Shown: piece by piece, positions 1-64,000 of the stretch
Layout of the letters: every line of letters begins with the position of its first letter
Position numbering within the stretch: position 1 is the first letter of the stretch
DNA from: Halobacterium litoreum
Lineage (GTDB): Archaea > Halobacteriota > Halobacteria > Halobacteriales > Halobacteriaceae
Length of the DNA: 64,000 bases
Direction: 5' to 3'
NCBI RefSeq assembly: GCF_021233415.1
Contig: NZ_CP089466.1
Span: 558,001-622,000 of the forward strand
Translations under genes and position numbers: made by a program
The notes under the pieces: model-generated
What the model was told of the DNA's origin: nothing
Databases searched by the model: none
What the model saw: the letters and a program-made list of their open reading frames with translations, nothing else

Positions 1-2
1 CG

Positions 3-146
3 ACTATCGACGCCGTCGCCATCCTCGGGGCCGTCTTCCTCGTGGCGTCGTTCCTGCTGTGGACGTTCCGCTCGCCCGTGGAACGCGATTACGAGCCCTC
101 GTCGACCACCAAGTCGGCGCCGGAATCGGGCGCCGCGGAGGACTGA
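3..146 (+). CDS. C-terminal end of a membrane protein (5' truncated)
   Basis: Only the last 47 codons lie in the window. They read as a hydrophobic stretch of about 20 residues (AILGAVFLVASFLLWTF) followed by a short polar, acidic tail ending SGAAED. This is one transmembrane helix with a soluble C-terminus. The family cannot be told from this much. The next gene starts 52 bases on behind its own TATA-like box, so the two are probably not one operon. Confidence 0.6.
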   Translation, partial: TIDAVAILGAVFLVASFLLWTFRSPVERDYEPSSTTKSAPESGAAED

Positions 147-163
147 CGCGACCGTCGACCGAA

Positions 164-173
164 CTATTTTTCA
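164..173 (+). promoter_or_regulatory. TATA-like box of the 199 gene
   Basis: CTATTTTTCA is AT-rich in a GC-rich setting and lies 26-35 bases before the GTG at 199. This is the spacing expected for a leaderless haloarchaeal transcript, and it supports that GTG as the start. Confidence 0.5.
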
Positions 174-198
174 CACAGAGAAGTAGGAATACTGTGGC

Positions 199-615
199 GT
201 GAAACGCGCTCACCGGTTCGGACTGCTGGTCGTCATCGGCGTCGCAGTCGCCGCCGTCGGCGTCGTCGGCGCGCCGTCCTGTCAGGACACGACTTCGCTG
301 CTCGCGGACTCGACCGACTCGACCGGCGGTTCCGTCACCGCGTTGGAGAACGTCTCCGCGAACGTCCGTCCGACTGTCGAGGCCGCAGCGACGTCTGGGC
401 GCGCGACACTGGAGCCCTCGCACATCGGCGACCTGCCGGGCGACGTGCGAGTGAACGGCACCCGGTACGCGCTCACGGTGTACGACGAGGGCTGTCGGGG
501 CGACAGGCAGTGGTTCGTGGTGACGTTCGGGGGTGCGATGACGGCGGTGCTCGGGTTCGCGGGCGTGGTCCACGCGACGATCGGTGGATTCACGGCCGGC
601 GCGCGCCGGTACTGA
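199..615 (+). CDS. Hypothetical membrane or exported protein
   Basis: This 138-residue protein is of unknown function. It starts MKRAHRFGLLVVIGVAV, a basic N-terminus followed by a hydrophobic segment (about residues 8-26) that is either a signal peptide or a membrane anchor. A polar central domain with several possible N-glycosylation sites (NVS, NGT) follows. A second hydrophobic helix lies near residues 112-131. The middle therefore probably faces the outside, between two membrane passes. The GTG start is supported by the upstream TATA-like box. Mch follows 36 bases later. I recognise no enzyme motif. Confidence 0.7.
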   Translation: MKRAHRFGLLVVIGVAVAAVGVVGAPSCQDTTSLLADSTDSTGGSVTALENVSANVRPTVEAAATSGRATLEPSHIGDLPGDVRVNGTRYALTVYDEGCRGDRQWFVVTFGGAMTAVLGFAGVVHATIGGFTAGARRY

Positions 616-651
616 GAAACCTCTTGTGTGGGGGCGCCGAATCCGACGAGC

Positions 652-1587
652 ATGGACAGTCTCAACCGGATGGCGCTGGAGCTCGCCGACGAGGCGTTGG
701 AGTTCACCGAGGAACTGGACGTCGGCGCGTTCGAGTTGGAGAACGGCGCGACGGTCATCGACTTCGGCGTGGAGCACCGCGGCGGTCTCGAGGCCGGCCT
801 GTTGCTCGCCGAACTGCAGACGGCGGGGCTCGCGACCGTACAGACGCGCGTCGACGAGGTGGCCGGGGCGACGTTCCCGCACGTCGAACTCGCCTGTGAC
901 CGCCCCGCGGTCTCCCTGCTCGGCGCGCAGAAGGCCGGCTGGGAGCTCTCGGTCGACGACTACGAGGGGCTCGGGAGCGGGCCGGCTCGCGCGCTCGTCG
1001 CTCGCGAGGGCGAGTTTCAGGCCATCGACTACGTGGACGCCTTCGAGTTCGCGGTGCTCGCACTGGAGAGTGACGCGCTCCCGACGGAGGCCGCGGCCGG
1101 GCAGGTCGCCGACCTCTCGGACGTGAACACCGAGAGCGTCTTCCTGCCGACGTACCGCACGGCGAGCGTCGCGGGGAGCGTCACGGCGGCGGCTCGCGCG
1201 GCGGAACTCGCGATGTTCCGCCTGTACGAACTCGGCTACGACCCGACGAACGTCCTCACGGCCAGCGGGAGCGCACCGGTCGCGCCCGTCGCCGGCGACG
1301 AGGAGACGGCCATCGGGCGGACGAACGACGCGCTCGCGTACGGCGGGCGCGTCCACCTCACCGTCGAGGAGGACTTCGACGGGTTCGCGGCGGTGCCGTC
1401 GTCGGCGGCCGAGCGCTACGACGCGCCGTTCGCCGAAATCTTCGGGGACGCCGACTGGGACGTCGGCGACGTGGACGAGGGCGTGTTCGGGCCGGCGCAG
1501 GTCACCGTGAACGTCGTCGGCGGGCCGACGTACTCGCTCGGCGAGGTCCACGAGGACCTGCTCGCCGAGGGCTTCGACGTGGCGTAA
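652..1587 (+). CDS. mch: Methenyltetrahydromethanopterin cyclohydrolase
   Basis: At 311 residues this is the usual length of Mch, which interconverts N5,N10-methenyl- and N5-formyl-tetrahydromethanopterin in cytoplasmic one-carbon metabolism. Non-methanogenic haloarchaea keep the gene. The N-terminal MDSLNRMALELADEA and the glycine-rich segments around residues 40-60 and near GAQKAGW are characteristic. An upstream in-frame GTG at 628 exists, but family N-termini and context favour ATG 652. It is followed by the carotenoid cluster, which has its own promoter, so the link is probably positional only. Confidence 0.93.
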   Translation: MDSLNRMALELADEALEFTEELDVGAFELENGATVIDFGVEHRGGLEAGLLLAELQTAGLATVQTRVDEVAGATFPHVELACDRPAVSLLGAQKAGWELSVDDYEGLGSGPARALVAREGEFQAIDYVDAFEFAVLALESDALPTEAAAGQVADLSDVNTESVFLPTYRTASVAGSVTAAARAAELAMFRLYELGYDPTNVLTASGSAPVAPVAGDEETAIGRTNDALAYGGRVHLTVEEDFDGFAAVPSSAAERYDAPFAEIFGDADWDVGDVDEGVFGPAQVTVNVVGGPTYSLGEVHEDLLAEGFDVA

Positions 1588-1640
1588 CCGCTGTCGGGCG
1601 CCGACCGCGGGTCGTCGTTTCAGCCCGCCGGAAGGTGGCG

Positions 1641-1647
1641 TTTTATC
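1641..1647 (+). promoter_or_regulatory. TATA box of the carotenoid operon
   Basis: TTTTATC lies 25-31 bases before the ATG at 1672, giving an almost leaderless transcript. The three carotenoid genes downstream are tightly packed and have no other visible promoter. Confidence 0.6.
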
Positions 1648-1671
1648 TACCGTCCGTCCCACGTTTCGGGC

Positions 1672-3213
1672 ATGCAACCGCTCTCGGGTCGGTCGGTCGC
1701 CGTCGTCGGGTCTGGCTTCGGCGGGCTCTCCACTGCGTGTCACCTCGCGGACGCGGGCGCGGACGTGACCGTCGTGGAGAAAAACGAGCAGGTCGGCGGG
1801 CGCGCGAGTTCGCTGGAGCGCGACGGCTTCACGTTCGACATGGGGCCGTCGTGGTACCTGATGCCGGACGTCTTCGAGCGCTTCTTCGCCGAGTTCGACC
1901 GGGAGCCGACGGACTACTACGGCCTCACTCACCTCGACCCGCACTACCGCATCTTCTTCAAGGATAACGAGGGGCGGCGTCCGGGGCGCGCGCCGCCCGG
2001 CCTCGACGTGGACGCGGACGGCGACACCATCGACGTGACGCCCGACCGCGAGCAGGTGAAGGCCGTCTTCGACGCGTACGAACCGGGCGCGGGCGACGTG
2101 CTCGACGACTACCTCGCCCAATCGAGGGAGAACTACGAGGTGGGGATGGAGCACTTCGTCTACGAGGACCGGCCCCGAGTCCGGGACTGGCTGGACCCGA
2201 GTCTCGCGGAGTACGCGCGCGGTCTCACCCTCCTCGGGTCGATGCAGGACCACGTCGAGAAGTACTTCGACCACCCGAAACTCCAGCAGGTGATGCAGTA
2301 CACGCTCGTGTTCCTCGGGGGGTCGCCGGACACGACGCCGGCGCTCTACAACCTGATGAGTCACGTCGACTTCAACCTCGGCGTCTACTACCCGGACGGC
2401 GGGATGAACGCCGTCGCCCTCGGGATGGCCGACCTCGCCGAGGAGTTGGGCGTGGAGTTTCTCACCGACCACCCCGTCACCGCCATCAAGGGGCGTCGGG
2501 GCGGCTTCAAGGTCGAGACGGACGGCGCAATCGGCGACGTGCTCGCGGACGTGGTCGTCTCGGACGCGGACTACGCGCACACCGAACAGGAACTCCTCCC
2601 GCCGGAGAAGCGCCAGTACGACGCGGACTACTGGGAGTCCCGGACGTACGCGCCGTCGGCGTTCCTGCTCTACCTCGGCGTGGAGGGCGACGTGGAGCCG
2701 CTCGCCCACCACACGCTCGTTCTGCCATCCGACTGGCAGGGCCACTTCGACCAGATTTTCGACGACCCCGAGTGGCCCGAGGACCCCGCGTACTACCTCT
2801 GTGTGCCGTCGAAGACGGACGACGACGTGGCGCCCGAGGGACACAGCAACCTCTTCGCGCTCGTCCCCATCGCCGCCGGCCTCGACGACACCGACGAGGT
2901 GCGCGCGGAGTACCGCGACCTCGTCTTGGAGGACATCGCCGAGAACACGGGCGTCGACCTCCGGGACCGCATCGTCGTGGAGGAGACGTTCTCGGTCTCG
3001 GAGTTCGCGGACCGGTACAACTCCTACCAGGGGACCGCACTCGGCCTCGCGCACACGCTCCGACAGACCGCCTTGTTCCGGCCGCCACACCGCTCGAAGG
3101 CCCTCGACGGCCTCTACTTCACGGGGTCGTTCACGACGCCCGGCATCGGCGTGCCGATGTGTCTCATCAGCGGCGAGATAACCGCGGACTACGTCGTGGA
3201 CGACGAGCGCTGA
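1672..3213 (+). CDS. crtD: CrtI-family carotenoid desaturase (probable CrtD, 3,4-desaturase)
   Basis: This 513-residue FAD amine-oxidoreductase belongs to the phytoene desaturase family. It has an N-terminal dinucleotide motif (GSGFGGLSTACHLA, residues about 12-25, followed by EKNEQVGGRASS) and a C-terminal GLYFTGSFTTPGIGVPM signature typical of CrtI/CrtD. It lies directly upstream of lycopene elongase and the C50 hydratase. In Haloarcula japonica this three-gene order was shown to encode CrtD, LyeJ and CruF, which make bacterioruberin. By synteny this copy is therefore more likely the carotenoid 3,4-desaturase than the phytoene desaturase itself, though sequence alone does not separate the two. 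Confidence 0.87.
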   Translation: MQPLSGRSVAVVGSGFGGLSTACHLADAGADVTVVEKNEQVGGRASSLERDGFTFDMGPSWYLMPDVFERFFAEFDREPTDYYGLTHLDPHYRIFFKDNEGRRPGRAPPGLDVDADGDTIDVTPDREQVKAVFDAYEPGAGDVLDDYLAQSRENYEVGMEHFVYEDRPRVRDWLDPSLAEYARGLTLLGSMQDHVEKYFDHPKLQQVMQYTLVFLGGSPDTTPALYNLMSHVDFNLGVYYPDGGMNAVALGMADLAEELGVEFLTDHPVTAIKGRRGGFKVETDGAIGDVLADVVVSDADYAHTEQELLPPEKRQYDADYWESRTYAPSAFLLYLGVEGDVEPLAHHTLVLPSDWQGHFDQIFDDPEWPEDPAYYLCVPSKTDDDVAPEGHSNLFALVPIAAGLDDTDEVRAEYRDLVLEDIAENTGVDLRDRIVVEETFSVSEFADRYNSYQGTALGLAHTLRQTALFRPPHRSKALDGLYFTGSFTTPGIGVPMCLISGEITADYVVDDER

Positions 3214-3214
3214 G

Positions 3215-4042
3215 ATGCTCCGGTATCTGGTGACGCTGTCCCGCCCGCGGTTCTGGCTCTACCTCGCCGGCCCCGTGCTGGTCGGGGTGTCGTACGCCGC
3301 CGCCGACGTGCCCGAGTTGTTCAGCGCGCCCGCCGTCGCGCTGTTCGCGTACTTCCTCGTCCCCGCGAACGTCTACCTCTACGGTGTCAACGACGTGTTC
3401 GACCGGGACGTGGACGAGGCGAACCCGAAGAAAGAGGGCCGGGAGGCGCGCTTCCGCGGTGGGCGCGCGGTGACTGCAGTCGTCGCCGTCTCGGGCGCGC
3501 TCCTGCTCGCGCTCGCTCCCGTCGTTCCGGCAGTCGCGTACCCGTGGCTCGCCGGGTGGTTCCTGCTCGCGACAGAGTACAGCGCGCCCCCGTTCCGGTT
3601 CAAGACGACGCCGTTCCTCGACTCGCTCTCGAACGGCCTCTACGTTCTCCCGGGCGCCGCCGCGTACGCTGCCGTCGCCGGCCAGCATCCGCCCCTGCTC
3701 GCGGTCGCCGGCGGGTGGCTGTGGGCGATGGGGATGCACACGTTCTCCGCGATTCCCGACATCGAGCCCGACCGCGACGCCGGCATCCGCACGACTGCGA
3801 CGGCGCTCGGGGAGCGCCGGACGTACGCGTACTGTGCGGCGTGCTGGCTCGCCGCCGCCGGCGTGTTCGCGCTCGTGGACTGGCGACTCGGCGCGCTGCT
3901 GCTCGCGTACCCCGTCCTCGTCTTCGGTATCGTCCGGAGCAGCATCGACGTGGACCGCGCGTACTGGTGGTACCCCTACGTGAACACGCTCGTCGGGATG
4001 GCGTTCACCCTCGGCGGCCTCTGGAGGCTCACCAATGCGTGA
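3215..4042 (+). CDS. lyeJ: Lycopene elongase/1,2-hydratase (UbiA-type prenyltransferase)
   Basis: This 275-residue polytopic membrane protein has the two Asp-rich motifs of UbiA prenyltransferases: NDVFDRD at about 59-65, and DIEPDRDAG at about 180-188. Several hydrophobic helices lie between and after them. The family adds C5 units from DMAPP to each end of lycopene, the first committed step to C50 bacterioruberin. The ATG comes one base after the crtD stop. The 3' end overlaps the next gene by 8 bases, so translation is probably coupled. Confidence 0.92.
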   Translation: MLRYLVTLSRPRFWLYLAGPVLVGVSYAAADVPELFSAPAVALFAYFLVPANVYLYGVNDVFDRDVDEANPKKEGREARFRGGRAVTAVVAVSGALLLALAPVVPAVAYPWLAGWFLLATEYSAPPFRFKTTPFLDSLSNGLYVLPGAAAYAAVAGQHPPLLAVAGGWLWAMGMHTFSAIPDIEPDRDAGIRTTATALGERRTYAYCAACWLAAAGVFALVDWRLGALLLAYPVLVFGIVRSSIDVDRAYWWYPYVNTLVGMAFTLGGLWRLTNA

Positions 4043-4868
4043 CCGCGCCGCCCTCGAACGCCGCCTCGACGCGCTCGTCGCCGACAACCGCTTCGAGATA
4101 GCGGTGGTGTTCCCCGCGGTCGGTGCCGTCCTCCTGCTCGCGTCCGCGTGGGACCTCCTGCCCGCGCCGTTCTCCTTCAACCCCTACCTCATCCTGTTCG
4201 GGACGCTCGTGATGCGCCTCCCGCTGATTGCGGGGCTCGCGCCGCTCGTCGACCGGAAGGCGGCGGCCGCGCTGCTCGCGCTCACCGCGTACGCGTACGG
4301 CATCGAACTCGTCGGCGTCGCTACCGGCTGGCCGTACGGCCACTTCGAGTACCTCGTCGAACTCGGACCGATGCTCCTCGGGGCGGTCCCGGCCGGTCTG
4401 CCGGTGTTCTTCTTCCCGCTGGTCGTGAACAGTTACCTGCTCGCGCTCCTCCTGCTCGGGCCGCGCGCCGACTCCCCCGTGGTCCGCCTGCCCGCCGTCG
4501 CCGCGCTCGTCCTCTGGATGGACGTGGTGTTGGACCCCGCCGCCGTCGCGCTCGGGTTCTGGACCTACGACGCCGGCGGCGTCTACTACGGCGTCCCGCT
4601 GTCGAACTACCTCGGCTGGGTGCTGTCGGCGAGCGTCTCCGTCGCCGTCCTCGACTGGGGGTTCTCGCGGACCGGGCTCCGCGACCGACTCGCGTCGTGT
4701 GCGTTCCTGCTCGACGACCTCGTGAGCTTCGTCATCCTCTGGGGCGTCGTGAACGCCGCGTTCGGCCAGTTCGTGCCCGCGCTCGCCGCGGGCGTGCTCG
4801 GGGCCGCCCTGCTCGCCACGGACCGCTTCGACTTCGGCGTGTTCGACCGGTCGCCCGCCCGCCTCTAG
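4035..4868 (+). CDS. cruF: Bisanhydrobacterioruberin hydratase (C50 carotenoid 2'',3''-hydratase)
   Basis: This 277-residue integral membrane protein has about seven hydrophobic segments. It shares the CruF/DUF422-type core, including a GWPYGHFEY-like loop near residue 100 and conserved charged residues between helices. CruF adds water to the terminal double bonds to give the tetrahydroxylated bacterioruberin. It overlaps lyeJ by 8 bases at its start. At its 3' end it overlaps the convergent phytoene synthase gene by 4 bases. Position in the crtD-lyeJ-cruF cluster is the strongest support. Confidence 0.9.
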   Translation: MRDRAALERRLDALVADNRFEIAVVFPAVGAVLLLASAWDLLPAPFSFNPYLILFGTLVMRLPLIAGLAPLVDRKAAAALLALTAYAYGIELVGVATGWPYGHFEYLVELGPMLLGAVPAGLPVFFFPLVVNSYLLALLLLGPRADSPVVRLPAVAALVLWMDVVLDPAAVALGFWTYDAGGVYYGVPLSNYLGWVLSASVSVAVLDWGFSRTGLRDRLASCAFLLDDLVSFVILWGVVNAAFGQFVPALAAGVLGAALLATDRFDFGVFDRSPARL

Positions 4869-5812
4869 GGCGTCGGGTGTGGGTCGCCGTGGCGCTGCCG
4901 GTGGTCGACCTGCTGGGTGAGTTCCGTCACGCGGTAGAAGACGTGTTCCGGGTCCTTGTTGAGCGCCCACAGCGCCCGCGTCTTCGCGAGCAACCAGAGT
5001 TTCCGCGTCGTGCTCAGCCCCGGCGTCTCCGTGAGCACGTCGCAGTCCCGCGCCCGAATCTCGCGGTGGTGGTCGGCGTACAGCACCGCCGACAGCAACA
5101 CCGCGAACTGGCAGTCCTCGGGGAGGTACTGGATGCCGGCGACGCCCTCGCGGTACTTCGTCTCCGTGTACGCCAACTCCGTGCGCATCGCCTCCCGGAA
5201 TCCCGCGGTCACCTCGCGGTCGCGCAACTGCTCTACGGTGACGCCGTACTCCTCGCGGGTCTCCGCCGGGAGGTAGACGCGGTCGTACTCGTGGATGTCC
5301 TCGGCGACGTCCCGGAGGAAGTTCGACAACTGGAACGCCTCTGCGAGCGCCGCCGCGTGGGGCGCCGCCGTCTCCGGGTCCTCGACCTGCATCACGTCCA
5401 TCATCATGTTCCCGACGGCGACCGCCGACCCCCGCATGTACGTCTCCAGTTCCTCGTGGGTGTCGTACCGGGTCGTCTCGAGGTCCGCCAGCATCGCGTC
5501 GACGAACGTGTTCACGTCCTCGTCGCTGATGTCGTAGCGCACCGCGAGTTCCCGGAACGCGGTCAACACCTTGTCGTCGCTCTCGCGTTCCCCCAACGCG
5601 ACCTCGCGGATGCGTTCTAACTCCTCGCGCTGGCGCTCCGGGTCGCGGTCCTCGGTCGTATCCACCACGTCGTCGGCGACGCGGAAGAACGCGTACAGCA
5701 CGTACGTCGAGTTGCGCACGCGCTTCGGCAGGAGTCTCGTCGCGAGGTGGAACGTCTTCCCCGTTCGCTGTTGTATCGTCTTACTCGTCGAAATTTGTGT
5801 CTTGTCAACCAT
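4865..5812 (-). CDS. crtB: Phytoene synthase
   Basis: This 315-residue squalene/phytoene synthase family enzyme condenses two geranylgeranyl diphosphates head-to-head to phytoene, the entry step of the carotenoid pathway completed by the convergent genes. The first Asp-rich motif appears in FFRVADDVVDTTED (about 43-56). The second appears in RDVAEDIHEYDRVYLP (about 183-198). An ORF extends upstream, but the family N-terminus (MVDKTQISTSKTIQQ) begins at the ATG ending at 5812. It converges on cruF with a 4-base 3' overlap, which leaves no room for a shared terminator. Confidence 0.95.
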   Translation of the reverse strand: MVDKTQISTSKTIQQRTGKTFHLATRLLPKRVRNSTYVLYAFFRVADDVVDTTEDRDPERQREELERIREVALGERESDDKVLTAFRELAVRYDISDEDVNTFVDAMLADLETTRYDTHEELETYMRGSAVAVGNMMMDVMQVEDPETAAPHAAALAEAFQLSNFLRDVAEDIHEYDRVYLPAETREEYGVTVEQLRDREVTAGFREAMRTELAYTETKYREGVAGIQYLPEDCQFAVLLSAVLYADHHREIRARDCDVLTETPGLSTTRKLWLLAKTRALWALNKDPEHVFYRVTELTQQVDHRQRHGDPHPTP

Positions 5813-5967
5813 TGTTGATGGACGGCTTCCTCGCGGCACTGCGACCCCAACGCGGGTGCCCCGGCGTTGCTGTACCATCTATACGGAGCGAGACAAGAAA
5901 AAACACGGTGGCCGCGACGGGCCTCGCCTCCAAACGACTCAAGGCCCCGCAGCGCCGACCGTCTCGC

Positions 5968-6456
5968 ATGCAGCGAAAGCCCGTGCCCCCCGCTCCCGCG
6001 TCGCTCGACGCGCTCTGGCGGGTCCGGGACGCCGTCCCGCTCGTCCCGAAACCCGAGGACGACTGCTGTCGCCGCGTCGTCGACCGCACCGACGTCCCCG
6101 ACCGCGGCACCGCGTCCTCGTATCTCGTCTTCCTGTCGGCGCTCGGCCTCGCCACCGAGGAGGGCGGGAGTTACGCGCGCACCCAGTCAGACCCCGACAC
6201 CGACGCGCTCGCGGCGGCGTTCCGCGAGAACGTCTTCCTCGTCGCCGAGACCCTCGACGCGCTCGACGCCGAGGGGCCCCGAACTTCAGAGGACGTGTTC
6301 GAGGCCGTCCGCGAGCGCGTGCCGCGCTGGGAGCGCGCGAAGCGCGAGAACTGGCCGGCGTTCTGGACCGAACGCGTGGAGCGCCGCCTCGACTGGGCGG
6401 TGCTGTTCGGCCTCGCCGCCGAAACCGAGGGCGGCTACGTGAGGGCCGACGCGTGA
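5968..6456 (+). CDS. Conserved hypothetical, probably winged-helix-like
   Basis: A 162-residue soluble protein that I do not recognise beyond a haloarchaeal look. The N-terminal half has an alternation of helices consistent with a winged-helix fold (VPDRGTASSYLVFLSALGLA, then EEGGSYART). The C-terminal half is rich in Arg, Glu and Trp (RWERAKRENWPAFW). Its stop codon is overlapped by the GTG of the HAD hydrolase (GTGA), so the two are a translationally coupled pair. Confidence 0.7.
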   Translation: MQRKPVPPAPASLDALWRVRDAVPLVPKPEDDCCRRVVDRTDVPDRGTASSYLVFLSALGLATEEGGSYARTQSDPDTDALAAAFRENVFLVAETLDALDAEGPRTSEDVFEAVRERVPRWERAKRENWPAFWTERVERRLDWAVLFGLAAETEGGYVRADA

Positions 6457-7121
6457 CCGTCGACGCCGTCTGCCTCGACCTCGACGACACGCTCGTCACC
6501 TACGAGCGTTCGGTCGGCGAGGTGCTCGCGCTCGCGTTCGAGCGCGCGGGCGTCGACCCCTGTTTCGCGGCGAGCGACTACCGAGCGGCGTACGGCGACT
6601 ACGCGGACGACGCCGACACCGTGAACGAACTCCGGCGCGCGTGCTTCGCGGACCTCGCCGCCGACGCCGGTCACGGCCCCGAGACGGGCCGCGCCGTCGC
6701 CGACGCGTTCGCCGAGACGCGCGACCAGACCCGCGTCGAGTGCCTGCCGGGCGCCCGCGACCTCCTCGACGTGCTCGATGTCCCGCTCGCGCTCGTCACG
6801 AACGGCGCGCCCGAGATGCAGCGACAGAAACTCCGCGGCGCGGGCCTCACCGGCGCCTTCGACGTCGTCGTGTTCGCCGGCTACGACGCCCCGTCGAAGC
6901 CAGACCCCGAGCCGTTCCGCCGCGCGCTCGCCGGCCTCGACGCGACCCCGGAGAACGCCGTCCACGTCGGGGACTCCGTCTCCTCGGACGTGGCCGGGGC
7001 GCACGCGGCGGGCCTCCGCTCGGTCTGGATACACGGCGACGCCGACCGGACGCCCGACCCGGAGCCACACCGCGCGTTCTCCGACCTTCACGGCGTCCGC
7101 GCGTGGCTTCAGTCCACGTAG
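6453..7121 (+). CDS. HAD-superfamily hydrolase
   Basis: This 222-residue protein has the four HAD motifs in order: DLDDTLVTYE near the N-terminus (nucleophile Asp and acid/base Asp), VTNGAPEMQ (motif II), SKPDPEPF (motif III Lys) and VGDSVSSDVAGA (motif IV acidic residues). The alpha-helical cap of about residues 20-90 is typical of subfamily I phosphatases such as phosphoglycolate or pyrimidine-nucleotide phosphatases. The substrate cannot be told. GTG start, with a 4-base overlap with the preceding gene. Its last 13 bases overlap the convergent gene at 7109. Confidence 0.9.
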   Translation: MTVDAVCLDLDDTLVTYERSVGEVLALAFERAGVDPCFAASDYRAAYGDYADDADTVNELRRACFADLAADAGHGPETGRAVADAFAETRDQTRVECLPGARDLLDVLDVPLALVTNGAPEMQRQKLRGAGLTGAFDVVVFAGYDAPSKPDPEPFRRALAGLDATPENAVHVGDSVSSDVAGAHAAGLRSVWIHGDADRTPDPEPHRAFSDLHGVRAWLQST

Positions 7122-7477
7122 TCTCGGTTTCGCGCGTAGAACGCGAACTGGCCGCCGAGCACGCCGAACGCCGCGGCGGCGGCCGCCGCGATGGCGCCCT
7201 CGTAGCCACCCGACACCGCAACGTATCCCGCAGCGAGGCCGAGGACGAGCGTCGCGCCGGCAGCGACGGCGCCGTCGACGACCTGCTCGGTCTCCGACTT
7301 CGCGGCGTCGTACGCGTCCCGGTCGAGGCGCGTGCTGGTCCGGACGAGAGCGGGCGTGCCCGCCGCCAGTCCGACTGCGAGCGCGTACGGCGTCGCCACG
7401 TGCAGCGACAGGCCGCCCGCGACCACGCCCGCGGCGACGATTCCGGCGACGAACTCCAGCGTGGGGCGACTGACCAT
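7109..7477 (-). CDS. Small integral membrane protein, hypothetical
   Basis: This 122-residue protein has two N-terminal hydrophobic segments (about 8-25 and 28-45). A polar stretch (RTSTRLDRDAYDAAKSETEQ) follows, then two Ala/Gly-rich helices (about 66-84 and 90-112) and a short tail. No catalytic motif is visible. A TATA-like GTTTTCTC on the minus strand at about 7499-7506 sits about 25 bases upstream of the ATG. Its 3' end overlaps the HAD gene by 13 bases in a convergent arrangement. Confidence 0.72.
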   Translation of the reverse strand: MVSRPTLEFVAGIVAAGVVAGGLSLHVATPYALAVGLAAGTPALVRTSTRLDRDAYDAAKSETEQVVDGAVAAGATLVLGLAAGYVAVSGGYEGAIAAAAAAAFGVLGGQFAFYARNRDYVD

Positions 7478-7511
7478 ACCGGGGATTGCGGGGTTCGCGA
7501 GAAAACTGTTG

Positions 7512-9116
7512 TCAGTCGGAGACGCTCGTGACCGTGCCGACGCCCTTGCTCGACCCCTCGCGGAACACGAACCGCTGGCCCTCCTCCACGAGGTACGGTC
7601 GGAACTTGAAGCGAACGCTCGTCTCGCCGGTGTCCCCGGGGAGCAGTTGGCCGCCCGACGGGTCGAACTTCGCGGCCTCGCCGATGGTTTCGAGGTGGAC
7701 GACCGGCTCGTAGCCCGCGTCGATTCGCGTCGGGTGGTTCAACACCATCACCTCGGCCTCGAACTCCCGGACTGGCGTCGGGTCGGCGTCCGACGGCAGC
7801 AACACCATCCCGCGCTCCACGTCCTCCTCGCGGACGCCCTTCAGCGCGATGCCGACGATGCGGCCGGCCTGCGCGCGGTCGACGCGGTGGTAGTGCATCT
7901 CGATCGAGCGCACCTCCACGCGCCGGAACTCCCCGCTCGGGAACGGCCCGAGCAGGAGTTCGTCGCCCGCCTCGACGGTGCCGGATTTCACGGTGCCGGA
8001 GGCCACCGCGCCGACGCCCGTGACGTTGTACGTGCGGTCGACGTACATCCGGAACGCTCCGCTGGCCGCCGTCGTCTTCGGGAGGCGCTCGAACATCTCG
8101 TCGAGCACCTCCAGCCCCTCGGTCGTCACCGCGCTCGTTCGCACGATGGGGACGACGTTCTCGCCGACCTCCTCGACGGCCGCGTCGACGCCGTGGCGCG
8201 CCACCGGGAGCGGCGTGCGCCCGGTCTGCCGGAGCAGGCGCTCGACCTCGCGTTCGACCTCGGTCACGCGCTCCTCGTCCACGAGGTCGGTCTTCGTGAT
8301 AGCGACGATGGTCGGCAGTTCGGTCGCCAGCAGGACGCCCGCGTGCTCGCGGGTCGTCTTCGTCGGGCCGTCGTCGGCCGCCACCGTCAGCAGGCCGTAG
8401 TCGAGTTTCTGTCCGACGAGCCCCCTGATGGTGGTCGACAGCCACGGTTCGTGGCCGACGGTGTCGACGAAACTCACGACGCGGTCTGCGTTCTCCACGA
8501 CCGCCGCGCGCTCGTCCTTCCGGTCGGGGTTCCGCACGCGCATCGGGCCGTCGCCGTCGAAGCCGTAGACGCCGTAGGAGAGGTCCGCCGACAGGCCGCG
8601 CTCGACCTCGTGGGGCTGGACGTCGAGGAAGCCCCGGGTACTGCCGTCGCCGTCGTCCGGGTCGCCCGTGACGAGACTGCCGACGAGCGTCGACTTCCCG
8701 TGGTCGACGTGACCCGCCGTCCCGACGATGATGTGGTCGTCGTCGGTGGACAGCGCCGCGCCGTCCCGAATCGTCGCGACGCCCACGATGCCGCCGTCGC
8801 CGTCCTCGGTGCCCCACGTCTGCACGTCCTCGATGTGCGCGCCCGCCTCCTCGGCGAGCAGGCTCAACACGTCCATCGTCTCCGAGAACGTCTCCGGGGA
8901 GACGCCGGCGACGCCGCCGTCGTCGGTCACGCCGAGCACGTACTCGGCCTCCCCGTCCCCGGAGAGCACGCGGTGCCGGAGTTGCGCCGCGAGACTCTCC
9001 ATTCGCCCGTCGGCGAGGTGGACGTCGCGGCTGAATCGCTCCTTGAACTCCACGCTCCCGCCCTCCCGTTCGCCGCGTTCGAGCGCGGTCACCAGTCGGG
9101 CACGGTCGCGTCCCAT
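7512..9116 (-). CDS. GTPBP1-family translational GTPase (EF-1A-like)
   Basis: This 534-residue protein has a family-specific N-terminal extension (about 1-130). A G domain follows with P-loop GTAGHVDHGKSTLVGS, G3 DTVGHEPW and G4 TKTD, then two beta-barrel domains like EF-1A domains II and III. It resembles archaeal and eukaryotic GTPBP1/GTPBP2 proteins, which act on elongation or stalled ribosomes. The archaeal role is inferred from the eukaryotic members. A TATA-like GCTTTTGTC on the minus strand (about 9139-9147) supports the ATG ending at 9116. Confidence 0.9.
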   Translation of the reverse strand: MGRDRARLVTALERGEREGGSVEFKERFSRDVHLADGRMESLAAQLRHRVLSGDGEAEYVLGVTDDGGVAGVSPETFSETMDVLSLLAEEAGAHIEDVQTWGTEDGDGGIVGVATIRDGAALSTDDDHIIVGTAGHVDHGKSTLVGSLVTGDPDDGDGSTRGFLDVQPHEVERGLSADLSYGVYGFDGDGPMRVRNPDRKDERAAVVENADRVVSFVDTVGHEPWLSTTIRGLVGQKLDYGLLTVAADDGPTKTTREHAGVLLATELPTIVAITKTDLVDEERVTEVEREVERLLRQTGRTPLPVARHGVDAAVEEVGENVVPIVRTSAVTTEGLEVLDEMFERLPKTTAASGAFRMYVDRTYNVTGVGAVASGTVKSGTVEAGDELLLGPFPSGEFRRVEVRSIEMHYHRVDRAQAGRIVGIALKGVREEDVERGMVLLPSDADPTPVREFEAEVMVLNHPTRIDAGYEPVVHLETIGEAAKFDPSGGQLLPGDTGETSVRFKFRPYLVEEGQRFVFREGSSKGVGTVTSVSD

Positions 9117-9195
9117 GGGACCGCGTTAGGGACTACCAGACAAAAGCCTTCCCCGGATAGCGGTACGTAGCCGTCCCGAGATTGCCGTTCCCGAA

Positions 9196-9807
9196 CTACG
9201 CCCAGCCGAGGTCGCCCGGCACGTCGCCCAGTTCGCCGCCTCCGTAGCGCAGGGCGTCCCACCCCGCGTTCGCTGCGCCGTCCACGTCCGCGTCGGCGTC
9301 ACCGACCAGCGCGTACGCGTCCGCCGGCAGGCGGCGCTCGGCCAACTCGAAGGGCGCCAAATCGGGCTTGTGTGCGCCCGCCTCGTAACTCGCGACCACG
9401 CAGTCGACGTGCTCGTGGAGGCCGTGGGCCGCGAGTTTCGCGCGCTGGAACTCCGGCGCGCCGTTCGTCAGCACGCCAACGCGGTACGCCTCGCCGAGTT
9501 CTGCGAGCGTCTCGCCCGCGCCCGGCGACGGCTCCAACAGTTCGATTTCCGCGTCCAGCAGCGCCGCGGCCGTCTCCTCGACGCCGCCGTCGAAGCCCGC
9601 CTCCGCACGAGCGCGCTCCACGCCGCCCCGGTACGGCGCCGGCTCGCAGGCCTCGAAGCGCTCCAGAAAGCCCGCGTTGTACGCCTCCAGCCACTCGTCC
9701 CGCGCCTCTCCCGCGACCGCCTCGAACGCCGCCGTCATCGCGTCCACGACGTCGCCCTCGTCGAACTGGAGGAGCGTCCCGTCGAGGTCGAAGTAGATGG
9801 CTCGCAC
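9196..9807 (-). CDS. HAD-superfamily hydrolase
   Basis: This 203-residue protein shows the HAD motifs YFDLDGTLLQF (near residue 5), VLTNGAPEFQRAKL (motif II), AHKPDLAPF (motif III) and LVGDADADVDGAANAG (motif IV). It has a helical cap between motifs I and II. It is a paralogue of the 6453 gene, with the same TNGAPE variant of motif II. Phosphatase activity on a small metabolite is likely but the substrate is unknown. The start is GTG. It lies between the GTPase and the J-domain gene on the same strand, about 75 bases from the former. Confidence 0.88.
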   Translation of the reverse strand: MRAIYFDLDGTLLQFDEGDVVDAMTAAFEAVAGEARDEWLEAYNAGFLERFEACEPAPYRGGVERARAEAGFDGGVEETAAALLDAEIELLEPSPGAGETLAELGEAYRVGVLTNGAPEFQRAKLAAHGLHEHVDCVVASYEAGAHKPDLAPFELAERRLPADAYALVGDADADVDGAANAGWDALRYGGGELGDVPGDLGWA

Positions 9808-9838
9808 ACCCCGGAATTGGCGGAGGGGACCGTAGCCG

Positions 9839-10384
9839 TTACGCCTCGCGTTTCAGGCGCTCGTAGGCCTCGTTCACGCGAGAGAACTGCTCGCTGTCCC
9901 CGCCGCGGTCCGGGTGCAGGTCGCGGGCCTTCTCCCGGTACGCCGCCTTCACCTCCTCCGCGCTCGCATCCGGTTCGACGCCGAGCACGCGGTAGTCCTC
10001 GCGACGCGGCCGGTCCGCCGCCGCGCCGTCCGCCTGCGTCCGGTCTCGCCGCCGGCCACCGCCGCGACGCTCGCCCGCGTCGCGCCGACTCTCGCGGGCG
10101 CGGCGACTCTGCCCGCCCCGCGGCCCGCGGCTCGCTGCGCCGCCGTCCGCCGCGCGCCGGCGTTGCTCGCGCTCGAACTGCTCGCGGGAGACGCGACGCC
10201 GACGGTAGCCGCGCTCGAACGCCCCGCCCGACGCGTGGTAGTAGAAGATGCCCGCCGCGAGACCGAAGGGCACCGCGATGCCCAGCGCCACGGGACTGTA
10301 CACCACGCCCAGAACGCCGAACACGACGCTAACTGCGCCGAACACCGCGGTCAACCCCCAGACGATGGTCGAATCCGGCTCCAC
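9839..10384 (-). CDS. Membrane-anchored J-domain (DnaJ-like) protein
   Basis: Two hydrophobic segments open the protein ([18 protein letters not shown] and [20 protein letters not shown]). A long Arg-rich, low-complexity linker follows, then a C-terminal J domain ([24 protein letters not shown], split here only as a landmark, with the diagnostic HPD in DLHPDRGG). The architecture suggests recruitment of DnaK to the membrane. The start is uncertain. GTG at 10384 gives MEPDSTIVW and has an AT-rich ACACCCTTACTCTT stretch upstream, but GTG at 10426 is also open. The gene is divergent from the zinc-finger gene at 10458. Confidence 0.82.
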
Positions 10385-10457
10385 GCCTCGACGTACGGCG
10401 TCGAAGAGTAAGGGTGTTGGCCTCACCCTCAAGCCCCCCGAGACCCTACACGGAAAC

Positions 10458-10628
10458 ATGAGCGTCTCCGGCCTCTGTTCGGTCTGTGGGAACGCACAGG
10501 CACAGTTCACCTGCGACCGCTGTGGCGCGGTCGTCTGCCAGGAACACTACGACGCCGCGACCGGCTTTTGCACCGAGTGCGCCGCCGAAGTCCGGCGCGG
10601 CCGCGGCGAGACCGACGGCCCGCGCTAG
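10458..10628 (+). CDS. Small HIT-type zinc-finger protein
   Basis: A 56-residue protein made mostly of one zinc-binding unit: [13 protein letters not shown], then [10 protein letters not shown], then FCTEC. The Cys/His spacing matches HIT or B-box-like fingers. A short basic tail follows. Such mini-proteins are common in haloarchaea and usually of unknown function; a protein-protein or RNA contact is an inference. Its last 4 bases overlap the convergent pyrF gene. Confidence 0.8.
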
Positions 10629-11428
10629 CGGAACTGATTCAGTCGCTCTTTCAGGCGCCGGGCCGCGTCGCCCGCGGCGCTCGCCCACTCCGGCGACTCC
10701 TCGCCGGCGAAGATGATGCCCCGCGTCGAGTTCACGACGCCGACGCCCTCGCTGTTCAGGCCGTACTCGACGGCGGCCTCGGCGTCACCGCCCTGCGCGC
10801 CGACGCCCGGCACGAGGAAGGGAAGTTCGGGCACGCGCTCCCGGATGGCTTCGAGTTCCTCGGGCGCCGTCGCGCCGACGACGAGACCGACGTTCCCGTA
10901 CTCGTCGTTCCACCCCGAGGCGCGCTCCGCGACGTGCTCGTAGAGCCGCCGGTCGTACGCCGCGAGTTCGAGGTGCTGGAAGTCCATCCCGCCCGGGTTC
11001 GACGTCCGGCACAGCACGAACACGCCCGCGTCCTCCCGCGAGAGGAACGGCTGGAGCGCGTCCTCGCCGAGGTACGGATTGACGGTGATGGCGTCCACGT
11101 AGTCCAGAATCTCGGCGTACTGGCGGGCCGTGTTCCCGATGTCCGCGCGCTTCGCGTCCAACAGGACGGGCACGCCCTTCCCGTGGGCGTACGCCACCGT
11201 CTCACGGAGCGCGCGCCAGCCGTCGCTGTCCTCGTAGAACGCCGCGTTCGGCTTGAACACCGCGGCGTGCTCGTGGGTCGCGTCGATGACGCGGCGGTTG
11301 AACGCCCACCGCGGCAGGTCCGCGTCCCGGACCTCCTCCGGGAGCCGGTCCGTGTCGGGGTCGAGGCCGACGCTCACGACGGTGTCCGCTGCGTCGATTC
11401 GCGCCGCGAGGTCGTCGAAGAATCCCAT
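10625..11428 (-). CDS. pyrF: Orotidine 5'-phosphate decarboxylase
   Basis: This 267-residue enzyme converts OMP to UMP, the last step of pyrimidine synthesis. It has VSVGLDPDTDRLP near residue 18, the catalytic Lys-Asp network in LDAKRADIGNTA (about 94-105), and the phosphate-binding end (FLVPGVGAQGG and VNSTRGIIFAG). This is the longer type-2 form of the family. Ala replaces the usual Gly in KRADIG. ATG 11428 is chosen over the longer ORF because MGFFDDLAARI matches the family N-terminus. Confidence 0.95.
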   Translation of the reverse strand: MGFFDDLAARIDAADTVVSVGLDPDTDRLPEEVRDADLPRWAFNRRVIDATHEHAAVFKPNAAFYEDSDGWRALRETVAYAHGKGVPVLLDAKRADIGNTARQYAEILDYVDAITVNPYLGEDALQPFLSREDAGVFVLCRTSNPGGMDFQHLELAAYDRRLYEHVAERASGWNDEYGNVGLVVGATAPEELEAIRERVPELPFLVPGVGAQGGDAEAAVEYGLNSEGVGVVNSTRGIIFAGEESPEWASAAGDAARRLKERLNQFR

Positions 11429-11508
11429 ACCTCGGCCTCCCCGCGCCCGGAGAAAAGCGGTTCGCTTTCTCGGCCCCCGCTGGCAGTCACCTCTCGCCGA
11501 CTGTGAGT

Positions 11509-11883
11509 TCACGCCATCGTCGCCGCGCCGACCGCGTCGAGCGCTCGCTTCGCGTCCACGCCGCTCTCCACGAACACCACGAGCCGCGGCGGCTCGCCCC
11601 CCACCGGGCGCGTCCGCAGCCCGCCCGATTCGGCCGCCTCCCGCGCCGCATCGAGTCCCGAGACCAGTTCCACTCGCGCGCGGTCCGGCTGGACGTACAC
11701 CGACGCGAGTCGCTCGCCGTCCGCTTCCACGTCGTAGGCGCGCGCGCCGTCTGTCGTCGGCTCCACGTCCGGGTCGGCGTTCGCCACCGCCAGTCGGTCG
11801 AACGGCGCGTTCTCGTGACCGGTCAGTTCGCTCGACAGCAGTTCCGCGATTCGCTTCCCGTCGGTTTCGCTTTTCTCGACCAT
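11509..11883 (-). CDS. Conserved hypothetical protein
   Basis: A 124-residue acidic soluble protein with alternating helix and strand. It opens with MVEKSETDGKRIAELLSSEL and ends in a strand-helix unit (RLVVFVESGVDAKRALDAV). No known motif is recognised. It starts one base after the stop of the upstream same-strand DUF2240 gene, so the two are almost certainly co-transcribed. Confidence 0.7.
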   Translation of the reverse strand: MVEKSETDGKRIAELLSSELTGHENAPFDRLAVANADPDVEPTTDGARAYDVEADGERLASVYVQPDRARVELVSGLDAAREAAESGGLRTRPVGGEPPRLVVFVESGVDAKRALDAVGAATMA

Positions 11884-11884
11884 C

Positions 11885-12331
11885 TTAGCCCTCCAGTTCG
11901 GCTCTCGCCTTCTCGGCCGCGTCGTCCACGTCCACGCCGCGGCGGCGCGCGTACACCACCGCCGCCGCGTCCGCCGTCACGCCCAACTCGGACTGCAGTT
12001 CGTTCACCGCCGCCACCGTCTCCTGTCGGTCGTGGCCGTCCGAGACGAGCGCGTCCAGCGCGCGCTCGAACGCCGAGCGCTCCTGAAAGAGCGAGGCGTC
12101 CGGCGTGAACTCCTCGGGAGTCTCCACGCCGTCCGGGTCGAACTCGGCGACCAGTTCGCCGTCCTCGCGGGCGACGAGGCCCTCGCCGGTCGCCACGTCC
12201 AGCAGTCGTTTCGCCTGGTCCGGACTCATCCAGTCGCGGTCCAGCGACAGCGTCACCACGAACGCCTGCTCGGCGATTCGCTGTTTCCCCTTCTGCTTGA
12301 ACGGCGCGGCGACCGCTACCCGGAGACTCAT
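11885..12331 (-). CDS. DUF2240-family protein
   Basis: This 148-residue archaeal protein matches what I know of DUF2240: a start like MSLRVAVAAPFKQKGKQ, a predicted winged-helix-like region (SPDQAKRLLDVATGEGLVARE), and a C-terminal helical part ending in DAAEKARAELEG. The function is unknown. The shorter ATG at 12331 fits the family start better than the upstream ATG at 12352. It is divergent from rps8e, with about 86 bases between the starts, and is followed by the 11509 gene in the same operon. Confidence 0.8.
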   Translation of the reverse strand: MSLRVAVAAPFKQKGKQRIAEQAFVVTLSLDRDWMSPDQAKRLLDVATGEGLVAREDGELVAEFDPDGVETPEEFTPDASLFQERSAFERALDALVSDGHDRQETVAAVNELQSELGVTADAAAVVYARRRGVDVDDAAEKARAELEG

Positions 12332-12417
12332 ACCCGAGTACAGCGCCGGCACGCGCCTAAAGCCTGCGTTCCCGCCTAACCGAGCCTTTCAAGTGCGTCC
12401 TGCGCCACTTCCCGGGT

Positions 12418-12792
12418 ATGCAACACCAAGGCCGTTCCAAACGCTCCAAGACGGGCGCTCGACTCCGACCGCGCTCCAAGAAGGACAAGTCCGAGCTCGG
12501 TCGCGCGCCCACCGAGACGACGGTCGGCGAACCGCGCTTCCGCACCGTCGACGCCCGCGGCAACGTCGAGAAGGTCCGCGCGCTCTCCACGAACGTCGCC
12601 AACGTCGCCACCGACGACGGCACCGTCCGCGCCACCATCGAGGACGTCAGCGAGAACAAGGCGAACCCGAACTACGCCCGCCGTAACATCATCACGAAGG
12701 GCGCCGTCATCGAGACGGACGCCGGCGCCGCCCGCGTCACCTCCCGCCCCGGCCAGAACGGGCAGGTGAACGCGACGCTCGTCGACGAATAA
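12418..12792 (+). CDS. rps8e: 30S ribosomal protein S8e
   Basis: This 124-residue archaeal/eukaryotic-type ribosomal protein of the small subunit starts MQHQGRSKRSKTGARLRP. It has the conserved DARGNVEKVRAL and YARRNIITKGAVIET segments. A TATA-like CTTTCAAG at about 12386-12393 lies about 25-30 bases before the ATG. It is convergent with the lipoprotein gene, and a pyrimidine-rich stretch after the stop could end transcription. Confidence 0.97.
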   Translation: MQHQGRSKRSKTGARLRPRSKKDKSELGRAPTETTVGEPRFRTVDARGNVEKVRALSTNVANVATDDGTVRATIEDVSENKANPNYARRNIITKGAVIETDAGAARVTSRPGQNGQVNATLVDE

Positions 12793-12838
12793 GCGGTTCC
12801 CTCCTCTCGACTCTCGCTCCGACGACCGCCAGCGCCCG

Positions 12839-13960
12839 CTACGGGTGGAAGCGCTCGCGGTGAATCTCCTCGGTGTCGCCGCCGACCGGGTAACTGACGA
12901 CCACCTCGTCGCCCTCGGGGTCGACGCCGACGTTGAGGTAGTTCAGCGACCCCACCGGTTCGGCTTCGCCCTCGCCGCCCTGCACGGTGGAGACCACGCG
13001 CACGCGGCCCTCCTCGTCGGTGTCGTTGAAGTTCACGCGCGCAATCGCGTCGCGGTCGTCCGTCTCGGGGTCGACGACGAACTCGATGCTGTCAACGAGG
13101 CGGTCGCTCTCGGGGTAGCGCTCGCGGTGGACGACACGGGACTCGCCGTCGACGGTCGCCGACACCACGACCTCGTCGCCGCCCGAGTCGAGGCCGACTT
13201 CGAGGTAGTTCACACTCCCCGGCGTGCTCGTCGACGTCGAATCGCCGGACTGCACCGCCTCGACGGTCACGCTGTCCGCGACCACGTCGGAGACGAACTG
13301 CACGCGCGCCGCGTTCTGGTCCGGTTCGAACGCCACGCCCGAGACGACGCGCGCAGGCAGCGCCTCGTCGGCGGACTTCCCAGAGCCCAACCCCTGCGCG
13401 AGAATCAGCCACCCGCCGTCCCGTTCGACGGTGACGAACTGGGCGGTCTCGGTGCCGGATTCGGACTCGAACGTGGCTTCGACGACCACGGCGTCCCGGC
13501 CGGCGAGCGCGTCCTCGATTGCGTTCTGCTCGGTGTCGGGACCGGGCAACGTCGCCGACGCCACGAGGTCGACGGTGACCTCGCGGTCGACCTGTTCGAG
13601 GGCCACGCTCTCGGGGAACGTCGAGTTCTCGTAGAGGTTCTCGGCGTCCTCCCGGGAGAGTTTCTCGACGCTGAACGGGTGGAGGGGATGGAACGGCCCT
13701 TGGAACGCCGCCGCGTCCGCTGCGTTCGCGAACGTCTCGACGGCCGCCGTCGGACTGTCGGCCGGTTCGGGTGCTCGCTCGTCCGGCGTCGTCTGCTCGG
13801 TCGTTTGTTCGGTCGTCGTCGGTTCCTCGGTCGTCGGCTCGGTGGTCGACGCCGTCGTCTCGTCGTCGCCGTTCGACGTACCGGTGCAGCCAGCGACGCC
13901 GGCGACGCCGGCGGCCGCGAGCGCGCTCAATGCCTCTCGTCGCGAAAGGTCGGAGACCAT
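12839..13960 (-). CDS. Twin-arginine lipoprotein with a C-terminal duplicated beta domain
   Basis: This 373-residue exported protein has an N-terminus with SRREALSALAA and a lipobox ending in VAGC at about residue 24, so it is probably a Tat-exported, lipid-anchored protein. A Thr/Glu-rich linker follows (about 27-70), then an NTF2-like-looking region with AVETFANAADAAAFQGPFH (70-180). The last about 170 residues hold two copies of a beta domain, each ending in NYLxVGxD-x-GDEVVVS and HRERxxP. The function is unknown; it may be an extracellular binding protein. Confidence 0.8.
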   Translation of the reverse strand: MVSDLSRREALSALAAAGVAGVAGCTGTSNGDDETTASTTEPTTEEPTTTEQTTEQTTPDERAPEPADSPTAAVETFANAADAAAFQGPFHPLHPFSVEKLSREDAENLYENSTFPESVALEQVDREVTVDLVASATLPGPDTEQNAIEDALAGRDAVVVEATFESESGTETAQFVTVERDGGWLILAQGLGSGKSADEALPARVVSGVAFEPDQNAARVQFVSDVVADSVTVEAVQSGDSTSTSTPGSVNYLEVGLDSGGDEVVVSATVDGESRVVHRERYPESDRLVDSIEFVVDPETDDRDAIARVNFNDTDEEGRVRVVSTVQGGEGEAEPVGSLNYLNVGVDPEGDEVVVSYPVGGDTEEIHRERFHP

Positions 13961-14081
13961 TACCGTCCCCTTCCGTCTCTCGGGACTTCAGTACCCCGAG
14001 CGCGTTTCCGCGCCAGCGACTCGCCTGAAGGTATTTACGTCGCGAGCATTGTGAGACCGAAAACCCCGACGGAAGAAGGGA

Positions 14082-16307
14082 CTACTGGAATCCGATGTGT
14101 TCGCCGCCGCGGCGGCCGCTGTCGGGTGCTTGGCTGCCCTTGAACTGCTCTTCGACTTGGTCGTAGTAGTCCATGAGGTCGTCCGTGATGGTGGGGCGGA
14201 CGTTCTCCAGGGCCTTCCGGAAGTGGCGCATCTCGACGACGTCGGCGTCGTCGTCCTCGCGGAGCGCCTCGATGGCGCCCTCGCGGGCGATGTTCGCGAG
14301 GTCACTACCCACGTAGCCGTCCGTGATTTCCGCGAGTTCGCGGAGGGAGACGTCGGGCGCGAGGGGGATGTCTCCGGAGTGAATCTTCAGAATCTGCTCG
14401 CGGCCTTCGACGTCCGGCTGGCCGACCATGACGAGGCGGTCGAACCGCCCGCTCCGGATGAGCGCGGGGTCGATGATGTCCGGGCGGTTGGTGGCGCCGA
14501 TGACCATCACGTCCTCCATCTCCTCGAGGCCGTCCAGTTCGGTGAGGAGTTGGTTGACGACGCGCTCGCTGACGTTGTTCCCGACTTCCTGTCCGCGGCC
14601 GGGCGCGAGGCTGTCGAGTTCGTCGAAGAAGATGACCGTCGGGGAGACCTGCCGGGCCTTCCGGAAGGTCTGTCGGATGGCCTTCTCCGACTCGCCGACC
14701 CACTTCGAGAGGAGTTGGGGGCCGCGGACCGAGATGAAGTTCGCGTTCGTCTCGTTGGCGACGGCTTTCGCCATCAGCGTCTTCCCGGTGCCCGGCGGCC
14801 CGTACAGCAGGACGCCGGCCGGCGGGTCGATGCCCATGCGCCCGAACTTCTCGGGTTCGTTCAGCGGCCACTCGACGGACTCCTTGACGTTGTCCTTCGC
14901 GTCCGTGAGGCCGCCGACGTCGTCCCACGTAATCTTCGGGAGTTCGACGAGGACCTCCCGCATCGCGGAGGGTTCGACCTCGTTGAGCGCGCCCTTGAAG
15001 TCCTGGCGCTTGACGATCATGCGGTCGATGAGGCTCGGCGGGATGTCCTCCTCGTCTAAATCTATCTCGGGGAGGTAGCGCCGGAGCGCGCGCATCGCAG
15101 CCTCCTTCGTCAGGCTCTCGATGTCGGCGCCGACGAAGCCGTGGGTGTCGTCGGCGAGCGACCCGAGGTTCACGTCGTCCGAGAGGGGCATGCCGCGGGT
15201 GTGAATCTTCAGAATCTCCTCGCGGCCGACCTCGTCGGGGACGCCGATTTCGATTTCGCGGTCGAAGCGGCCCGGACGCCGGAGCGCGGGGTCGACGGCG
15301 TCCACGCGGTTCGTCGCCGCGATGACGATGACCTGGCCGCGGCCCTCGAGGCCGTCCATCATCGTCAGGAGTTGCGCGACGACGCGGCGCTCGACCTCGC
15401 CGGTGACGTCCTCGCGCTTGGGCGCGATGGAGTCGAGTTCGTCGATGAAGATGATGGCCGGCGACTCGTCTTTCGCGTCCTCGAAGATTTCGCGGAGTTG
15501 CTGTTCGGACTCGCCGTAGTACTTCGAGATGATTTCCGGGCCCGCAATCGAGAAGAACGACGCGGAGGTCTCGTTGGCGACGGCTTTCGCGAGCAGCGTC
15601 TTCCCGGTGCCGGGCGGCCCGTGGAGCAACACCCCCTGTGGCGGCTCGATGCCGAGCTTCTGGAAGATCTGGGGGTGTTTCATCGGGAGTTCGACCATCT
15701 CCCGGACGCGCTGAATCTCGTTCTCTAAGCCGCCGATGTCCTCGTAGGTGATGCCGCCGCCGGTGCGCTCGAAGCCGCTAATCGGCTCCTCGCGCAACTC
15801 GACTTCGGTGTCCTCGGTGACCAGACAGACGCCCTCCGGCTCCGTCTCGACGGCGATGAGCGGGATGGCCTGCCCGGGCGAGCGCATGAACGGGTGGTTC
15901 GTGCTCGACATGACGGGCACGATGTCCCGCGAGACGACCGGGCGCTTCAGAATCTGGCGTTTCACCATGCCGGCCGCGTCCGAGCCGAACTGGACGCTGG
16001 CCTCCTCGGGGGGTGCGAGGACGAGGCGGTCGGCCTTCTCGGCCTCCGCCTTCCGAATCTTCACGCGTTCGCCGATGCCGACGTCGGCGTTCTGGCGCGT
16101 GAATCCGTCGATGCGGATGGTGTCCGTGTTCCAGTCCTGCCGGTCGGCGCGCCACACTTTGGCCGCCGTGGTTTCGGCCCCCTCGATTTCGATGATGTCA
16201 CCCGGACTGAGCTTCAGGTGCAACAGGGTGTCGGGGTCGAGGCGCGCGATGCCTCGGCCCGAGTCGTTCGGGTAGGCTTTCGCGACCTCAAGTTGAACTT
16301 CGTTCAT
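14082..16307 (-). CDS. cdc48: Cdc48/VCP-type AAA ATPase
   Basis: This 741-residue protein has the full Cdc48 layout. An N-domain (about 1-190, double-psi barrel [19 protein letters not shown] and a CDC48_2 part) precedes D1 (Walker A GPPGTGKT about 228, Walker [13 protein letters not shown]) and D2 (second GPPGTGKT, then [15 protein letters not shown]). Both arginine-finger regions ([12 protein letters not shown] and [12 protein letters not shown]) are intact. It is an unfoldase that works with the proteasome. The upstream ORF extension was rejected because the family begins at this ATG. A TATA-like AAAGTACTT lies about 45 bases upstream. Confidence 0.96.
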
Positions 16308-16523
16308 GATTGGAGACTGCGGGGATGTGTGCGAATCCGGCGTGACCACGGAAGTACTTTCCGCCGACCGCCGCCGGCCCCGCGCGTGCCAAATACTACC
16401 ACGCACGCACTGATAGACGTGGCGCCTCTGGCCCGTTCTGCCGGCACCAGAGTTCGGCGCGCTCGCGGCCCCACGGTCCGACGCCGGACTGGGGCCGAGA
16501 ATCCGACCACGCGAAGACGCGCC

Positions 16524-17249
16524 CTAGTCCTCCTCGCGGTGTTCGTCGAGCGCCTCGTCGAGCGTGAGTTCGCCCGCCGCGACCTTCCGCGCGAGCGCCT
16601 CCGTGATGGCTCGGTTCTCGTCGCTTCGCTCCCGAGACCGGCTCTTGATGACCTGAATCTCGCCCTCCGTCGGGTCGATGCGCCGGCCCTCTATCTCCTC
16701 GCCGGCCATCGACGCGATGTTCACTGCGGCGAGCACGTCACCCATCCCGCGAGCGCCCGGCCCGAGGAACGGCGTCGTCCCCGTTTCGTCCACGAGTTCG
16801 ACGCGCACGTCGTCGAGCGCGTCCACGATGCGCGCGCCCTGCAACCGCGCGCCGTCGCCGATTCGAACCACGGCGTCGGACTCGCCCGCGACCTCCTCGG
16901 CGACGACCTCGGGCACGTCCTCGACCGGCACCTGAAACGCCGCGACGACCATCCCGCCGCGCAGAACGGCGATGCCGGGACGCGTCCCCGGGTCCACGCC
17001 GACCACGGTGCGGCCGTCGCCGCCCCGCATCGACACGAGCGCGGCCTCCACCGCGCGCCGCGCGGCCCCCGCTTCGGCGACGACGACCGGCGCCTCGGCG
17101 TCCACGCCCTCGCCCGCCGTGATTACCACGTCAGCGGTCTCCGGGACCGGTTCGTCGGCTTCGACGGTCGTGAACTCCACGTCGCGGTCCCGCAGCTCCG
17201 CGACCACCTCGTGGTACACTTCGAAGTCCTCCGTCGCGACGACAATCAC
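16524..17249 (-). CDS. Predicted RNase H/RuvC-fold protein, possible nuclease
   Basis: This 241-residue protein has an N-terminal alpha/beta part (1-70), then GVDPGTRPGIAVL with an acidic residue at about 86. ELVDETGTTPF follows with Glu/Asp around 154-155, then GMGDVLAAVNIA with Asp at about 171. This order of strand-borne and helix-borne acids is that of RuvC/YqgF-type Holliday-junction resolvases. Activity is inferred from fold only. The start is GTG. It is divergent from radB with 156 bases between. Confidence 0.65.
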   Translation of the reverse strand: MIVVATEDFEVYHEVVAELRDRDVEFTTVEADEPVPETADVVITAGEGVDAEAPVVVAEAGAARRAVEAALVSMRGGDGRTVVGVDPGTRPGIAVLRGGMVVAAFQVPVEDVPEVVAEEVAGESDAVVRIGDGARLQGARIVDALDDVRVELVDETGTTPFLGPGARGMGDVLAAVNIASMAGEEIEGRRIDPTEGEIQVIKSRSRERSDENRAITEALARKVAAGELTLDEALDEHREED

Positions 17250-17374
17250 TGCCGGAGGTCCGCGCCGCGGCGGCAAAACGCTTGCCCGCGCGCCGCGCCG
17301 ACCCGGGAGTGAGTAGTCCGCAGGACTACGAACTTCGGTCGGTAAACGACCGCAGGGAGTGCACCGACCGGGAG

Positions 17375-17382
17375 TATTTTGC
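17375..17382 (+). promoter_or_regulatory. TATA box of radB
   Basis: TATTTTGC sits 24-31 bases before the GTG at 17406. It supports that codon as the leaderless start rather than the ATG at 17379, which would lie inside the promoter. Confidence 0.65.
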
Positions 17383-17405
17383 GGGGGAAGCGCCAACTCC
17401 GGGTA

Positions 17406-18113
17406 GTGACCGACGACACCCACATCTCGACCGGCTGTGGCGCGCTCGACGACCTGCTGGGGGGCGGCGTCGAGCGCGGCACCGTCACGCAACTGTACGG
17501 GCCGCCGGGCGCCGGGAAGACGAACGTCGCGCTCTCGGCGGCCGTCGAGGTCGCCACCGACGGCGGCACCGCGGTGTACGTCGACACCGAAGGCATCTCC
17601 GTCGAGCGATTCGACCAACTGCTCTCCGCGCGCACCGACGACCCCGACGCCGCCGCCTCGCGCATCGTCGTCTCCGAGGCCCACGACTTCGAGGAGCAGG
17701 CCGAAGCCGTCCGCGACACCGAGGACTTCGCCGACCGCGCGGACCTCGTCGTCCTCGACTCTGCGACCGGCTTCTACCGCCTGCGCCGGGGGGACGACGA
17801 GGACGCCGGCGACGCGCTCCGCAGAGTCGCCGACCAGGTCACGCACCTCCTCTCGCTCGCGCGCAAACACGACCTCGCCGTCGTCGTCACGAACCAGGTG
17901 TTCACGGACGTCGAGAGCGACAGCGACCGCGTCCGCCCGCTCGGCGGCCACACGCTCTCACACTGGACCGGCGCGGTCGTGCGCATCGACCGGTTCCGCG
18001 GCGGCAACCGCCGCGCCACGCTGGAGAAACACCGCGCCCGCCCGGAGGGCGAGCAGGCGCGCTTCGAGATTACCGACTCGGGCGTCGAGGGCGTCGAGAG
18101 CGACGCCTACTGA
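17406..18113 (+). CDS. radB: RadA paralogue, recombination mediator RadB
   Basis: This 235-residue protein is a RecA-fold core without the N-terminal HhH domain of RadA, as expected for RadB. It has Walker A GPPGAGKTN near residue 32, a Walker B strand DLVVLDSATGFYRL near 110, and the C-terminal region PLGGHTLSHWTGAVVRI typical of the family. RadB helps RadA in homologous recombination. The start is set by the TATA box. The stop codon directly abuts the stop of the convergent 63-residue membrane protein. Confidence 0.94.
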   Translation: MTDDTHISTGCGALDDLLGGGVERGTVTQLYGPPGAGKTNVALSAAVEVATDGGTAVYVDTEGISVERFDQLLSARTDDPDAAASRIVVSEAHDFEEQAEAVRDTEDFADRADLVVLDSATGFYRLRRGDDEDAGDALRRVADQVTHLLSLARKHDLAVVVTNQVFTDVESDSDRVRPLGGHTLSHWTGAVVRIDRFRGGNRRATLEKHRARPEGEQARFEITDSGVEGVESDAY

Positions 18114-18305
18114 CTACGGCGACGCCCGGAACTCGCCGTGTTTCATCCCGAGGAAGAAGGAGACGACGGCGAACGCTATCATCGACGGCAACACCATCAT
18201 GAACAGGGTGTCCGTCTGCATCACGTCCATCGCGGCGAGGCCGGCGATGCCCACGACCACGATGGCGACGAGCACGCCCACGGACCGAACGAAGTCGAAC
18301 TCCAT
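18114..18305 (-). CDS. Small two-helix membrane protein
   Basis: A 63-residue protein with two hydrophobic segments (GVLVAIVVVGIAGLAAM and LFMMVLPSMIAFAVVSFFLG) and a short polar tail. It is not recognised beyond that. A strong minus-strand TATA-like CCTATTTTGT at 18328-18337 sits 23-32 bases before the ATG. This argues for a real leaderless gene and for this start over the longer ORF. It is stop-to-stop with radB, with no gap. Confidence 0.75.
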   Translation of the reverse strand: MEFDFVRSVGVLVAIVVVGIAGLAAMDVMQTDTLFMMVLPSMIAFAVVSFFLGMKHGEFRASP

Positions 18306-18533
18306 ACCGCCGGGTAGGGAGCGCCCCACAAAATAGGTTCCCGAACGTGCGAGGCGCTCGGGTTCTGGCACGACCGCGAACGCGTGACTGGGAGCACGGA
18401 ATTCGACGACCGATAGAGACCAACAGCATCCGCGAGCGTAGCGAGCGGTTCGCCGAGCGCGAGCACCGCGAGCGCTCGGGCCGACGACTGAGCGGAACGA
18501 AGTGGAGCGAATGAGGAGTGCTTTTTCCCCAAG

Positions 18534-18582
18534 TTTTTGCCGAGGGGGTGCGCGCTCTGCGCGTACCCCCGCAGCGCAAAAA
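18534..18582. repeat. Nested palindrome of haloarchaeal 3' type
   Basis: TTTTTGC (18534-18540) pairs with GCAAAAA (18576-18582). Inside them GGGGGTGCGCG (18544-18554) pairs with CGCGTACCCCC (18560-18570), with one G-U wobble and a five-base loop. The element starts six bases after the stop of the CBS-domain gene on the minus strand. It could act as a transcription terminator or 3' stabiliser. The preceding 200 bases (18320-18530) are gene-free and hold GCGAGCGTAGCGAGCGG-type short palindromes. Confidence 0.75.
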
Positions 18583-18587
18583 GTGGG

Positions 18588-19730
18588 TTACAGTTCGTTC
18601 AGTTTCCGCAGCAGTTGGCCTTCGTACTCTTCGTCGTGTTCGATGCCCTTGAGTTCGAGGACGTTGCGTTCGAGTTTGTCGAGGGCGACGTGGAACGCGT
18701 TGTCTGCGCCGTAGCCTTCGCCGGAGCCGGCGACCTGGCCCTTGTTGGTGCGGAGGCGAATCTGGGCCTGAATCAGGGGGGTGCCGCGGAGCTTCTCCTT
18801 GTGCTTGTGGAGGCGGACGTGGGCGTGGTGGACGTTCATCTCGCCGTACTTCGCGGCGACCTGTTCGATGCGCTCTTGGACTTCCTGTCGGGAGAGCGCG
18901 TCGAGCAGTTCGATGTTCGTAATCTGGACGTCGAGGTGCTCTTCTTCGGTGTAGGAGAGCGCGCGCAGCACGTCCGTCTTCGTGAGGATGCCGCCGACAA
19001 CGCGGTCGTCGTCGGCGGGCGTGACGACGACGCCGGAGTAGTCGTTGTCGAGCATCTCGCCGACGGCGTCCTTGACGCTGTCTTCGACGGTGACCGTCTC
19101 GACGGGGCTGGACATCTCGTCGTAGACGGGGAGGTCGAGCAGGCGCTCGATTTCGCCGCGTCGGTCGCCGCGGGTGGTCTTCTGGTTGTCGCGGACGACG
19201 AAGTCGACGATGTCGTGTCGGGTGACGATGCCGGTCAGGAAGCCGCTATCGTCGACCACGGGAAGGCGGGAGATGCCGTGTTCGCGCAGGAGATTGATGA
19301 CCTTCCCCATGGTGTCGTCCTCGGCGACGGTGACGACGTTCTCCGTGAAGATGTCGCCGACGGTGAGCGCGTCGAGGTTCTCCAGCACCGCTTCGAGGAT
19401 GGCGTCCTCGGTGACGACGCCCCAGAGGTTGTCCGCCTCGAAGACGGGCGCGATTTTCGTGCCGCCCTCGACGAGCATGCGTGCGGTCTCCCGCACGTCC
19501 TCGGTGCGGGAGATTTTCGGCGCGTCGGCGACGAGCGCGGCGACCTTCGTGTCGTCCTCGATGTGGGACTGGATGAGCTGTCGCTGCGTGATGACGCCCT
19601 CGTACTGTCCGGCTTCAGTGACGATGATGCCCTTCGGGTTCTCCTCCTCGAAGATAGAGCGGACCTTGCCCAACCGTTCCTCGGCTTCGACCTCGGCGTA
19701 GTCGTTCGTCGCGATGTCAGAGATATCCAT
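18588..19730 (-). CDS. Four-CBS-domain protein fused to a ribosome-hibernation-like domain
   Basis: This 380-residue protein has two CBS pairs: residues about 1-125 (MDISDIATNDYAEVEAEER, then KISRTEDVRETARMLVEGG) and 125-270 (VGDIFTENVVTVAEDDTMG, then YDEMSSPVETVTVEDSV). A C-terminal domain (275-380) follows with the HPF/RaiA layout (VQITNIELLDALSRQEVQERI, cited as a landmark, VHHAHVRLHKHKEKLRG, DNAFHVALDKLERNVLE). CBS pairs bind adenosyl nucleotides; HPF binds the small ribosomal subunit. Energy-sensing ribosome silencing is the inference. The upstream AATAAAGTTC resembles a TATA box. Confidence 0.85.
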   Translation of the reverse strand: MDISDIATNDYAEVEAEERLGKVRSIFEEENPKGIIVTEAGQYEGVITQRQLIQSHIEDDTKVAALVADAPKISRTEDVRETARMLVEGGTKIAPVFEADNLWGVVTEDAILEAVLENLDALTVGDIFTENVVTVAEDDTMGKVINLLREHGISRLPVVDDSGFLTGIVTRHDIVDFVVRDNQKTTRGDRRGEIERLLDLPVYDEMSSPVETVTVEDSVKDAVGEMLDNDYSGVVVTPADDDRVVGGILTKTDVLRALSYTEEEHLDVQITNIELLDALSRQEVQERIEQVAAKYGEMNVHHAHVRLHKHKEKLRGTPLIQAQIRLRTNKGQVAGSGEGYGADNAFHVALDKLERNVLELKGIEHDEEYEGQLLRKLNEL

Positions 19731-19838
19731 GGTCCTACACCCGGAACGACACGGACCAGCGTCTTGAACTTTATTGCGGCTCTCGCGGACTCGGAGCGCC
19801 GTCGTAGAGTTTTACCGGTGGGGTGCGTAGGCGCTGTC

Positions 19839-20144
19839 GTGCTCCCAGACGTCGGCGCGGCGTTCGGCGATTACACGTACCTCGCGACGGAGGTCGCGTT
19901 CGGCTCGCTCGCCGTCGCCTTGCTCTACCGCGCCGACGCGCTCCGTCGCGCGGCGACGACCGTCGCGGTTCTCTACCCCGTCGCGTACGTCTGGGACTGG
20001 TACACGCTCACTATCGGCGTGTTCGCAATCGAACTACGGACCGGCGTCGACCTCCTCGGCATCCCAATCGAGGAACACATCTTCATGGTGGTCGTGCCGG
20101 CGCTCGTCGTCGCGTTCCACGAGACGCTCCACGGCGAGAACTAA
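19839..20144 (+). CDS. Single lycopene-cyclase domain protein (CrtYc/CrtYd-like)
   Basis: A 101-residue membrane protein with three hydrophobic segments and the IPIEEHIFMV signature of heterodimeric-type lycopene cyclases (PxEE motif) near residue 78. The haloarchaeal CrtY that makes beta-carotene for retinal normally has two such domains in one chain. This one carries only one, so it may act as a homodimer, pair with another subunit, or have drifted in function. A GTTTTACC box about 30 bases upstream supports the GTG start at 19839. Confidence 0.8.
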   Translation: MLPDVGAAFGDYTYLATEVAFGSLAVALLYRADALRRAATTVAVLYPVAYVWDWYTLTIGVFAIELRTGVDLLGIPIEEHIFMVVVPALVVAFHETLHGEN

Positions 20145-20169
20145 GTGCGTAGCCCGAATAGCCCCGTAC

Positions 20170-20277
20170 ATGGGCGACCGCGCGTGCTGGCTGTCCTACT
20201 GTCCCGAGTGCGACGCGCGAGCGACCGTCGCAGACGACGAGTGTCCGGCGTGCGGGACGTCGCTGCCCGACGAGTGA
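20170..20277 (+). CDS. Short zinc-ribbon protein (35 residues)
   Basis: MGDRACWLSYCPECDARATV, then DDECPACGTSLPDE: two CPxC knuckles separated by about ten residues, enough for one zinc ribbon. It is far shorter than usual gene-finding cut-offs, but the composition, the intact pair of knuckles and the clean ATG/TGA make it credible. It lies 25 bases after the lycopene-cyclase domain gene and may share its transcript. The function is unknown. Confidence 0.65.
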   Translation: MGDRACWLSYCPECDARATVADDECPACGTSLPDE

Positions 20278-20342
20278 CTGCGAGGCGAGCCTGCGCCGCG
20301 ACGACCCGAAAGTAAAAACGTCGCCTCGACCAACCACGACGC

Positions 20343-20567
20343 GTGACCGACGAAACGACGCGGTCCCGCTGGACGCTGCTCGGCTTCGGCGGCGCCGCGA
20401 GCCTCTGTTGTATCGGTGCGACGGGCGCCGCTGCCGGCGGTGCGGCGACCGGCGTCGTCGCCACGGCGACGAGCGGACTCGTGCAGGTGGCCGTGACCGC
20501 GCTCACGCTGGCGCTCGTCGCCGGCGCGCTCCGTCTCCGCCGTGGCGGCGACGCCTGCGAGCGCTGA
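20343..20567 (+). CDS. Small membrane protein with a CC pair
   Basis: This 74-residue protein has two hydrophobic segments and a SLCCIGATGAAAGGAA motif at the start of the first. The vicinal cysteines in a Gly/Ala-rich helix recall MerT-like metal-transport helices, but the protein is too short to assign. GTG start. A short AT-rich stretch (AGTAAAAACG, 20311-20320) lies about 23-32 bases upstream and would suit a leaderless start. It is followed by a gene-free 140 bases before the sensor kinase. Confidence 0.6.
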   Translation: MTDETTRSRWTLLGFGGAASLCCIGATGAAAGGAATGVVATATSGLVQVAVTALTLALVAGALRLRRGGDACER

Positions 20568-20709
20568 CGGCGCTCGCGCCCGAGACGTGTCGATATCCGA
20601 CACGTCCGCACGCCTACGAATGACTGCTCCCAATTTGCAGGCCGCGAACTGGCAGTAGAATGGCTCTCGGCACCGTCGAACTTTTGTGTCAGGCGCGCCG
20701 GTATCGGCT

Positions 20710-22470
20710 ATGAGCGACTGCGGGGAGGGTCGGGACGCGCCGCTGAAGGCCCGCGTCCTCGACCGGATATCCGACGGCGTCGTCGGACTCGACGCCGACC
20801 TCCGGTACACGTTCGTCAACGACACCGCCGCGGACTTCCTCGGCGTGTCCCGCGAGGAACTGCTCGGCACGCACCTCTGGGAGGTGTTCCCGGACGCCAC
20901 CGGCACGACCGCCCAAGAGAAGATTCGCGAAGCCCTCGACACCCGACGACAGACCTCCTACGAGCGGTACAACGACCAGACCGACCAGTGGTACAACACG
21001 CGCGTCTACCCCGACGAAGACGGCGTCACGCTCTACTTCACGACGATATCGGAGCGCGAGGAGTTCGAGTACGAGTTCGACGCGAACCGCCAACTGACGG
21101 AACTGATTCGGAACACCACCGAGGCCATCTACGTCAAGGACCGCGACGGCCACTACCGACTGATGAACGAGGCCGCAGCCAACCTCTTCGGCCTCGACTC
21201 CGAGGCGGTCCTCGGGAAACACGACGAAGAACTCTTCGACGCGGAGTCGACGGCGGGCATCCGCGCCGTCGACGAAGCGGTCGTCGAACACGGCGAACCC
21301 CGGACGCGCGAATCCGCCCTCTACATCGACGGCGAGCGCCACGTCTTCCTGACGAACAAGTACCCCTACCGGGACGACGACGGCAACGTCGTCGGCGTCA
21401 TGGGCATCAGCCGCGACATCACCGACCGGAACCACCGCGAACAGCGCCTCGAGGAACTCACCGAACAGTACGACGCGCTCTGCGAGAACGCCCAGGACGG
21501 CATCTTCGTCGTCAACGTCGACACCGCGGGCGACGAGACGACCTTCCGATTCGAGCGCCTGAGCCCCTCCACCGAGTCGATGACCGGCCTGCACAACGAC
21601 GACGTCCGCGGGAAGACGCTCCGCGAGGCGCTCGGCGCCGACATCGCGTCGACACTCCGCGAGAACTACCGGCGCTGTGTCGACGCTCGCGAACCGATCA
21701 CGTTCGAGGAGACGTTCTCCCTCCCCGAGGGGTCGATGACCCTCCAGACGAAACTCGCGCCCGTCGTCGTCGACGGCGACGTCACCCGAATCGTCGGTAT
21801 CACGCGCGACACGACCACTCGCGTCGAACGCGAAGCGTCCCTCGAACGCCGGAACGAGCGCTTAGACGAGTTCGCGGCGGTCATCTCTCACGACCTCCGG
21901 AACCCCCTCAGCATCGCGCAGGGCCACTCCGCGCTGCTCGCCGACGACAGCGACGCCGGCGACGTCGAGCAGATTCTCGCCGCGCTCGAACGCATGGACG
22001 CCATCGTGCAGGACACCCTCACACTCGCCCGCCAGGGACGGACCGTCGCCGACACCGAACCCGTCGAACTCCGGTCGCTCGTCCACCGATACTGGCGCAT
22101 GGTCGACACGCGCGCCGCGACCGTCGACGTCGTCGACGACGTCACCGTCGACGGCGACCCCAGTCGACTCGGCCAGGCGCTGGAGAACCTCTTCCGGAAC
22201 GCCGTCGAACACGCCGGCGACACCGCGACCGTTCGCGTCGGCCGCGCCACCGACGCCGGCTTCTACGTCGAAGACGACGGCCCCGGCATCCCCGACGACC
22301 AGCGAAACCAGGTGTTCGACGCCGGCCACACGTCCGTCGCCGACGGCACCGGCTTCGGCCTCGCCATCGTCGAACGCATCGCCGACGCCCACGGCTGGCA
22401 AGTCGACGTGCGCGACAGCGAGTCCGGCGGTGCACGCTTCGAGTTCTCAGACGTCGACGTCGTCTCGTAA
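20710..22470 (+). CDS. Soluble PAS-domain sensor histidine kinase
   Basis: This 586-residue protein has three PAS domains: about 12-110 (GLDADLRYTFVNDTAADFLG), 125-240 (YVKDRDGHYRLMNEAAANLF) and 245-375. A DHp domain follows with VISHDLRNPLS (His at 394). The HATPase has LFRNAVEHAG (N box), EDDGPGIPDD (G1, about 522) and GTGFGLAIVERIADAHG (G2). There are no membrane segments, so it senses a cytoplasmic cue such as redox state, light or a ligand. ATG 20710 is preferred to GTG 20686 because CTTTTG at 20681-20686 looks like its TATA box. No response regulator is adjacent. Confidence 0.9.
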   Translation: MSDCGEGRDAPLKARVLDRISDGVVGLDADLRYTFVNDTAADFLGVSREELLGTHLWEVFPDATGTTAQEKIREALDTRRQTSYERYNDQTDQWYNTRVYPDEDGVTLYFTTISEREEFEYEFDANRQLTELIRNTTEAIYVKDRDGHYRLMNEAAANLFGLDSEAVLGKHDEELFDAESTAGIRAVDEAVVEHGEPRTRESALYIDGERHVFLTNKYPYRDDDGNVVGVMGISRDITDRNHREQRLEELTEQYDALCENAQDGIFVVNVDTAGDETTFRFERLSPSTESMTGLHNDDVRGKTLREALGADIASTLRENYRRCVDAREPITFEETFSLPEGSMTLQTKLAPVVVDGDVTRIVGITRDTTTRVEREASLERRNERLDEFAAVISHDLRNPLSIAQGHSALLADDSDAGDVEQILAALERMDAIVQDTLTLARQGRTVADTEPVELRSLVHRYWRMVDTRAATVDVVDDVTVDGDPSRLGQALENLFRNAVEHAGDTATVRVGRATDAGFYVEDDGPGIPDDQRNQVFDAGHTSVADGTGFGLAIVERIADAHGWQVDVRDSESGGARFEFSDVDVVS

Positions 22471-22508
22471 GTCGGCCGCGGCGCTCGTCGGTTCGAGTTT
22501 CAGAACAC

Positions 22509-22589
22509 GGGCCGAGCGGATTCGAACCTCGGTCGGACGTGCTCGCTTCGCTGTGCGCGACCTCCCTGATTCAAATCTGGCGGACCATT
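22509..22589. repeat. Imperfect palindrome with T-arm-like ends
   Basis: The left end reads GCCGAGCGGATTCGAACC and the right end GATTCAAATCTGGCGGACC. They are roughly inverted to each other and resemble the 3' portion of a tRNA gene read backwards. The middle (GTCGGACGTGCTCGC-TTCG-CTGTGCGCGACC) also pairs partly. There is no anticodon arm, so it is not a tRNA. It may be a tRNA-derived remnant or a mobile palindrome. Confidence 0.4.
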
Positions 22590-22604
22590 CACGCGGGTAT
22601 CACG

Positions 22605-22632
22605 CGACCAGCGACAGAACCGTCGCTGGTCG
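22605..22632. repeat. Perfect 11-base inverted repeat downstream of tRNA-Val
   Basis: CGACCAGCGAC (22605-22615) and GTCGCTGGTCG (22622-22632) are separated by AGAACC. On the minus strand this hairpin lies 20 bases past the tRNA-Val 3' end and could terminate or process that transcript. For the plus strand it lies 135 bases after the kinase stop. Confidence 0.6.
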
Positions 22633-22651
22633 GCGTGAGTTAGTTGAGAAG

Positions 22652-22726
22652 TGGGTTGGGGCGGATTTGAACCGCCGACCTCCTCCATGTCAAGGAGGTG
22701 TCATAGCCTGACTAGACCACCAACCC
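22652..22726 (-). tRNA. tRNA-Val (anticodon GAC)
   Basis: The minus strand folds as a complete cloverleaf. The acceptor stem is GGGTTGG/CCAACCC. The anticodon stem CCTCC/GGAGG has loop TTGACAT, so the anticodon is GAC. The variable loop is short and the T-arm is GGCGG-TTCAAAT-CCGCC. The discriminator base is A and CCA is not encoded. It has no intron. It lies between the histidine kinase and the trp operon, transcribed against both. Confidence 0.95.
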
Positions 22727-22821
22727 TCGCGGACTTCGAACGCATCCAATCGTTGTCCGGGGGTATAGTTGAAGGTTTCGAATCGGGGAGTGCGTCGGGG
22801 GTGTCACCGCGTCGCACGACA

Positions 22822-22849
22822 GGTTTAAGTTTTCGTACAATGTTGTACA
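22822..22849 (+). promoter_or_regulatory. trp operon promoter with palindromic operator candidate
   Basis: GGTTTAAGTTTTC (from about 22822) is a good TATA region. It is followed at once by the perfect 14-base palindrome GTACAATGTTGTAC (22835-22848), and TGTACA (22844-22849) overlaps its end. A related AGTACATT occurs at about 22864-22871. Binding there would block the initiation complex. TGTACA is the TRP box bound by TrpY in Methanothermobacter; whether a haloarchaeal regulator uses it here is inference. Confidence 0.6.
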
Positions 22850-22881
22850 CTACAACCCGAAACAGTACATTGGTGTCTACT

Positions 22882-23892
22882 ATGCAGGAATACATCGAAC
22901 GCGCCACGGCGGGCGAGGACCTCACACTCGACGAGGCCCGCGACGCCGTCACGCGACTGCTCGAGGACGCGACCGACGCCGAAATCGGTGCGCTGCTCGC
23001 GGCGCTCCGCGCGAAAGGCGAGACCGAGACCGAAATCGCGGGGTTCGCGCAGGGAATGCGGGACGCCGCACACACCATCGACCCGGACCGCGCGCCCCTC
23101 GTCGACACCTGCGGCACGGGCGGCGACGACTACGACACCATCAACGTCTCCACGACGTCCACGATGGTCGCCAGCGGCGCCGGCGTCCCGGTCGCCAAGC
23201 ACGGCAACTACTCCGTCTCCTCGTCGTCGGGCAGTTCCGACGTTCTCGACGAGGTGGGCGTCGACCTCGACGCCGACCCGGAGGCGGTCGAAGAGCGCAT
23301 CGAGGCCGACGGCATCGGTTACATGCACGCGCCCGCGTTCCACCCCGCGATGAAGGCCGTCATCGGCGCGCGCCGCGACCTCGGCGTGCGCACCATCTTC
23401 AACGTCCTCGGTCCGCTCACGAACCCGGCCGGCGCCGACGCGCAGGTCGTCGGCGTCTACGACCCCGACCTCGTGCCCGTGCTCGCGTCCGCGCTCTCCC
23501 ACATGGACGTGGACCGCGCGGTGGTCGTCCACGGCGACGGTCTCGACGAGTTCGCGCTCCACGGCGAGTCCGTCGTCGCCGAAGTGGACGGCGACTCGGT
23601 CGAGGAGTACACCGTCACGCCCGACGACTTCGGTCTCGACGAGGCGCCCATCGAAGCGGTCGCCGGCGGCACGCCCGCGGAGAACGCACAGGACCTCCGG
23701 GGCATCGTCACCGGCGACGTGACCGGCGCGAAGCGAGACATCATCCTCGCGAACGCGGGCGCCGCCGTCTACGTCGGCGGCGAGGCCGACTCCCTGCGCG
23801 AGGGCGCCGAGCGCGCCCGCGAAGCCATCGACTCCGGCGCGGCCGCCGAGACGCTGCGCGCGCTCCGCGAGCCCCCCGTGGCGGCGCGATGA
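22882..23892 (+). CDS. trpD: Anthranilate phosphoribosyltransferase
   Basis: This 336-residue enzyme transfers phosphoribose from PRPP to anthranilate. It has the PRPP-binding signature VDTCGTGGDDYDTINVST (about 73-90), the KHGNYSVSSSSGSSD loop and the FNVLGPLTNPAG motif. ATG 22882 follows the operator region by about 33 bases. It is the first of four overlapping trp genes; trpF starts 4 bases before its stop ends. The order D-F-E-G is the known haloarchaeal arrangement, with trpCBA elsewhere. Confidence 0.96.
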   Translation: MQEYIERATAGEDLTLDEARDAVTRLLEDATDAEIGALLAALRAKGETETEIAGFAQGMRDAAHTIDPDRAPLVDTCGTGGDDYDTINVSTTSTMVASGAGVPVAKHGNYSVSSSSGSSDVLDEVGVDLDADPEAVEERIEADGIGYMHAPAFHPAMKAVIGARRDLGVRTIFNVLGPLTNPAGADAQVVGVYDPDLVPVLASALSHMDVDRAVVVHGDGLDEFALHGESVVAEVDGDSVEEYTVTPDDFGLDEAPIEAVAGGTPAENAQDLRGIVTGDVTGAKRDIILANAGAAVYVGGEADSLREGAERAREAIDSGAAAETLRALREPPVAAR

Positions 23893-24536
23893 CGCGCGCG
23901 AAAGTCTGTGGATTGACGACCGAGCGCGACCGCGACGCGGCTGTCGACGCGGGCGCCGACGCGGTCGGGGTCATTTCGGACGTGCCCGTGGACACGCACC
24001 GAGAGGTGAGCGCGACACGCGCCGAGGAACTGCTCGCGGGCGCGCCGCCGTTCGTCACCACCGTGCTCGTGACGATGCCCGAAACGCCGGAGGGCGCCGT
24101 CCGCATCGCCGAACGCGTGGCGCCCGACGTCCTCCAGATTCACGGCGACCTCCCCGTCGGCGACGTGGCGTACGTCGCGTCGAACACCGACTGTCGCGTC
24201 CTCAAGACCGTGGACGCGGGCGACCCGGACGGCGCGCGCTACGACGACGTGGTGGACGCGCTCCTCGTAGACTCCGTGGACGCCGAGGGCGCAGGCGGCA
24301 CGGGCGAGACTCACGACTGGGACGCCACCCGCGAGTTCGCCGACTCAGTCGACTCGCCGGTCGTGCTCGCTGGCGGCCTCACTCCGGCGAACGTCGCCGA
24401 GGCCGCCGCGACCGTCGACCCGTTCGCCGTCGACGTGGCCTCCGGCGTCGAGGCCGACGACGGCACGAAAGACCACGACGCAGTCCGCGAGTTCGTCGCG
24501 AGCGCGCGCCGCGACCCGGCGGTGGTCGAGTCGTGA
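23889..24536 (+). CDS. trpF: Phosphoribosylanthranilate isomerase
   Basis: This 215-residue TIM-barrel enzyme has KVCGLTTERDRDAAVDAGAD at the N-terminus (the catalytic Cys is in KVCGL). LQIHGD is the mid-barrel motif. A catalytic Asp lies in LLVDSVD. The phosphate site is formed by VLAGGLTPANV and VDVASGVE. It converts PRA to CdRP. It overlaps trpD by 4 bases (ATGA) and trpE by one base. Confidence 0.95.
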   Translation: MTRAKVCGLTTERDRDAAVDAGADAVGVISDVPVDTHREVSATRAEELLAGAPPFVTTVLVTMPETPEGAVRIAERVAPDVLQIHGDLPVGDVAYVASNTDCRVLKTVDAGDPDGARYDDVVDALLVDSVDAEGAGGTGETHDWDATREFADSVDSPVVLAGGLTPANVAEAAATVDPFAVDVASGVEADDGTKDHDAVREFVASARRDPAVVES

Positions 24537-26158
24537 TGGACGCTACCCGCGACGAGTTCGTCGACCTCGCGAGCGACGGCCCCGCGGTCGTTCGCGTCGC
24601 GGCGACCGTCGACACCGACGTGACGCCGCTGACCGCCTACGACGCGCTCACCGGCGGCGACGAGAGCGACGCGGCCGACGGACGGGACGACCAGTACGGC
24701 TTCCTGCTGGAGAGCGCGGAGAAAACGTCCGCGAGCGACCCTGACGGCGCGTTCCAGCCTTCCGGGGCCTCCGAGAGCCGGCACGCCCGGTACTCGTTCG
24801 TCGGCTACGACCCCGCCGCGGTCGTCTCCGTGAGTCCCGAGAACACTGACATCAACGTCCTGCGCGACGAGCGCGCCGTCGACTTCCTCGGCGAGGGCGA
24901 CGGCGACGTGCTCGACCGGCTCCGGGGCGCACTCCCGGACCTGCCCCGCCGCGGCTTCCCCGACGAGGACCGGCAACTGCTCGACGGCGGCCTCGTCGGC
25001 TTCCTCGCGTACGACGCGGTCTACGACCTCTGGCTCGACGAGGTGGGCGTGGAGCGCCCGGAGACGCCGCTCCCCGACGCCGAGTTCGCGCTGTCGACGC
25101 GCACGCTCGTCTTCGACCGCGCGACCGGCTCCGTCTCGCTCGTGTTCACGCCCGTGGTCGGCGATGAGGACGACGCGGCCGCGGTGTACGACGACCTGCG
25201 CGCCGAGGCCGAGCGCGTCCGGGAGGTGCTTGCGAACGCCGACGACCCCGACTTCGGCGGCTTCCGCGTCACCGACGAGCGCGCCGGCGACCGCGAGTCC
25301 TACGAGGAGAGCGTCGCGACCGCGAAGGAGGCCGTTCTCGACGGCGAAGTGTACCAGGCGGTCGTCTCGCGCACGCGAGAACTCGACGGCGACGTCGACC
25401 CCCGCGGCCTGTACGCGGCGCTCCGGGACGTGAACCCCTCGCCGTACATGTTCCTGCTCGCGCACGGCGACCGCACCGTGGTCGGCGCGAGCCCCGAGAC
25501 ATTGGTCGCGGTCCACGACGACACCGTGTTGAACAACCCCATCGCGGGCACCTGTCCGCGGGGGTCGAGCCCCGTCGAGGACCGCCGGCTGGCCGGCGAG
25601 ATGCTCGCCGACGAGAAGGAGCGCGCCGAGCACACGATGCTCGTCGACCTCGCGCGCAACGACGTGCGCCGCGTCAGCGAACCGGGGAGCGTCGCCGTCC
25701 CCGAGTTCATGCGCGTGCTGAAGTACAGCCACGTCCAGCACATCGAGTCCACCGTGACCGGCACGCTCGCCGGGGACGCCGACTGCTTCGACGCGACGCG
25801 GGCGTCGTTCCCGGCGGGCACACTCTCGGGCGCGCCGAAGGTCCGCGCGATGGAGCACATCGACGCGCTCGAATCGAGTCCGCGGGGAATCTACGGCGGC
25901 GGCGTCGGCTACTTCTCGTGGACGGGCGACGCGGAGTTCGCCATCGCCATCCGGTCGGCGACCATCACGTCGGACGGCGACGAGGACACCCTCCGCGTGC
26001 GCGCCGGAGCGGGCGTCGTCGCGGACAGCGACCCGAGCGCGGAGTTCGAGGAGACCGAAGCGAAGATGGACGGCGTGCTCGCCGCCGTCGAGCGCATCCG
26101 GGAGGAACCGACCGAGGGAACCGAGGAAGCCGACGTCGCGGTGGAGGTGTCGCGATGA
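24536..26158 (+). CDS. trpE: Anthranilate synthase component I
   Basis: This 540-residue chorismate-binding enzyme has an N-terminal regulatory lobe with the feedback site region (SRHARYSFVGYDP, after about 80). The C-terminal catalytic lobe has GEVYQAVVSR, NPSPYMFLL, GASPETLV, PIAGTCPRG, DEKERAEHTMLVDLARND and GTLSGAPKVRAMEHID. It makes anthranilate from chorismate with TrpG. ATG 24536 overlaps the trpF stop by one base; a GTG one codon earlier is also possible. It overlaps trpG by 4 bases. Confidence 0.96.
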   Translation: MDATRDEFVDLASDGPAVVRVAATVDTDVTPLTAYDALTGGDESDAADGRDDQYGFLLESAEKTSASDPDGAFQPSGASESRHARYSFVGYDPAAVVSVSPENTDINVLRDERAVDFLGEGDGDVLDRLRGALPDLPRRGFPDEDRQLLDGGLVGFLAYDAVYDLWLDEVGVERPETPLPDAEFALSTRTLVFDRATGSVSLVFTPVVGDEDDAAAVYDDLRAEAERVREVLANADDPDFGGFRVTDERAGDRESYEESVATAKEAVLDGEVYQAVVSRTRELDGDVDPRGLYAALRDVNPSPYMFLLAHGDRTVVGASPETLVAVHDDTVLNNPIAGTCPRGSSPVEDRRLAGEMLADEKERAEHTMLVDLARNDVRRVSEPGSVAVPEFMRVLKYSHVQHIESTVTGTLAGDADCFDATRASFPAGTLSGAPKVRAMEHIDALESSPRGIYGGGVGYFSWTGDAEFAIAIRSATITSDGDEDTLRVRAGAGVVADSDPSAEFEETEAKMDGVLAAVERIREEPTEGTEEADVAVEVSR

Positions 26159-26739
26159 AGGTGTTGTTCGTGGACAACTTCGACTCGTTCACGTACAACC
26201 TCGTTGAGTACGTCTCCGAGCAGGAAGTCGGGGGCGAGCGTCCCGACACGGAAGTCGTGAAGAACACCGCGTCGCTCGCCGACGTGCGCGCTTCCGACCC
26301 GGACGCAGTCGTGATTTCGCCGGGGCCCGGCCACCCAGAGAACGACCGGGACGTGGGCGTGACCAGCGACGTGCTCCGGGAAGTCAGCCCCGGCGTGCCG
26401 ACGCTCGGCGTTTGTCTCGGCATGGAGGCCGCCGTCCACGAGTACGGCGGCGCCGTCGGGCGCGCGCCCGAGCCGATGCACGGCAAGACGAGTCCCGTCA
26501 GCCACGACGACCGCGGCGTGTTCGCCGGCCTCGAACAGGGGTTCCCGGCGGCGCGCTACCACTCGCTGGCCTGCACCGAGATTCCGGACTGTTTCGAGGT
26601 TTCGGCGACCACCGAGGGCGACCTGCCGATGGGCGTCCGGCACCGCGAACACCCCATCGAGTGCGTGCAGTTCCACCCCGAGTCCGTCCTCACCGGCGCG
26701 GGACACGACGTGGTCGAGAACTTCCTCGCCGGCGTCTAA
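26155..26739 (+). CDS. trpG: Anthranilate synthase component II (glutamine amidotransferase)
   Basis: This 194-residue class I amidotransferase has FVDNFDSFTYNLVEY at the N-terminus, ISPGPGHP, the nucleophile in LGVCLGMEAA (Cys about 84) and the His/Glu pair in VQFHPESVLT. It supplies ammonia to TrpE. It is the last gene of the trp operon, and its stop overlaps that of a convergent small membrane protein by 4 bases. Met instead of Gln follows Gly in the oxyanion region (CLGME), unlike the common CLGHQ. Confidence 0.95.
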   Translation: MKVLFVDNFDSFTYNLVEYVSEQEVGGERPDTEVVKNTASLADVRASDPDAVVISPGPGHPENDRDVGVTSDVLREVSPGVPTLGVCLGMEAAVHEYGGAVGRAPEPMHGKTSPVSHDDRGVFAGLEQGFPAARYHSLACTEIPDCFEVSATTEGDLPMGVRHREHPIECVQFHPESVLTGAGHDVVENFLAGV

Positions 26740-26942
26740 CCGACCAGCGTCGTCACGACCCACGCCGCGCCGACGAGCATTGTCGCGACGACGACGAGTT
26801 TCCACGCGATGCTCAGGAGGACGCGACCGACGAGCACAACGACGGCGATGGCGACCAGCGCGAGCAACAGCGTCCCGAGCGGCGACGACGTGAGGCCGCC
26901 GAGCGCGAGCAGTGCGGGCGAGAGCAGTGCGGGCGAGAGCAT
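26736..26942 (-). CDS. Small membrane protein, hypothetical
   Basis: A 68-residue protein starting MLSPALLSPALLALGG. It has one or two hydrophobic helices (LGTLLLALVAIAVVVLVG and IAWKLVVVATMLVGAAWVV). The start region contains a tandem 15-base repeat (AGCAGTGCGGGCGAG twice, 26907-26936), which gives the repeated LLSPA. An ATG four codons upstream is equally open. It is convergent with trpG, with a 4-base overlap. No function is recognised. Confidence 0.6.
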   Translation of the reverse strand: MLSPALLSPALLALGGLTSSPLGTLLLALVAIAVVVLVGRVLLSIAWKLVVVATMLVGAAWVVTTLVG

Positions 26943-27324
26943 GCCCGGAGCCACGCAGACGACGGTGGTAAGTCTGGGGGCCGCAGTCTGTCGCCGCGGG
27001 CCGCCGACGTCCCGCGGTCCGAACGCCGCCCCACCCCCTGCGTTCGGGTGGAAGGTGAAACTATCACGCCGCCGCAGTACCTAGATTCTCCCGCTATCCG
27101 GCTATCACTTTCACCCCGCTTTGGAGACCTTCATATTGGTTCCGAGTCTACCTACGAGGCACGCAGAATCGGCCGTCTGACGGCGACCGGTACTGGGGGA
27201 CCGAGAACACAACTACTAACCTCCCGTGCCGGCTATGCGTTCGTCGTCATCGAGTGCCGACGTTCCACCAATCCATGATGCTGCAACCACCCACCTCACG
27301 GACTGTATCGCGGAGGTATCGCCA
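26943..27324. other. Long gene-free leader before ribonucleotide reductase
   Basis: These 380 bases carry no credible ORF. GGTGAAA (27052-27058) and TTTCACC (27109-27115) form an inverted pair about 50 bases apart and flank ACTATCAC and GCTATCAC repeats. AT-richer stretches (CTTCATATTGG about 27128, AACTACTAACC about 27211) are TATA candidates. No cobalamin-riboswitch core was seen, although the enzyme uses adenosylcobalamin. The promoter of the reductase must lie here. Confidence 0.5.
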
Positions 27325-30300
27325 ATGAGTTCCCCCGACGTCTCCGCGGACGACTTGACGCTCCCGGTGAAGCGCGTCGACGGCGACACGCTCGAAGACC
27401 GCCTCACCGCAAACGCCTACCAGAACATCCTGCCGGCACGCTACCTGCGCAAGGACGCCGACGGCGAACTCGTCGAACAGCAGGAGGACCTCTTCGTGCG
27501 CGTCGCGAAGAACATCGCGCTCGCCGAGGTCGTCTACGAGGCCGACGACGCCGTCGAGGTTTCCCCGAGCCAACTCAAGCCCGACCACCCGCGCCGCGAC
27601 GAACTCGCGAGCGAGGTGTTCGGTGCCGACGTCGACCCCGACAGCGACGACGAGACGGTCGAACTCACCGAGGACAACGTCAACAAGTTCGCCTACGACA
27701 CGGTCGTCCCGGAACTCGACGACCCCGAGGTCCGCGAGCACGTCGAGGGCGTGCGCGCCGACTTCCAGGACCTCATGGAGGGCCTGTCGTTCATGCCGAA
27801 CTCGCCGACGCTGATGAACGCGGGCGACGAGCTCCAGCAGCTCTCGGCGTGTTTCGTCGACTCGCCGGGCGACGACCTCACGGACATCCACCAGACGGCC
27901 AAGGAGGCCGCCGAGGTGTTCCAGTCCGGCGGCGGCATGGGGTACGCGTTCTGGAAGCTCCGGCCGTTCGGCGACGCCGTCGGGTCCACGGGCGGCATCG
28001 CCTCCGGCCCGGTGACGTTCATGGAGACCTACGACCAGATGTGCGAGACCATCGCGCAGGGCGGCGCGCGACGCGGCGCACAGATGGCCGTGATGCGCGT
28101 CAGCCACCCGGACGTCATCGAGTTCATCCACGCGAAGAACAAGGACGTGAGCCTCGCTCACACGCTCAAACTCAACGACCCGGACGACTACACGTACACC
28201 GAGTTCTCCGAGGCCCTGGAGGAGGCCCGCGACCTCATCGACGACGACGGTCGCGTGCCCGAACACCTCCGGAACGCCGTCGAGGGCCACCTCTCTAATT
28301 TCAACATCTCGGTCGGCGTCACGGACGGCTTCATGGAGGCGCTGGAAGCGGGCGAGGAGTACACGTTCACGAACCCGCGCACCGAGGAACCGCACATCGC
28401 CACCGAGGAGACGAAAGAGATGTACTCGCGGTACGGCCTCGGCCACCACGTCACGCCCGGCGAGGAACTGTCGATTCCCGCCGAGGCGCTCTGGGAGCGC
28501 GTCGTCGAGGGCGCCCACGAGAACGGCGAACCCGGCGTCATCTACCTCGAACGCGTCAACAAGCAACACTCCTTCGACGTCGAGGAGAACCCGGACCACC
28601 GCATCCTCGCGACGAACCCCTGTGGCGAACAGCCCTTAGAGGAGTACGAGGCCTGCAACCTCGGGCACATCAACCTCTCGACGCTCGCCGCCGACGACGC
28701 GCCGGACTGGCGCGTCTGGAGCGAGGAACACGAGTTCGACACGCTCGAGGAGGGCGTCAGTCGGTTCCTCGACGAGGCGCTCGCCACCGAGGAGTTCGAC
28801 CACCGCATCGAGGCGGGAACGCGCTTCCTCGAGAACGTCGTCACGATGTCGGACTTCCCGGTCGAGAAGATCGAGGAGAAGGTCGCCGAGATGCGGAAAA
28901 TCGGCCTCGGCGTCATGGGCCTCGCGCAACTCTACATCCAACTCGGCGTGAAGTACGGCGACGACGTGGCGAACGAAATCGCGCGCCAGGTGATGCGCAC
29001 CATCAACCACGGGTCGAAGGCTGCGAGCCACGAACTCGCCTTGGAGCGCGGGAGCTTCGACGAGTGGGACAACTCCAAGTACGCGAACCCGACCGACTAC
29101 GCCGACTGGTTCGAGCACCACACCGGCGAGGACGCCGACGACTGGGCGGACGGCTACCCGATTCGGAACCACAACACGACGACCATCGCGCCGACCGGCA
29201 CCACGTCGATGGTCGGGAACACCACGGGCGGCTGTGAACCCATCTACAACGTCGCCTACTACAAGAACGTCTCCGACGACGTGCAGGGCGACGAGATGCT
29301 CGTGGAGTTCGACGACTACTTCCTCCGCACCCTGGAGGACAACGACATCGACGTCGACGCGGTCAAGCAGGAAGCCCAGGAGCAGATGTCGAACAACGAG
29401 TTCGACGGCGTCGAAGGCCTCGAAACGGTCCCGGACGCCATCGGCGAACTGTTCGTCGTGACCGCCGACCTCTCCGGCAAGGAACACGCCGCCGTGCAGT
29501 GCGCGTGCCAGGAGGGCGTCGACTCCGCCATCTCGAAGACGTGTAACTTCCCGAACGACGCCTCGGTCGAGGACATGGACGAGGTGTACCGCTACATCTA
29601 CGAGAACGGCGGGAAAGGGGTCACCGTCTACCGCGACGGCACCCGCAGCAAGCAGGTGCTCACGACGCGCGCCGACAACACCGACTTCTCTGAGATGGAC
29701 GAGGACGAGGCCGCCGAGGCGATGGTCGACACCATCGAGGAGACGTTCGGCGGCATCGAGGGCTTCCTCGACAACGACGAGGTCCGCGCCGCGTTCGGCG
29801 ACGACCTCCGCGAACTGCTCGCCGGCGACGAGGACGCCTTCGACGAGGACGACTTCGCGGAGAAGCAGTCCCGTCCCGACCTCCTGCACGGCGTCACTCA
29901 GCGCATCGACACCGGCTACGGGAAACTCTACGTCACCATCAACGAGGACCCCGAGCGCGAGCGCCCCTTCGAGCTGTTCGCGAACACCGGGAACTCCGGT
30001 GGCTTCACGGGTTCGTTCACCGAGGCGCTCGCGAAGACCATCTCGGTCGCGCTGCGCTCCGGCGTCGACCCGGACGAAATCGCGGACAAACTCCAGGGCA
30101 TCCGCAGCCCGAAGGTCGCGTGGGACAAGGGCGAGCAGGTGAACTCCATCCCGGACGCCTTCGGCACCGCGCTCCGTCGCTACCTCGACGGCGACGTCGA
30201 CCGCGCGGCGTACCCCCAGCAACAACACCTCACCGAAATCGGCGACGAGGAGGAGGCGAGCGCCCACGAGACCGACGGCGGCGCCTCGACCGGCGAGTCG

Positions 30301-30477
30301 GCGAGCCTCGGCGGCCCGCAGGGCCCGTCCGGCTCCGGCGACGACGCGACGAAGGACGCCACGCAGTCGCTCATCGAGGCCGGCGAGAGTCCGGAGTGTC
30401 CCGACTGCGGTTCGATGACGCTGTACTTCAGCGAAGGCTGCAAGACCTGCGAGTCCTGTGGCTGGAGCGAGTGCTGA
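27325..30477 (+). CDS. nrdJ: Adenosylcobalamin-dependent (class II) ribonucleoside-diphosphate reductase
   Basis: This 1050-residue NrdJ has the N-terminal cone segment LPARYLRKDADGEL and LSACFVDSPGDDL with a substrate-site Cys. GGARRGAQMAVMRVSHPDVI follows. The thiyl-radical Cys is in NPCGEQPLEEYEACN, and PTGTTSMVGNTTGGCEP lies further on. A Zn/redox tail (CPDCG, CKTCESCGWSEC) ends the protein. It reduces ribonucleotides without oxygen dependence, using B12. The ORF is open 33 codons upstream, but ATG 27325 (MSSPDVSADD) fits the conserved start better. It is a single gene with no neighbour in the same pathway. Confidence 0.95.
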   Translation: MSSPDVSADDLTLPVKRVDGDTLEDRLTANAYQNILPARYLRKDADGELVEQQEDLFVRVAKNIALAEVVYEADDAVEVSPSQLKPDHPRRDELASEVFGADVDPDSDDETVELTEDNVNKFAYDTVVPELDDPEVREHVEGVRADFQDLMEGLSFMPNSPTLMNAGDELQQLSACFVDSPGDDLTDIHQTAKEAAEVFQSGGGMGYAFWKLRPFGDAVGSTGGIASGPVTFMETYDQMCETIAQGGARRGAQMAVMRVSHPDVIEFIHAKNKDVSLAHTLKLNDPDDYTYTEFSEALEEARDLIDDDGRVPEHLRNAVEGHLSNFNISVGVTDGFMEALEAGEEYTFTNPRTEEPHIATEETKEMYSRYGLGHHVTPGEELSIPAEALWERVVEGAHENGEPGVIYLERVNKQHSFDVEENPDHRILATNPCGEQPLEEYEACNLGHINLSTLAADDAPDWRVWSEEHEFDTLEEGVSRFLDEALATEEFDHRIEAGTRFLENVVTMSDFPVEKIEEKVAEMRKIGLGVMGLAQLYIQLGVKYGDDVANEIARQVMRTINHGSKAASHELALERGSFDEWDNSKYANPTDYADWFEHHTGEDADDWADGYPIRNHNTTTIAPTGTTSMVGNTTGGCEPIYNVAYYKNVSDDVQGDEMLVEFDDYFLRTLEDNDIDVDAVKQEAQEQMSNNEFDGVEGLETVPDAIGELFVVTADLSGKEHAAVQCACQEGVDSAISKTCNFPNDASVEDMDEVYRYIYENGGKGVTVYRDGTRSKQVLTTRADNTDFSEMDEDEAAEAMVDTIEETFGGIEGFLDNDEVRAAFGDDLRELLAGDEDAFDEDDFAEKQSRPDLLHGVTQRIDTGYGKLYVTINEDPERERPFELFANTGNSGGFTGSFTEALAKTISVALRSGVDPDEIADKLQGIRSPKVAWDKGEQVNSIPDAFGTALRRYLDGDVDRAAYPQQQHLTEIGDEEEASAHETDGGASTGESASLGGPQGPSGSGDDATKDATQSLIEAGESPECPDCGSMTLYFSEGCKTCESCGWSEC

Positions 30478-30520
30478 CGTAGCGCGCTCCGCTCTCTACG
30501 TTTTCTCTCCGCCGACGTGA

Positions 30521-31399
30521 CTACGCGGTGGCGTCGTCGAGCGACTCGAGTGTCGCCGTGAAGTCGACGGTCGGCGCCGTCACCTCGCCGTCCACGACGA
30601 CCCGCGGAACCGTCGTCACGCCCGCGTCGACCGCCGCCTCGGCGGTCGCCGTCACCCGCTCGGCGTACTCGCCGCCGCTCACCGCGAGCGCCACGTCGTC
30701 GAGGCCGTCGACGCCGGCCACCTTCCCGAACTCCACGAGTTGGGGCGTCGTCGCCCACTCGTAGCGCTCCTGGGGTTGGTTCTCGAACGCGGTGGCGAAG
30801 TACTCCCAGTACGATTCGGGGTCGCGCTCCCAGACCGCGAGGCCGGCGCGCGCGGCCCGCGGCGCGTCCGGACCGAGGAACGGGTCGCCGTTCTGGTGGG
30901 CGACCGCCCGGAACTCCACGTCGAGGTCGCCGGGAACGACGTACTGCGCGACGACGGCCTGGAAGTCGGTGAGGACGAACGCCTGCGTGTACGGGCACTT
31001 CCAGTTCCCGTAGACGGTCGCCGTCGCCGACGCCTCCCCGGTCCCCATCGTCGCGTACTGGTACGCTTCCGGGTCGTTCGGAATCGGCAGGTCGGCGAAC
31101 GACGCCGGCGGCGCATCGAGCTCACTCGCCGCGCGAATCTGGTAGCCCGTCTCCTCCTCGCCGTCCCCCGACGCGTTCCCGTCGTTCGTCGTGGACTGGG
31201 CCGTCGTGTCAGTCGTGGACTGCGCGGTCGAATCGGTCGCGGTGGTCGGTGTCACCGACTCGTTCGCCGGCGTCGTTCGCGTCGCGTTCCCGCTCTCGTC
31301 CGCTGTCTGGTCGTCCAAAACGCCGCTACAGCCGGCAAGGGAACTCGCGAGCGCGGCGGAGAGGCCGAGCAGTCGTCGGCGCGTCGTGTCGTCTGTCAC
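30521..31399 (-). CDS. DsbA/thioredoxin-fold lipoprotein with a CPYT site
   Basis: This 292-residue exported protein has RRRLLGLSAALASSLAGC, a Tat-type signal with a lipobox Cys at about 25. A Thr/Ser-rich linker follows to about 85. The DsbA-like domain starts ATVYGNWKCPYTQAFVL. The active site is CPYT, not CPYC, so only one Cys of the pair remains. The cis-Pro loop is TTVPRVVVDGE near the C-terminus. It acts outside the membrane, perhaps as a disulphide reductase/isomerase or a binding protein. GTG start, chosen because it begins the signal peptide. Confidence 0.85.
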   Translation of the reverse strand: MTDDTTRRRLLGLSAALASSLAGCSGVLDDQTADESGNATRTTPANESVTPTTATDSTAQSTTDTTAQSTTNDGNASGDGEEETGYQIRAASELDAPPASFADLPIPNDPEAYQYATMGTGEASATATVYGNWKCPYTQAFVLTDFQAVVAQYVVPGDLDVEFRAVAHQNGDPFLGPDAPRAARAGLAVWERDPESYWEYFATAFENQPQERYEWATTPQLVEFGKVAGVDGLDDVALAVSGGEYAERVTATAEAAVDAGVTTVPRVVVDGEVTAPTVDFTATLESLDDATA

Positions 31400-31533
31400 A
31401 CCCCCTCGTCGGGCGTCCACGGCTTTCACTACCAGACCGATAAACGCGCCAACAGTCGGTCGCTCCGGGCTTATCATCCCGTTAATCGCGGCACGTGAGA
31501 ACTGTTTTGTCGGCGGAAGCCGTCGTTCCGGGC

Positions 31534-31659
31534 GTGGGAGCAGACCGCACCGCGCCGTCGTGCCCGATGTGCGACGAGCCGCTGTTCAAGCGCCACTGCA
31601 AGTACGTCTGCCCGACGCACGGCGTCGTCGTCGACTGCTCGGACCCGTTCACGTTCTGA
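31534..31659 (+). CDS. Short zinc-finger protein (41 residues)
   Basis: MGADRTAPSCPMCDEPLFK, then RHCKYVCPTHGVVVDCSDPF: a CPMC knuckle, a CKYVCPTHG unit and a final Cys make a compact zinc-binding domain. The high density of metal ligands in an otherwise polar 41-residue chain supports a real gene below normal length cut-offs. GTG start; a TTTTG box lies about 25-30 bases upstream. Its stop is immediately followed by that of the convergent TVP38-like gene. The function is unknown. Confidence 0.7.
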   Translation: MGADRTAPSCPMCDEPLFKRHCKYVCPTHGVVVDCSDPFTF

Positions 31660-32280
31660 CTACGCGCGCAGCCGGCGGTAGGCGACCGGCCCGAGCAACA
31701 GCGCGGCGGCGAGCACGCCGCCCGCGACGAACGCCGGGTCGACGTGCGCCGCGCGCAGCCGGAAGTCCTCCAGCCCGCTCCCGAGCGCGACCGCGGCGAC
31801 CACCCACGGGAGTTCGCCGACGAGCGTGCCCGCCGCGAACTGCCGCCCGGAGACGCCGCCCGAGCCAGCCGCGGCGGAGACCGCCTCTGGCGGCGTCGGC
31901 GCGAGGCGCGCCGCGACGACACCGCGGAGACCGCCGGTCGCGCCGAAGAACCGCCGACTCCCGTCCGACAGCCGACCGAAGAACCGTCCGTCGTCGGGCG
32001 CGCGCCGTCCCGCGACGAACGGCGGGACGCTCGTCGCGACGGCGCCGACGAGTGCTATCGGCACGCCCACTAGCAGGCCGTACTTGAAGCCGACGAGCGC
32101 GGACACGACGCTGATTGGCCACCCGAGGAACGGCCGCACCGCGTAGATGCCGACGAGGAAGACGGGGAACCACGGGCTGGCGACCGCCGCGCGCAGGACG
32201 CCGAGCGCGCGACTCGGCCGGACGACGACGGCGGCGAGGACGAGCGCCGCGACGGCGACGCCGGCCGCGTATCGCTTCAT
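31660..32280 (-). CDS. TVP38/TMEM64 (DedA-related) membrane protein
   Basis: This 206-residue polytopic protein has about five hydrophobic segments. It has the family core: FLGWPISVVSALVGFKYGLL (re-entrant region), a basic cytosolic loop (FVAGRRAPDDGRFFGRL), GLRGVVAARLAPTPPEAVSAA (second re-entrant region with the conserved Arg) and GTLVGELPWVVAAVALGSGL. The family is proposed to be lipid scramblases or membrane transporters; the substrate is not predictable. It starts 80 bases from the divergent gene at 32361. Confidence 0.85.
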   Translation of the reverse strand: MKRYAAGVAVAALVLAAVVVRPSRALGVLRAAVASPWFPVFLVGIYAVRPFLGWPISVVSALVGFKYGLLVGVPIALVGAVATSVPPFVAGRRAPDDGRFFGRLSDGSRRFFGATGGLRGVVAARLAPTPPEAVSAAAGSGGVSGRQFAAGTLVGELPWVVAAVALGSGLEDFRLRAAHVDPAFVAGGVLAAALLLGPVAYRRLRA

Positions 32281-32360
32281 CGCGCCCCGCTATCCGGGGG
32301 AGGCGTTTAACGTCTGCCATCCGCGCAAGCGTCAAGTGCGCGCTCCACGCACGTCGAGAC

Positions 32361-32747
32361 ATGGGCGACGGCGACGCGTCGGGACGCGAACGAGACGACG
32401 ACCCCGTCGAGGTCGGCGTGGAACTGCTCTCGAAACTGGAGTTCGAGTCGCTGTCGGTCGCCGAAGCCATCGACCGCATCGAGACGGTCACGACTCACCC
32501 CCGGACCACGCGCCGGATTCTCGACGAGGCCGAGGCACGCGGCGTCGTGGAGCGCGACAGCGGCCGCGTCTACCCGCAGGGCGGCGGCTACGTCTCCTTC
32601 CAGTCCGACGTGTTCACGAAAGAGGGCGACTTCTCGTGTCGGCGCTGCGGGTCGTCGCTGTCGACGGGGCACTTCGTTCGACTCGATTCGGGCGAACTCG
32701 GGCCCTTCGGCTCCTCGTGCATCCGGAAGGTCACTGGTCGCGACTGA
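32361..32747 (+). CDS. Winged-helix and zinc-ribbon protein, conserved hypothetical
   Basis: This 128-residue protein has an N-terminal helical HTH-like part (LSVAEAIDRIETVTTHPRTTR, then ILDEAEARGVVERDSGRVYPQ, a wing) and a C-terminal treble-clef or ribbon (FSCRRCGSSLSTGHFVRL ... GPFGSSCIRKV) with three to four Cys. A DNA- or RNA-binding regulator is plausible. The start is the ATG of MGDGDASG. Its end overlaps the convergent gene at 32731 by 17 bases. Confidence 0.75.
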   Translation: MGDGDASGRERDDDPVEVGVELLSKLEFESLSVAEAIDRIETVTTHPRTTRRILDEAEARGVVERDSGRVYPQGGGYVSFQSDVFTKEGDFSCRRCGSSLSTGHFVRLDSGELGPFGSSCIRKVTGRD

Positions 32748-33777
32748 GTTCGCGGAGCGCGTCGAGGCGCTCGCGTTGCTCCGCGAGCACGGTCTGCTGG
32801 GCGTCGATGACGGCCTGCTGTTGGTCGATGACCTCCTGTTGGCTGTCGACGGTCTCCGCGAGGTCCGCGATAGCGGCCTCCAGTTGGTCTAACTCCGCGT
32901 CGAGTTCATCGGGGTCGACCGGCGGCTCGACTTTCTCCGCCGCCGTCTGGAAGCCGCTGGACGCGAACTCGTCGCTCGCACCGTCGTCCGACGCCGGCTC
33001 GCCGGTCGTCGGCTCCGACGCTCGGTCGGGTTCGGGTTCCGCCGCGCTCTCCTCGTCGTCCTCGCCGACGCCGCTCGTGTCGATGGGGTCGACGCCGCCG
33101 CCGAACGACACCTCATCGACTTCCTCTTCGGGCGACTCGTCGACGTTCATGCGCTCGAACTCCGCGGCGTTCGCCGCGTCGTGGAACGCGAACACCGCCT
33201 CCTCGACGGTCTCGCGGACGTCCCGGAACTCCTCGCTGGGCGCCTTGATGCGCTCGGTGCGGCCCGTGGTTTCGAGGACGAGTTGGCTCGCGACGCTCCC
33301 CTCCTCGACGTCGATGCCGGTCACCGTCTCGAAATCTATCTCCTCGTGGTCTGGCCCCCACATCGCCGCGCCGACGTGTTTCACGACGCGGTCGCTGGTC
33401 ACGACGAGCGTGAGTTCGCTGAACCGGAACGTGCGCTTGACCGTCTCGCCCGGCCCCGTGACGCCCGCCGCGTTCAGCACGCCCGCGAGCACGGGGTGGA
33501 GCACGTCGTCGAGTTTCTTCGACGGGACGGAGAACGTGTCGTCGCCGTCCAGTCCGTAGTCCATCGTCACCTTCGCCTTCCGGCGGCCCTCGCTGACCTC
33601 GATGCGTTCCGCGTCGTGGGGGTACTCGTCGACGCCCTCGTCGCTCAGCAGGCCGTCTGCCTTGTAGACGACGGTGCGCGTCGGCGTGACGAACAGCGCG
33701 TCCTCCCCCTTCAGGGGGACGTGCGCGGCGACGTCCTCGTCCTCGAGTGACGACTGGACGAGCGCGGGTGCGTTCAT
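32731..33777 (-). CDS. Haloarchaeal cytosolic protein with PH-like repeats and a coiled coil
   Basis: This 348-residue protein has two consecutive beta-rich units in the N-terminal 200 residues (FVTPTRTVVYKADGLLSDEG and LTLVVTSDRVVKHVGAAMWG). They look like PH/GRAM-type domains. A long acidic disordered linker (210-285) follows. The C-terminal coiled coil consists of Gln-rich heptads (DSQQEVIDQQQAVIDAQQ, about 310-330). A scaffold or oligomeric regulator is an inference. The ATG at 33777 begins a conserved MNAPALVQSSLEDED; the upstream ORF extension runs into the tRNA promoter. Confidence 0.78.
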   Translation of the reverse strand: MNAPALVQSSLEDEDVAAHVPLKGEDALFVTPTRTVVYKADGLLSDEGVDEYPHDAERIEVSEGRRKAKVTMDYGLDGDDTFSVPSKKLDDVLHPVLAGVLNAAGVTGPGETVKRTFRFSELTLVVTSDRVVKHVGAAMWGPDHEEIDFETVTGIDVEEGSVASQLVLETTGRTERIKAPSEEFRDVRETVEEAVFAFHDAANAAEFERMNVDESPEEEVDEVSFGGGVDPIDTSGVGEDDEESAAEPEPDRASEPTTGEPASDDGASDEFASSGFQTAAEKVEPPVDPDELDAELDQLEAAIADLAETVDSQQEVIDQQQAVIDAQQTVLAEQRERLDALRELSRDQ

Positions 33778-33870
33778 GCACGTTGGATGCCACCGCCTCG
33801 GCTTAAACCCGGCGGGTGCGTCGACGCAGATGAGAACGTTAAAGAACGGCCTCCCCCTACCCGGAATTGA

Positions 33871-34028
33871 GCCCGGGTGGCTTAGCTGGTCATAGCGCCG
33901 CACTCATAGGGTTCCGAGCTTCGGTGCGGCATCCCACTGCCACGTGGATGCTCAGCATGTCCGCGAGGCCCGCCGAGCCTCGAACCTGGGACATGCGGAG
34001 ATCGAGGGTTCAAAACCCTCCCCGGGCA
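33871..34028 (+). tRNA. Elongator tRNA-Met (CAT) with an 84-base intron
   Basis: The 5' exon is 33871-33908 and the 3' exon 33993-34028; together they give a 74-base cloverleaf. The acceptor stem is GCCCGGG/CCCGGGC, the anticodon stem CCGCA/TGCGG with loop CTCATAA, the T-arm GAGGG-TTCAAAA-CCCTC, and the discriminator A. The intron (33909-33992) lies between positions 37 and 38, the canonical place. Its ends (GGGTTCCGAG and CTCGAACCT) pair as in a bulge-helix-bulge. No CCA is encoded. Confidence 0.95.
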
Positions 34029-34231
34029 CTTCTCTCGACGCAACGACGAACGCTAGCGAGGAGTCTATCGGAGAACCTACGCTCTCAATCTCACTCTTGG
34101 TTCGTGCGAGTCGCCGGGTGTGCCGTCGGCTGTCCTCCTGCGTGGGTTTCGGGAGCGGTCGACGGCGGCCCGACGGGTCGCCAGAGCCACCGCGGCAAAG
34201 CTTTATTGACCAATTCTTGGTACGTGGTGTC
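34029..34231. other. Gene-free spacer between tRNA-Met and the modification island
   Basis: No ORF or RNA gene is visible. The base composition is less GC-rich than average. A TATA-like GCTTTATTGA (34200-34209) lies 23-32 bases before the ATG of the winged-helix gene at 34232 and is its promoter. I looked here and up to 36470 for a copy of the tRNA 3' end (an integration scar) and did not see one. Confidence 0.5.
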
Positions 34232-34504
34232 ATGAGTCAGAACAAGGTTTACCGGGCGCTGATGCACCTCGGAGAGCGGACGACGACTAGCGAACTCCGG
34301 ACGTATCTCGAGGACGAGTACCCCGACTCGAAGTTGCACCTGTACGCCTCGGACCGACTCCGGAAGCTGGAGGAGAAGGGCGTCGTCGAAATCGACGACG
34401 ACACACAGCCGTTCGAGGTACGCCTTCTCGACGACGACTGGGAGGGGATACCGAGTTCGCTAGCGAATCGGAGCTTCCCCCCGGAATCGGGGGATTCGGG
34501 GTGA
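34232..34504 (+). CDS. Small winged-helix protein, possible regulator of the island
   Basis: This 90-residue protein has an N-terminal winged helix (MSQNKVYRALMHLGERTTT, then SELRTYLEDEYPDSKLHLYA, then RLRKLEEKGVVEIDDDT, the wing) and a short polar tail. The start is fixed by the TATA box. It is convergent with the methyltransferase, with a 47-base gap holding two copies of CCGCTACACGC. It may control the restriction-modification pair, but there is no direct evidence. It is not a classical xenobiotic-type C protein. Confidence 0.7.
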   Translation: MSQNKVYRALMHLGERTTTSELRTYLEDEYPDSKLHLYASDRLRKLEEKGVVEIDDDTQPFEVRLLDDDWEGIPSSLANRSFPPESGDSG

Positions 34505-34551
34505 GCCGCTACACGCCACGGGGTGCCGTACGCTCCGCTACACGCTCGAAA

Positions 34552-35343
34552 TTACGAACTGAACTCGCTCAGCGAAGTCGACTCCGCTTGCTCCTCCGAG
34601 AACACGTCTCCCGCGTCGGCCAGCGAGTCGACGGTCGACTCGAACACGTCCTTCGCGTTCTCGTTCAAGTCACCGAGTACCGCGTCCCTTCCGAGGGAAC
34701 TGGCCGCGATGCCGACGCTCCCGGACCCCGCGAGCGGGTCGAACACGGTGTCTCCCGGTTGCGTGAAGTGCTCCAGGAGGATGCCGACGACCTTCACCGG
34801 TAGCCGGGTCGGGTACTTCGGCATCTCCTTCAGGTAGTTGCGTTTGACGTCCAGCACCGAGAGGTTCGCTTCGCCCTCTTCACAGTGGTCGAACGAGCAC
34901 TCGTTCGTGTAGTACCAGTCGTCGCCTTTCACGAGCCAGAACAGCTCGTACACGTTGTGCGCGGGACGCTTCTTGCAGTAGGGCGCGAAGTTGTACGTCC
35001 AGTACAGCTTCCCCTCCAGTCGCCACGTGTCGTGGTCGAGGGCGGCCTGGTGGAGGCGGTGGCTGTTGTCCATGCCGGAGAAGACGATGGCTTGCCCGTC
35101 GTCGACCGTGTTCGCTGCGAGGCAGTCGAACAGCTGTTCGATTCTGTCGTCGTACTGGTCGACGTCCCACTCGACGTATCCGTCGACGACGCGGGATTCG
35201 TCGCGGTTGTAGTTCCCGGCTTTGCCGTCGAAGTTCAGGCCGAACGGCGGGTCACAAATCGCGATGTCCGCATCCACGCCGCTCCAATCACGCATGTCGT
35301 GTAACTCGTAGTTGAGGTCCCCATAGACATCGCCGGTAGCCAT
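34552..35343 (-). CDS. Beta-class DNA N4-cytosine/N6-adenine methyltransferase
   Basis: This 263-residue protein has the catalytic motif IV ICDPPFGLNFDG near residue 30, a central target-recognition region (YNRDESRVVDGYVEWDVDQY and later GKLYWTYNFAPYCKKRP), and the AdoMet-binding motif I near the C-terminus (GDTVFDPLAGSGSVGIAA, then DAVLGDLNENA). This catalytic-before-AdoMet order is the beta group. A TATA-like GATTTAAGC on the minus strand (35371-35379) supports the ATG at 35343. It is divergent from the probable nuclease gene. The target site is unknown. Confidence 0.9.
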   Translation of the reverse strand: MATGDVYGDLNYELHDMRDWSGVDADIAICDPPFGLNFDGKAGNYNRDESRVVDGYVEWDVDQYDDRIEQLFDCLAANTVDDGQAIVFSGMDNSHRLHQAALDHDTWRLEGKLYWTYNFAPYCKKRPAHNVYELFWLVKGDDWYYTNECSFDHCEEGEANLSVLDVKRNYLKEMPKYPTRLPVKVVGILLEHFTQPGDTVFDPLAGSGSVGIAASSLGRDAVLGDLNENAKDVFESTVDSLADAGDVFSEEQAESTSLSEFSS

Positions 35344-35448
35344 TGCTCTGGGTTACTCAGCAGCGGAGCTTAAATCTGTTGTTGCGCCGGGAGAGCAGTA
35401 GCGCAGGCGACTGTTCGGAGCACTGACGACCCGTGTCGAACTCGCGGT

Positions 35449-35476
35449 CTCCCGCGGTCCGTGTGCTCCGCGGGAG
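35449..35476. promoter_or_regulatory. Inverted repeat between methyltransferase and nuclease genes
   Basis: CTCCCGCGG (35449-35457) and CCGCGGGAG (35468-35476) form a perfect 9-base inverted repeat with a 10-base spacer. It lies just upstream of the TATA-like CTTCAAATC (about 35500-35508) of the 35535 gene and between the two divergent promoters. It is a good operator candidate for coordinating methylase and nuclease expression. Confidence 0.5.
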
Positions 35477-35534
35477 GCGGAGACGTGTCGGAACGCAATC
35501 TTCAAATCCGGACACCGAAGCTTCTGAACAGAGT

Positions 35535-36116
35535 ATGATTAGTGACGAGGAGTACGCTAGCGACCTCGTGGCGTCGATCGACGTCGACCGGTACGCGACG
35601 CTCGTGCAATCCGTCGGGAACCAACTGAACGGTCGAAAGGACCGGTTCGACAAGTCTGACATCATCGAACGGTGTCTGGAGGTCTACACCGACGGGCGTC
35701 TGGAGTGGGTCGACGACGAGGGCCGGGACTTCGTCGACACCAAGTACGGGTGTGACGTCGAGTTCAAGTACGAGTCGGACATGCTGTTCACGAACGTCCG
35801 CAAGGACGAGCGCGACCCGAACCCGCGGTTGCACAACAGCCTGGGGACAAACGAGAAAGACGAACTCCCGAACCCGGCGGAGTTCTACTTGCTCGGCCAG
35901 CAGGACGCTATCGGGGTCGTCTCCTACGGCGTCTTCGCGGACGACAGCAAGCGCTCTCGTCTCGTTCAGGAGGGGGACGCGTTCATCGGCGACCTCTACA
36001 CCGAAGACATTGCGTTTCTCTTCACGCCCGAAGACGTCGACGACGTCGACACGGTCGACGTCAACTACAAAGAGCGGAAGATGGAGATGCAGATGGAACT
36101 GATTCAGTCGATCTAG
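35535..36116 (+). CDS. Probable type II restriction endonuclease
   Basis: This 193-residue protein has no close family that I recognise. It has a helical N-terminus (LVQSVGNQLNGRKDRFDKSD). A PD-(D/E)xK-like core follows: Asp in DEGRDFVDTKYGCDVEFKYE, where D-V-E-F-K gives the E-x-K element. A later beta part includes FYLLGQQDAIGVVSYGVF. The C-terminus is YKERKMEMQMELIQSI. The nuclease call rests on this motif plus divergence from a solitary DNA methyltransferase. ATG 35535 is chosen from the TATA spacing. Confidence 0.65.
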   Translation: MISDEEYASDLVASIDVDRYATLVQSVGNQLNGRKDRFDKSDIIERCLEVYTDGRLEWVDDEGRDFVDTKYGCDVEFKYESDMLFTNVRKDERDPNPRLHNSLGTNEKDELPNPAEFYLLGQQDAIGVVSYGVFADDSKRSRLVQEGDAFIGDLYTEDIAFLFTPEDVDDVDTVDVNYKERKMEMQMELIQSI

Positions 36117-36470
36117 TGACTCGGTTTTCGACCGAGTGTGTGCGACCGGTGTTCCCGCGACGTTCTCCGGCCCCGCCTGTCCGGTGTATCGGCTGGCGGC
36201 GCGCTCGGTAGGGTGGCCGTACGCCGCGTTCCGACGCGGGTCGTTCTCGCGGACTGACGAGAGGATTGCCACCGACTGCCGACCGTCAGACCCTCCGAAT
36301 CCGAGTTACGCTTTCAGAGAGGTGGATAAACTTTCTAACCGTCCCTAAATACGTCGTGAACAGTCGTTTAGTCGGTGTATCACCGGCTAAATCGTGGTGA
36401 AAACCGGCCAACGGTCGACCCCCTATATGGGGTCCCCGGTTGTACGGATGGATGACGAGGTGAGAACAAG
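36117..36470. other. Gene-free region with hairpin, palindromic promoter and ribosome-binding site
   Basis: ACTCGGT-TTTCG-ACCGAGT (36119-36137) is a perfect 7-base hairpin just after the nuclease stop, probably its terminator. About 180 bases with no gene follow, then AT-rich GGATAAACTTTCTAACC (about 36324). A TATA box is centred in the inverted repeat GACCCC-CTATAT-GGGGTC (36417-36434). GAGGTG at 36457-36462 is a good Shine-Dalgarno site 8 bases before the ATG at 36471, so this transcript, unusually here, has a leader. Confidence 0.6.
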
Positions 36471-36716
36471 ATGTCAACCCCCTCCCGCTCCGCGCTCGCC
36501 GACGCCGCATCGGACGCCGTCAAGACGCCAGCGTCCGCGACCCTCCTGAAGCCCTTCGAGGTCGCGGGTTTCTGGGCGGCCGTCGCGCTGCCGTTCCTCT
36601 ACCTGCCCCTCGTGGTCTCCGGCCCCGCGACGTCCGCCGAGCAGACCGCGCTGGTCGCGCTGGTCGGCGCGCACGTGCTCTCCCTGCTGCTCGGCCACCG
36701 ACACCGCGCGGAGTGA
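36471..36716 (+). CDS. Small membrane protein with a leadered, SD-led transcript
   Basis: This 81-residue protein has a polar, Ala/Ser-rich N-terminus (to about 27) and two hydrophobic helices (VAGFWAAVALPFLYLPLVVSG and TALVALVGAHVLSLLLGH) with a basic HRHRAE tail. The function is unknown. A clear GAGGTG ribosome-binding site and a TATA box 43-47 bases upstream show that it is expressed from a 5' leader, unlike most genes here. Confidence 0.75.
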   Translation: MSTPSRSALADAASDAVKTPASATLLKPFEVAGFWAAVALPFLYLPLVVSGPATSAEQTALVALVGAHVLSLLLGHRHRAE

Positions 36717-36779
36717 CACCACACCGACGAGTCGCCCGAAGACGGACCGCTTAACACCGCCCTCCTTCTCTCTCCTTCC

Positions 36780-37748
36780 ATGGCCTTGGACTCCGTGCCG
36801 CTCGGCCGCACCGGCCTCCGAGTCTCGGAAGTCGCGTTCGGCACGTGGCGGTTCGGCCGCGAGAACGACGAGGGCGACGTGGAGGTCGGCCGCGAGCGAG
36901 CGCACGCCCTGCTCGACGCGTACGCCGACGCCGGCGGTCGCTTCATCGACACCGCGGACATGTACGGCGCGGGCCGCGCCGAGCGCTACATCGGCGAGTG
37001 GCTCGCCGAGCGCGACCGCGAGGACTTCGTCGTCGCCTCCAAGATTTACTGGCCGACCCGCGACGACCCGAACGGCCGCGGTCTGAACCGCAAGCACCTC
37101 CGGCACAACGTCGACGAGATTCTGGAGCGCCTCGGCACGGACTACGTCGACCTGCTGTACGTCCACCGTTGGGACGACGAGACGCCCGCTCGCGAGTTCA
37201 TGCGCACGCTCGACGGGTTCGTGCGCGACGGCAAGGTCAACTACCTCGGCGCGTCGACGTTCGAGCCGAACGCGTGGAAGGTCGCGAAGGCCAACGAGAT
37301 CGCGCGCCGCGAGGGGTACGAGCCGTTCACCGTCGCCCAGCCGCGGTACAACGCCGTGAACCGCGAAATCGAGGGGAACTACCTCGACATGTGCCGGGAT
37401 TACGACGTCGGCGTCGTGCCGTGGTCGCCGCTCGCGGGCGGCTTCCTCACCGGGAAATACACGCGCGGCGAGGAACCCCCGGAGGGCACGCGTGGCGCGA
37501 CCGACCAGCAGTTCGTCGACTCCTACCTCACGCCGGAGAACTTCGACGCCCTCGAAGAGATAGAGGCGGTCGCGCGGGACGTGGGCGCGACGCCCGCGCA
37601 GGTGTCGCTCGCGTGGCTCACCCACCACGACCAAGTCGTCGCGCCCATCACGGGCGCCCGGACGCCCGAGCAACTCCGCGAGAACCTCGACGCCGCGGAC
37701 ATCGAACTCACCACCGAGCAGTTCCAGCGCATCGCCGACGCGAAATAG
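36780..37748 (+). CDS. Aldo/keto reductase
   Basis: This 322-residue TIM-barrel NADPH oxidoreductase shows the catalytic tetrad in order: Asp in FIDTADMYGAG, Tyr in the same segment, Lys in VVASKIYW and His in LLYVHRWDDE. It also has the cofactor-binding segments VVPWSPLAGGFLTGKY and PITGARTPEQLRENLDAADI. It is of the YajO/tas-like subgroup by length and the GLNRKHLR motif. The natural substrate is not predictable. It is convergent with the EamA transporter, 3 bases apart. Confidence 0.92.
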   Translation: MALDSVPLGRTGLRVSEVAFGTWRFGRENDEGDVEVGRERAHALLDAYADAGGRFIDTADMYGAGRAERYIGEWLAERDREDFVVASKIYWPTRDDPNGRGLNRKHLRHNVDEILERLGTDYVDLLYVHRWDDETPAREFMRTLDGFVRDGKVNYLGASTFEPNAWKVAKANEIARREGYEPFTVAQPRYNAVNREIEGNYLDMCRDYDVGVVPWSPLAGGFLTGKYTRGEEPPEGTRGATDQQFVDSYLTPENFDALEEIEAVARDVGATPAQVSLAWLTHHDQVVAPITGARTPEQLRENLDAADIELTTEQFQRIADAK

Positions 37749-37751
37749 GGC

Positions 37752-38675
37752 CTACGCCCACGACGTCCGCACTTTCTCGATTTCGTCGGCGAGCGCGCGC
37801 CGTTTCAGCAAGCAGAAGCCGGCGAAGATGACGAGGAACCCGAGGACGACGTTCGACGTGACGGGTTCGTTCGTGACAACGACGCCGCCGGCCGCCGCGA
37901 ACACGGGCGCGACGTAACTCACCATGTTGATTTCGATGGGGCCGAGGCGGTCGAGGAGTTCGAAGTAGACGAGGAAGCCGGCGGCGCTCGCGGCGAGCGA
38001 GAGGTACGCGAGCGCCCAGAGCGCGTCGCTGGAGTCGGGAATCGCCTGCGTCTCGCCCATGCCGAGGCTGAGCAGGTGCATCAGGACGGCGCCGATGAGC
38101 ATCGCCCACGCCTCCAGGGTCTCGATGGCGAGGTCGTCGTCGACGCGCTGGGTGAGCACGCTCCCGAGCGCGAAACTCGCGGCGGCGAGCGCGACGAGCA
38201 GTTCGCCGACGGTGCTCTCCCCGAGGAGGTTCGCGAAGTTCGGGTCCGACAGCACGACGACGCCGACGAGGCCGAGGAGGATGCCCGCCACGCCGACGAC
38301 GGACAGGCGCTCGGAGGGGAGGAAGGCGCGCGCGAACCCCGTCGTGAACACGGGACCGAGGCCGACGAGGACGGCGGCCGCGGCGCTGGAGACGCCGGGA
38401 CTCGTCTCGCCGACGAACAGGAAGGCGTGGTACGCCGCGATAATCAGGACGGCGGCGATGCCGACCGTGGTCCAGTCGGCGCGGGAGCGCGGCCGCCACT
38501 GGTCGGTGACGCGCGCCGCGTACGCGAGCATGATGACGCCCGCGACGTCGTAGCGCACCGCCGCGAACAGCACCGGTTCGAAGCCCGCGCGGAGGCCGGC
38601 CTTGATGGCGACGAACGCCGACCCCCAGACCGCCGCGAGCGCGAGAAACAGAACTGCGTTCCGGTAGTTGGTCAC
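37752..38675 (-). CDS. EamA/DMT-family transporter
   Basis: This 307-residue protein has ten hydrophobic segments in two homologous halves. The N-terminal half has WGSAFVAIKAGLRAGFEPVL, the typical EamA start, and PSERLSVVGVAGILLGLVGV. The second half begins at about residue 150 with GELLVALAAASFALGSVL. Such carriers export amino acids, drugs or metabolites. The start codon ATG (MTNYRNAVLFLAL) begins just before the first helix. No ligand is inferable from neighbours. Confidence 0.9.
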   Translation of the reverse strand: MTNYRNAVLFLALAAVWGSAFVAIKAGLRAGFEPVLFAAVRYDVAGVIMLAYAARVTDQWRPRSRADWTTVGIAAVLIIAAYHAFLFVGETSPGVSSAAAAVLVGLGPVFTTGFARAFLPSERLSVVGVAGILLGLVGVVVLSDPNFANLLGESTVGELLVALAAASFALGSVLTQRVDDDLAIETLEAWAMLIGAVLMHLLSLGMGETQAIPDSSDALWALAYLSLAASAAGFLVYFELLDRLGPIEINMVSYVAPVFAAAGGVVVTNEPVTSNVVLGFLVIFAGFCLLKRRALADEIEKVRTSWA

Positions 38676-38758
38676 GTCACTACTCCACTCGCGGGGACGT
38701 TTACGGTTTCGAACCCGGCGGGATTTTGCCGGCTACGCGACCGCCGCTGAACCGCCGG

Positions 38759-39256
38759 CTACGCGTCCCCCGAGCGTTCGGCGTGGAGCGCGCGCAACAC
38801 GTCCTCGCGGGTGACGATGCCCACCAACTCCTCGCCCTCGACGACCGGCACGCGGTTCACGTCGCGGTCGTCGTTCGCGAGGATTTCGAGGATGTCGTCG
38901 ACACTCGCGTCCGGCGCGACGGTCAACACGTCGGTCGTCATAATCTTCTTCACGGGCTTGCCGGCGTTCCGCGCGAGGTCGAGTTCCGTCTCCAGTTCGT
39001 CCCACGACAGCTCGAAGCCGTACTCCAGGGATTCGAGGAACGGCGGCAGGCCGATGGGAATCCAAACCGTCCGGCTCTTCGGCTGGAACAGCTCAACCAT
39101 GTCTCGCTGGGTGACGACGCCGACGAGTCGGTTCTCGTCGTCCACCACCGGGAAGCCTGTGAACTTCCGCTTCGCGAGTTTCTGGAGGACTTCGCTGACT
39201 TCCTCGGACTGTTCGACGGTCTCCACGTCGGCGGTCATCAGGTCGCGTGCCTGCAT
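38759..39256 (-). CDS. Protein with a pair of CBS domains
   Basis: This 165-residue protein consists essentially of one CBS pair (Bateman module). CBS1 is about 1-60 (MQARDLMTADVETVEQSEE ... KFTGFPVVDDENRLVGVVTQRDM) and CBS2 about 95-160 (VKKIMTTDVLTVAPDASVDD ... RVPVVEGEELVGIVTREDVL). A 35-residue insert between the two (FQPKSRTVWIPIGLPPFLESL) is longer than usual. It probably binds adenine nucleotides and regulates an unknown partner. It is divergent from the RNase H gene, with 74 bases between the starts. Confidence 0.9.
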   Translation of the reverse strand: MQARDLMTADVETVEQSEEVSEVLQKLAKRKFTGFPVVDDENRLVGVVTQRDMVELFQPKSRTVWIPIGLPPFLESLEYGFELSWDELETELDLARNAGKPVKKIMTTDVLTVAPDASVDDILEILANDDRDVNRVPVVEGEELVGIVTREDVLRALHAERSGDA

Positions 39257-39330
39257 GCGTGAACCGTCGCGGGCGGGGTTGGTATTCGTACCGGCGTACT
39301 GCTTAAGTGGTGTCGCGCTGAACCACTGGT

Positions 39331-39951
39331 ATGGCCATCGTGGGCCGGTCCGACCTTCGGGACCTGTTCGACGACTCTCCGACGCCGCACATCGCGCACC
39401 CGCCCCAGACCCACCACCGAGACTTCTACGTCGCCACCGACGGCTCGTACGCCAGCGACGGCAGCGGCCTCGGCGCGCTCATCGAGACGCGGGACGGCGA
39501 GCGCGTGGCGCGCCTCTCGGTGCCCGACGAGGCGCCCGACAACAACGTCGCCGAGTACCGAGCGCTCCACCTCGGTCTCGACATCCTCGCCGCGCGCACG
39601 CCGCCGACGGCGAGCGTCGGCGTGCTCGTCGACCACAACGACCTCGCCGCGAACGTCAACACGGCGGCGCTCGCGTCCCGGACGCGGGACTATCGGCCCA
39701 TCGGTGAGTTCTCCGTGCCGGACGCCGCGCGCCACCACTGGCGGGGCATCCGCGCTCGCGTCGTCGGGTTCAGCGAACTCCGCGCGGCGCAGGTCGACAG
39801 CAGCCACAACCCCGCCCACGTCCTCGCGAACCAGCCCGACCAGTACGCGCACGTCAACGACGAACCGGCGCGCTGTGTCCTCCCCGGCAGCGACGACTCG
39901 GACCCACAGATTCCGCCGCCATCCCGCGCCGACCGACACGCCAGCGACTGA
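39331..39951 (+). CDS. Ribonuclease H-like protein
   Basis: This 206-residue protein has an RNase H fold: DGSYASDGSGLGALIE (Asp about 37), NNVAEYRALHLGLD (Glu about 75) and VLVDHNDLAANVN (Asp about 101), then a C-terminal part with SHNPAHVLANQPDQ (a late His/acidic loop). It is related to the haloarchaeal RNase HI group, which lacks the basic protrusion. It would remove RNA from RNA-DNA hybrids. A 29-base tandem repeat follows the stop. Confidence 0.8.
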   Translation: MAIVGRSDLRDLFDDSPTPHIAHPPQTHHRDFYVATDGSYASDGSGLGALIETRDGERVARLSVPDEAPDNNVAEYRALHLGLDILAARTPPTASVGVLVDHNDLAANVNTAALASRTRDYRPIGEFSVPDAARHHWRGIRARVVGFSELRAAQVDSSHNPAHVLANQPDQYAHVNDEPARCVLPGSDDSDPQIPPPSRADRHASD

Positions 39952-39977
39952 CAGCGGTGTCGCTCGCTCCGGCGAGC

Positions 39978-40058
39978 GACTGGCCGATGGCGGTGTCGCG
40001 GGAGGCGACTGACCGGTGGCGGTGTCGCAGGAGGCGACTGACCGATGGCGGTGTCGCG
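39978..40058. repeat. Tandem repeat of a 29-base unit (about 2.8 copies)
   Basis: Units begin at 39978, 40007 and 40036 and read GACTGRCCGRTGGCGGTGTC followed by GCRGGAGGC. The first two copies differ at three positions. The third breaks off after about 23 bases into GCGAAAAATG. It lies between the RNase H stop and the ArlG-like gene, and is a minisatellite-like array outside coding sequence. Confidence 0.85.
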
Positions 40059-40124
40059 AAAAATGTCTCTTCGCGTGTCGCGCGAGCCACAAGGTTGAAT
40101 CGGGGGCGGTGCCGAGAGGAGTCC

Positions 40125-40157
40125 ATGAGCGGCAGTCCCGCGGCCGGTGGTGCGTGA
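40125..40157 (+). CDS. Possible 10-residue leader peptide
   Basis: ATG...TGA encodes MSGSPAAGGA. GAGAGGAG (40114-40121) is a good ribosome-binding site just before the ATG. The stop codon is immediately followed by the GTG of the ArlG-like gene in the same frame. If translated, it would couple initiation at 40158. Too short to be sure; it could also be what remains of a longer start. Confidence 0.3.
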   Translation: MSGSPAAGGA

Positions 40158-41423
40158 GTGGCGTCCGTCTCCTCCGCGCACCTCGTGTTGTTCATCGCCG
40201 CCGTCCTCGTGGCGGCGGCCGTCGCGGGCACGTTCACGAGTAGCGCGTCCAGACTCGGGAACGCGATTGCGGAGGACAGCAGCGTCGAGGCCGAACAGGT
40301 GGACGCCGAGATTCGCGTCGTCAGCGACCCGAGCAACGCCGAAACCATCTACGACCCGACGACGGAGACGCTGACGGTGGTGGTGAAGAACACGGGCGAC
40401 GAGGTGTTGTCCGCGGCGCCCGAGGACGTGGTCGTGCTGGTGAACGGCACCTACCAGTCCGACGTGCGCACGACCGTCCTCACGGGCGACGACTGGCGGC
40501 CGGGTGACTTGCTCCGCGTGCGAGCGAACGTCTCGCTCCCCGAGCAGTCGGAGACGCGCGTCGTCGTCGCGCCGACCGGCTCCCGAGACCTCCTCGAGTT
40601 CACGACGCCGGACTTCGCGCCCGACCGGTCCGAATTGGTGTTCGTGAACGCGTCGTCGGGCGCGCTCCGCACCATCGACGCGGGCGGGTCGATAACCCAG
40701 TACGGCGTGAACGCAACCGCAATTGGACCGAAGCAGGTGGACTTCGACGACGACGAGCGCCTCGAAATCCCGTTCGTGACCGACGCCGGCGCGCTCCGCC
40801 TCGTCGACGCGACAGGCGAGGAGACGACGCTCGTCGCGTCCGGCGTCGAGACGAACCGGACCCTGCTCGCGGTGGGGGCGTGGCGCGGCGAGACGAGCGT
40901 CTACTACGTGAACGAGTCCGACGGCGACACGCTCTACCGGGTGCGGCCGGGCGCTTCGCCCACCCAGATTCTCGTGGGCGGGAGTAGCCAGTCGGCGGGC
41001 GCCGTGGCGGGCGTCGCGGACGTGAACGGCGACGGCGACACCGACCTCGTGTTCGCGAACGCCACGCAGGACCTGTTCTTCGTGGACGGCGACAGCGCCG
41101 CGCGAATCACGACCGTCGGACTGGCCGAGGGCGTCGGCGTCGGCCAGCCCCGCGAGTTCGACAGCGCGCCGCCGTCCCGCGTTCCGGTCATGGACGACAC
41201 CGGGAACGTCTCGCTGTACGACGCGACGGGCGTGGAGACCCAACTCACGACCGACGGCGCCAACGACACCGGGCCGGTCGCCGGGTTCGACTGGACGGAC
41301 GACGGCAACCCCGACCCGCAGGTGACACTCGTTGAGGATGGCGTCATCAAGTACGTCGAAGCCGACGGAACCATCGAAACTCGCGCAGACGTAAACGCGA
41401 GCGCCGAAGTCGGCGTCGCGTGA
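40158..41423 (+). CDS. ArlG/FlaG-like domain fused to a beta-propeller-like domain
   Basis: This 421-residue protein begins MASVSSAHLVLFIAAVLVAAA, the class III signal/anchor typical of archaellar stator protein ArlG (FlaG). It continues through the ArlG beta-domain (IRVVSDPSN ... LTVVVKNTGDEVLSA) to about 135. The remaining about 285 residues hold FG-GAP/VCBS-like repeats (DFDDDERLEIPFVTDAGAL, DVNGDGDTDLVFANATQ, DWTDDGNPDP) that bind calcium in other proteins. No other arl gene is near. It is probably a cell-surface protein anchored by the ArlG-like segment. GTG start. Confidence 0.8.
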   Translation: MASVSSAHLVLFIAAVLVAAAVAGTFTSSASRLGNAIAEDSSVEAEQVDAEIRVVSDPSNAETIYDPTTETLTVVVKNTGDEVLSAAPEDVVVLVNGTYQSDVRTTVLTGDDWRPGDLLRVRANVSLPEQSETRVVVAPTGSRDLLEFTTPDFAPDRSELVFVNASSGALRTIDAGGSITQYGVNATAIGPKQVDFDDDERLEIPFVTDAGALRLVDATGEETTLVASGVETNRTLLAVGAWRGETSVYYVNESDGDTLYRVRPGASPTQILVGGSSQSAGAVAGVADVNGDGDTDLVFANATQDLFFVDGDSAARITTVGLAEGVGVGQPREFDSAPPSRVPVMDDTGNVSLYDATGVETQLTTDGANDTGPVAGFDWTDDGNPDPQVTLVEDGVIKYVEADGTIETRADVNASAEVGVA

Positions 41424-41450
41424 CGGCCGAGAGAAAAGCGAGTCGGCGGC

Positions 41451-43709
41451 CTACTCTTCCTGCGCGTCGACGACGGCGACGGCGGCGAGGTTCACGATGT
41501 CCTTGACTTCGTCGCCGCGCTGGAGGACGTGGACCGGTTCACCCATCCCGACCAGCATCGGGCCGATGGCGTCCGCGCCGCCGAGGCGCTGCAGGAGCTT
41601 GTAGCCGATGTTGCCGGCTTCGAGGTTCGGGAAGATGAGGACGTTCGCGGGCTCTTCGAGGTCCGAGAAGCCGTACGTGCCCTGCAGGATGTCCTCGACG
41701 ACGGCGGTGTCGGCCTGCATCTCGCCGTCGACGGGGAAGTCGATGGCCTCGTCGTCGCGCAGCATCGCGGCGGCCTCGCGGGGTTTCCGCGTGCCCTCGT
41801 TGTCGACGCTCCCGAAGTTCGAGTACGACAGCATCGCGACCCGGGGGTCGACGTTGAAGCGGCGCGCGAGGTCCGCGGTGTGACGCGCGACCTCAGCGAG
41901 CACGTCGGCCTCCGGGTCCTGATTGACGGTGGCGTCCGCGCAGAAGATGACGCGGTTCTTGAACGTCAGCATGTAGACGCCGGCGACGTAGTCGGCGTCG
42001 GGCGCGGTGCCGACGACCTGCAGGGGCGGACGGAGCGCGCTCGGGTAGTGGTGGGTGAGGCCGGTGAGGAACGCGTCGGCGTCGCCGGCTTCGACCATCG
42101 TCGACCCGAGGTAGTTCGGGTCGCGCTCCACGAGGCTCTTGGCCTCGCTCTCGGTGATGCCCTTGCGCTTGCGGAGTTCGTAGAGGCGGTCGGCGTACGC
42201 CGCGTGGTCGCCCTCGTCGGGGTCGACGATTTCGGGGTCGAAGTCGAGGCCGAGGCCGTCGACGACGCCGTGGATGGTGTCGCGGTCACCGAGCAGGACG
42301 GGGTGGGCGATGCCCTCCTCGGCCATCTGGTAGGCCGCGCGAATCATCTTCTCGTCGTCGCCCTCGCCGAGCGCGACGCGCTTGGGGTCGCTCTTGGCCT
42401 TGTTGAGGACGATGCGCATCATCTCGCGGCTCTTCCCGAGGCGCGCTTCGAGTTCCTCGCGGTACTCCTCGAGGTCGAGGCTCGTCCGGGCGACGCCGGA
42501 CTCCTGGGCGGCTTTCGCGACGGCGGGCGCCACCTCGAACAGCACGCGCGGGTCGAGCGGTTTCGGGATGATGTACTCGGAGCCGAACTGGAGGGGCTGG
42601 TCGCCGTAGGCCTTCACGACCTCGTCGGGCACGTCCTGTTTCGCGAGGTCGGCGAGCGCCTCGGCGCACGCGACTTTCATGTCCTCGTTGATGTCCGTCG
42701 CGCGCACGTCGAGTGCGCCCCGGAAGATGAAGGGGAACCCGAGGACGTTGTTCACCTGGTTCGGATAGTCCGAGCGCCCGGTCGCCATGATGACGGTGTC
42801 GTCGCGGGCGTTCTTCGCGTCCTCGTAGGCGATTTCGGGGTCTGGGTTCGCCATCGCGAACACGATGGGGTCGTCGGCCATCGACTGCACCATCTCCTCG
42901 CTGACGATGCCGCCGACCGAGAGGCCGACGAACACGTCCGCGCCGTCCATCGCGTCCGCGAGGTCGCCGCCGTCTCCCGGCTGGGCGAACTCGGCCTTGA
43001 ACTCGTTGACGTCGCGGTCCTCGGTGATGACGCCCGAGGAGTCACACATCGTGACGTTCTCCCGTTTCACGCCGAGGCTGACGTAGAAACGCGCCGAGGC
43101 GATGGCGGACGCGCCGGCGCCGGAGAAAACGACTTCCAGTTCGGAGAGGTCCTTGCCCGCGATTTCGGCGGCGTTCAGGAGCGCGGCGCCCGAGATGATG
43201 GCGGTGCCGTGTTGGTCGTCGTGGAACACCGGGATGTCCATCTCCTCGCGGAGGCGGGTCTCTATCTCGAAGCACTCCGGCGCCTTGATGTCCTCTAGGT
43301 TGATGCCGCCGAACGTCGGTTCCATCGCGGCGACGCTCTCGACGACGTCGTCGGCGTCGGTCTGGTCGAGCTCGATGTCGAAGACGTCGATGTCGGCGAA
43401 TCGCTTGAACAGCACGCCCTTCCCCTCCATCACGGGCTTGGAGGCCTGCGCGCCGATGTCGCCGAGGCCGAGAACTGCCGACCCGTTGGAGACGACGCCG
43501 ACCATGTTGCCCTTCGTCGTGTACGTGAACGCGTCGTCGGGGTCGTCGGCTATCTTCCGGCAGGGCGCGGCGACGCCGGGCGAGTACGCGAGCGAGAGGT
43601 CGCGTTGCGTGTTCGTCGGCTTCGTCGTCGCGATTTCGAGTTTTCCGGGCGGGTCGCTGGCGTGGTACTCCAGCGCGTCGTCGTCCAGCGCGTCGTCGTC
43701 GGTTCCCAT
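41451..43709 (-). CDS. maeB: NADP-dependent malic enzyme with a C-terminal phosphotransacetylase-like domain
   Basis: This 752-residue protein has malic enzyme N- and NAD-binding domains (1-430: [57 protein letters not shown]). A PTA_PTB domain follows (430-752: [37 protein letters not shown]). MaeB decarboxylates malate to pyruvate; the PTA part is regulatory in bacteria, sensing acetyl-CoA. The start [16 protein letters not shown] is set by the ATG at 43709. It is divergent from heme A synthase. Confidence 0.95.
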
Positions 43710-43844
43710 ACTCAGTCCTGCCGCGGCATCCGGCAAAAGCCTGTCCCAACGCGTCGAATCTGTGGTTCGTCGTTCGTCGAAGTCGGTTCTCGCGGGCGCG
43801 CGGAAGACGACACGCATACGTACCGAGCGCCGAAAGTCGAAACG

Positions 43845-44678
43845 ATGGCTCGCCGCTCGTACTACCTCGCGGCCGCGACGACCGCGCTCACGTTCGTGCT
43901 CATCCTGCTCGGGGAGTTCACCGCCGTCTCCGCGTCGGGTGCGACGTGCGGACTGGAGTGGCCGTACTGCAACGGACAACTGCTCCCGTTCGGCCTGCCG
44001 CTCCACGACTTCATCGAGTGGTTCCACCGCTTCGTGGCGATGATCGTCGGCTTCTTCATCCTCGGCACCGGCGCCGTCGCGTGGCGGAACTACGACCAGC
44101 GGGACGTCCGCCTCGGCGGCGTCCTCGCCGTCGTCCTCCTGCCCCTGCAGGTGATTCTCGGCGGCACCACCGTGACGTTCAGCGGCCTCGTCCCGTGGGG
44201 GTACATGCCGCTCACGCAGGCGATTCACCACCTCGCCGCGCTCGCCATATTCACCGCGCTCGTCTACACGACGCTCCGCATGCGCGAACTCGCGGGCGTC
44301 GGCGTCGGCCGCGTCCGCACCGCCGCGCTCGCCGGCCTCGCCGTCCTCCCGTTCGAACTCGCGTTCTCCCGGAACACGCTGTTCGCGGTGTACGGCACGC
44401 GCGTCCAGATGGCCCACCACTTCTTCGAGTTGCTCGTGTTCACCGCCGCGCTCGCCGGGTTCGTGTGGGCGCGCCGCCGCGGCGACCGCACCGCCGAGCG
44501 TGCCACCGCGCTCGCCGCGGGGCTCGTCACCGCTCAGATTCTGCTCGGCGTCGGCCTGTTCCAGTTCTCCGCCGCGGTCCAACTGGCGTACTACGCGCTC
44601 GCCGCCGCCGTCGGTGCGTTGCTGGTCGCCGCCGTCCGCACGGCCGCCCGCGACGGGCCGGCCGCGGCGACGACCTGA
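43845..44678 (+). CDS. ctaA: Heme A synthase (COX15/CtaA family)
   Basis: This 277-residue protein has about eight hydrophobic segments. Conserved heme-binding His occur in EWFHRFVAM (about 62), [10 protein letters not shown] (about 127) and [10 protein letters not shown] (about 188). The early Cys pair [11 protein letters not shown] sits in the first outer loop. It oxidises heme O to heme A for the terminal oxidase. ATG 43845 is preferred over the longer ORF. It is followed, with its own promoter between, by the ABC transporter operon. Confidence 0.92.
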
Positions 44679-44743
44679 CGGCGCGCGAACGCTTGCGTCG
44701 TCTGGTGTGTTTAAGTCCACGGGCGTGCTACGGTCGACACACC

Positions 44744-45529
44744 ATGACAGATATCAGCAGGCGGACGTATCTCAAGAGCGTCGGCGGGACGGGCGTCGCG
44801 CTCTCGGTCGCGGGCTGTTCTAGCATCCTCGGCGGCGGCAGCGCCGGCACCATCGTCCCCGGCACCGCGTCCGGGTTCCCGCCGTTCGAGTTCGTCAACG
44901 AACAGGGCGAACTCGTCGGCTTCGACGTCGACCTGCTGACGGCGGTCGTCGACGAGACCGACTACGAACTCGGCGAGTGGTCGGACCTCAACTTCGACAC
45001 GCTCATCACCGCGCTCCAGAACGACCAGATCGACACCATCGCCGCGGCGATGACCATCACCGAGGGCCGCGACGAGACCATCGACTTCACGGACCCCTAC
45101 TACGACGCCAACCAGGCCGTCCTCGTCCGGGAGAACAGCGACTTCCGCCCGTCCGGCACCGGCGACCTCGCGGACCGCCCCATCGGCGCGCAGTCCGGCA
45201 CCACCGGCGAGAGCGAGATGCAGGCGCTCGTCGAAGAGGGCGTCGTCTCCGAGTCCCAGACGACGGCCTACGAGAACTACGTGCTCGCCGTGCAGGACCT
45301 CGTGAACGGGAACGTCGACGCCGTCATCGTCGACACCCCGGTCGCGGAGACGTTCGTCGCGGACCGCCCCGTGGTCTCCGCGTTCACCATCGAGACCGGC
45401 GAACAGTACGGCTTCGGCGTCCGCACGAACGACGACGACCGCCAGCAAGCGCTCAACGAGGGCCTGCAAGCCGTGATGGACGACGGCACCTACGAGGAAC
45501 TCACGCGCAAGTGGTTCGCTAGCGAGTAA
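44744..45529 (+). CDS. Amino-acid ABC transporter substrate-binding lipoprotein
   Basis: This 261-residue family-3 solute-binding protein has a Tat lipoprotein signal [11 protein letters not shown] ... SVAGCSS (Cys about 25). The polar-amino-acid fold follows: [21 protein letters not shown] (cited as landmark), [19 protein letters not shown] and GYG-like FGVRTNDDD near the end. It captures an amino acid outside the membrane for the three downstream genes. GTTTAAGT (44709-44716) is a TATA box 28-35 bases upstream. It is 3 bases from the next gene. Confidence 0.94.
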
Positions 45530-45532
45530 GGG

Positions 45533-46219
45533 ATGGACGCGACGCTACTCCCCCTGCAGGCCGAGACCGACTGGGCGTTCGTCTGGCGACAGCGCCAGTT
45601 CTTCGTCGAGGGGACGTGGATAGCCGTCCAACTCACCTTCTTCAGCATCGTGCTCGGCTTCCTCCTCGGCCTGCCCGCCGGCGTCGCCGAGGCGTACGGC
45701 GGTCGGTACAGCAAGGGCGTCGTCCGCCCGGTGGGCGTCGCGCTCCGCGGCACGCCGATTCTCGTCATCATCGCCATCACGTACTTCGCGGTCGGCGTCT
45801 CCCCCGTCTTCCTCGCGGCGACCGTCGCACTCGGCCTGCGGAGCGCCGCCTACCAGAGCCAAATCTTCCGGGGCGCCATCGAGAGCGTCAGCGGCGGACA
45901 GATGGAGGCCGCGCGAGCGGTCGGCCTCTCGAAACTCGAAGCCATCCGCCACGTCGTCCTCCCGCAGGCGCTCCGCCGGTCCGTCCCGGGCTTCCAGAAC
46001 GAGTTCACTATCGTGCTCAAAGACACCAGCATCGCGTACGCCATCGGCGTCGCGGAACTACTGAAACGCTCCAGTGACCTCTACTCGATTCGCACCTCCG
46101 CCGCGCTCGAAGTGTTCCTCGCGGCGTCTGCGATATACTTCGTGTTGACGTTCACCGTGAACCGCGGCATCGAAGCCGTCCACCGCCACGTCGCCATCCC
46201 CGGAGGTGAGACGCAGTGA
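45533..46219 (+). CDS. Amino-acid ABC transporter permease (first)
   Basis: This 228-residue His/Glu/Gln/Arg-type permease has the FFVEGTWIAVQLTFFSIVLG start. Its EAA motif is in GGQMEAARAVGLSKLEAIRHVVLPQA, here cited by its positions about 121-146, and it has about five membrane helices. It forms the channel with the second permease at 46959. Its 3' end overlaps the ATPase gene by 4 bases (GTGA), typical of coupled translation. Confidence 0.94.
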   Translation: MDATLLPLQAETDWAFVWRQRQFFVEGTWIAVQLTFFSIVLGFLLGLPAGVAEAYGGRYSKGVVRPVGVALRGTPILVIIAITYFAVGVSPVFLAATVALGLRSAAYQSQIFRGAIESVSGGQMEAARAVGLSKLEAIRHVVLPQALRRSVPGFQNEFTIVLKDTSIAYAIGVAELLKRSSDLYSIRTSAALEVFLAASAIYFVLTFTVNRGIEAVHRHVAIPGGETQ

Positions 46220-46962
46220 CCGACCCGCTCGTGGACGTCGACGACGTCTACAAGAGCTACGGCGAGGAGCGCGTCCTCGACGGCATCTCCTTCGAGATGG
46301 ACCGACAGGACGTGCAAGTCCTCGTCGGACCCTCTGGCTCCGGGAAGTCGACGATGCTCCGATGCATCAACCGCCTCACGGACATCGACGACGGCGACAT
46401 CGCGCTCGACGGCACCTCCATCTTCGACATCGACGAGAACGACCTGCGCCGCGACGTGGGGATGGTGTTCCAGGACGGCAACCTCTTCGCGCACCTCACC
46501 GCCATCGAGAACGTCAAACTCGGCCTGAAGCGCGTCCGCGATATGGGCGACAAGAAGGCCACCGAGAAGGCGGCGTGGGAACTCGAACAGGTCGGCCTGC
46601 GCGAGCAGGCGAACTCCTACCCGGCGGAACTCTCCGGCGGGCAGAAACAGCGCGTCGGCATCGCTCGCGCGCTCGCGATGGACCCGAAACTGATGCTGTT
46701 CGACGAACCCACGTCCGCGCTCGACCCGGAACTCATCGGTGAAGTGCTCGCGGTGATGCGGGAACTCGCCGACGAGGGGATGACGATGCTCGTCGTCACC
46801 CACGAGATGCGGTTCGCGCGACAGGTCGCGACCGACATCATGTTCCTCGAAGACGGCCGCATCGTCGAACACGGGCCGCCCGAACAACTGTTCGAGGACC
46901 CGGAGAACGAGCGCACGGCGTCGTTCCTCGGTCGCCTCACCGAACTCCACGGCGGCCAATGA
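46216..46962 (+). CDS. Amino-acid ABC transporter ATP-binding protein
   Basis: This 248-residue ATPase has Walker A GPSGSGKSTMLRC (about 37), the Q-loop in VFQDGNLFAHLT, signature LSGGQKQRVGIARAL, Walker B KLMLFDEPTSALDP and the switch His in VVTHEM. It is of the GlnQ/HisP polar amino-acid type. The GTG start overlaps the first permease by 4 bases. It overlaps the second permease by 4 bases at its end. Confidence 0.96.
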   Translation: MTDPLVDVDDVYKSYGEERVLDGISFEMDRQDVQVLVGPSGSGKSTMLRCINRLTDIDDGDIALDGTSIFDIDENDLRRDVGMVFQDGNLFAHLTAIENVKLGLKRVRDMGDKKATEKAAWELEQVGLREQANSYPAELSGGQKQRVGIARALAMDPKLMLFDEPTSALDPELIGEVLAVMRELADEGMTMLVVTHEMRFARQVATDIMFLEDGRIVEHGPPEQLFEDPENERTASFLGRLTELHGGQ

Positions 46963-47903
46963 GCCGGCTGACGCAGCGCGCCGTCCGGAACGGGATGCTC
47001 GCCGTCTTCTGGACGTGGCTCTCCCTCCGGTTGCTGAACGACTGGCTCGGCGGCCTCGTCGTCGACCGCGGCGAGCCGTTCTTCCGGCCTGCGCCCGTGG
47101 AGGCGGCCGCGAACGCGTTCGCAGACGTCGCAGACGGCGGTGTGATTTTCGCGTGGGCCGGCCTCGTCGCGGATCTCCTCGACTCCATCGCGTTCGGGAT
47201 GACGTACCTCCCGGACCTCGCTGCGGGCGCGTGGGCGACCGTCGTGTTGACGGTGCTCGGCATCTCGCTGGGCGTTCTGCTCGCGGTGCCACTCGCCGCG
47301 GCGCGCGTCTACGGTCGCGTCACGCGCTGGGTCTCACTCGCGTTCATCGAACTCATTCGGGGAACGCCGCTGCTCGCCCAGTTGTTCGTGTTGTACTACG
47401 CGCTCCCGCTGTCGCGGTGGTTCGCGGAGGTGCCGTTCGTCGGGTCGGGAATCGTCCCGGCCCAAGCGTTCTGGGTCGCCGTCGTCGGCTTCATCGTCAA
47501 CAGCGCGGCGTACCAGGCCGAGTACATCCGCGGGTCCATCGAGAGCGTCGACCCCGGCCAACTCACGGCGGCCCGCGGCATCGGCCTCTCGAAAATCGAG
47601 GGCATCCGGTTCGTCGTGCTGCCGCAGGCGCTCCGGTACGCCATCCCGAGTTGGACGAACGAACTCGTCTACCTCGTGAAGTACTCGTCGCTGGCGTCCT
47701 TCATCACCGTCACCGAACTGTACCGGGCGGCGCGCGCCGTCGCCTTCGAGAACTTCCGCTTCCTCGATATGTTCCTGCTGGCGGCGGTCGTCTACCTCCT
47801 GCTCGTGCTCTCCGCCACCACGACGATGGAGTGGGTGCGCAAGCAGGTCGCCATCCCGGGCGTCGGCGGGAGCGGCGACGGCCGCGGTCCCAGCGTGAAG
47901 TAA
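46959..47903 (+). CDS. Amino-acid ABC transporter permease (second)
   Basis: This 314-residue protein is about 90 residues longer at the N-terminus than its partner. An extra hydrophobic helix and loop come first (MLAVFWTWLSLRLLNDW, VVDRGEPFFRPAPVEAA). The permease core begins at AAGAWATVVLTVLGISLGVL. The EAA loop is PGQLTAARGIGLSKIEGIRF. It is the last gene of the four-gene operon (binding protein, permease, ATPase, permease). Its stop directly precedes that of the convergent rfcL. Confidence 0.93.
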   Translation: MSRLTQRAVRNGMLAVFWTWLSLRLLNDWLGGLVVDRGEPFFRPAPVEAAANAFADVADGGVIFAWAGLVADLLDSIAFGMTYLPDLAAGAWATVVLTVLGISLGVLLAVPLAAARVYGRVTRWVSLAFIELIRGTPLLAQLFVLYYALPLSRWFAEVPFVGSGIVPAQAFWVAVVGFIVNSAAYQAEYIRGSIESVDPGQLTAARGIGLSKIEGIRFVVLPQALRYAIPSWTNELVYLVKYSSLASFITVTELYRAARAVAFENFRFLDMFLLAAVVYLLLVLSATTTMEWVRKQVAIPGVGGSGDGRGPSVK

Positions 47904-49355
47904 TCAGAAGAACTCGTCTAACCCCTTCTGCTGGTCGTCGTCACCGGCGTCGTCGCTCGCGGTGTCCTCGGCCGCCTCGTCGCCGTCGTCCACCAGCACG
48001 TCGTCCTCGCTTTCGCTCGTCTCGTCCGTTTCGTCGTCGGTGCGCGTCGCGCCCTCGAACGCGCCGCCCGAGTGCTCGACTGCTTCCTCCGCTTTGAGTT
48101 CCGCGGCGTCCTCGACGATGGACTCGACCTTGTTCGTCGTCTTCCCCGAACCAGTGACGAACGAGACGTGTTCCTCGCTGAGGTCGTAGGCCGCCGTCAT
48201 CGCCACCGTCAGTTCGCGGTTCTTGCAGTGGTGGGTCATCGCTTCGAGGAACGGCAGAATCTCGTTGCGCGCCGTCGCCATGCTACACCCCGCCTCGTCG
48301 GCGATGTGGCGCGCGACGTAGTCGCGTTTCTCGCGAGTCCCTCTACTGCTTCCGAGTTTCCGCCAGTAGGACGGCGGGCCGTAGCGCGTCCACCCGCCGT
48401 GGTCGCGCTCGCGGGCGGCCGCCACGCCCGCCGCGATGTTGTCCGTCGCGTACCGCCAGTACGAGTAGTTCTGCGTCGCGCGCACCCGACCGAGCCACAC
48501 GTCCGCGTTCGACAGGAACTCGTAAGCGGTCGCCAACTCCGCGCCCGAGTAGTCCTTCGGGACGTTGTCCTCCACCCAGTTCACGAGGTCGTCGGGCGTC
48601 TCGTCCACGTCGTAGGCGGCTTCGAGCGCCGACTGCGCGTCGTGGACCTTGATGAGGTCGTCGAGGAAATCGAAGACGCCCTCCGAGCGGTCGCGCTCGC
48701 CCATCACCACGTCGTCCTCGGTGAGGCGTTCGGTCTCCTCGGCGAGCGCCTGCAGGTCGTTGACCGCCGACCGCAGGTCCCCGGAGTTCTGCTCGGCGAT
48801 GGCGTCGAGCGCGGCGTCGTCGTACTCCACGCCCTCCCGCCGGCAGATGTCCCGCAACACGGGTACGATAGAGCGCTTGGACACGTCCCGGAACTCGATG
48901 TCCCGGCACGCCGACCGCAGCGAGTTGCTCATGTCGTAGAACTCGTTGGCGATGAGAACGATGGGCTGTGTCGCCTCCTTCACGAGGCGCGTGATGGCCG
49001 CGGAGCCGCCGCGGTCCACGTTCCCGTGGAGGTTGTCGGCCTCGTCCATCACCACGAGTTTCCGCCCGCTCGACCCGCCGGTGAGCGTGCCGGACTTCGC
49101 GGCTTCGCCGGCGACGCGCTCGACCACGTCCGCGGTGCGCTGGTCGGAGGCGTTCAACTCCACCACGTCCCAGCCGACGTCGTTCGCGAGCGCGTGCGCC
49201 GCGGACGTCTTCCCGACGCCCGGACTGCCGTGGAGAATCACCGCCTCCCCGTGGTCGCCCCACGACCGCGCCCAGTCCCGGAAGTCGTCGCGCGCGGAGT
49301 CGTTCCCGCGGACCTCCGACAGCGACGACGGCCGGTACTTCTCCGTCCAATCCAT
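47904..49355 (-). CDS. rfcL: Replication factor C large subunit
   Basis: This 483-residue clamp-loader subunit has an AAA+ core with Walker A LHGSPGVGKTSAAHALA (about 41) and Walker B KLVVMDEADNLHG. Sensor 1 lies in IVLIANEFYD, and the helical C-terminal domain follows to about 400. An acidic linker leads to a C-terminal PCNA-interacting peptide (QKGLDEFF). It loads the sliding clamp with the small RFC subunit, encoded elsewhere. It is convergent with the ABC operon, with no gap. Confidence 0.96.
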   Translation of the reverse strand: MDWTEKYRPSSLSEVRGNDSARDDFRDWARSWGDHGEAVILHGSPGVGKTSAAHALANDVGWDVVELNASDQRTADVVERVAGEAAKSGTLTGGSSGRKLVVMDEADNLHGNVDRGGSAAITRLVKEATQPIVLIANEFYDMSNSLRSACRDIEFRDVSKRSIVPVLRDICRREGVEYDDAALDAIAEQNSGDLRSAVNDLQALAEETERLTEDDVVMGERDRSEGVFDFLDDLIKVHDAQSALEAAYDVDETPDDLVNWVEDNVPKDYSGAELATAYEFLSNADVWLGRVRATQNYSYWRYATDNIAAGVAAARERDHGGWTRYGPPSYWRKLGSSRGTREKRDYVARHIADEAGCSMATARNEILPFLEAMTHHCKNRELTVAMTAAYDLSEEHVSFVTGSGKTTNKVESIVEDAAELKAEEAVEHSGGAFEGATRTDDETDETSESEDDVLVDDGDEAAEDTASDDAGDDDQQKGLDEFF

Positions 49356-49422
49356 TGGTGCGTGGTAGGCGCGAACCGCGTTTAGTGGTTGCGGAGAGCG
49401 TCGTCCGAACGCAGTGAGGACG

Positions 49423-49461
49423 ACGTTACAGCGAGCGGGGAGGAACGACCCGCGAGCCGCG
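49423..49461. repeat. 39-base direct repeat, copy 1
   Basis: It starts ACGTTACAGCGAGCGGGGAG and is repeated exactly at 49482-49520, with 20 bases between the copies. It lies in the non-coding gap upstream of rfcL and after the end of the adenylate-forming ligase gene. Confidence 0.85.
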
Positions 49462-49481
49462 TTCTCGGGCGAAGCGAGTTC

Positions 49482-49520
49482 ACGTTACAGCGAGCGGGGA
49501 GGAACGACCCGCGAGCCGCG
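49482..49520. repeat. 39-base direct repeat, copy 2
   Basis: An exact copy of 49423-49461. Both contain the GCGAGC and GACCCGCGAGC runs common in haloarchaeal spacer DNA. This may be a recent local duplication. Confidence 0.85.
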
Positions 49521-49558
49521 TGCCCGACCGAGGCGACCAGCGAGAGCGCGCCCGCGAG

Positions 49559-50971
49559 TCAGTCGATTTCGGACCGGACGTGCCGGAACTTCCCGCTGCG
49601 TTCGTCGCGTTGTGGCGGCGTGGCGGCGCGTTCGACGCGGACGTCGGTGACGCCGCGGGCCGCGAGGAACGACTGGAGGTCGGATTCGACCTGCGTCCAG
49701 ACGTCGTCGCCGGTTCGGTCGCCAGCGGTCTCGATGTGGACGCGGAGCGCGTCCGCAGCGGTGCGGACGATTTGGGCGCGACGGACGCCCGGGACCTCCT
49801 CGACGACGGTGGAGAGCGCGAGCGGGAACACCGGCACGTCGCCGTCCGCGGTCTGGAACCGGAGCACGTCGCCCGCGCGCCCCTCGACGTCGATGGCGGG
49901 GAACGCGCTCCCGCAGGGACAGGGGTCGGGGTGGACGGTGACGCTGTCCCCGAGGTCGTACCGGATAATCGGCTGGATGCGGTTCGCGAGGTTCGTGAGG
50001 AGGACGGTGTGCGAGGATTCGCCCGCGGGGACGCGCTCGTACTGCTCGTCGACGGGTTCGAGAATCGCCCAGTCGGTGTTGACGTGGCGGTTCCCGCGCG
50101 CGCACTCGACGGCGACGAATCCGCACTCGGTGGCCGCGTACACCTCGCGGACGGCGCAGTCGAAGGCGGCCGCGAGTTCGCGCTTGCCGGCGTCGGTGAT
50201 GGGTTCGGCCGTCGGGCTGACGAGCGCGGGCGAGACGTCGAGGCGGCCGTCGCGCTGAGCGCGCGCGAGTTCGAGGAGCACCGTCGCGTAGCCGACGAGG
50301 AACGCGGGCTGGAACTCGTCGACGGCGGCGACGAGTTCGTCTAGCGGTCGGGTCGGGGAGAACAGCCGGAGTCGGTCCCGGAGGAATCGGGATTCGCGCG
50401 CGAGCAGGGCGACGCCGGACGCGCCGGCGAAGTGGCCGCCCGCGACGGCGACTTCCGCGCCGCGGGCGTCGTTGGCGAGGATGCGGTACAACGGGGTCAG
50501 ACCGAGGACGGCGTCGGCTATCCAGCGGTCGGGCACCACTTGGACGAGGTGGAGCGCCGCGTCGTCTTGGAGGAAGACGCCGGGTTCGCCGGTCGTGCCG
50601 GACGTCGTCCACACGGGGTAGCGCCCGAGGAGTCGGCGCCCGACGTTCGCGTCGTCGGCGAGGAACGCGTCGACGCGCTCTCTGGTGACGGCGGTGTCCG
50701 TCACCACGTCGTCGAAGTTCGCCATCAGCGTCGGTTTCGTCACCGGCGGGAACCGTTCGAGGTCGGTGGTTCCCTCGGGTACGTCGGCGTAGTGTCGCCG
50801 GTAGAACCGGGACTGGCGGCGCGCGAACGACAGCAGGTCGCGAAGTCGGCGGCGCCGTCGGGCGGCGATAGCGTCGGCGTCCGCCCACTTCGCGCGCCAG
50901 ACGTCGACTGTCAGGCGCGCCCGGTCGAGTCGGGACGCTCCGTTCGCGTCGCCGTGCGCGTGTCGGGCCAT
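49559..50971 (-). CDS. Phenylacetate-CoA-ligase-like (PaaK/CapK) adenylate-forming enzyme
   Basis: This 470-residue protein has the AMP-binding P-loop-like motif TTSGTTGEPGVF (about 122), the A5-like region YAATECGFVAVEC, and late motifs RYDLGDSVTVHP and GRAGDVLRF. The CPCG pair near residue 360 is a PaaK-group zinc or structural motif. It probably activates a carboxylic acid as an adenylate, perhaps for polysaccharide or coenzyme A chemistry; the substrate is unknown. It is divergent from a PNPOx-fold gene. Confidence 0.85.
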   Translation of the reverse strand: MARHAHGDANGASRLDRARLTVDVWRAKWADADAIAARRRRRLRDLLSFARRQSRFYRRHYADVPEGTTDLERFPPVTKPTLMANFDDVVTDTAVTRERVDAFLADDANVGRRLLGRYPVWTTSGTTGEPGVFLQDDAALHLVQVVPDRWIADAVLGLTPLYRILANDARGAEVAVAGGHFAGASGVALLARESRFLRDRLRLFSPTRPLDELVAAVDEFQPAFLVGYATVLLELARAQRDGRLDVSPALVSPTAEPITDAGKRELAAAFDCAVREVYAATECGFVAVECARGNRHVNTDWAILEPVDEQYERVPAGESSHTVLLTNLANRIQPIIRYDLGDSVTVHPDPCPCGSAFPAIDVEGRAGDVLRFQTADGDVPVFPLALSTVVEEVPGVRRAQIVRTAADALRVHIETAGDRTGDDVWTQVESDLQSFLAARGVTDVRVERAATPPQRDERSGKFRHVRSEID

Positions 50972-51071
50972 GAGAGTCGGTACGGCCTCGGAATACTTAG
51001 AGTTCTAACACCACCGGGCGGGGAGTGGCCGCCCCGCCACAGTTTTCGTGTTTCGCGTGATACCAACACGC

Positions 51072-51515
51072 ATGGAAGACACTCGGTCGGTCCACATGGA
51101 CGACGAGGAACGGAACGCGTTCCTCGGGAGCGGCGGCACCGGCGTCATCTCGTTCGGGACCTCGGGCGGCGACCCACCACACTCGGTCCCCGTCTCGTAC
51201 GGGTACGACGGCGAGTCCGGGGATTTCTACTTCCGGCTGGCGTACGACGTGGACTCCGAGAAGCCCGACCCGGTCGACGGCCCGGTGACGTTCGTCACGC
51301 ACCGCGAGACCGATGACGGCTGGCGGAGCGTCGTGGCACACGGCAGCCTCGAACCGACCGACGAGAACGGCATCTCGACGGAGGCGCTGTCGGGGCTCCA
51401 GCGCGTCGACATCCCGCTCGTGGACGTCTTCGAGCGCGAACCCCGCGAACTCTCCTTTAGATTCTTCCGTCTGCGCCCGGACGACGTGGACGGGCGGAAG
51501 GAGTCGCGTTCCTGA
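51072..51515 (+). CDS. Pyridoxamine 5'-phosphate oxidase-family (FMN-binding split barrel) protein
   Basis: This 147-residue protein has a short helix then a split barrel: RNAFLGSGGTGVISFGTSGG, HSVPVSYGYDGESGDFYFR (binding strands) and VTFVTHRETDDGWRSVVAHG. It is of the haloarchaeal pyridoxamine-oxidase-like group that binds FMN, heme or F420; the actual reaction is unknown. ATG 51072 is chosen over an in-frame ATG 8 codons upstream. The GNAT gene starts 28 bases after it. Confidence 0.88.
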   Translation: MEDTRSVHMDDEERNAFLGSGGTGVISFGTSGGDPPHSVPVSYGYDGESGDFYFRLAYDVDSEKPDPVDGPVTFVTHRETDDGWRSVVAHGSLEPTDENGISTEALSGLQRVDIPLVDVFEREPRELSFRFFRLRPDDVDGRKESRS

Positions 51516-51543
51516 CTCGCGTTCGCACGCCCCGGCAACTGTT

Positions 51544-52185
51544 ATGCTCGGCGACGACGACGCTGCGGACGTGTTCCCCGAGACGCTCACGACGCCTCGG
51601 CTCAGACTGGAGCGCTGCAGCCGCGACAACGTCACCGTCCGCGAGTTCTACCGCGCCGCCTCCCGGAACAGCCCGAACATCGAGGACGTGACCGAACACC
51701 TGACGTGGAGTCCCCACGAGTCACCGAAGGAGTCGCGGGACACCCTGATTCACTTCGAGGAACAGTGGGACGAGGGCGACGTGGCGACGTACGCGATTCG
51801 CCTGCGCGAGGACGAGGCCGAGCGACTCGGCGAGAACCCGGACGCGCTCGCGGGCACCTGCGGGCTCACGTGTCACTGGGAACAGGACTGCGCGGTACTC
51901 GGCGTGTGGCTCCGGGAGGCGTACTGGGGGAACGGCTACTCCGGGGAGCGCGCGGACGCCCTCCTCGAACTCGCGTTCGACGGCCTCGACTTCGGCGTGG
52001 TGGCGGTCACCCACCACGCGGACAACGCGAAGTCCGAGGCGGCCATCGAGAAGTACGTCGCGGCGAACGGCGGCCGCCGCGAGGGCCTGCTCCGCCACCA
52101 CGGCGACAGCCCCGACGGCCCGGTAGACGAGGTCAGGTACACGATTTCGGCCTCGGAGTGGCGCGACGCGAACGACCGCGCGTGA
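51544..52185 (+). CDS. GNAT acetyltransferase (RimJ/RimL type)
   Basis: This 213-residue protein opens TLTTPRLRLERCSRDNVT, the usual start of ribosomal-protein-type N-acetyltransferases. The acetyl-CoA site is in VLGVWLREAYWGNGYSGE (motif A, about 120-137), followed by GVVAVTHHADNAKSEAAIEKYV (motif B, about 150-172). It transfers acetyl groups to an unknown protein or small-molecule amine. It may share the transcript of the preceding gene. Confidence 0.9.
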   Translation: MLGDDDAADVFPETLTTPRLRLERCSRDNVTVREFYRAASRNSPNIEDVTEHLTWSPHESPKESRDTLIHFEEQWDEGDVATYAIRLREDEAERLGENPDALAGTCGLTCHWEQDCAVLGVWLREAYWGNGYSGERADALLELAFDGLDFGVVAVTHHADNAKSEAAIEKYVAANGGRREGLLRHHGDSPDGPVDEVRYTISASEWRDANDRA

Positions 52186-52234
52186 CAGGAAACCGGCCAA
52201 AAAACCCTCTTGTGGGCGCGGCGAATCCGGGGGT

Positions 52235-52798
52235 ATGTCGACGCGAACGCTCGACAGGAACGCGCTCGGTACAGGCGCCGTCGCCGGCGTGCTCGCGTAC
52301 GCCCTCGGGTACGTCGTGACGTACCTCTGGCAGTCGTCGTCGGTCGAGAACGCGCTGGACGGCTACAACTTCGTCGCGTCGCTGTTCGGCGGCGACCCGA
52401 TTCCGACGTGGCAGGGCGTCGGCTGGCTGTTCTACAACGCCCACGCCGTCGCGTTCACGCACCCCGGCCTCGGGGGCGGGCGGGTCGCCCGGAACTTCAT
52501 CGCGGACGGGAACGCGCCCCAACTGCTCTACTTGCTCCCGCCGCTGGTGCTCGTCCTGACCGGGTTCGTGCTCGCTCGCGCCGCGAACGCGCCCGACGGA
52601 CAGACCGGCGCTCGCGCCGGCGTCCAACTCGCGAGCGGCTACTTCGTGCTGGCGGTCGTCGGTCTGTTCGCGTTCCAGTACAGCTCCGGCGGCTCCTCGA
52701 TTCACGTCGATTACGTGCTCGGCGTCGTGCTCGCCGGGCTCCTCTACCCGCTGGCGTTCGGTGCGGCGGGCGGCGCGCTCGCGGGCGCGACCAGTTAG
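52235..52798 (+). CDS. Polytopic membrane protein, hypothetical
   Basis: This 187-residue protein has four to five hydrophobic segments: about 13-31, 85-112 (LLYLLPPLVLVLTGFVLARA), 125-150 and 158-185. A periplasm-facing loop between the first two contains NFVASLFGGDPIPTWQGVGW. CCAAAAAACCC (about 52197-52207) is a TATA candidate about 30 bases upstream. It is not a recognised transporter. Its 3' end overlaps the convergent GNAT gene by 4 bases. Confidence 0.72.
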   Translation: MSTRTLDRNALGTGAVAGVLAYALGYVVTYLWQSSSVENALDGYNFVASLFGGDPIPTWQGVGWLFYNAHAVAFTHPGLGGGRVARNFIADGNAPQLLYLLPPLVLVLTGFVLARAANAPDGQTGARAGVQLASGYFVLAVVGLFAFQYSSGGSSIHVDYVLGVVLAGLLYPLAFGAAGGALAGATS

Positions 52799-53277
52799 AG
52801 GTCGCGGGCGACCATCTCGCCCCAGTGCGCGAAGCCGTGTCGCTCGTAGAACGCTCGCGCGCGGTCGTTCTCGCGGTCCACGTCCAAGACGAGGCGCTCG
52901 AGCGGGAGCGTCTGGTCGCGCGCGAAGTCGACGGCGATGTCCATCAGGTCGTCGGCGACGCCGGTGCCGCGGTACTCGGGCCGGACGTAGATTTCGTTCA
53001 GGACGGCGGCGTCCCAGACGAACGCCATCGACTCGGGGAGCACGAAGACGTAGCCCGCGAGGTCGCCGTCCCGGCGCGCGACCTGCACGCAGCGCTCGTC
53101 TTCGTCGACGCACCTATTGACCCACTCCAGCCACTCCTCGCGGTAGTCGTCGTCCAGTTTCGCCTCGTAGACCGCCGCTTTCTCGTCGCCGCCGGTGCCC
53201 GCGCCGAGCCCCGTCTCGAACCCGCGCTTGAGTTCCCAGAGGGCGTCGGCGTCGCCGGCGTCGTAGACGCTGACCAT
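52795..53277 (-). CDS. GNAT acetyltransferase
   Basis: This 160-residue protein has the acetyl-CoA-binding motif in NEIYVRPEYRGTGVADDLMD (about 100-119), then LVLDVDRENDRARAFYERHGF (about 133-153), the usual motif B. The N-terminus (VYDAGDADALWELKRGFE) is the alpha/beta entry of the fold. The substrate is unknown. It shares the same strand and spacing with the membrane-bound hydrolase upstream (25 bases), so they may be co-transcribed. Confidence 0.9.
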   Translation of the reverse strand: MVSVYDAGDADALWELKRGFETGLGAGTGGDEKAAVYEAKLDDDYREEWLEWVNRCVDEDERCVQVARRDGDLAGYVFVLPESMAFVWDAAVLNEIYVRPEYRGTGVADDLMDIAVDFARDQTLPLERLVLDVDRENDRARAFYERHGFAHWGEMVARDL

Positions 53278-53301
53278 ACCGCGAGTCGGACGCGGGGCGG
53301 C

Positions 53302-53925
53302 TTAGCGGTTGGCCTCCCGGAACCGACCGACGACGGCGACCGCCGACGTAACGACGACGAGCAGTTGCATGCCGGACATCACGACCGGGAACACGCGCTC
53401 GACGTTCTTGGGGTCCTGTCCCTTCGCGGCGTCGACGCCAGTCCGGTAGTGGACGGTCTCGGTGGTCCCGACGACCGTGTCGGTGTCCTCGCCGAACTCC
53501 ACGAACGTCTGCACGACGCCCTCCGTGGAGGAGAGTTTGAGTTGGCCGTCGAACGCGTAGAACGTGTCGTGGACGGGGTAGAGGAGGTTCACGCCGTTGG
53601 TCATCAGGTCCGGGCCGATGCCGCCGAGCGCGAGCGCCACGACGCCGACGCCGGCGACCTGCGGCCCCCGGTTGCCGAATCGCCCGCGGAGCCACGAGTC
53701 CGCCCGCCGGGCGTCCCAGACGACGACCGCGCCGAGCAGGAACGGGAGGAGCGCGGTGTGGAGGATGGCGCGGTGGCCGCCGGCCACCCAGATGCCGAGG
53801 AACGTGTCGAGGTCGGGGAGCGCGGCGAACCCGCAGACCGCGGCGAGCGCGGGCGCGTCGAACTCGCGGAGGAGCGCCGCGGCGACGAGCGCGCCGAAGG
53901 CGACGTGGACGACCGTCGAAGGCAT
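53302..53925 (-). CDS. Membrane-bound metal-dependent hydrolase-like protein (YdjM type)
   Basis: This 207-residue protein starts MPSTVVHVAFGALVAAALL with a conserved early His. CGFAALPDLDTFLGIW gives the acidic PDLD motif, then GGHRAILHTALLPFLL gives the HRxxxH motif. Membrane helices follow, and a last helix lies near the C-terminus (QLLVVVTSAVAVVG). The family is DUF457/YdjM; catalysis is unproven. The upstream ORF extension overlaps the HTH gene's promoter and was rejected. It is divergent from that gene. Confidence 0.85.
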   Translation of the reverse strand: MPSTVVHVAFGALVAAALLREFDAPALAAVCGFAALPDLDTFLGIWVAGGHRAILHTALLPFLLGAVVVWDARRADSWLRGRFGNRGPQVAGVGVVALALGGIGPDLMTNGVNLLYPVHDTFYAFDGQLKLSSTEGVVQTFVEFGEDTDTVVGTTETVHYRTGVDAAKGQDPKNVERVFPVVMSGMQLLVVVTSAVAVVGRFREANR

Positions 53926-54022
53926 GCACGCGACTCGGTACCACTTTCCAATGGGCTTTGTCCTTCGACAGGTGACGAACTCCTCCGGTAGGTTTTTCCA
54001 GCCCGCTTTCCGAGACGGTGGC

Positions 54023-54730
54023 ATGGACGCCGACCCGCGCGACGGGCTCGCCGAGCGAATCGCCGGCGAAATCACGCTCAGCGACGACCCCGGCGCCACG
54101 CTCCGGAAGTGGCGCACCGACTTCGACGTCTCCCAGACCGAACTCGCGACCGAACTCGACGTTTCGTCGTCTGTCGTCTCCGACTACGAGAGCGGGCGCC
54201 GCGAGAGCCCCGGCATCGCGCTCGTCAACCGCCTCGTCACCGCCCTGCTGGACATCGACGAGCGACGCGGCGGCGACCACATCCGCCAGTACGCCCGCGT
54301 GCTCTCGGCCGGCCTCGACAGCGACGCCGTCCTCGACCTGCGTGAGTACCCCGCCGCGGTCGAACTCGACCGCCTCTACGACGCCGTCGACGCCACCGAA
54401 ATCGTCTCCGGGGACCGCACCCGCGTCAACGGCCACACCGTCATCGACTCCATCGAAGTCATCACGAAACTCAGCGGCGACTCCTTCTATCGGCTCTACG
54501 GCCAGTCCACGAGTCGCGTGCTCGGGTTCACGAACGTCTCCCGCGGCGAGAGCCCGCTGGTCGCGCTGCGCGTCGTCAACCCCACACCGAACGCCGTCCT
54601 GCTCCACGGCATCTCCGAGGACGACCTCTGGGAGCACGCCGCCGCGCTCGCCCAACGCGAGGGATTCTCGCTCGCCGTCACCGAGATGGAGTTAGCGGAG
54701 ATGCAGGCCGCGCTCCGAGAGCACGCCTGA
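54023..54730 (+). CDS. Xre-type helix-turn-helix regulator
   Basis: This 235-residue protein has a cro/C1-type HTH at about 27-70 (LRKWRTDFDVSQTELATELD, then VSSSVVSDYESGRRESPGIA). A larger alpha/beta C-terminal domain (90-235) with VNGHTVIDSIEVITKLSGDS may bind a ligand. It resembles the archaeal regulator family with an HTH plus a trimeric effector domain. GGTTTTTCC-like bases (about 53990) form the TATA box. Its stop codon lies within a perfect 13-base hairpin. Confidence 0.88.
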   Translation: MDADPRDGLAERIAGEITLSDDPGATLRKWRTDFDVSQTELATELDVSSSVVSDYESGRRESPGIALVNRLVTALLDIDERRGGDHIRQYARVLSAGLDSDAVLDLREYPAAVELDRLYDAVDATEIVSGDRTRVNGHTVIDSIEVITKLSGDSFYRLYGQSTSRVLGFTNVSRGESPLVALRVVNPTPNAVLLHGISEDDLWEHAAALAQREGFSLAVTEMELAEMQAALREHA

Positions 54731-54757
54731 GAACGGCGTTTAAGGCCGTTCTCAGGC
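54725..54757. promoter_or_regulatory. Perfect 13-base inverted repeat across the regulator's stop codon
   Basis: GCCTGAGAACGGC (54725-54737) and GCCGTTCTCAGGC (54745-54757) flank GTTTAAG. The left arm contains the TGA stop of the HTH gene and the loop resembles a TATA box. It may be a terminator, or an operator for the HTH protein itself ahead of the next gene. Confidence 0.65.
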
Positions 54758-54803
54758 CGATTAGCCACCCGATACCTAATTCGGTTGGCGACCGAGTGGA
54801 CGT

Positions 54804-55601
54804 ATGTTCGTCCGTCGAGCCGTCGCCGCCGTTCGACGCCCGGAGTACACCGGCGCGAACCGCTGTCTCCCCTGTACCGTCGTGAATCTCGCAGTCGTCG
54901 CGGTGGCGGCCGTCGGCCTCGCGTTCGCCGAACCCGTCGCGGCCGCCGCCGTCGCCGCCGTCGGCGTCGCGCTCGTCGCGCTCCGCGGGTACGTCGTCCC
55001 CGGCACGCCGACGCTCACGAAGCGCTACCTCCCGGAGCGCGTCCTCGCGCAGTTCGACCACGCGCCCGAACCGCGAACCAAGGCATCCCCCGGCGTGGAA
55101 CCGGAGGCCGCGCTCGTCGCGGCGCGCGCTCTCGAACCGTGTGCGGGCGGCGACGACCTCTGTCTGGACTCGCTGTTCCGGGCGTCGTGGCGGGCGGGGA
55201 TGCGCCCGGCGGCCGCCGACCTCGATGCGTCGTTCCGCGCGATGCTCCCCGAGAACGTGGACGCGCCCGCCGAAATCTCGCGGCGCGGCGAGGCGGTCGT
55301 CGGCACCGTCGCGGACACCCGCGTGGCGGAGTGGCCGTCGCGGGCGGCGTTCGTCGCGGACGCGGCCGGCGCGAGCGCGCTCGCGGACGCCGACAAGCAC
55401 TGGGGAGAGCGCGGCTTCGACGACCGCACGCGCCTGCTCGCCGGTCTCCGGTTGTGGCTCGACGAGTGCCCGCTCTGTGACGGTTCGGTCGAACTCGGCG
55501 AGGACACCGTGGAGTCCTGCTGCCGGTCGGTGCCCGTCGTCGCGGCGTCCTGTACGTCGTGTGGCGCGCGCATCTTCGAGGCGCCCAAGCCCGAGGCTTA
55601 G
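54804..55601 (+). CDS. Membrane-anchored cysteine-rich protein, conserved hypothetical
   Basis: This 265-residue protein starts with a CLPC motif (about 21-24), then two hydrophobic helices (VVNLAVVAVAAVGLAF and AAAVAAVGVALVAL). A soluble domain follows (80-220). It ends in a four-Cys zinc ribbon region (DECPLCDGSVELG, ESCCRSVPVVAASCTSCGARIF). No enzyme family is recognised. It is downstream of the HTH gene behind the hairpin. It converges with the DUF7344-like gene, with a 4-base overlap. Confidence 0.75.
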   Translation: MFVRRAVAAVRRPEYTGANRCLPCTVVNLAVVAVAAVGLAFAEPVAAAAVAAVGVALVALRGYVVPGTPTLTKRYLPERVLAQFDHAPEPRTKASPGVEPEAALVAARALEPCAGGDDLCLDSLFRASWRAGMRPAAADLDASFRAMLPENVDAPAEISRRGEAVVGTVADTRVAEWPSRAAFVADAAGASALADADKHWGERGFDDRTRLLAGLRLWLDECPLCDGSVELGEDTVESCCRSVPVVAASCTSCGARIFEAPKPEA

Positions 55602-56128
55602 TCGACGAGCGACCGGAGGTACGCCCAGCGCCGCGCCCACAGTTGGTAGGCCGTCGACGCGGCGAGTACGAACAGCGCGACGCTCGCCCACGCGAGCGCG
55701 GGGAGCGCCGACGCGACGGGCGCGCCGAGTTCGCTGGCGACGACGAGCGTGAGCGCGAGCGTGCCGAACGTCCGGTAGTAGTCGGCCCACGTGACGCCGT
55801 AGCGCGTGACGACGCCCATGTAGCGGTCGACCTCGCGGGCGGTCGGCTGGAGCGCGACGGTCTTCCGGTGTTCGTCGTACGCGACGACTCCCTCCCGGTC
55901 GAGTTTCGGGAGGTGAGTCTGGTGGAGTGAGTTGTAGACGCTCTCGCGGAGCGGCCGGGGCGCGGGGTCCGCGTCGCACTCGTGGCACGCGATGGACTCC
56001 GCGAGTTCGCGGAGCGTGACGGTACCGACGCTCTCCTGGAGGTACTCGATGACGCGCCGCCGGCGGTCGTTCCGGAGGATGTCGTGAATCTGTGTCTCCG
56101 CCAACATCGAACTCCGAGTCACCGGCAT
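55598..56128 (-). CDS. Winged-helix (DUF7344-like) membrane-anchored regulator
   Basis: This 176-residue protein has an N-terminal winged helix (IHDILRNDRRRRVIEYLQES, then LRELAESIACHECDADP, then SVYNSLHQTHLPKLDREGVVAY, cited as landmarks). Two C-terminal hydrophobic helices follow (YRTFGTLALTLVVASELG and ALAWASVALFVLAAST). This layout is common in haloarchaeal membrane-tethered regulators. A minus-strand ATAAATAAG box at 56153-56162 fixes the ATG at 56128. It is divergent from the TasA-like operon and is its best candidate regulator, by position only. Confidence 0.8.
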   Translation of the reverse strand: MPVTRSSMLAETQIHDILRNDRRRRVIEYLQESVGTVTLRELAESIACHECDADPAPRPLRESVYNSLHQTHLPKLDREGVVAYDEHRKTVALQPTAREVDRYMGVVTRYGVTWADYYRTFGTLALTLVVASELGAPVASALPALAWASVALFVLAASTAYQLWARRWAYLRSLVD

Positions 56129-56152
56129 GGAACCGGGATGGGCGCCCGACCG

Positions 56153-56162
56153 CTTATTTATC
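56153..56162 (-). promoter_or_regulatory. TATA box of the divergent regulator
   Basis: Minus-strand GATAAATAAG lies 25-34 bases upstream of the ATG at 56128. Confidence 0.65.
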
Positions 56163-56222
56163 GGTTCGTTTACTATTCTCGCGCGCTCGAAGCGGGTCGC
56201 TTAGCGCGCCGACAGCGCTCCG

Positions 56223-56232
56223 TTAAAAATTT
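56223..56232 (+). promoter_or_regulatory. Promoter of the TasA-like operon
   Basis: TTAAAAATTT is the most AT-rich run in the intergenic space. It would start a transcript near 56258, giving a leader of about 100 bases to the first gene. The leader holds a CCCGA-CGG-TCGGG hairpin at 56330-56342, 15 bases before the ATG. Confidence 0.55.
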
Positions 56233-56357
56233 CAATACGCGGCTTAGGAGCGTCGAATCGGTCGTTTGTGGGTGAATCGAGCGATTAGATATGGGGGTGG
56301 CAGTCCGTGGGTATCGGTAGCGCCCGGCCCCCGACGGTCGGGCCACAACACCCAACC

Positions 56358-57095
56358 ATGCCCAAAGAATTCGAACTCACCCGTCGCCGCGTGCTCGGCG
56401 GTATCGGCACCATCGGCGTCGCGTCCGTCGGCGCCGGCCTCGGCACGTCCGCGTACCTGAACGACACCGAATCCTTCGAGGAGAACACCATCACCGCGGG
56501 GACGCTTGACATGTCCGTCACCGCGACCGTGGAGGCGGCCAGCGACTACTGGAGCGACGCCGTCGAACTGAGCGCGACCGCGGACGGCGACCCGGTCACC
56601 TCCTTCCAGGTCGACGACGTGAAGCCCGGCGACTGGGGCATCATCTGCTTCGACATCGACATCGGCGAGAACCCCGGCTACGTGCAGGTGATGACGGAGA
56701 ACCTCGCGAGCGCGGAGAACGGCTACACCGAACCCGAACCCGTCGACGAGAACGGCGAGGGCGAACTGGAGGAGGCCATGATTGCGGAGGTCTACTCCGG
56801 TTTCGACGCGGGCGCGGACAGCGACCCGCCGCGCAGCCACCTCTCCGGGCTGGACGCCACGACCCCCGAGGGCACGACGCTCGCCGAGGCGTACGAGACG
56901 TACAGCACGGGCGTCACGCTCGGCGGCAGCGAGGAGCCGGCGGTCGTCGGCTCCGGCGAGTCGATGGCGACGTTCTGCCTCCTGCTCTGGATTCCCGCCG
57001 AGGTCGGGAACGAGATTCAGGGCGACTCCGTGGCCTTCGACCTCGTGTTCCACGCCGAACAGGTCCGCAACAACGACGACCCGTTCAGCGCCTGA
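56358..57095 (+). CDS. TasA/camelysin-like secreted protein with SipW-type signal (1)
   Basis: This 245-residue protein has LTRRRVLGGIGTIGVASVG, a hydrophobic signal with twin Arg. GTSAYLNDTESFEENTITAG and TLDMSV follow, the motif that marks TasA/CalY (peptidase M73-like) fibre proteins cleaved by SipW. A beta domain with DVKPGDWGIICFDIDIGENP comes next, ending in GNEIQGDSVAFDLVFHAEQV then RNND. It is probably a structural surface subunit. It is first in a five-gene run. Confidence 0.88.
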   Translation: MPKEFELTRRRVLGGIGTIGVASVGAGLGTSAYLNDTESFEENTITAGTLDMSVTATVEAASDYWSDAVELSATADGDPVTSFQVDDVKPGDWGIICFDIDIGENPGYVQVMTENLASAENGYTEPEPVDENGEGELEEAMIAEVYSGFDAGADSDPPRSHLSGLDATTPEGTTLAEAYETYSTGVTLGGSEEPAVVGSGESMATFCLLLWIPAEVGNEIQGDSVAFDLVFHAEQVRNNDDPFSA

Positions 57096-57130
57096 ACGGG
57101 TCGACTCGCGTCCGGGACCCGCGCCGCGGC

Positions 57131-57170
57131 GGCGGTTCGACTCCGCCGGCGAGTCTCCCCGAACGGGGGA
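57131..57170 (+). promoter_or_regulatory. Intercistronic two-hairpin element, copy 1
   Basis: Hairpin A is GGCGGTTCGACTCCGCC (57131-57147), a five-base stem with a TTCGACT loop as in a tRNA T-arm. Hairpin B is TCCCC-GAACG-GGGGA (57156-57170), six bases before the ATG at 57177. The Shine-Dalgarno-like G run is inside stem B. Confidence 0.75.
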
Positions 57171-57176
57171 CCCACC

Positions 57177-57998
57177 ATGACCGAGAAACTCGAACTCACG
57201 CGACGGAAACTGCTCGCCGGCATCGCCGGCGTCGGCGCCGCGAGCGCCGGCGCGGGACTCGGCACGAGCGCGTACCTCAACGACACCGAGTCGTTCACGG
57301 ACAACAGCATCACCGCGGGCGCGCTGAACCTCGCCGTGAGCGTGGACGTGCGCGCGAAGAGCCCCGACCTCCCCGACCCCGAGGTGGCCTCGGAGACGGG
57401 CACCGACGACACCGCCGACGGGAACGTCGTCACGATAACCGTCTCGGACCTGAAACCCGGCGACTGGTTCCTACTGGAGTGGGACGCCGAGGTGTACGGC
57501 AACCCCGGCTACGTGCAGGTCACGTCCGTCGACGAGGACTACGCGAACGCGGAGGGCGCGAACCCCGAACCGGAGACCGACACCGCGGCGCCCGGCGACC
57601 TCGGGCGCACGCTCCTCACCTCGATCTGGGCGGACTTCCAGACGCTCGGGAGCACCGACGTCCGCCAGTACCTCGTCGACCTCGACCCCACGACCGACGT
57701 CAGTTCGACCGGGCTGTCGGCCTACGAGACGCCGGACCTCGACGGCGTCACGCCGAGTGGCGCGCACTACACCACACTCGACGAAGCCCACGCCGTCTAC
57801 CAGACGGGCGTGTTGATGCGGGACGCCGGCGGCGCGCCCCTCGTCGTCGGGAACAACGGCGACTCCGGGACGTTCTACCAGTTGTTCGAACTGCCGCCCG
57901 GCGTCGGCAACGACGTGCAGGGCGACTCGGTGACGTTCTCGCTGCGCTTCGACGCCGAGCAGGTGCGGAACAACGACGCGCCGTTCGGCGGCGCGTGA
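57177..57998 (+). CDS. TasA/camelysin-like secreted protein with SipW-type signal (2)
   Basis: This 273-residue paralogue of the preceding protein has LTRRKLLAGIAGVGAASAGAG and GTSAYLNDTESFTDNSITAG, then the beta core (DLKPGDWFLLEWDAEVYGNP, GYVQVTSVDEDYANAEGANP). The conserved C-terminus is GNDVQGDSVTFSLRFDAEQV then RNND. No Cys are present, so folding does not depend on disulphides. It is preceded by element copy 1 and followed by copy 2. A second major or minor subunit of the same surface structure is the likely role. Confidence 0.88.
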   Translation: MTEKLELTRRKLLAGIAGVGAASAGAGLGTSAYLNDTESFTDNSITAGALNLAVSVDVRAKSPDLPDPEVASETGTDDTADGNVVTITVSDLKPGDWFLLEWDAEVYGNPGYVQVTSVDEDYANAEGANPEPETDTAAPGDLGRTLLTSIWADFQTLGSTDVRQYLVDLDPTTDVSSTGLSAYETPDLDGVTPSGAHYTTLDEAHAVYQTGVLMRDAGGAPLVVGNNGDSGTFYQLFELPPGVGNDVQGDSVTFSLRFDAEQVRNNDAPFGGA

Positions 57999-58030
57999 CC
58001 CCTCGACTCGACCCACGCCGGTGTGCTGGC

Positions 58031-58072
58031 GGCGGTTCGACTCCGCCGGTGGGTTTCACCCTCACGGGGTGA
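58031..58072 (+). promoter_or_regulatory. Intercistronic two-hairpin element, copy 2
   Basis: Hairpin A is identical (58031-58047). Hairpin B is TCACCC-TCACG-GGGTGA (58056-58072), seven bases before the ATG at 58080. Relative to copies 1 and 4 the second stem has an A/T pair in place of C/G, a compensated change. GGGTGA could serve as the ribosome-binding site. Confidence 0.75.
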
Positions 58073-58079
58073 CACCACG

Positions 58080-59777
58080 ATGAACGACGACTACACCACG
58101 CTCTCGCGGCGGCAGATGCTCGCCGCGCTCGGGGGCGTCGGGCTGGCCTCTGCCGGTGCGGGACTCGGCACGTCGGCCTACCTCAACGACACCGAATCGT
58201 TCGACGCGAACACCGTCACCGCGGGGCGACTCGACCTCAAGGTCGACTGGGAGGAACACTACTCGTTCCCCCAACTGTACGGGTTCGACGACCCGACCGT
58301 CGGCCTCGACGTGACGCGCACCGAACCGACCGAACCGTCGGCGTACGTCGGCCTCCCGGACCCCGAGAACCCGATGGTGTGGGTCCGCGAGGACGACCTC
58401 GCGGCGTACATGGACGCCACCGCCATCGAGTCGTTCCCGGACCCGGACGGGGACGGCGCACAGGAGATGTCCACCGAGGACTTCGAGTACGTCCCCTGCG
58501 AGGACGGCGCGGACACCGGCGTTCACTTCGACCCGTCCGTCGAGGGCGCGCTCCGCACCCGGAACGCGGGCACCTACGCCGACGGCGAAGTGAAGCCGCT
58601 CGTCTCGCTGGAGGACGTGAAACCCGGCGACTTCGGGGAGTTCACGCTGAGTTTCCACCTCTGTGACAACCCCGGCTACGTGTGGCTGCAGGCCGCGAAC
58701 GTCACCGAATCCGAGAACGGCCTCACCGAACCCGAGAGCGAGGTCGACGAGACGCCGGAGACCCCCGAACTCGCCGAGCAGATTCAGACCGCGTGGTGGT
58801 ACGATATCGACGGCAACAACGTCATCGACGAGTCGGTCGGCGAAGTCGACGTGATGATAGCCGTCGACACCTCCGGGTCGCTGTCCGACGACCAGGTCGG
58901 CGAACTCGCGGACGCCGCGAACACGCTCGCGAGCGACCTCGTGGCCGACGCGGACGCCCGCGTCGGCGGCCTGACGTTCGGCGGCGACGACGTGGGCAAC
59001 TTCACCGCGCTCGCGGACAGCCCCGTGACGTTCAGCGGTCTGTCGGCGGGCGGCAACACGCCGATGCCGGCGGCGCTCGAAATCGCCGCGGCGGAACTCG
59101 ACGCGAACGCCCGCCCCGACGCGGAGACGTTCGTCGTGTTGCTCACGGACGGCGGCCCGAACTACGCGAACAAGACGTACGCCGCGGGCGGGTTCACCGT
59201 CGGCGGCGACTACACCGGCGGCGACCCCGGCGACTCCGAAATCGACGACAGCGAGATGGACGAGACGGCCGCCATCGCGGCCGACATCCGCGAGGACCAC
59301 CACATTCTCGCGGTCGGCATCAACGACAACCGCGCACCGACCGGGCGCGAGGGCGAACCGGGCGTCCCCCTGCTGTCGACGTACCTCCGCGACCAGATTG
59401 CGGGGACGATGGCGAACTACTTCAGCACCACCGACCCCGCGGCCGTGACGAACGTCCTCGACGCGATTCTGGACGTCATCGCCACCCCCGAAGAGGTGTT
59501 CCGCCGCGGCACGCTCGCCGACGACCTCGCCGCGCTCTCCTCGGGCAACGGCATCCCGCTGGACGCCGGGCGCTCGACCGCCTTCGACGAACTCGCGGAC
59601 GCCCCCGACGACCCTGCCCGCCAGTGCTTCCAGGCGGGCGTGAACTACTTCGTCGGGTTCGCGTGGTGGCTCCCCGCGGACGTCGGGAACGAGGTGCAAA
59701 GCGACGGCGTCGGCTTCGACTTCGGGTTCTACGCCGAGCAGTGCCGGAACAACGACGGCAGCGGTCCGGCGGCCTGA
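58080..59777 (+). CDS. TasA-like secreted protein with an inserted von Willebrand A domain
   Basis: This 565-residue protein has the usual signal (GTSAYLNDTESFDANTVTAG). The first half of the TasA-like domain follows (to about 235, DVKPGDFGEFTLSFHLCDNP). A vWA domain is then inserted: MIAVDTSGSLSDDQVGELAD, the DxSxS metal site at about 260, and TFVVLLTDGGPNYANKTY. The second half of the fibre domain comes last (FVGFAWWLPADVGNEVQSDG, GFYAEQCRNND). The vWA part would bind a ligand or partner at the surface via a metal ion. Confidence 0.87.
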   Translation: MNDDYTTLSRRQMLAALGGVGLASAGAGLGTSAYLNDTESFDANTVTAGRLDLKVDWEEHYSFPQLYGFDDPTVGLDVTRTEPTEPSAYVGLPDPENPMVWVREDDLAAYMDATAIESFPDPDGDGAQEMSTEDFEYVPCEDGADTGVHFDPSVEGALRTRNAGTYADGEVKPLVSLEDVKPGDFGEFTLSFHLCDNPGYVWLQAANVTESENGLTEPESEVDETPETPELAEQIQTAWWYDIDGNNVIDESVGEVDVMIAVDTSGSLSDDQVGELADAANTLASDLVADADARVGGLTFGGDDVGNFTALADSPVTFSGLSAGGNTPMPAALEIAAAELDANARPDAETFVVLLTDGGPNYANKTYAAGGFTVGGDYTGGDPGDSEIDDSEMDETAAIAADIREDHHILAVGINDNRAPTGREGEPGVPLLSTYLRDQIAGTMANYFSTTDPAAVTNVLDAILDVIATPEEVFRRGTLADDLAALSSGNGIPLDAGRSTAFDELADAPDDPARQCFQAGVNYFVGFAWWLPADVGNEVQSDGVGFDFGFYAEQCRNNDGSGPAA

Positions 59778-59814
59778 CCGCCGCCACGCCCACCCCGGGA
59801 GCGTCGCGCTCGAC

Positions 59815-59852
59815 GGCGGTTCGACTCCGCCAGTGGGTTTCCCCCTCGGGGG
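59815..59852 (+). promoter_or_regulatory. Intercistronic two-hairpin element, copy 3
   Basis: Hairpin A is identical (59815-59831). Hairpin B is CCCC-CTCG-GGGG within CCCCCTCGGGGG (59841-59852), six bases before the ATG at 59859. It shares the GTGGGTTT linker type with copy 2. Confidence 0.75.
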
Positions 59853-59858
59853 TTCACC

Positions 59859-61661
59859 ATGAAAGACGACCAACTACACCGCCTCTCCCGACGCCGCGTG
59901 CTCGGGGGGCTCGGGGCCATCGGCCTCGCGTCCGCCGGCGCCGGCCTCGGGACGAGCGCGTTCCTCAACGACCGCGAATCGTTCGAAGACGCCGTCCTCA
60001 CCGCGGGCACCCTCGACCTGCTCGTTGACTACCACTCCTACTGGGACCAGGGCCGGGCCGGCTCCGGCCAGGTCACCGGGACGAAAGACGGGAGCGGCAC
60101 CGTCAGCGGCACGCTCACCGACGTGAAGCCCGGAGACAGCGGCCTGCTCGCGTTCTGTCCGCGCATCGTTGACAACCCCGCGTACCTCTGGCTCTGTGGC
60201 GAACTCACGTCGAACGACGAGAACGGCCAGACCGAACCCGAGGCGAACCACTCCGACGACGACACCGGCGGCGACCCCGGCGCCGGGATGGGCGAACTCG
60301 CCGACAGCGTCGTCGTCGACGTGGACTACTGCACGGTCGACGTCGCGGCGTCCGCGCCCGAAGACGAGTTCGGCCCCGGCGACGTGTCGAAAGTCGCCGA
60401 CGTGTGGGAGGGCACCCTCGCCGACTTCCTCGCCGCGATTCAAAACGGCGTCCCCCTCGACGGCGACGCGAACACCGGCGACGGCGCCTTCCTCGCGCCC
60501 GGCGAACAGGCGTGTTTCGCGGGCGGCGCGGAGGCGGACAACTACTGCCTCTGCATCGACTGGGAGGTCCCGGTCTCCGTCGGCAACGAGATTCAAAGCG
60601 ACTCGCTTTCCTTCGACCTGGAGTTCCACGCCGAGCAGTGCCGGAACAACGACGGCACCCGGAACCCCTGCGCGGACGACGCCGGCCCCGACTGCGACCC
60701 CTGCGAACTCCCCGGCGACGTCGCCGACTCAGAACTCGTCTCCGTCAACAGCGTGGACGCCGCCTCGTTCCCCGACGTGTCGCTGTTCGTCCGCGTGGAC
60801 ACGCCCGCCGGGAACGCCGGCGACCTCACCGCCGGCGACTTCGAGGTCTGCGAGAACGGCCTCGCGCAGTCCGAGTCCGTCTCGTTCACCTCCGGGTCGC
60901 TCGCGGACGTGGTGTTCGTGTTCGACGACACCGGGAGCATGGGCGAGGAAATCGCGGGCGCGCAGGCCGCCATCACGAACTTCGTGGACGCGCTCACGAA
61001 CGACGCCGGCATCGACTCGCGGTTCGCGCTCGTCTCCTACAAGGACACCGTCGAACTCGACCAGGACTTCACCGACGACCAGGCCACCATCGAGGCCGCC
61101 ATCGACGACCTCTCCGCGAGCGGCGGGAGCGACGGCCGCGAGGACAACTTCGACGCGCTCGGCGTCGCCACCCGCGACATCGCCGCGGACTCCGGCGGGA
61201 TGCTGTCGGCGTACCGCCCGGGCGCCCAGAAGGTCGTCATCGACATCACCGACGCGCCGGCGCAGGTCGACGACCCGGACGCCTACGACAACGACGAGTC
61301 CCGCACCGACTACGTGATGTCCGAGGTCGCAACGCTCCTCGACGGGTTCACGTACATCGCCGTCTCCGAGGACCTCTCGGAGTCCAGTTTCTTCGACGAC
61401 CCCGGCTACGCGGACGGCGACAAGGAAGTGCTCGCCGACATGGTCGACGGGTCGTGGTTCGAACTCCCGGAGTCCGACGCCGACGAGTTCTCCGACCTGC
61501 TCACCGACGAGGTGGCGGGCCTGCTGTCCACCACGTACACCGTCTCGTACACGTCCTGTGACGCCGACGCCGACCCGGCCGAGCGCCCGATACTGCTCGC
61601 CGTCGACGACCCCGACGAGGGGACGCTGTACCGCAACGCCTCGCTGACGGTGCCGACGTAA
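59859..61661 (+). CDS. TasA-like secreted protein with a C-terminal von Willebrand A domain
   Basis: This 600-residue protein has signal LSRRRVLGGLGAIGLASAG and GTSAFLNDRESFEDAVLTAG, then a complete fibre-type domain ending GNEIQSDSLSFDLEFHAEQC and RNND at about 268. A Cys-rich hinge (CADDAGPDCDPCELPG) is followed by a vWA domain (VVFVFDDTGSMGEEIAGAQA, metal site DDTGS about 355) to the end. It is a probable adhesin-like subunit, with the vWA domain appended rather than inserted as in the previous gene. It is rich in Cys, unlike the first two paralogues. Confidence 0.87.
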   Translation: MKDDQLHRLSRRRVLGGLGAIGLASAGAGLGTSAFLNDRESFEDAVLTAGTLDLLVDYHSYWDQGRAGSGQVTGTKDGSGTVSGTLTDVKPGDSGLLAFCPRIVDNPAYLWLCGELTSNDENGQTEPEANHSDDDTGGDPGAGMGELADSVVVDVDYCTVDVAASAPEDEFGPGDVSKVADVWEGTLADFLAAIQNGVPLDGDANTGDGAFLAPGEQACFAGGAEADNYCLCIDWEVPVSVGNEIQSDSLSFDLEFHAEQCRNNDGTRNPCADDAGPDCDPCELPGDVADSELVSVNSVDAASFPDVSLFVRVDTPAGNAGDLTAGDFEVCENGLAQSESVSFTSGSLADVVFVFDDTGSMGEEIAGAQAAITNFVDALTNDAGIDSRFALVSYKDTVELDQDFTDDQATIEAAIDDLSASGGSDGREDNFDALGVATRDIAADSGGMLSAYRPGAQKVVIDITDAPAQVDDPDAYDNDESRTDYVMSEVATLLDGFTYIAVSEDLSESSFFDDPGYADGDKEVLADMVDGSWFELPESDADEFSDLLTDEVAGLLSTTYTVSYTSCDADADPAERPILLAVDDPDEGTLYRNASLTVPT

Positions 61662-61691
61662 CCATCTCCGACTCGCGCCCGGTGGCCCACC

Positions 61692-61729
61692 GGCGGTTCG
61701 ACTCCGCCGGCGAGTCCTCCCCACGGGGA
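61692..61729 (+). promoter_or_regulatory. Intercistronic two-hairpin element, copy 4
   Basis: Hairpin A is identical (61692-61708). Hairpin B is TCCCC-AC-GGGGGA-like: TCCC pairs with GGGA around CACG (61718-61729), five bases before the ATG at 61735. It shares the GGCGAGTC linker type with copy 1. Confidence 0.7.
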
Positions 61730-61734
61730 ACACC

Positions 61735-62427
61735 ATGACTCCACCAATCGACGTGACGCGCCGCCGCCTGCTCGCCAGCGTCGCCGCCACGGGCGCGGCG
61801 TCGTTCGCGGGCGTCGGCGCGCTCTCCGAGGACGCCGTCGCGTACACGGACGCCGCGACGGTCGGCGACGGCCCCGCGGTCCGCGTGGACTGGCGGGAGA
61901 CGTACAACGGCGCGGTGGTCGACGACGGCGCCGCCGGCGACGGGCCGGTCCTCGACGTCGGGAACGCCCAGCCCGGCGACAGCGGCGCGCTCGCGTTCCG
62001 GGTCGCGGGCGACGGCACCGACCCGGTGCGGGTGGCGTTCTCGCTCGCGCTCACCGCGAACGAGGAAAACGGACGCATCGAACCCGAGCGCGAGGCCGGC
62101 GACGACACGCCGACGGGCGAACTCGCGGACGCCCTCGAAATCGCGGCGTGGTACGACACCGGCGCGTTCGGCGTCTCCCGACTCGGCGGCTGCGACGGCG
62201 AGCGCGGCGTCGGCGAGACGACACTCGTCGACGGCACGCTCCGGGACGCGGACGCGGCGCTCGCGGACGGCGTGCGCCTCGGCGGCGACTGCCTCGGCTC
62301 CGACCAGCAGGTCTGCGTCGGGCTGTCGTGGTCGCTCCCCGCGTCCGTCGGCAGCCGAATCCAGACCGACAGCGTCGAGACCGACCTGGCGTTCGCCGTC
62401 GAGGCCTGCGGAGGCGACTCGTCGTGA
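61735..62427 (+). CDS. Diverged TasA-like secreted protein
   Basis: This 230-residue protein has signal VTRRRLLASVAATGAASFAG. The fibre motif is diverged (SEDAVAYTDAATVGDGPAVR, with no full NDTES...TAG box). The beta core keeps VGNAQPGDSGALAFRVAGDG and EENGRIEPEREAGDDTPTGE. It ends VGSRIQTDSVETDLAFAVEA then CGGD, the worn form of the family tail. It may be a capping or accessory subunit. It is last in the run that is linked by the hairpin elements. Confidence 0.82.
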   Translation: MTPPIDVTRRRLLASVAATGAASFAGVGALSEDAVAYTDAATVGDGPAVRVDWRETYNGAVVDDGAAGDGPVLDVGNAQPGDSGALAFRVAGDGTDPVRVAFSLALTANEENGRIEPEREAGDDTPTGELADALEIAAWYDTGAFGVSRLGGCDGERGVGETTLVDGTLRDADAALADGVRLGGDCLGSDQQVCVGLSWSLPASVGSRIQTDSVETDLAFAVEACGGDSS

Positions 62428-62473
62428 CGACCGAACAGTCCGTTAAACCCGTCGCTGAATCCCTAAGACGGTC

Positions 62474-62483
62474 AATAAATATC
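62474..62483 (+). promoter_or_regulatory. Internal promoter before the last TasA-like gene
   Basis: AATAAATATC is a strong TATA box. It lies 25-34 bases before the ATG of a 12-codon ORF at 62508 and about 60 bases before the GTG of the next gene, so the last fibre-like gene and the signal peptidase can be transcribed on their own. Confidence 0.65.
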
Positions 62484-62507
62484 CGGTCGTTCGGCGTAGC
62501 GACGGCC

Positions 62508-62546
62508 ATGACAGCACCGGGCTCGGGGGTGGGCGGCGGTGGTTGA
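62508..62546 (+). CDS. Possible 12-residue leader peptide
   Basis: MTAPGSGVGGGG followed by TGA. The ATG is where a leaderless transcript from the TATA box at 62474 should begin. The GTG of the next gene (62539) lies inside its end in another frame, so termination could couple to re-initiation. Very short; only position argues for it. Confidence 0.3.
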   Translation: MTAPGSGVGGGG

Positions 62547-63552
62547 CGTGTCTCGGCGAACGCTCCTGCGCGGGCTGGGTGCCGCCGGCGCGGCGTCGGT
62601 CGGCGCGGCCACCGGCGTCGCCACGCACGCGACGCTCCGGGACGGCGAGCCGTTCGGCACGCTCGCCGCCGAATCCGGCACGCTCGACCTCGACCTCGCG
62701 ACCCGGTCGGTCGCCGACGGCGACGTGACGGAGTTCCCGACTCAGGACGGCCCGTTCCCGTCGTCGTTCGCGAGCGAACCGACGGCGACAGTCGACTTCG
62801 GCACGGTCGACCCGGAGCGCGGCCGCGAGTCCGGGCACGCAACGCTCGCGTTCCGCGTTTGCGGGAATCCGGGCCGGGTGTGGTTCCGGCCGGTCGGCTC
62901 CGCCTCCGGTCTCGCCGACGAACTCCACGTCGAACTCTCGCACGCCGCGACCTGCGGCGACCCCGGCGCGACCCTCTACGAGGGGTCGCTGTCCGGCCTG
63001 TTCGACGCGCTCGGCGACGGCGTGCAACTCGGCGCCGGCTGCGTGCGTCTCGGGCGCGTCGAACTGGAAGGCGGCGCGCTCGTCGGCCCGAACGACTCCC
63101 TAGCCGTCGACGACGTGCCCGGCGCACTCACCTTCGACGGCCCGGACGGCCCGGTCGAAATCGAGGTGACTGCGGGCCACTTCAAGGACGACGGCGAACT
63201 CCGGGGCGTCGACCTCGCCTCCCCAGACGCCGCCCTCTGTCGCGTCGACGTGAAAGGCGGCGGGAAACAGACGGGAAGCCGGGACGGCGTCGAGACGTAC
63301 CGCTTGGACTGCGCGGACGGCGCCACCGACCTGCTCGCCGGCACGAACCCCGGCGGCAGGCCGAGCGGCCTCAGCCACTTCGACGTGTACGCCTGCGCGG
63401 ACGGCGACTGCGTCGGCTGCGAGCCGGCGTGTCTCGAACTCGACTGGACGCTCCGGAACCCGCGCGAGGTCGCGGGCGAGTCGCTGACTCTCGACTTCGA
63501 ACTGTTCGCGCGGCAGTGCCGGCACAGCGACGCGAGGAACCCATGGCGCTGA
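62539..63552 (+). CDS. Diverged TasA-like secreted protein, SipW-neighbour
   Basis: This 337-residue protein has signal VSRRTLLRGLGAAGAASVGA and a diverged motif THATLRDGEPFGTLAAESGT then LDLDLAT (compare NDTES...TAGTLDL). A beta core with Cys follows (FRVCGNPGRVWFRPVGSASG). The tail CLELDWTLRNPREVAGESLT, then FELFARQCRHSD, matches the family end. An insert of about 90 residues in the middle (170-265) is not in the shorter paralogues. GTG start; a GTG three codons later is also possible. It is followed by the signal peptidase. Confidence 0.82.
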   Translation: MVDVSRRTLLRGLGAAGAASVGAATGVATHATLRDGEPFGTLAAESGTLDLDLATRSVADGDVTEFPTQDGPFPSSFASEPTATVDFGTVDPERGRESGHATLAFRVCGNPGRVWFRPVGSASGLADELHVELSHAATCGDPGATLYEGSLSGLFDALGDGVQLGAGCVRLGRVELEGGALVGPNDSLAVDDVPGALTFDGPDGPVEIEVTAGHFKDDGELRGVDLASPDAALCRVDVKGGGKQTGSRDGVETYRLDCADGATDLLAGTNPGGRPSGLSHFDVYACADGDCVGCEPACLELDWTLRNPREVAGESLTLDFELFARQCRHSDARNPWR

Positions 63553-63601
63553 CACTCGCTCGGGCGGTCGGCGGCCGCCGGTCCGCCACGAGGTGGTCGG
63601 C

Positions 63602-64000
63602 GTGAACGCTCGCACGTGGGCGCGCCGCGCCGCCAGCGTCGCGGTCACGCTGCTCGCCGTGGTCGTCGTCGCGGCGTTCGTCGTGCAGGCCGCACCCGGC
63701 GCCGTCGGCGCCGAGGAGAGTTACGTCGTGCTCTCGGGGAGCATGGAGCCCGCAATCTCGCCCGGCGACGCCGTGGTCGTGCGCCACGTCGCCCCCGAGA
63801 ACGTCGGCGCCGGCGACGTGATAACGTTCCAGCGCGCCGGCGAGTCGACACCCGTCACACACCGCGTCGTCGAGGTGGTCGAACGCGACGGCGGCCTCGC
63901 GTTCCGCACGCAGGGCGACGCCAACGAGGACCCCGACCCGACGCTCGTTCCCGCCGACGCGCTCGTCGGCGAAGTGTGGTTCGCGATGCCGCTCGTCGGC
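63602..64000 (+). CDS. sipW: Signal peptidase I, SipW/ER type (3' truncated by the window)
   Basis: 133 codons are visible. A membrane anchor opens the protein (VAVTLLAVVVVAAFVVQAA). The catalytic Ser is in VLSGSMEPAISPGD (box B, about 44-57). His replaces Lys in PVTHRVVEV (box D, about 84-92), as in archaeal and ER enzymes. GDANEDPDP follows (box E). It should cleave the secreted proteins encoded upstream. GTG start. The position at the end of the cluster matches the TasA-SipW gene pairing in Bacillus, although the order differs. Confidence 0.9.
   Translation, partial: MNARTWARRAASVAVTLLAVVVVAAFVVQAAPGAVGAEESYVVLSGSMEPAISPGDAVVVRHVAPENVGAGDVITFQRAGESTPVTHRVVEVVERDGGLAFRTQGDANEDPDPTLVPADALVGEVWFAMPLVG

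Follow-up and report, generated by a model that had tools for sequence, protein, structure and literature searches.

A four-CBS protein with an HPF/RaiA-type domain in Halobacterium litoreum, very probably a haloarchaeal ortholog of the ribosome hibernation factor HibA

The archaeal ribosome hibernation factor HibA was described in April 2026 in a cryo-EM study of P. abyssi ribosomes, whose depositions are the entries 9SR9, 9SRA-9SRF and 9T7H (PMC13324472). In the portion of that report available to us, the C-terminal domain of P. abyssi HibA occupies the mRNA/tRNA channel of the 30S subunit and the CBS module takes up three positions on the 50S subunit, with a loop between CBS3 and CBS4, the PTC loop, extending into the peptidyl-transferase centre. 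According to the same account, translation in extracts is inhibited by HibA, a T. barophilus deletion mutant had about 60% fewer 70S ribosomes and was delayed in regrowth, and the CBS module of the P. abyssi protein binds AMP with a Kd of 12 uM, ADP with 65 uM and ATP with 113 uM at a site located between CBS3 and CBS4 (PMC13324472). The family is further characterised by two insertions in the HPF domain that are specific to archaea, and by a CBS module that groups in a HibA clade separate from CM-1 to CM-6. A related arrangement has been described for HVO_2384 of Haloferax volcanii (D4GWN2), an acidic protein of 42.5 kDa in which tandem CBS domains precede a C-terminal domain resembling ribosome hibernation factors (PMC12607858), and another archaeal protein, Dri, is described as two fused CBS modules (PMC13324472).

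The gene hibA1 lies within a stretch of 64,000 nucleotides from Halobacterium litoreum, here called the window, and its features are collected in Table 1. The host genome is 2.7 Mb in size, and the genus also includes Halobacterium salinarum DSM 3754. The open reading frame runs on the minus strand from an ATG at 19730 to a stop codon at 18588-18590 and encodes 380 amino acids. A longer plus-strand frame at 18537-20144 (535 aa) was dismissed, as it lies antisense over hibA1 and is gene-like in its last part only, where positions 19770-20141 match Pfam Lycopene_cyc (E 6.5e-08). No promoter or terminator of hibA1 was identified, nor a sigma-70-like site, although the sigma-70 criterion is not meaningful for archaea. 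The first-pass annotation had offered the union of four CBS domains and an HPF-type ribosome-binding domain in one chain as a new suggestion. The architecture itself is well founded, being backed by profile, by predicted fold and by similarity over the full length to a homolog solved on the ribosome; the novelty is not, as such a fusion was in print by October 2025 for HVO_2384 (PMC12607858) and then again in the HibA report. HibA1 aligns with the P. abyssi HibA chain from residues 3-377 to 6-388 (phmmer, E 2.2e-51), and a family match (E <= 1e-20) was found in 141 of the 146 genomes sampled from the order, including all 122 good-quality ones, which places the four-CBS plus HPF architecture beyond chance. 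In a sample of 196 genomes from the phylum, 84 carry such a match at the same threshold. The gene belongs to a family already in print and is ordinary for haloarchaea.

Table 1. Coordinates of hibA1, its parts, its neighbours and the second copy (window positions unless a stretch is named)
Feature	Position	Strand	Basis
radB-like neighbour (Rad51/RecA family), convergent with hibA1	17379..18113	+	Pfam Rad51, E 6.3e-29
Small protein downstream of hibA1, DUF7333	18114-18305	-	Pfam, E 4.8e-27
hibA1, 380-aa HibA-family protein (four CBS + HPF/RaiA)	18588..19730	-	ORF, Pfam, P. abyssi HibA match, tree
HPF/RaiA-type domain and tail, residues 262-380	18591..18947	-	Pfam S30AE, AlphaFold2 models, fold matches, profile match
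CBS module CBS1-CBS4 in tandem, residues 1-261	18948..19730	-	Pfam CBS, fold matches
CBS4 T250-x-x-D253, putative adenylate site half	18972..18983	-	D in 90/90, S/T + D in 84/90 aligned rows
CBS3-CBS4 loop, about residues 178-201, equivalent of P. abyssi PTC loop	19128..19199	-	Length, low pLDDT 180-192
CBS3 T170-x-x-D173, putative adenylate site half	19212..19223	-	S/T + D in 90/90 aligned rows
HibA2 copy	L002:1405-2613, L102:4422-5630	-	402 aa, longer CBS3-CBS4 loop

The Pfam family Ribosomal_S30AE (PF02482) matches residues 268-361 of HibA1 with 22.9 bits (E 0.00015), just short of the curated cut-off of 23.7 bits, so that under Pfam's own rule the domain does not belong to S30AE even though the fold is common to both. 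Among 29 HibA-family members scanned, only five match this model at E <= 0.001, and a search of the whole genome with PF02482 at that threshold reported neither hibA1 itself nor a separate bacterial-type HPF gene elsewhere; an annotation based on Pfam only would therefore often miss the HPF domain. The absence of a separate PF02482 gene was counted in favour of the identity as HibA. With a profile made from the C-terminal domains of 29 family members, ten chains were matched: the two HibA-type chains come out on top (E 1.3e-35 and 1.2e-23), the next seven are HPF or S30/sigma-54-modulation chains (E 0.0056 to 0.39), and the last is one unrelated chain.

Predicted structure agrees with the profile. 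AlphaFold2 models of the full protein and of its C-terminal 119 residues, built on only 11 sequences and with a mean pLDDT of 80.0 and 80.1, respectively, both place the C-terminal elements in the order strand-helix-strand-strand-strand-helix (E267-271, H281-295, E300-314, E317-328, E331-340 and H342-361). The C-terminal domain was modelled in isolation because fold searches with the whole model were filled by CBS proteins and were uninformative on the HPF domain. With the isolated domain, all 22 Foldseek matches at E <= 0.001 were of the HPF/RaiA/protein Y type, and the same holds for the best 30 of the 50 matches listed by VIA-align (Z 8.1-12.5), the first rows of other kinds being a YcaO chain at Z 8.0 and double-stranded RNA-binding domains at Z 7.9 and below. 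The 9SR9 and 9L96 chains were absent from the best 50 matches of each of the four fold searches. HPF similarity, which the first-pass annotation had inferred from the order of sequence motifs and the family length, is accordingly present both by profile and in the modelled structure, and since the match to P. abyssi HibA, the 29-domain profile and the AlphaFold2 fold agree, the call is sound: as far as profile and model can tell, this is a real HPF domain that scores just under the Pfam threshold.

The N-terminal part is covered by four Pfam CBS stretches (E 8.6e-40). Residues 1-260 of the whole-protein model gave fold matches that included the M. acetivorans ribosome-bound protein SriD (9ZNG, Z 25.3), MJ1225 (Z 25.0) and Dri (Z 21.6), so that among the matches listed the module is nearest in fold to archaeal CBS proteins that are ribosome-bound or bind AMP. 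In CBS domains the ribose of adenylates is held by a T/S-x-x-D motif, and on this basis we take T170-x-x-D173 of CBS3 and T250-x-x-D253 of CBS4 to be the two halves of a putative adenylate site. The candidate aspartate is seldom found in CBS1 (8 of the 90 aligned rows, with T/S as well in just one) or CBS2 (23 rows, with T/S in 15). This pattern fits the published P. abyssi site between CBS3 and CBS4 and supports nucleotide binding by the haloarchaeal protein; adenylate, AMP best, probably binds HibA1 between these two domains. The pattern does not support nucleotide control of ribosome binding.

The loop between CBS3 and CBS4, where pLDDT is low at residues 180-192, is 24 residues long in this protein and separates two groups of haloarchaeal sequences. 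A second copy, HibA2, is encoded in the same genome outside the window (G000:C1:370424-371629, minus strand, 402 aa) and is 44% identical to HibA1. In a tree of 90 HibA-type proteins, rooted at the midpoint and with long branches flagged, a HibA1 clade of 39 rows that includes hibA1 (support 99/92), a HibA2 clade of 31 rows that includes 9L96 (99/94) and an outgroup of 14 rows (100/100) are recovered, with three rows from families f10 and f12 at the base of HibA2 and three extra copies from f14 and f6 on the HibA1 side. Over the same 90 rows the loop measures 24-25 residues in HibA1, 22-25 in the outgroup, P. abyssi included, and 36-49 in HibA2. By a hand count, at least two matches to a HibA2 query at E <= 1e-60 occur in 53 of the 146 genomes of the order, although in five of these (G029, G050, G065, G081 and G099) the second copy falls on the HibA1 side, three judged by the tree and two by identity; within the genus, HibA2 is present in two of ten genomes. 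HibA1 is nearly universal in haloarchaea and HibA2 patchy. The extra copies on the HibA1 side at L095, L096 and L097 are 52-55% identical to HibA1 and come from two other families of the order. Haloarchaeal paralogs are not mentioned in the available portion of the HibA report (PMC13324472), and a literature search that took in few subscription journals found neither the two-clade pattern nor the longer HibA2 loop in print. Beside HibA2 in this genome, a gene for an RtcB RNA ligase (L102:2950-4425, minus strand; Pfam RtcB, E 2e-156) starts within the last bases of HibA2 with a 4-base overlap, but RtcB adjoins HibA2 in only one of 30 loci examined with short flanks, so a HibA2-RtcB operon was rejected as a feature of the family.

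Homology, a predicted fold and conserved candidate nucleotide-site residues were observed in HibA1 itself, and it is very probable that hibA1 encodes a haloarchaeal ortholog of HibA and that the protein acts in the manner of its relatives. By analogy with the P. abyssi and T. barophilus proteins, we infer that HibA1 on the ribosome would block translation, that it would keep 70S ribosomes together and guard them during stress or stationary phase, and that an adenylate, preferably AMP, would sit between CBS3 and CBS4. Some caution applies to molecular detail: in haloarchaea the HPF domain carries a net negative charge, with a median of -3 in HibA1 against +1 in outgroup rows, so RNA contacts are not transferable from other HibA proteins without a test. 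That acidity, along with the S30AE score under the Pfam cut-off, is what might be expected of an orphan CBS protein with a C-terminal domain that only resembles HPF and has lost ribosome binding. This reading is extremely unlikely, as the predicted HPF fold is recovered by both Foldseek and VIA-align, the domain positions R54, G55, L58, E77, G80, E93, R94 and K100 (domain numbering) are invariant or nearly so in 29 diverse family members, and the gene is kept in every good-quality genome of the order sample.

Two further explanations were weighed. One holds that the timing of ribosome engagement and release is set directly by AMP or ATP bound between CBS3 and CBS4, which is the direct link from energy charge to dormancy proposed in the first-pass annotation. 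The candidate aspartates present in all 90 rows and the preference of the P. abyssi CBS module for AMP speak for such a switch. However, in the available part of the P. abyssi study native complexes showed no nucleotide, AMP left the distribution of ribosome-bound states unchanged, ATP added only one weakly populated state, and the authors report no clear effect of either nucleotide on ribosome binding (PMC13324472). The sensing half of the earlier proposal has thus gained ground and the control half has not; a direct switch appears doubtful, and in HibA1 a coupling of energy charge to dormancy is at present hypothetical. The other explanation takes RadB or RadA (and GINS in Thermococcales) as the main client of HibA, or as a store that releases HibA to ribosomes according to the AMP/ATP ratio. 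In a report accessible in part, the proteins that co-purified with Pab0961, which is P. abyssi HibA, included RadB, a Sir2-family deacylase and, with a moderate score, GINS23; the same report cites a personal communication that HVO_2384 binds RadA and RadB in vivo (PMC3820547). RadB is HVO_2383 according to the available part of another report (PMC7776575). HVO_2384 has also been tied to an inactive variant of the Pat2 acetyltransferase (PMC12607858), so that lysine acetylation is linked to HibA proteins in two separate reports. The HibA report itself mentions recombination partners in general terms, and the terms RadB, Sir2 and HVO do not occur in the portion available (PMC13324472). Genomic context points the same way in part, as radB lies tail-to-tail with hibA1 in 41 of 65 genomes from a non-random sample (gap 20-2542 bases, median 186), radB being not found within the stretch examined in the other 24. 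Against this, a lycopene-cyclase-like gene lies close upstream of hibA1 in 33 of 46 longer stretches, compared with 23 of the 46 for radB (15 of these stretches had been picked because their short flanks lacked radB), and the conservation of this unrelated gene indicates that gene order is kept in general and alone proves little. Moreover, convergent genes are not co-transcribed, no radB match was found near hibA in 15 outgroup stretches, nor beside HibA2 in any of 30 loci with short flanks, and both the HPF domain and the ribosome structures point plainly to the ribosome as the target. A primary role in recombination or replication, or storage of HibA on these partners, is therefore very unlikely, and the hibernation factor reading is retained.

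A broader and more speculative scenario would combine these elements in a two-part haloarchaeal system, in which HibA1 serves as a near-universal house factor whose release is perhaps coupled to RadB/RadA and to lysine acetylation or deacetylation, and HibA2 is an optional factor whose longer loop might grip the peptidyl-transferase centre differently. Taken as a whole this is distinctly unlikely, but if it were true, a single adenylate-binding protein would couple the shutdown of translation, and DNA repair as well, to energy state; likewise, if the contacts with RadA and RadB are real, the HibA family would tie ribosome dormancy to recombination. On firmer ground, sequence and predicted fold confirm that the HibA family is nearly universal among salt-loving archaea. 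As these include genetically tractable species, adenylate control of archaeal ribosome hibernation is testable there, and the split into HibA1 and HibA2 offers a natural comparison, the loop differing in length where P. abyssi HibA reaches the peptidyl-transferase centre.

Among known systems, the resemblance to Dri of Pyrobaculum and to SriA-D of M. acetivorans, whose CBS modules are found on archaeal ribosomes, is confined to the CBS module (Z 21.6-25.3), and in contrast to the two modules of Dri, HibA1 has one four-CBS module followed by an HPF domain. Bacterial HPF/RaiA (protein Y) has the fold predicted for the C-terminal domain of HibA1 (Z up to 12.5, with 18-20% identity, among the 50 matches listed), but to our knowledge the bacterial forms have no CBS module. 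The 406-residue PDB chain 9L96_a (9L96, 9L98, 9L9C, 9L9V) matches HibA1 with E 5.3e-72 and has the same domain order, but it belongs to the HibA2 clade and has the longer CBS3-CBS4 loop. The PDB names this chain only as 'CBS domain-containing protein' and the P. abyssi HibA chain as 'Dehydrogenase'; our literature search found no publication naming 9L96. HVO_2384 of Haloferax volcanii, with RadB at the neighbouring locus tag HVO_2383 and thus the gene order seen at hibA1, is a probable ortholog, judged from size and gene order. HibA itself (P. abyssi Pab0961/Q9UYR4 and T. barophilus TERMP_00697) shares the domain order, with four CBS domains followed by HPF/RaiA at the C terminus, and the P. 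abyssi protein is of the same loop-length class and carries the same candidate nucleotide-site pattern. The haloarchaeal protein differs from P. abyssi HibA in being acidic, with a pI of about 4.6, and in being frequently accompanied in haloarchaea by the second clade, HibA2.

Follow-up and report, generated by a model that had tools for sequence, protein, structure and literature searches.

Minimal tRNA-like elements between the genes of haloarchaeal secreted-protein operons and in phages, with a possible role in mRNA processing

Polycistronic RNAs of mitochondria provide the textbook model of tRNA punctuation, and a tRNA-like processing signal before the 5S rRNA of haloarchaea is likewise already known, a t-element at this position having reportedly been described by Hoelzle et al. 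in 2008 (in RNA) and 2012 (in Biochimie). In tRNAs, the acceptor stem and T-arm form a stack of 12–13 bp. Both RNase P and RNase Z use this stack as a ruler, starting from the elbow (PMC4919913, PMC4810234), and t-elements, as set out in PMC4326828 and PMC4946936, are paired RNase P/tRNase Z cut sites in vivo. For haloarchaea, PMC3296008 states that Haloferax tRNase Z generates the 5′ end of 5S rRNA at a tRNA-like structure, and the haloarchaeal t-element is also covered in PMC7714728. Two further relatives are the minihelices used as model substrates of RNase P and tRNase Z, and the tRNA-like structures of mRNAs and long non-coding RNAs that are cut by RNase P (for example, mascRNA; PMC4810234).

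Here we describe a structured and widespread RNA element that lies between protein-coding genes of Halobacterium litoreum and other haloarchaea, and that resembles each of these systems in part. As in mitochondria, the spacers between genes are tRNA-shaped and cutting by tRNA-end enzymes is to be expected, whereas the present spacers are not tRNAs (that is, they have neither D arm nor anticodon arm). With the minihelix substrates the element shares a 12–13-bp stack ending in a T-loop, but it is natural and widespread, and its 5′ strand is joined through a loop with a conserved GG. As in mascRNA-type structures, tRNA mimicry would make RNA ends, although those structures mimic more of the cloverleaf and Rfam, the home of such families, contains no match here.

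Architecture of the intercistronic elements

The window (that is, the whole 64,000-nt stretch analysed, positions 558,001–622,000 of the forward strand of contig NZ_CP089466.1) carries an operon for SipW-dependent-type and related secreted proteins. An initial annotation of this DNA had pointed to four unchanged copies of a 17-mer, each 43–49 bases before an ATG, and these positions are confirmed: GGCGGTTCGACTCCGCC starts at 57131, 58031, 59815 and 61692, precedes the ATGs at 57177, 58080, 59859 and 61735 by 43–49 nt, and has no other exact occurrence in the window. The 17-mer is identical to the T-arm of tRNA-Val at 15 of 17 positions on our recount (previously given as 14). In every copy, a 7-bp outer stem absent from that annotation (P1) closes over the T-arm hairpin, giving the following features (window coordinates).

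56358..57095, +, gene 1, SipW-dependent-type secreted protein, operon-first
57103..57155, +, tRNA-like element copy 1 (P1 57103-57109/57149-57155; T-arm 57131-57147, extra pair 57130-57148)
57156..57176, +, copy 1 second hairpin and gene 2 leader (P4 57157-57160/57165-57168)
57177..57998, +, gene 2, SipW-dependent-type secreted protein
58010..58055, +, tRNA-like element copy 2 (P1 58010-58016/58049-58055; inner hairpin 58017-58030; T-arm 58031-58047, extra pair 58030-58048)
58056..58079, +, copy 2 second hairpin and gene 3 leader (TCACCC/GGGTGA 58056-58061/58067-58072)
58080..59777, +, gene 3, SipW-dependent-type secreted protein with VWA domain
59787..59839, +, tRNA-like element copy 3 (P1 59787-59793/59833-59839, 6/7 pairs; T-arm 59815-59831)
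59840..59858, +, copy 3 second hairpin and gene 4 leader (59841-59844/59849-59852)
59859..61661, +, gene 4, SipW-dependent-type secreted protein with VWA domain
61670..61716, +, tRNA-like element copy 4 (P1 61670-61676/61710-61716; T-arm 61692-61708, extra pair 61691-61709)
61717..61734, +, copy 4 second hairpin and gene 5 leader (61719-61722/61725-61728)
61735..62427, +, gene 5, related secreted protein, below family thresholds

Upstream of gene 1, a GGCCC/GGGCC hairpin precedes the ATG without a tRNA-like element. A match to the Rfam guanidine-II aptamer inside the coding sequence of gene 3 (58385-58440; 25.6 bits, cut-off 32) is probably due to chance.

In the window copies, the 5′ 7-mer of P1 ends 14–21 nt before the T-arm and the 3′ strand follows directly after it. 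P1 reads GACTCGC/GCGAGTC in copies 1 and 4, GACCCAC/GTGGGTT in copy 2 and CGCCCAC/GTGGGTT (6/7 pairs) in copy 3, and GACCCAC/GTGGGTC and CGCCCAC/GTGGGTC in a second operon of the same genome; where the two stem types differ, the changes compensate each other. The T-stem is lengthened to 6 bp by one more pair in three of the four window copies (copy 3 has a C-A mismatch), and most copies overall have this 6-bp stem, the base before the T-arm pairing with the base after it, so that T-stem and P1 together amount to a stack of 12–13 bp. Among 150 copies, the T-loop reads TTCGACT 117 times and TTCGATT 29 times. A YGG lies just 3′ of the 5′ strand of P1, and in 143 of 147 copies a GG follows P1 at a distance of a few bases at most (73 in shuffled sequence), a count that has to be read together with the training of the covariance model R2 on copies that carried GG, for which reason the unbiased test is the phage set discussed below, in which YGG stood outside the search patterns. 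Between the GG and the T-arm lie about 4–50 variable bases, frequently with a hairpin. In the six copies of this genome, 9–30 nt separate P1 from the T-arm, and the D and anticodon arms are missing.

Folding of single sequences did not single out this structure (z-scores −1.4 to +0.3), and P1 of copy 3 neither forms alone nor appears in the single-sequence minimum-energy fold. As single-sequence folding is thus uninformative, the argument rests on comparison.

Known classes of element do not account for the four spacers. Rfam 15 gave nothing above the gathering threshold, the only related match being tRNA-Sec (18.7 bits, E 6.4) overlapping copy 4, and ARAGORN called no tRNA at the elements, which, together with the lack of D arm, anticodon arm and cloverleaf, excludes a tRNA gene or pseudogene. 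A transcription terminator can be set aside (no U-run and no A/T run of at least 5 in the four spacers), as can a haloarchaeal promoter: the spacers are 72–79% GC and have no AT-rich TATA box. A separate promoter inside each element, which had been named as an observation that would speak against an RNA device, would therefore lack an A/T run of at least 5 usable as a TATA box.

Covariation, distribution and the 5S rRNA leader

The first covariance model, R1, covered the T-arm and the 3′ part only, because MAFFT failed to align the 5′ strand of P1 with its long inserts, and P1 was sought afterwards in the R1 matches. Seven contiguous P1 pairs were found in 30 of 54 matches, compared with 11 (maximum 18) when the upstream sequence was shuffled; the P1 register was picked by best match and kinship was uncorrected, so that the shuffles are indicative only, and a sliding control and independent sets agree with them. 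Among 26 copies with short linkers, both partners vary at 10 of 13 pairs, and pairing holds in 95.9% of cells as opposed to 34–53% in slid controls. Compensated variation, as proposed in the initial annotation, is supported, and homologous loci covary. Four R1 matches (L107, L108, L110 and L111) seem to be fortuitous or coding matches.

A second model, R2, comprises P1 plus T-arm and had intercistronic copies as its sole training set. The 2.7-Mb genome holds five exact copies of the 17-mer (the four in the window and one at 797701 on the minus strand), and the second SipW-dependent-type operon contains this fifth exact copy and one with a single mismatch (796481); all other near-matches belong to tRNA T-arms or to scattered unrelated sites. 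Strong whole-genome model matches fall only in the two operons, which excludes the random genome-wide scatter that had been considered as a counter-indication. Of 392 haloarchaeal genomes, 115 are R2-positive at E ≤ 1e-4, and these represent 40 of the 95 genera; every positive genome in a sample of the phylum (E ≤ 1e-4) belongs to the same order.

Across 87 loci, R2 found 187 copies at E ≤ 0.02. In haloarchaeal genomes, the elements lie nearly always between co-directional genes, mostly for SipW/TasA-like proteins, the setting in which a search of this kind had been proposed. Among the best 150 of the 187 copies, a gene end lies upstream in 144 (median 32 nt before the element) and a start codon downstream in 140 (median 23 nt after P1); by motif count, 108 downstream products of these 150 copies look SipW/TasA-like and 15 belong to a GAFTSV family. 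Internal genes of the SipW family have an element in 105 cases and lack it in 27, compared with 13 and 45 for operon-first genes (odds ratio 13.5, p = 1e-13, kinship uncorrected), and the element thus tracks intercistronic position and not the protein family. The GAFTSV proteins form a second secreted family behind elements (MKRRNVLAALG...GAFTSV; L086:9138-9206, L160, L165 and L175); one N-terminus tested resembles the NCBIfam fimbrial proteins TafE/TafA/TafC, with the TafE/TafA matches below cut-offs, and a literature search for work on haloarchaeal fimbrial proteins returned none.

The same model also matches the 5S leader of this genome (E = 3.5e-6), which reads CCGAC GTCGGCGTA CAACGG TTCGATT CCGTTG GTCGG TAT and ends at the 5′ end of 5S rRNA. 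In 30 haloarchaeal 5S loci, R2 finds most of the leaders, always abutting the 5S 5′ end, and this set shows covariation of its own. One covariance model therefore finds both forms in the same genome, with P1, GG, 6-bp T-stem and TTCGAYT loop in common, but the 5S leader stands before an rRNA, whereas the present element stands between protein genes in many copies per operon, with a second hairpin and then a start codon behind it, its processing being predicted. Every t-element feature examined in these sequences (acceptor-like stem on a T-arm, architecture of the 5S leader) is found in the intercistronic element, with cleavage as its predicted consequence.

Proposed processing of the operon transcript

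On the basis of structure, covariation, intercistronic position and the identity of shape with the 5S leader, we consider it fairly likely that the element acts as an intercistronic t-element at which tRNase Z (and/or RNase P) would cut the polycistronic mRNA into single-gene mRNAs; cleavage, enzyme, cut position and fate of the fragments are what we infer. The T-stem and P1 would stack into a 12–13-bp helix resembling the acceptor/T-arm arm of tRNA, and the T-loop, probably docked by the GG after P1 (by analogy with tRNA), would imitate the elbow. Alignment with the 5S leader places the predicted tRNase Z cut just after the 3′ strand of P1, where the second hairpin follows at once (that is, at about 57155/57156, 58055/58056, 59839/59840 and 61716/61717), and RNase P may act on the opposite side, at the P1 5′ end. 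The downstream mRNA would then start with the P4 hairpin, shielding it from a 5′–3′ exonuclease of the aRNase J type, and the 3′ end of the upstream mRNA would be either a compact tRNA-like fold or a trimmed terminus. Of 105 second-hairpin leaders, 95 fold better than the mean of their own shuffles. The genome encodes RNase Z and also an enzyme of the RNase J type; for H. volcanii, PMC10470531 describes an aRNase J complex. This model predicts exact RNA ends at the borders of the element. We count against it that about one-fifth of internal SipW-family genes carry no recognizable element and some first genes do, and that the stretch preceding the T-arm is of very uneven length, reaching about 50 nt.

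The second hairpin (UUCCCC/GGGGA type), which had been described after each 17-mer and which we find between P1 and the ATG in all four window copies, is a module separate from the tRNA mimic. It could instead point to translation control, in which the structures would set the initiation rate of each internal cistron without cleavage and the G-rich 3′ arm of P4 would be a Shine-Dalgarno-like site that is partly masked: in each window copy the hairpin ends about 6–8 nt before the ATG, and start codons lie close behind P1 (at the median given above). We regard this as unlikely, as several copies (loci L090 and L101) lack the second hairpin yet retain the tRNA-like part, phage elements stay near the upstream stop codon, and the conserved acceptor/T-arm shape and the identity with the 5S leader, an element with no start codon behind it, would be left unexplained.

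Recognition by a T-arm modification enzyme (Pus10 or TruB-like), or by another tRNA-binding protein that regulates the operon, had also been suggested. TruB binds a T-arm minihelix (PMC4810234) and the T-arm identity would fit this, but for such binding the T-arm alone would suffice, whereas the conserved pairing of P1, the helix length and the intercistronic position demand more; we therefore judge regulation of this kind very improbable, with nothing favouring Pus10 or TruB in particular and the tRNase Z/RNase P substrate before 5S rRNA fitting better. Binding or modification by a T-arm enzyme may occur as a side effect. What stands of the initial annotation is an RNA-level T-arm element between cistrons, plausibly serving RNA processing; its picture of two hairpins gives way to an acceptor-plus-T-arm mimic of tRNA with a GG after P1.

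If this processing takes place, a mimic that is not a tRNA would offer protein operons a general route to separate mRNA stability and dosage under one promoter, which would be useful for fibre subunits needed in unequal amounts.

Elements in phages and lactic acid bacteria

A scan of 257 Gb of genomes with the pattern CCCAC...GGTTCGAYTCCNNNNGTGGG returned matches in haloarchaea, in Lactobacillales and in a phage contig binned as a planctomycete. In IMG/VR, 33 stretches carry the CCCAC pattern and 41 a CCCGC/GCGGG pattern, compared with none when P1 was broken and one when the loop was scrambled. YGG lies outside both patterns; among their distinct matches, 26 of 32 and 25 of 34 contain it, where 8 and 10 would be expected. 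Among Lactobacillaceae, 12 of 201 genomes are R2-positive (E ≤ 1e-3), and in Pediococcus, Lapidilactobacillus and prophages the element lies mostly 4–15 nt past a stop codon, with stems that differ but stay paired. An attachment site of the lactobacillus prophages is excluded by the paired P1, by several copies per operon (L355, L356 and L364) and by many copies per phage genome. When one bacterial copy was compared with phage records by BLAST, most matches were tRNA genes; the others were elements of mycobacteriophage Fowlmouth, in which about 9 of the 12 larger intergenic gaps between small hypothetical genes contain the element, in most cases with a hairpin and a ribosome-binding site behind it, and without annotation in the record. 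Ten mycobacteriophage copies have 95% of cells paired and a covariation score of 0.82 (0.17 when shuffled).

These sets also bear on two further explanations. The elements might be leftovers of tandem gene duplication, or a repeat at the DNA level, with no function as RNA, since the flanking genes are paralogues whose upstream regions may be copies. We find this scarcely credible and reject it: the flanks have diverged while double compensatory changes kept the pairing, a covariation that strongly disfavours it, phage elements repeat the shape with different stem sequences, and the control patterns yielded 0 and 1 stretches against 33 and 41. Alternatively, the tRNA-like fold might act as a passive barrier that blocks 3′–5′ decay, or mark the end made by another nuclease, while remaining uncut by tRNA enzymes, and the short distance to the stop codon in bacteria and phages, with a haloarchaeal median of 32 nt, would suit it. 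Any stable hairpin would serve this purpose, yet the T-loop is near-invariant (TTCGAYT in 146 of 150 copies) and the helix length fits tRNA enzymes, and we regard such a barrier as improbable.

Taking all sets together, we lean slightly towards the broader proposal that minimal tRNA mimics form an uncatalogued cross-domain class that punctuates the polycistronic mRNAs of haloarchaea, some Lactobacillaceae and many phages, in which universal tRNA-end enzymes of the host would cut operons into messages for single genes and, in haloarchaea and some phages, a hairpin would protect the new 5′ end. The presence of elements in operons of mycobacteriophages and lactobacillus prophages suggests that phages exploit the tRNA-end enzymes of their hosts likewise, and convergence of the archaeal and bacterial forms on a shape read by these enzymes is the simpler view. 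The literature searched contained no prior account of the intercistronic or phage forms. As far as this literature and Rfam show, the intercistronic use and the second hairpin are undescribed, as are the forms in bacteria and phages; the haloarchaeal part may overlap with the t-elements reportedly treated by Hoelzle in 2012.

Several smaller observations concern individual loci. In Pediococcus stilesii and Lapidilactobacillus (L226, L355 and L356), several elements lie between neighbouring accessory genes, one possibly of restriction type. The Fowlmouth stretch L414 (MH834613.1, 33000-42500) contains a longer unannotated tRNA-like form in its gap at 4933-5134, with P1 (GCTCTG/CAGAGC) around more than 100 nt including the T-arm. 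Five viral contigs, probably from haloviruses (L371, L379, L380, L383 and L393), carry copies of the haloarchaeal type (TCGGAG linker) that begin at a stop codon or no more than about 1 nt from it.
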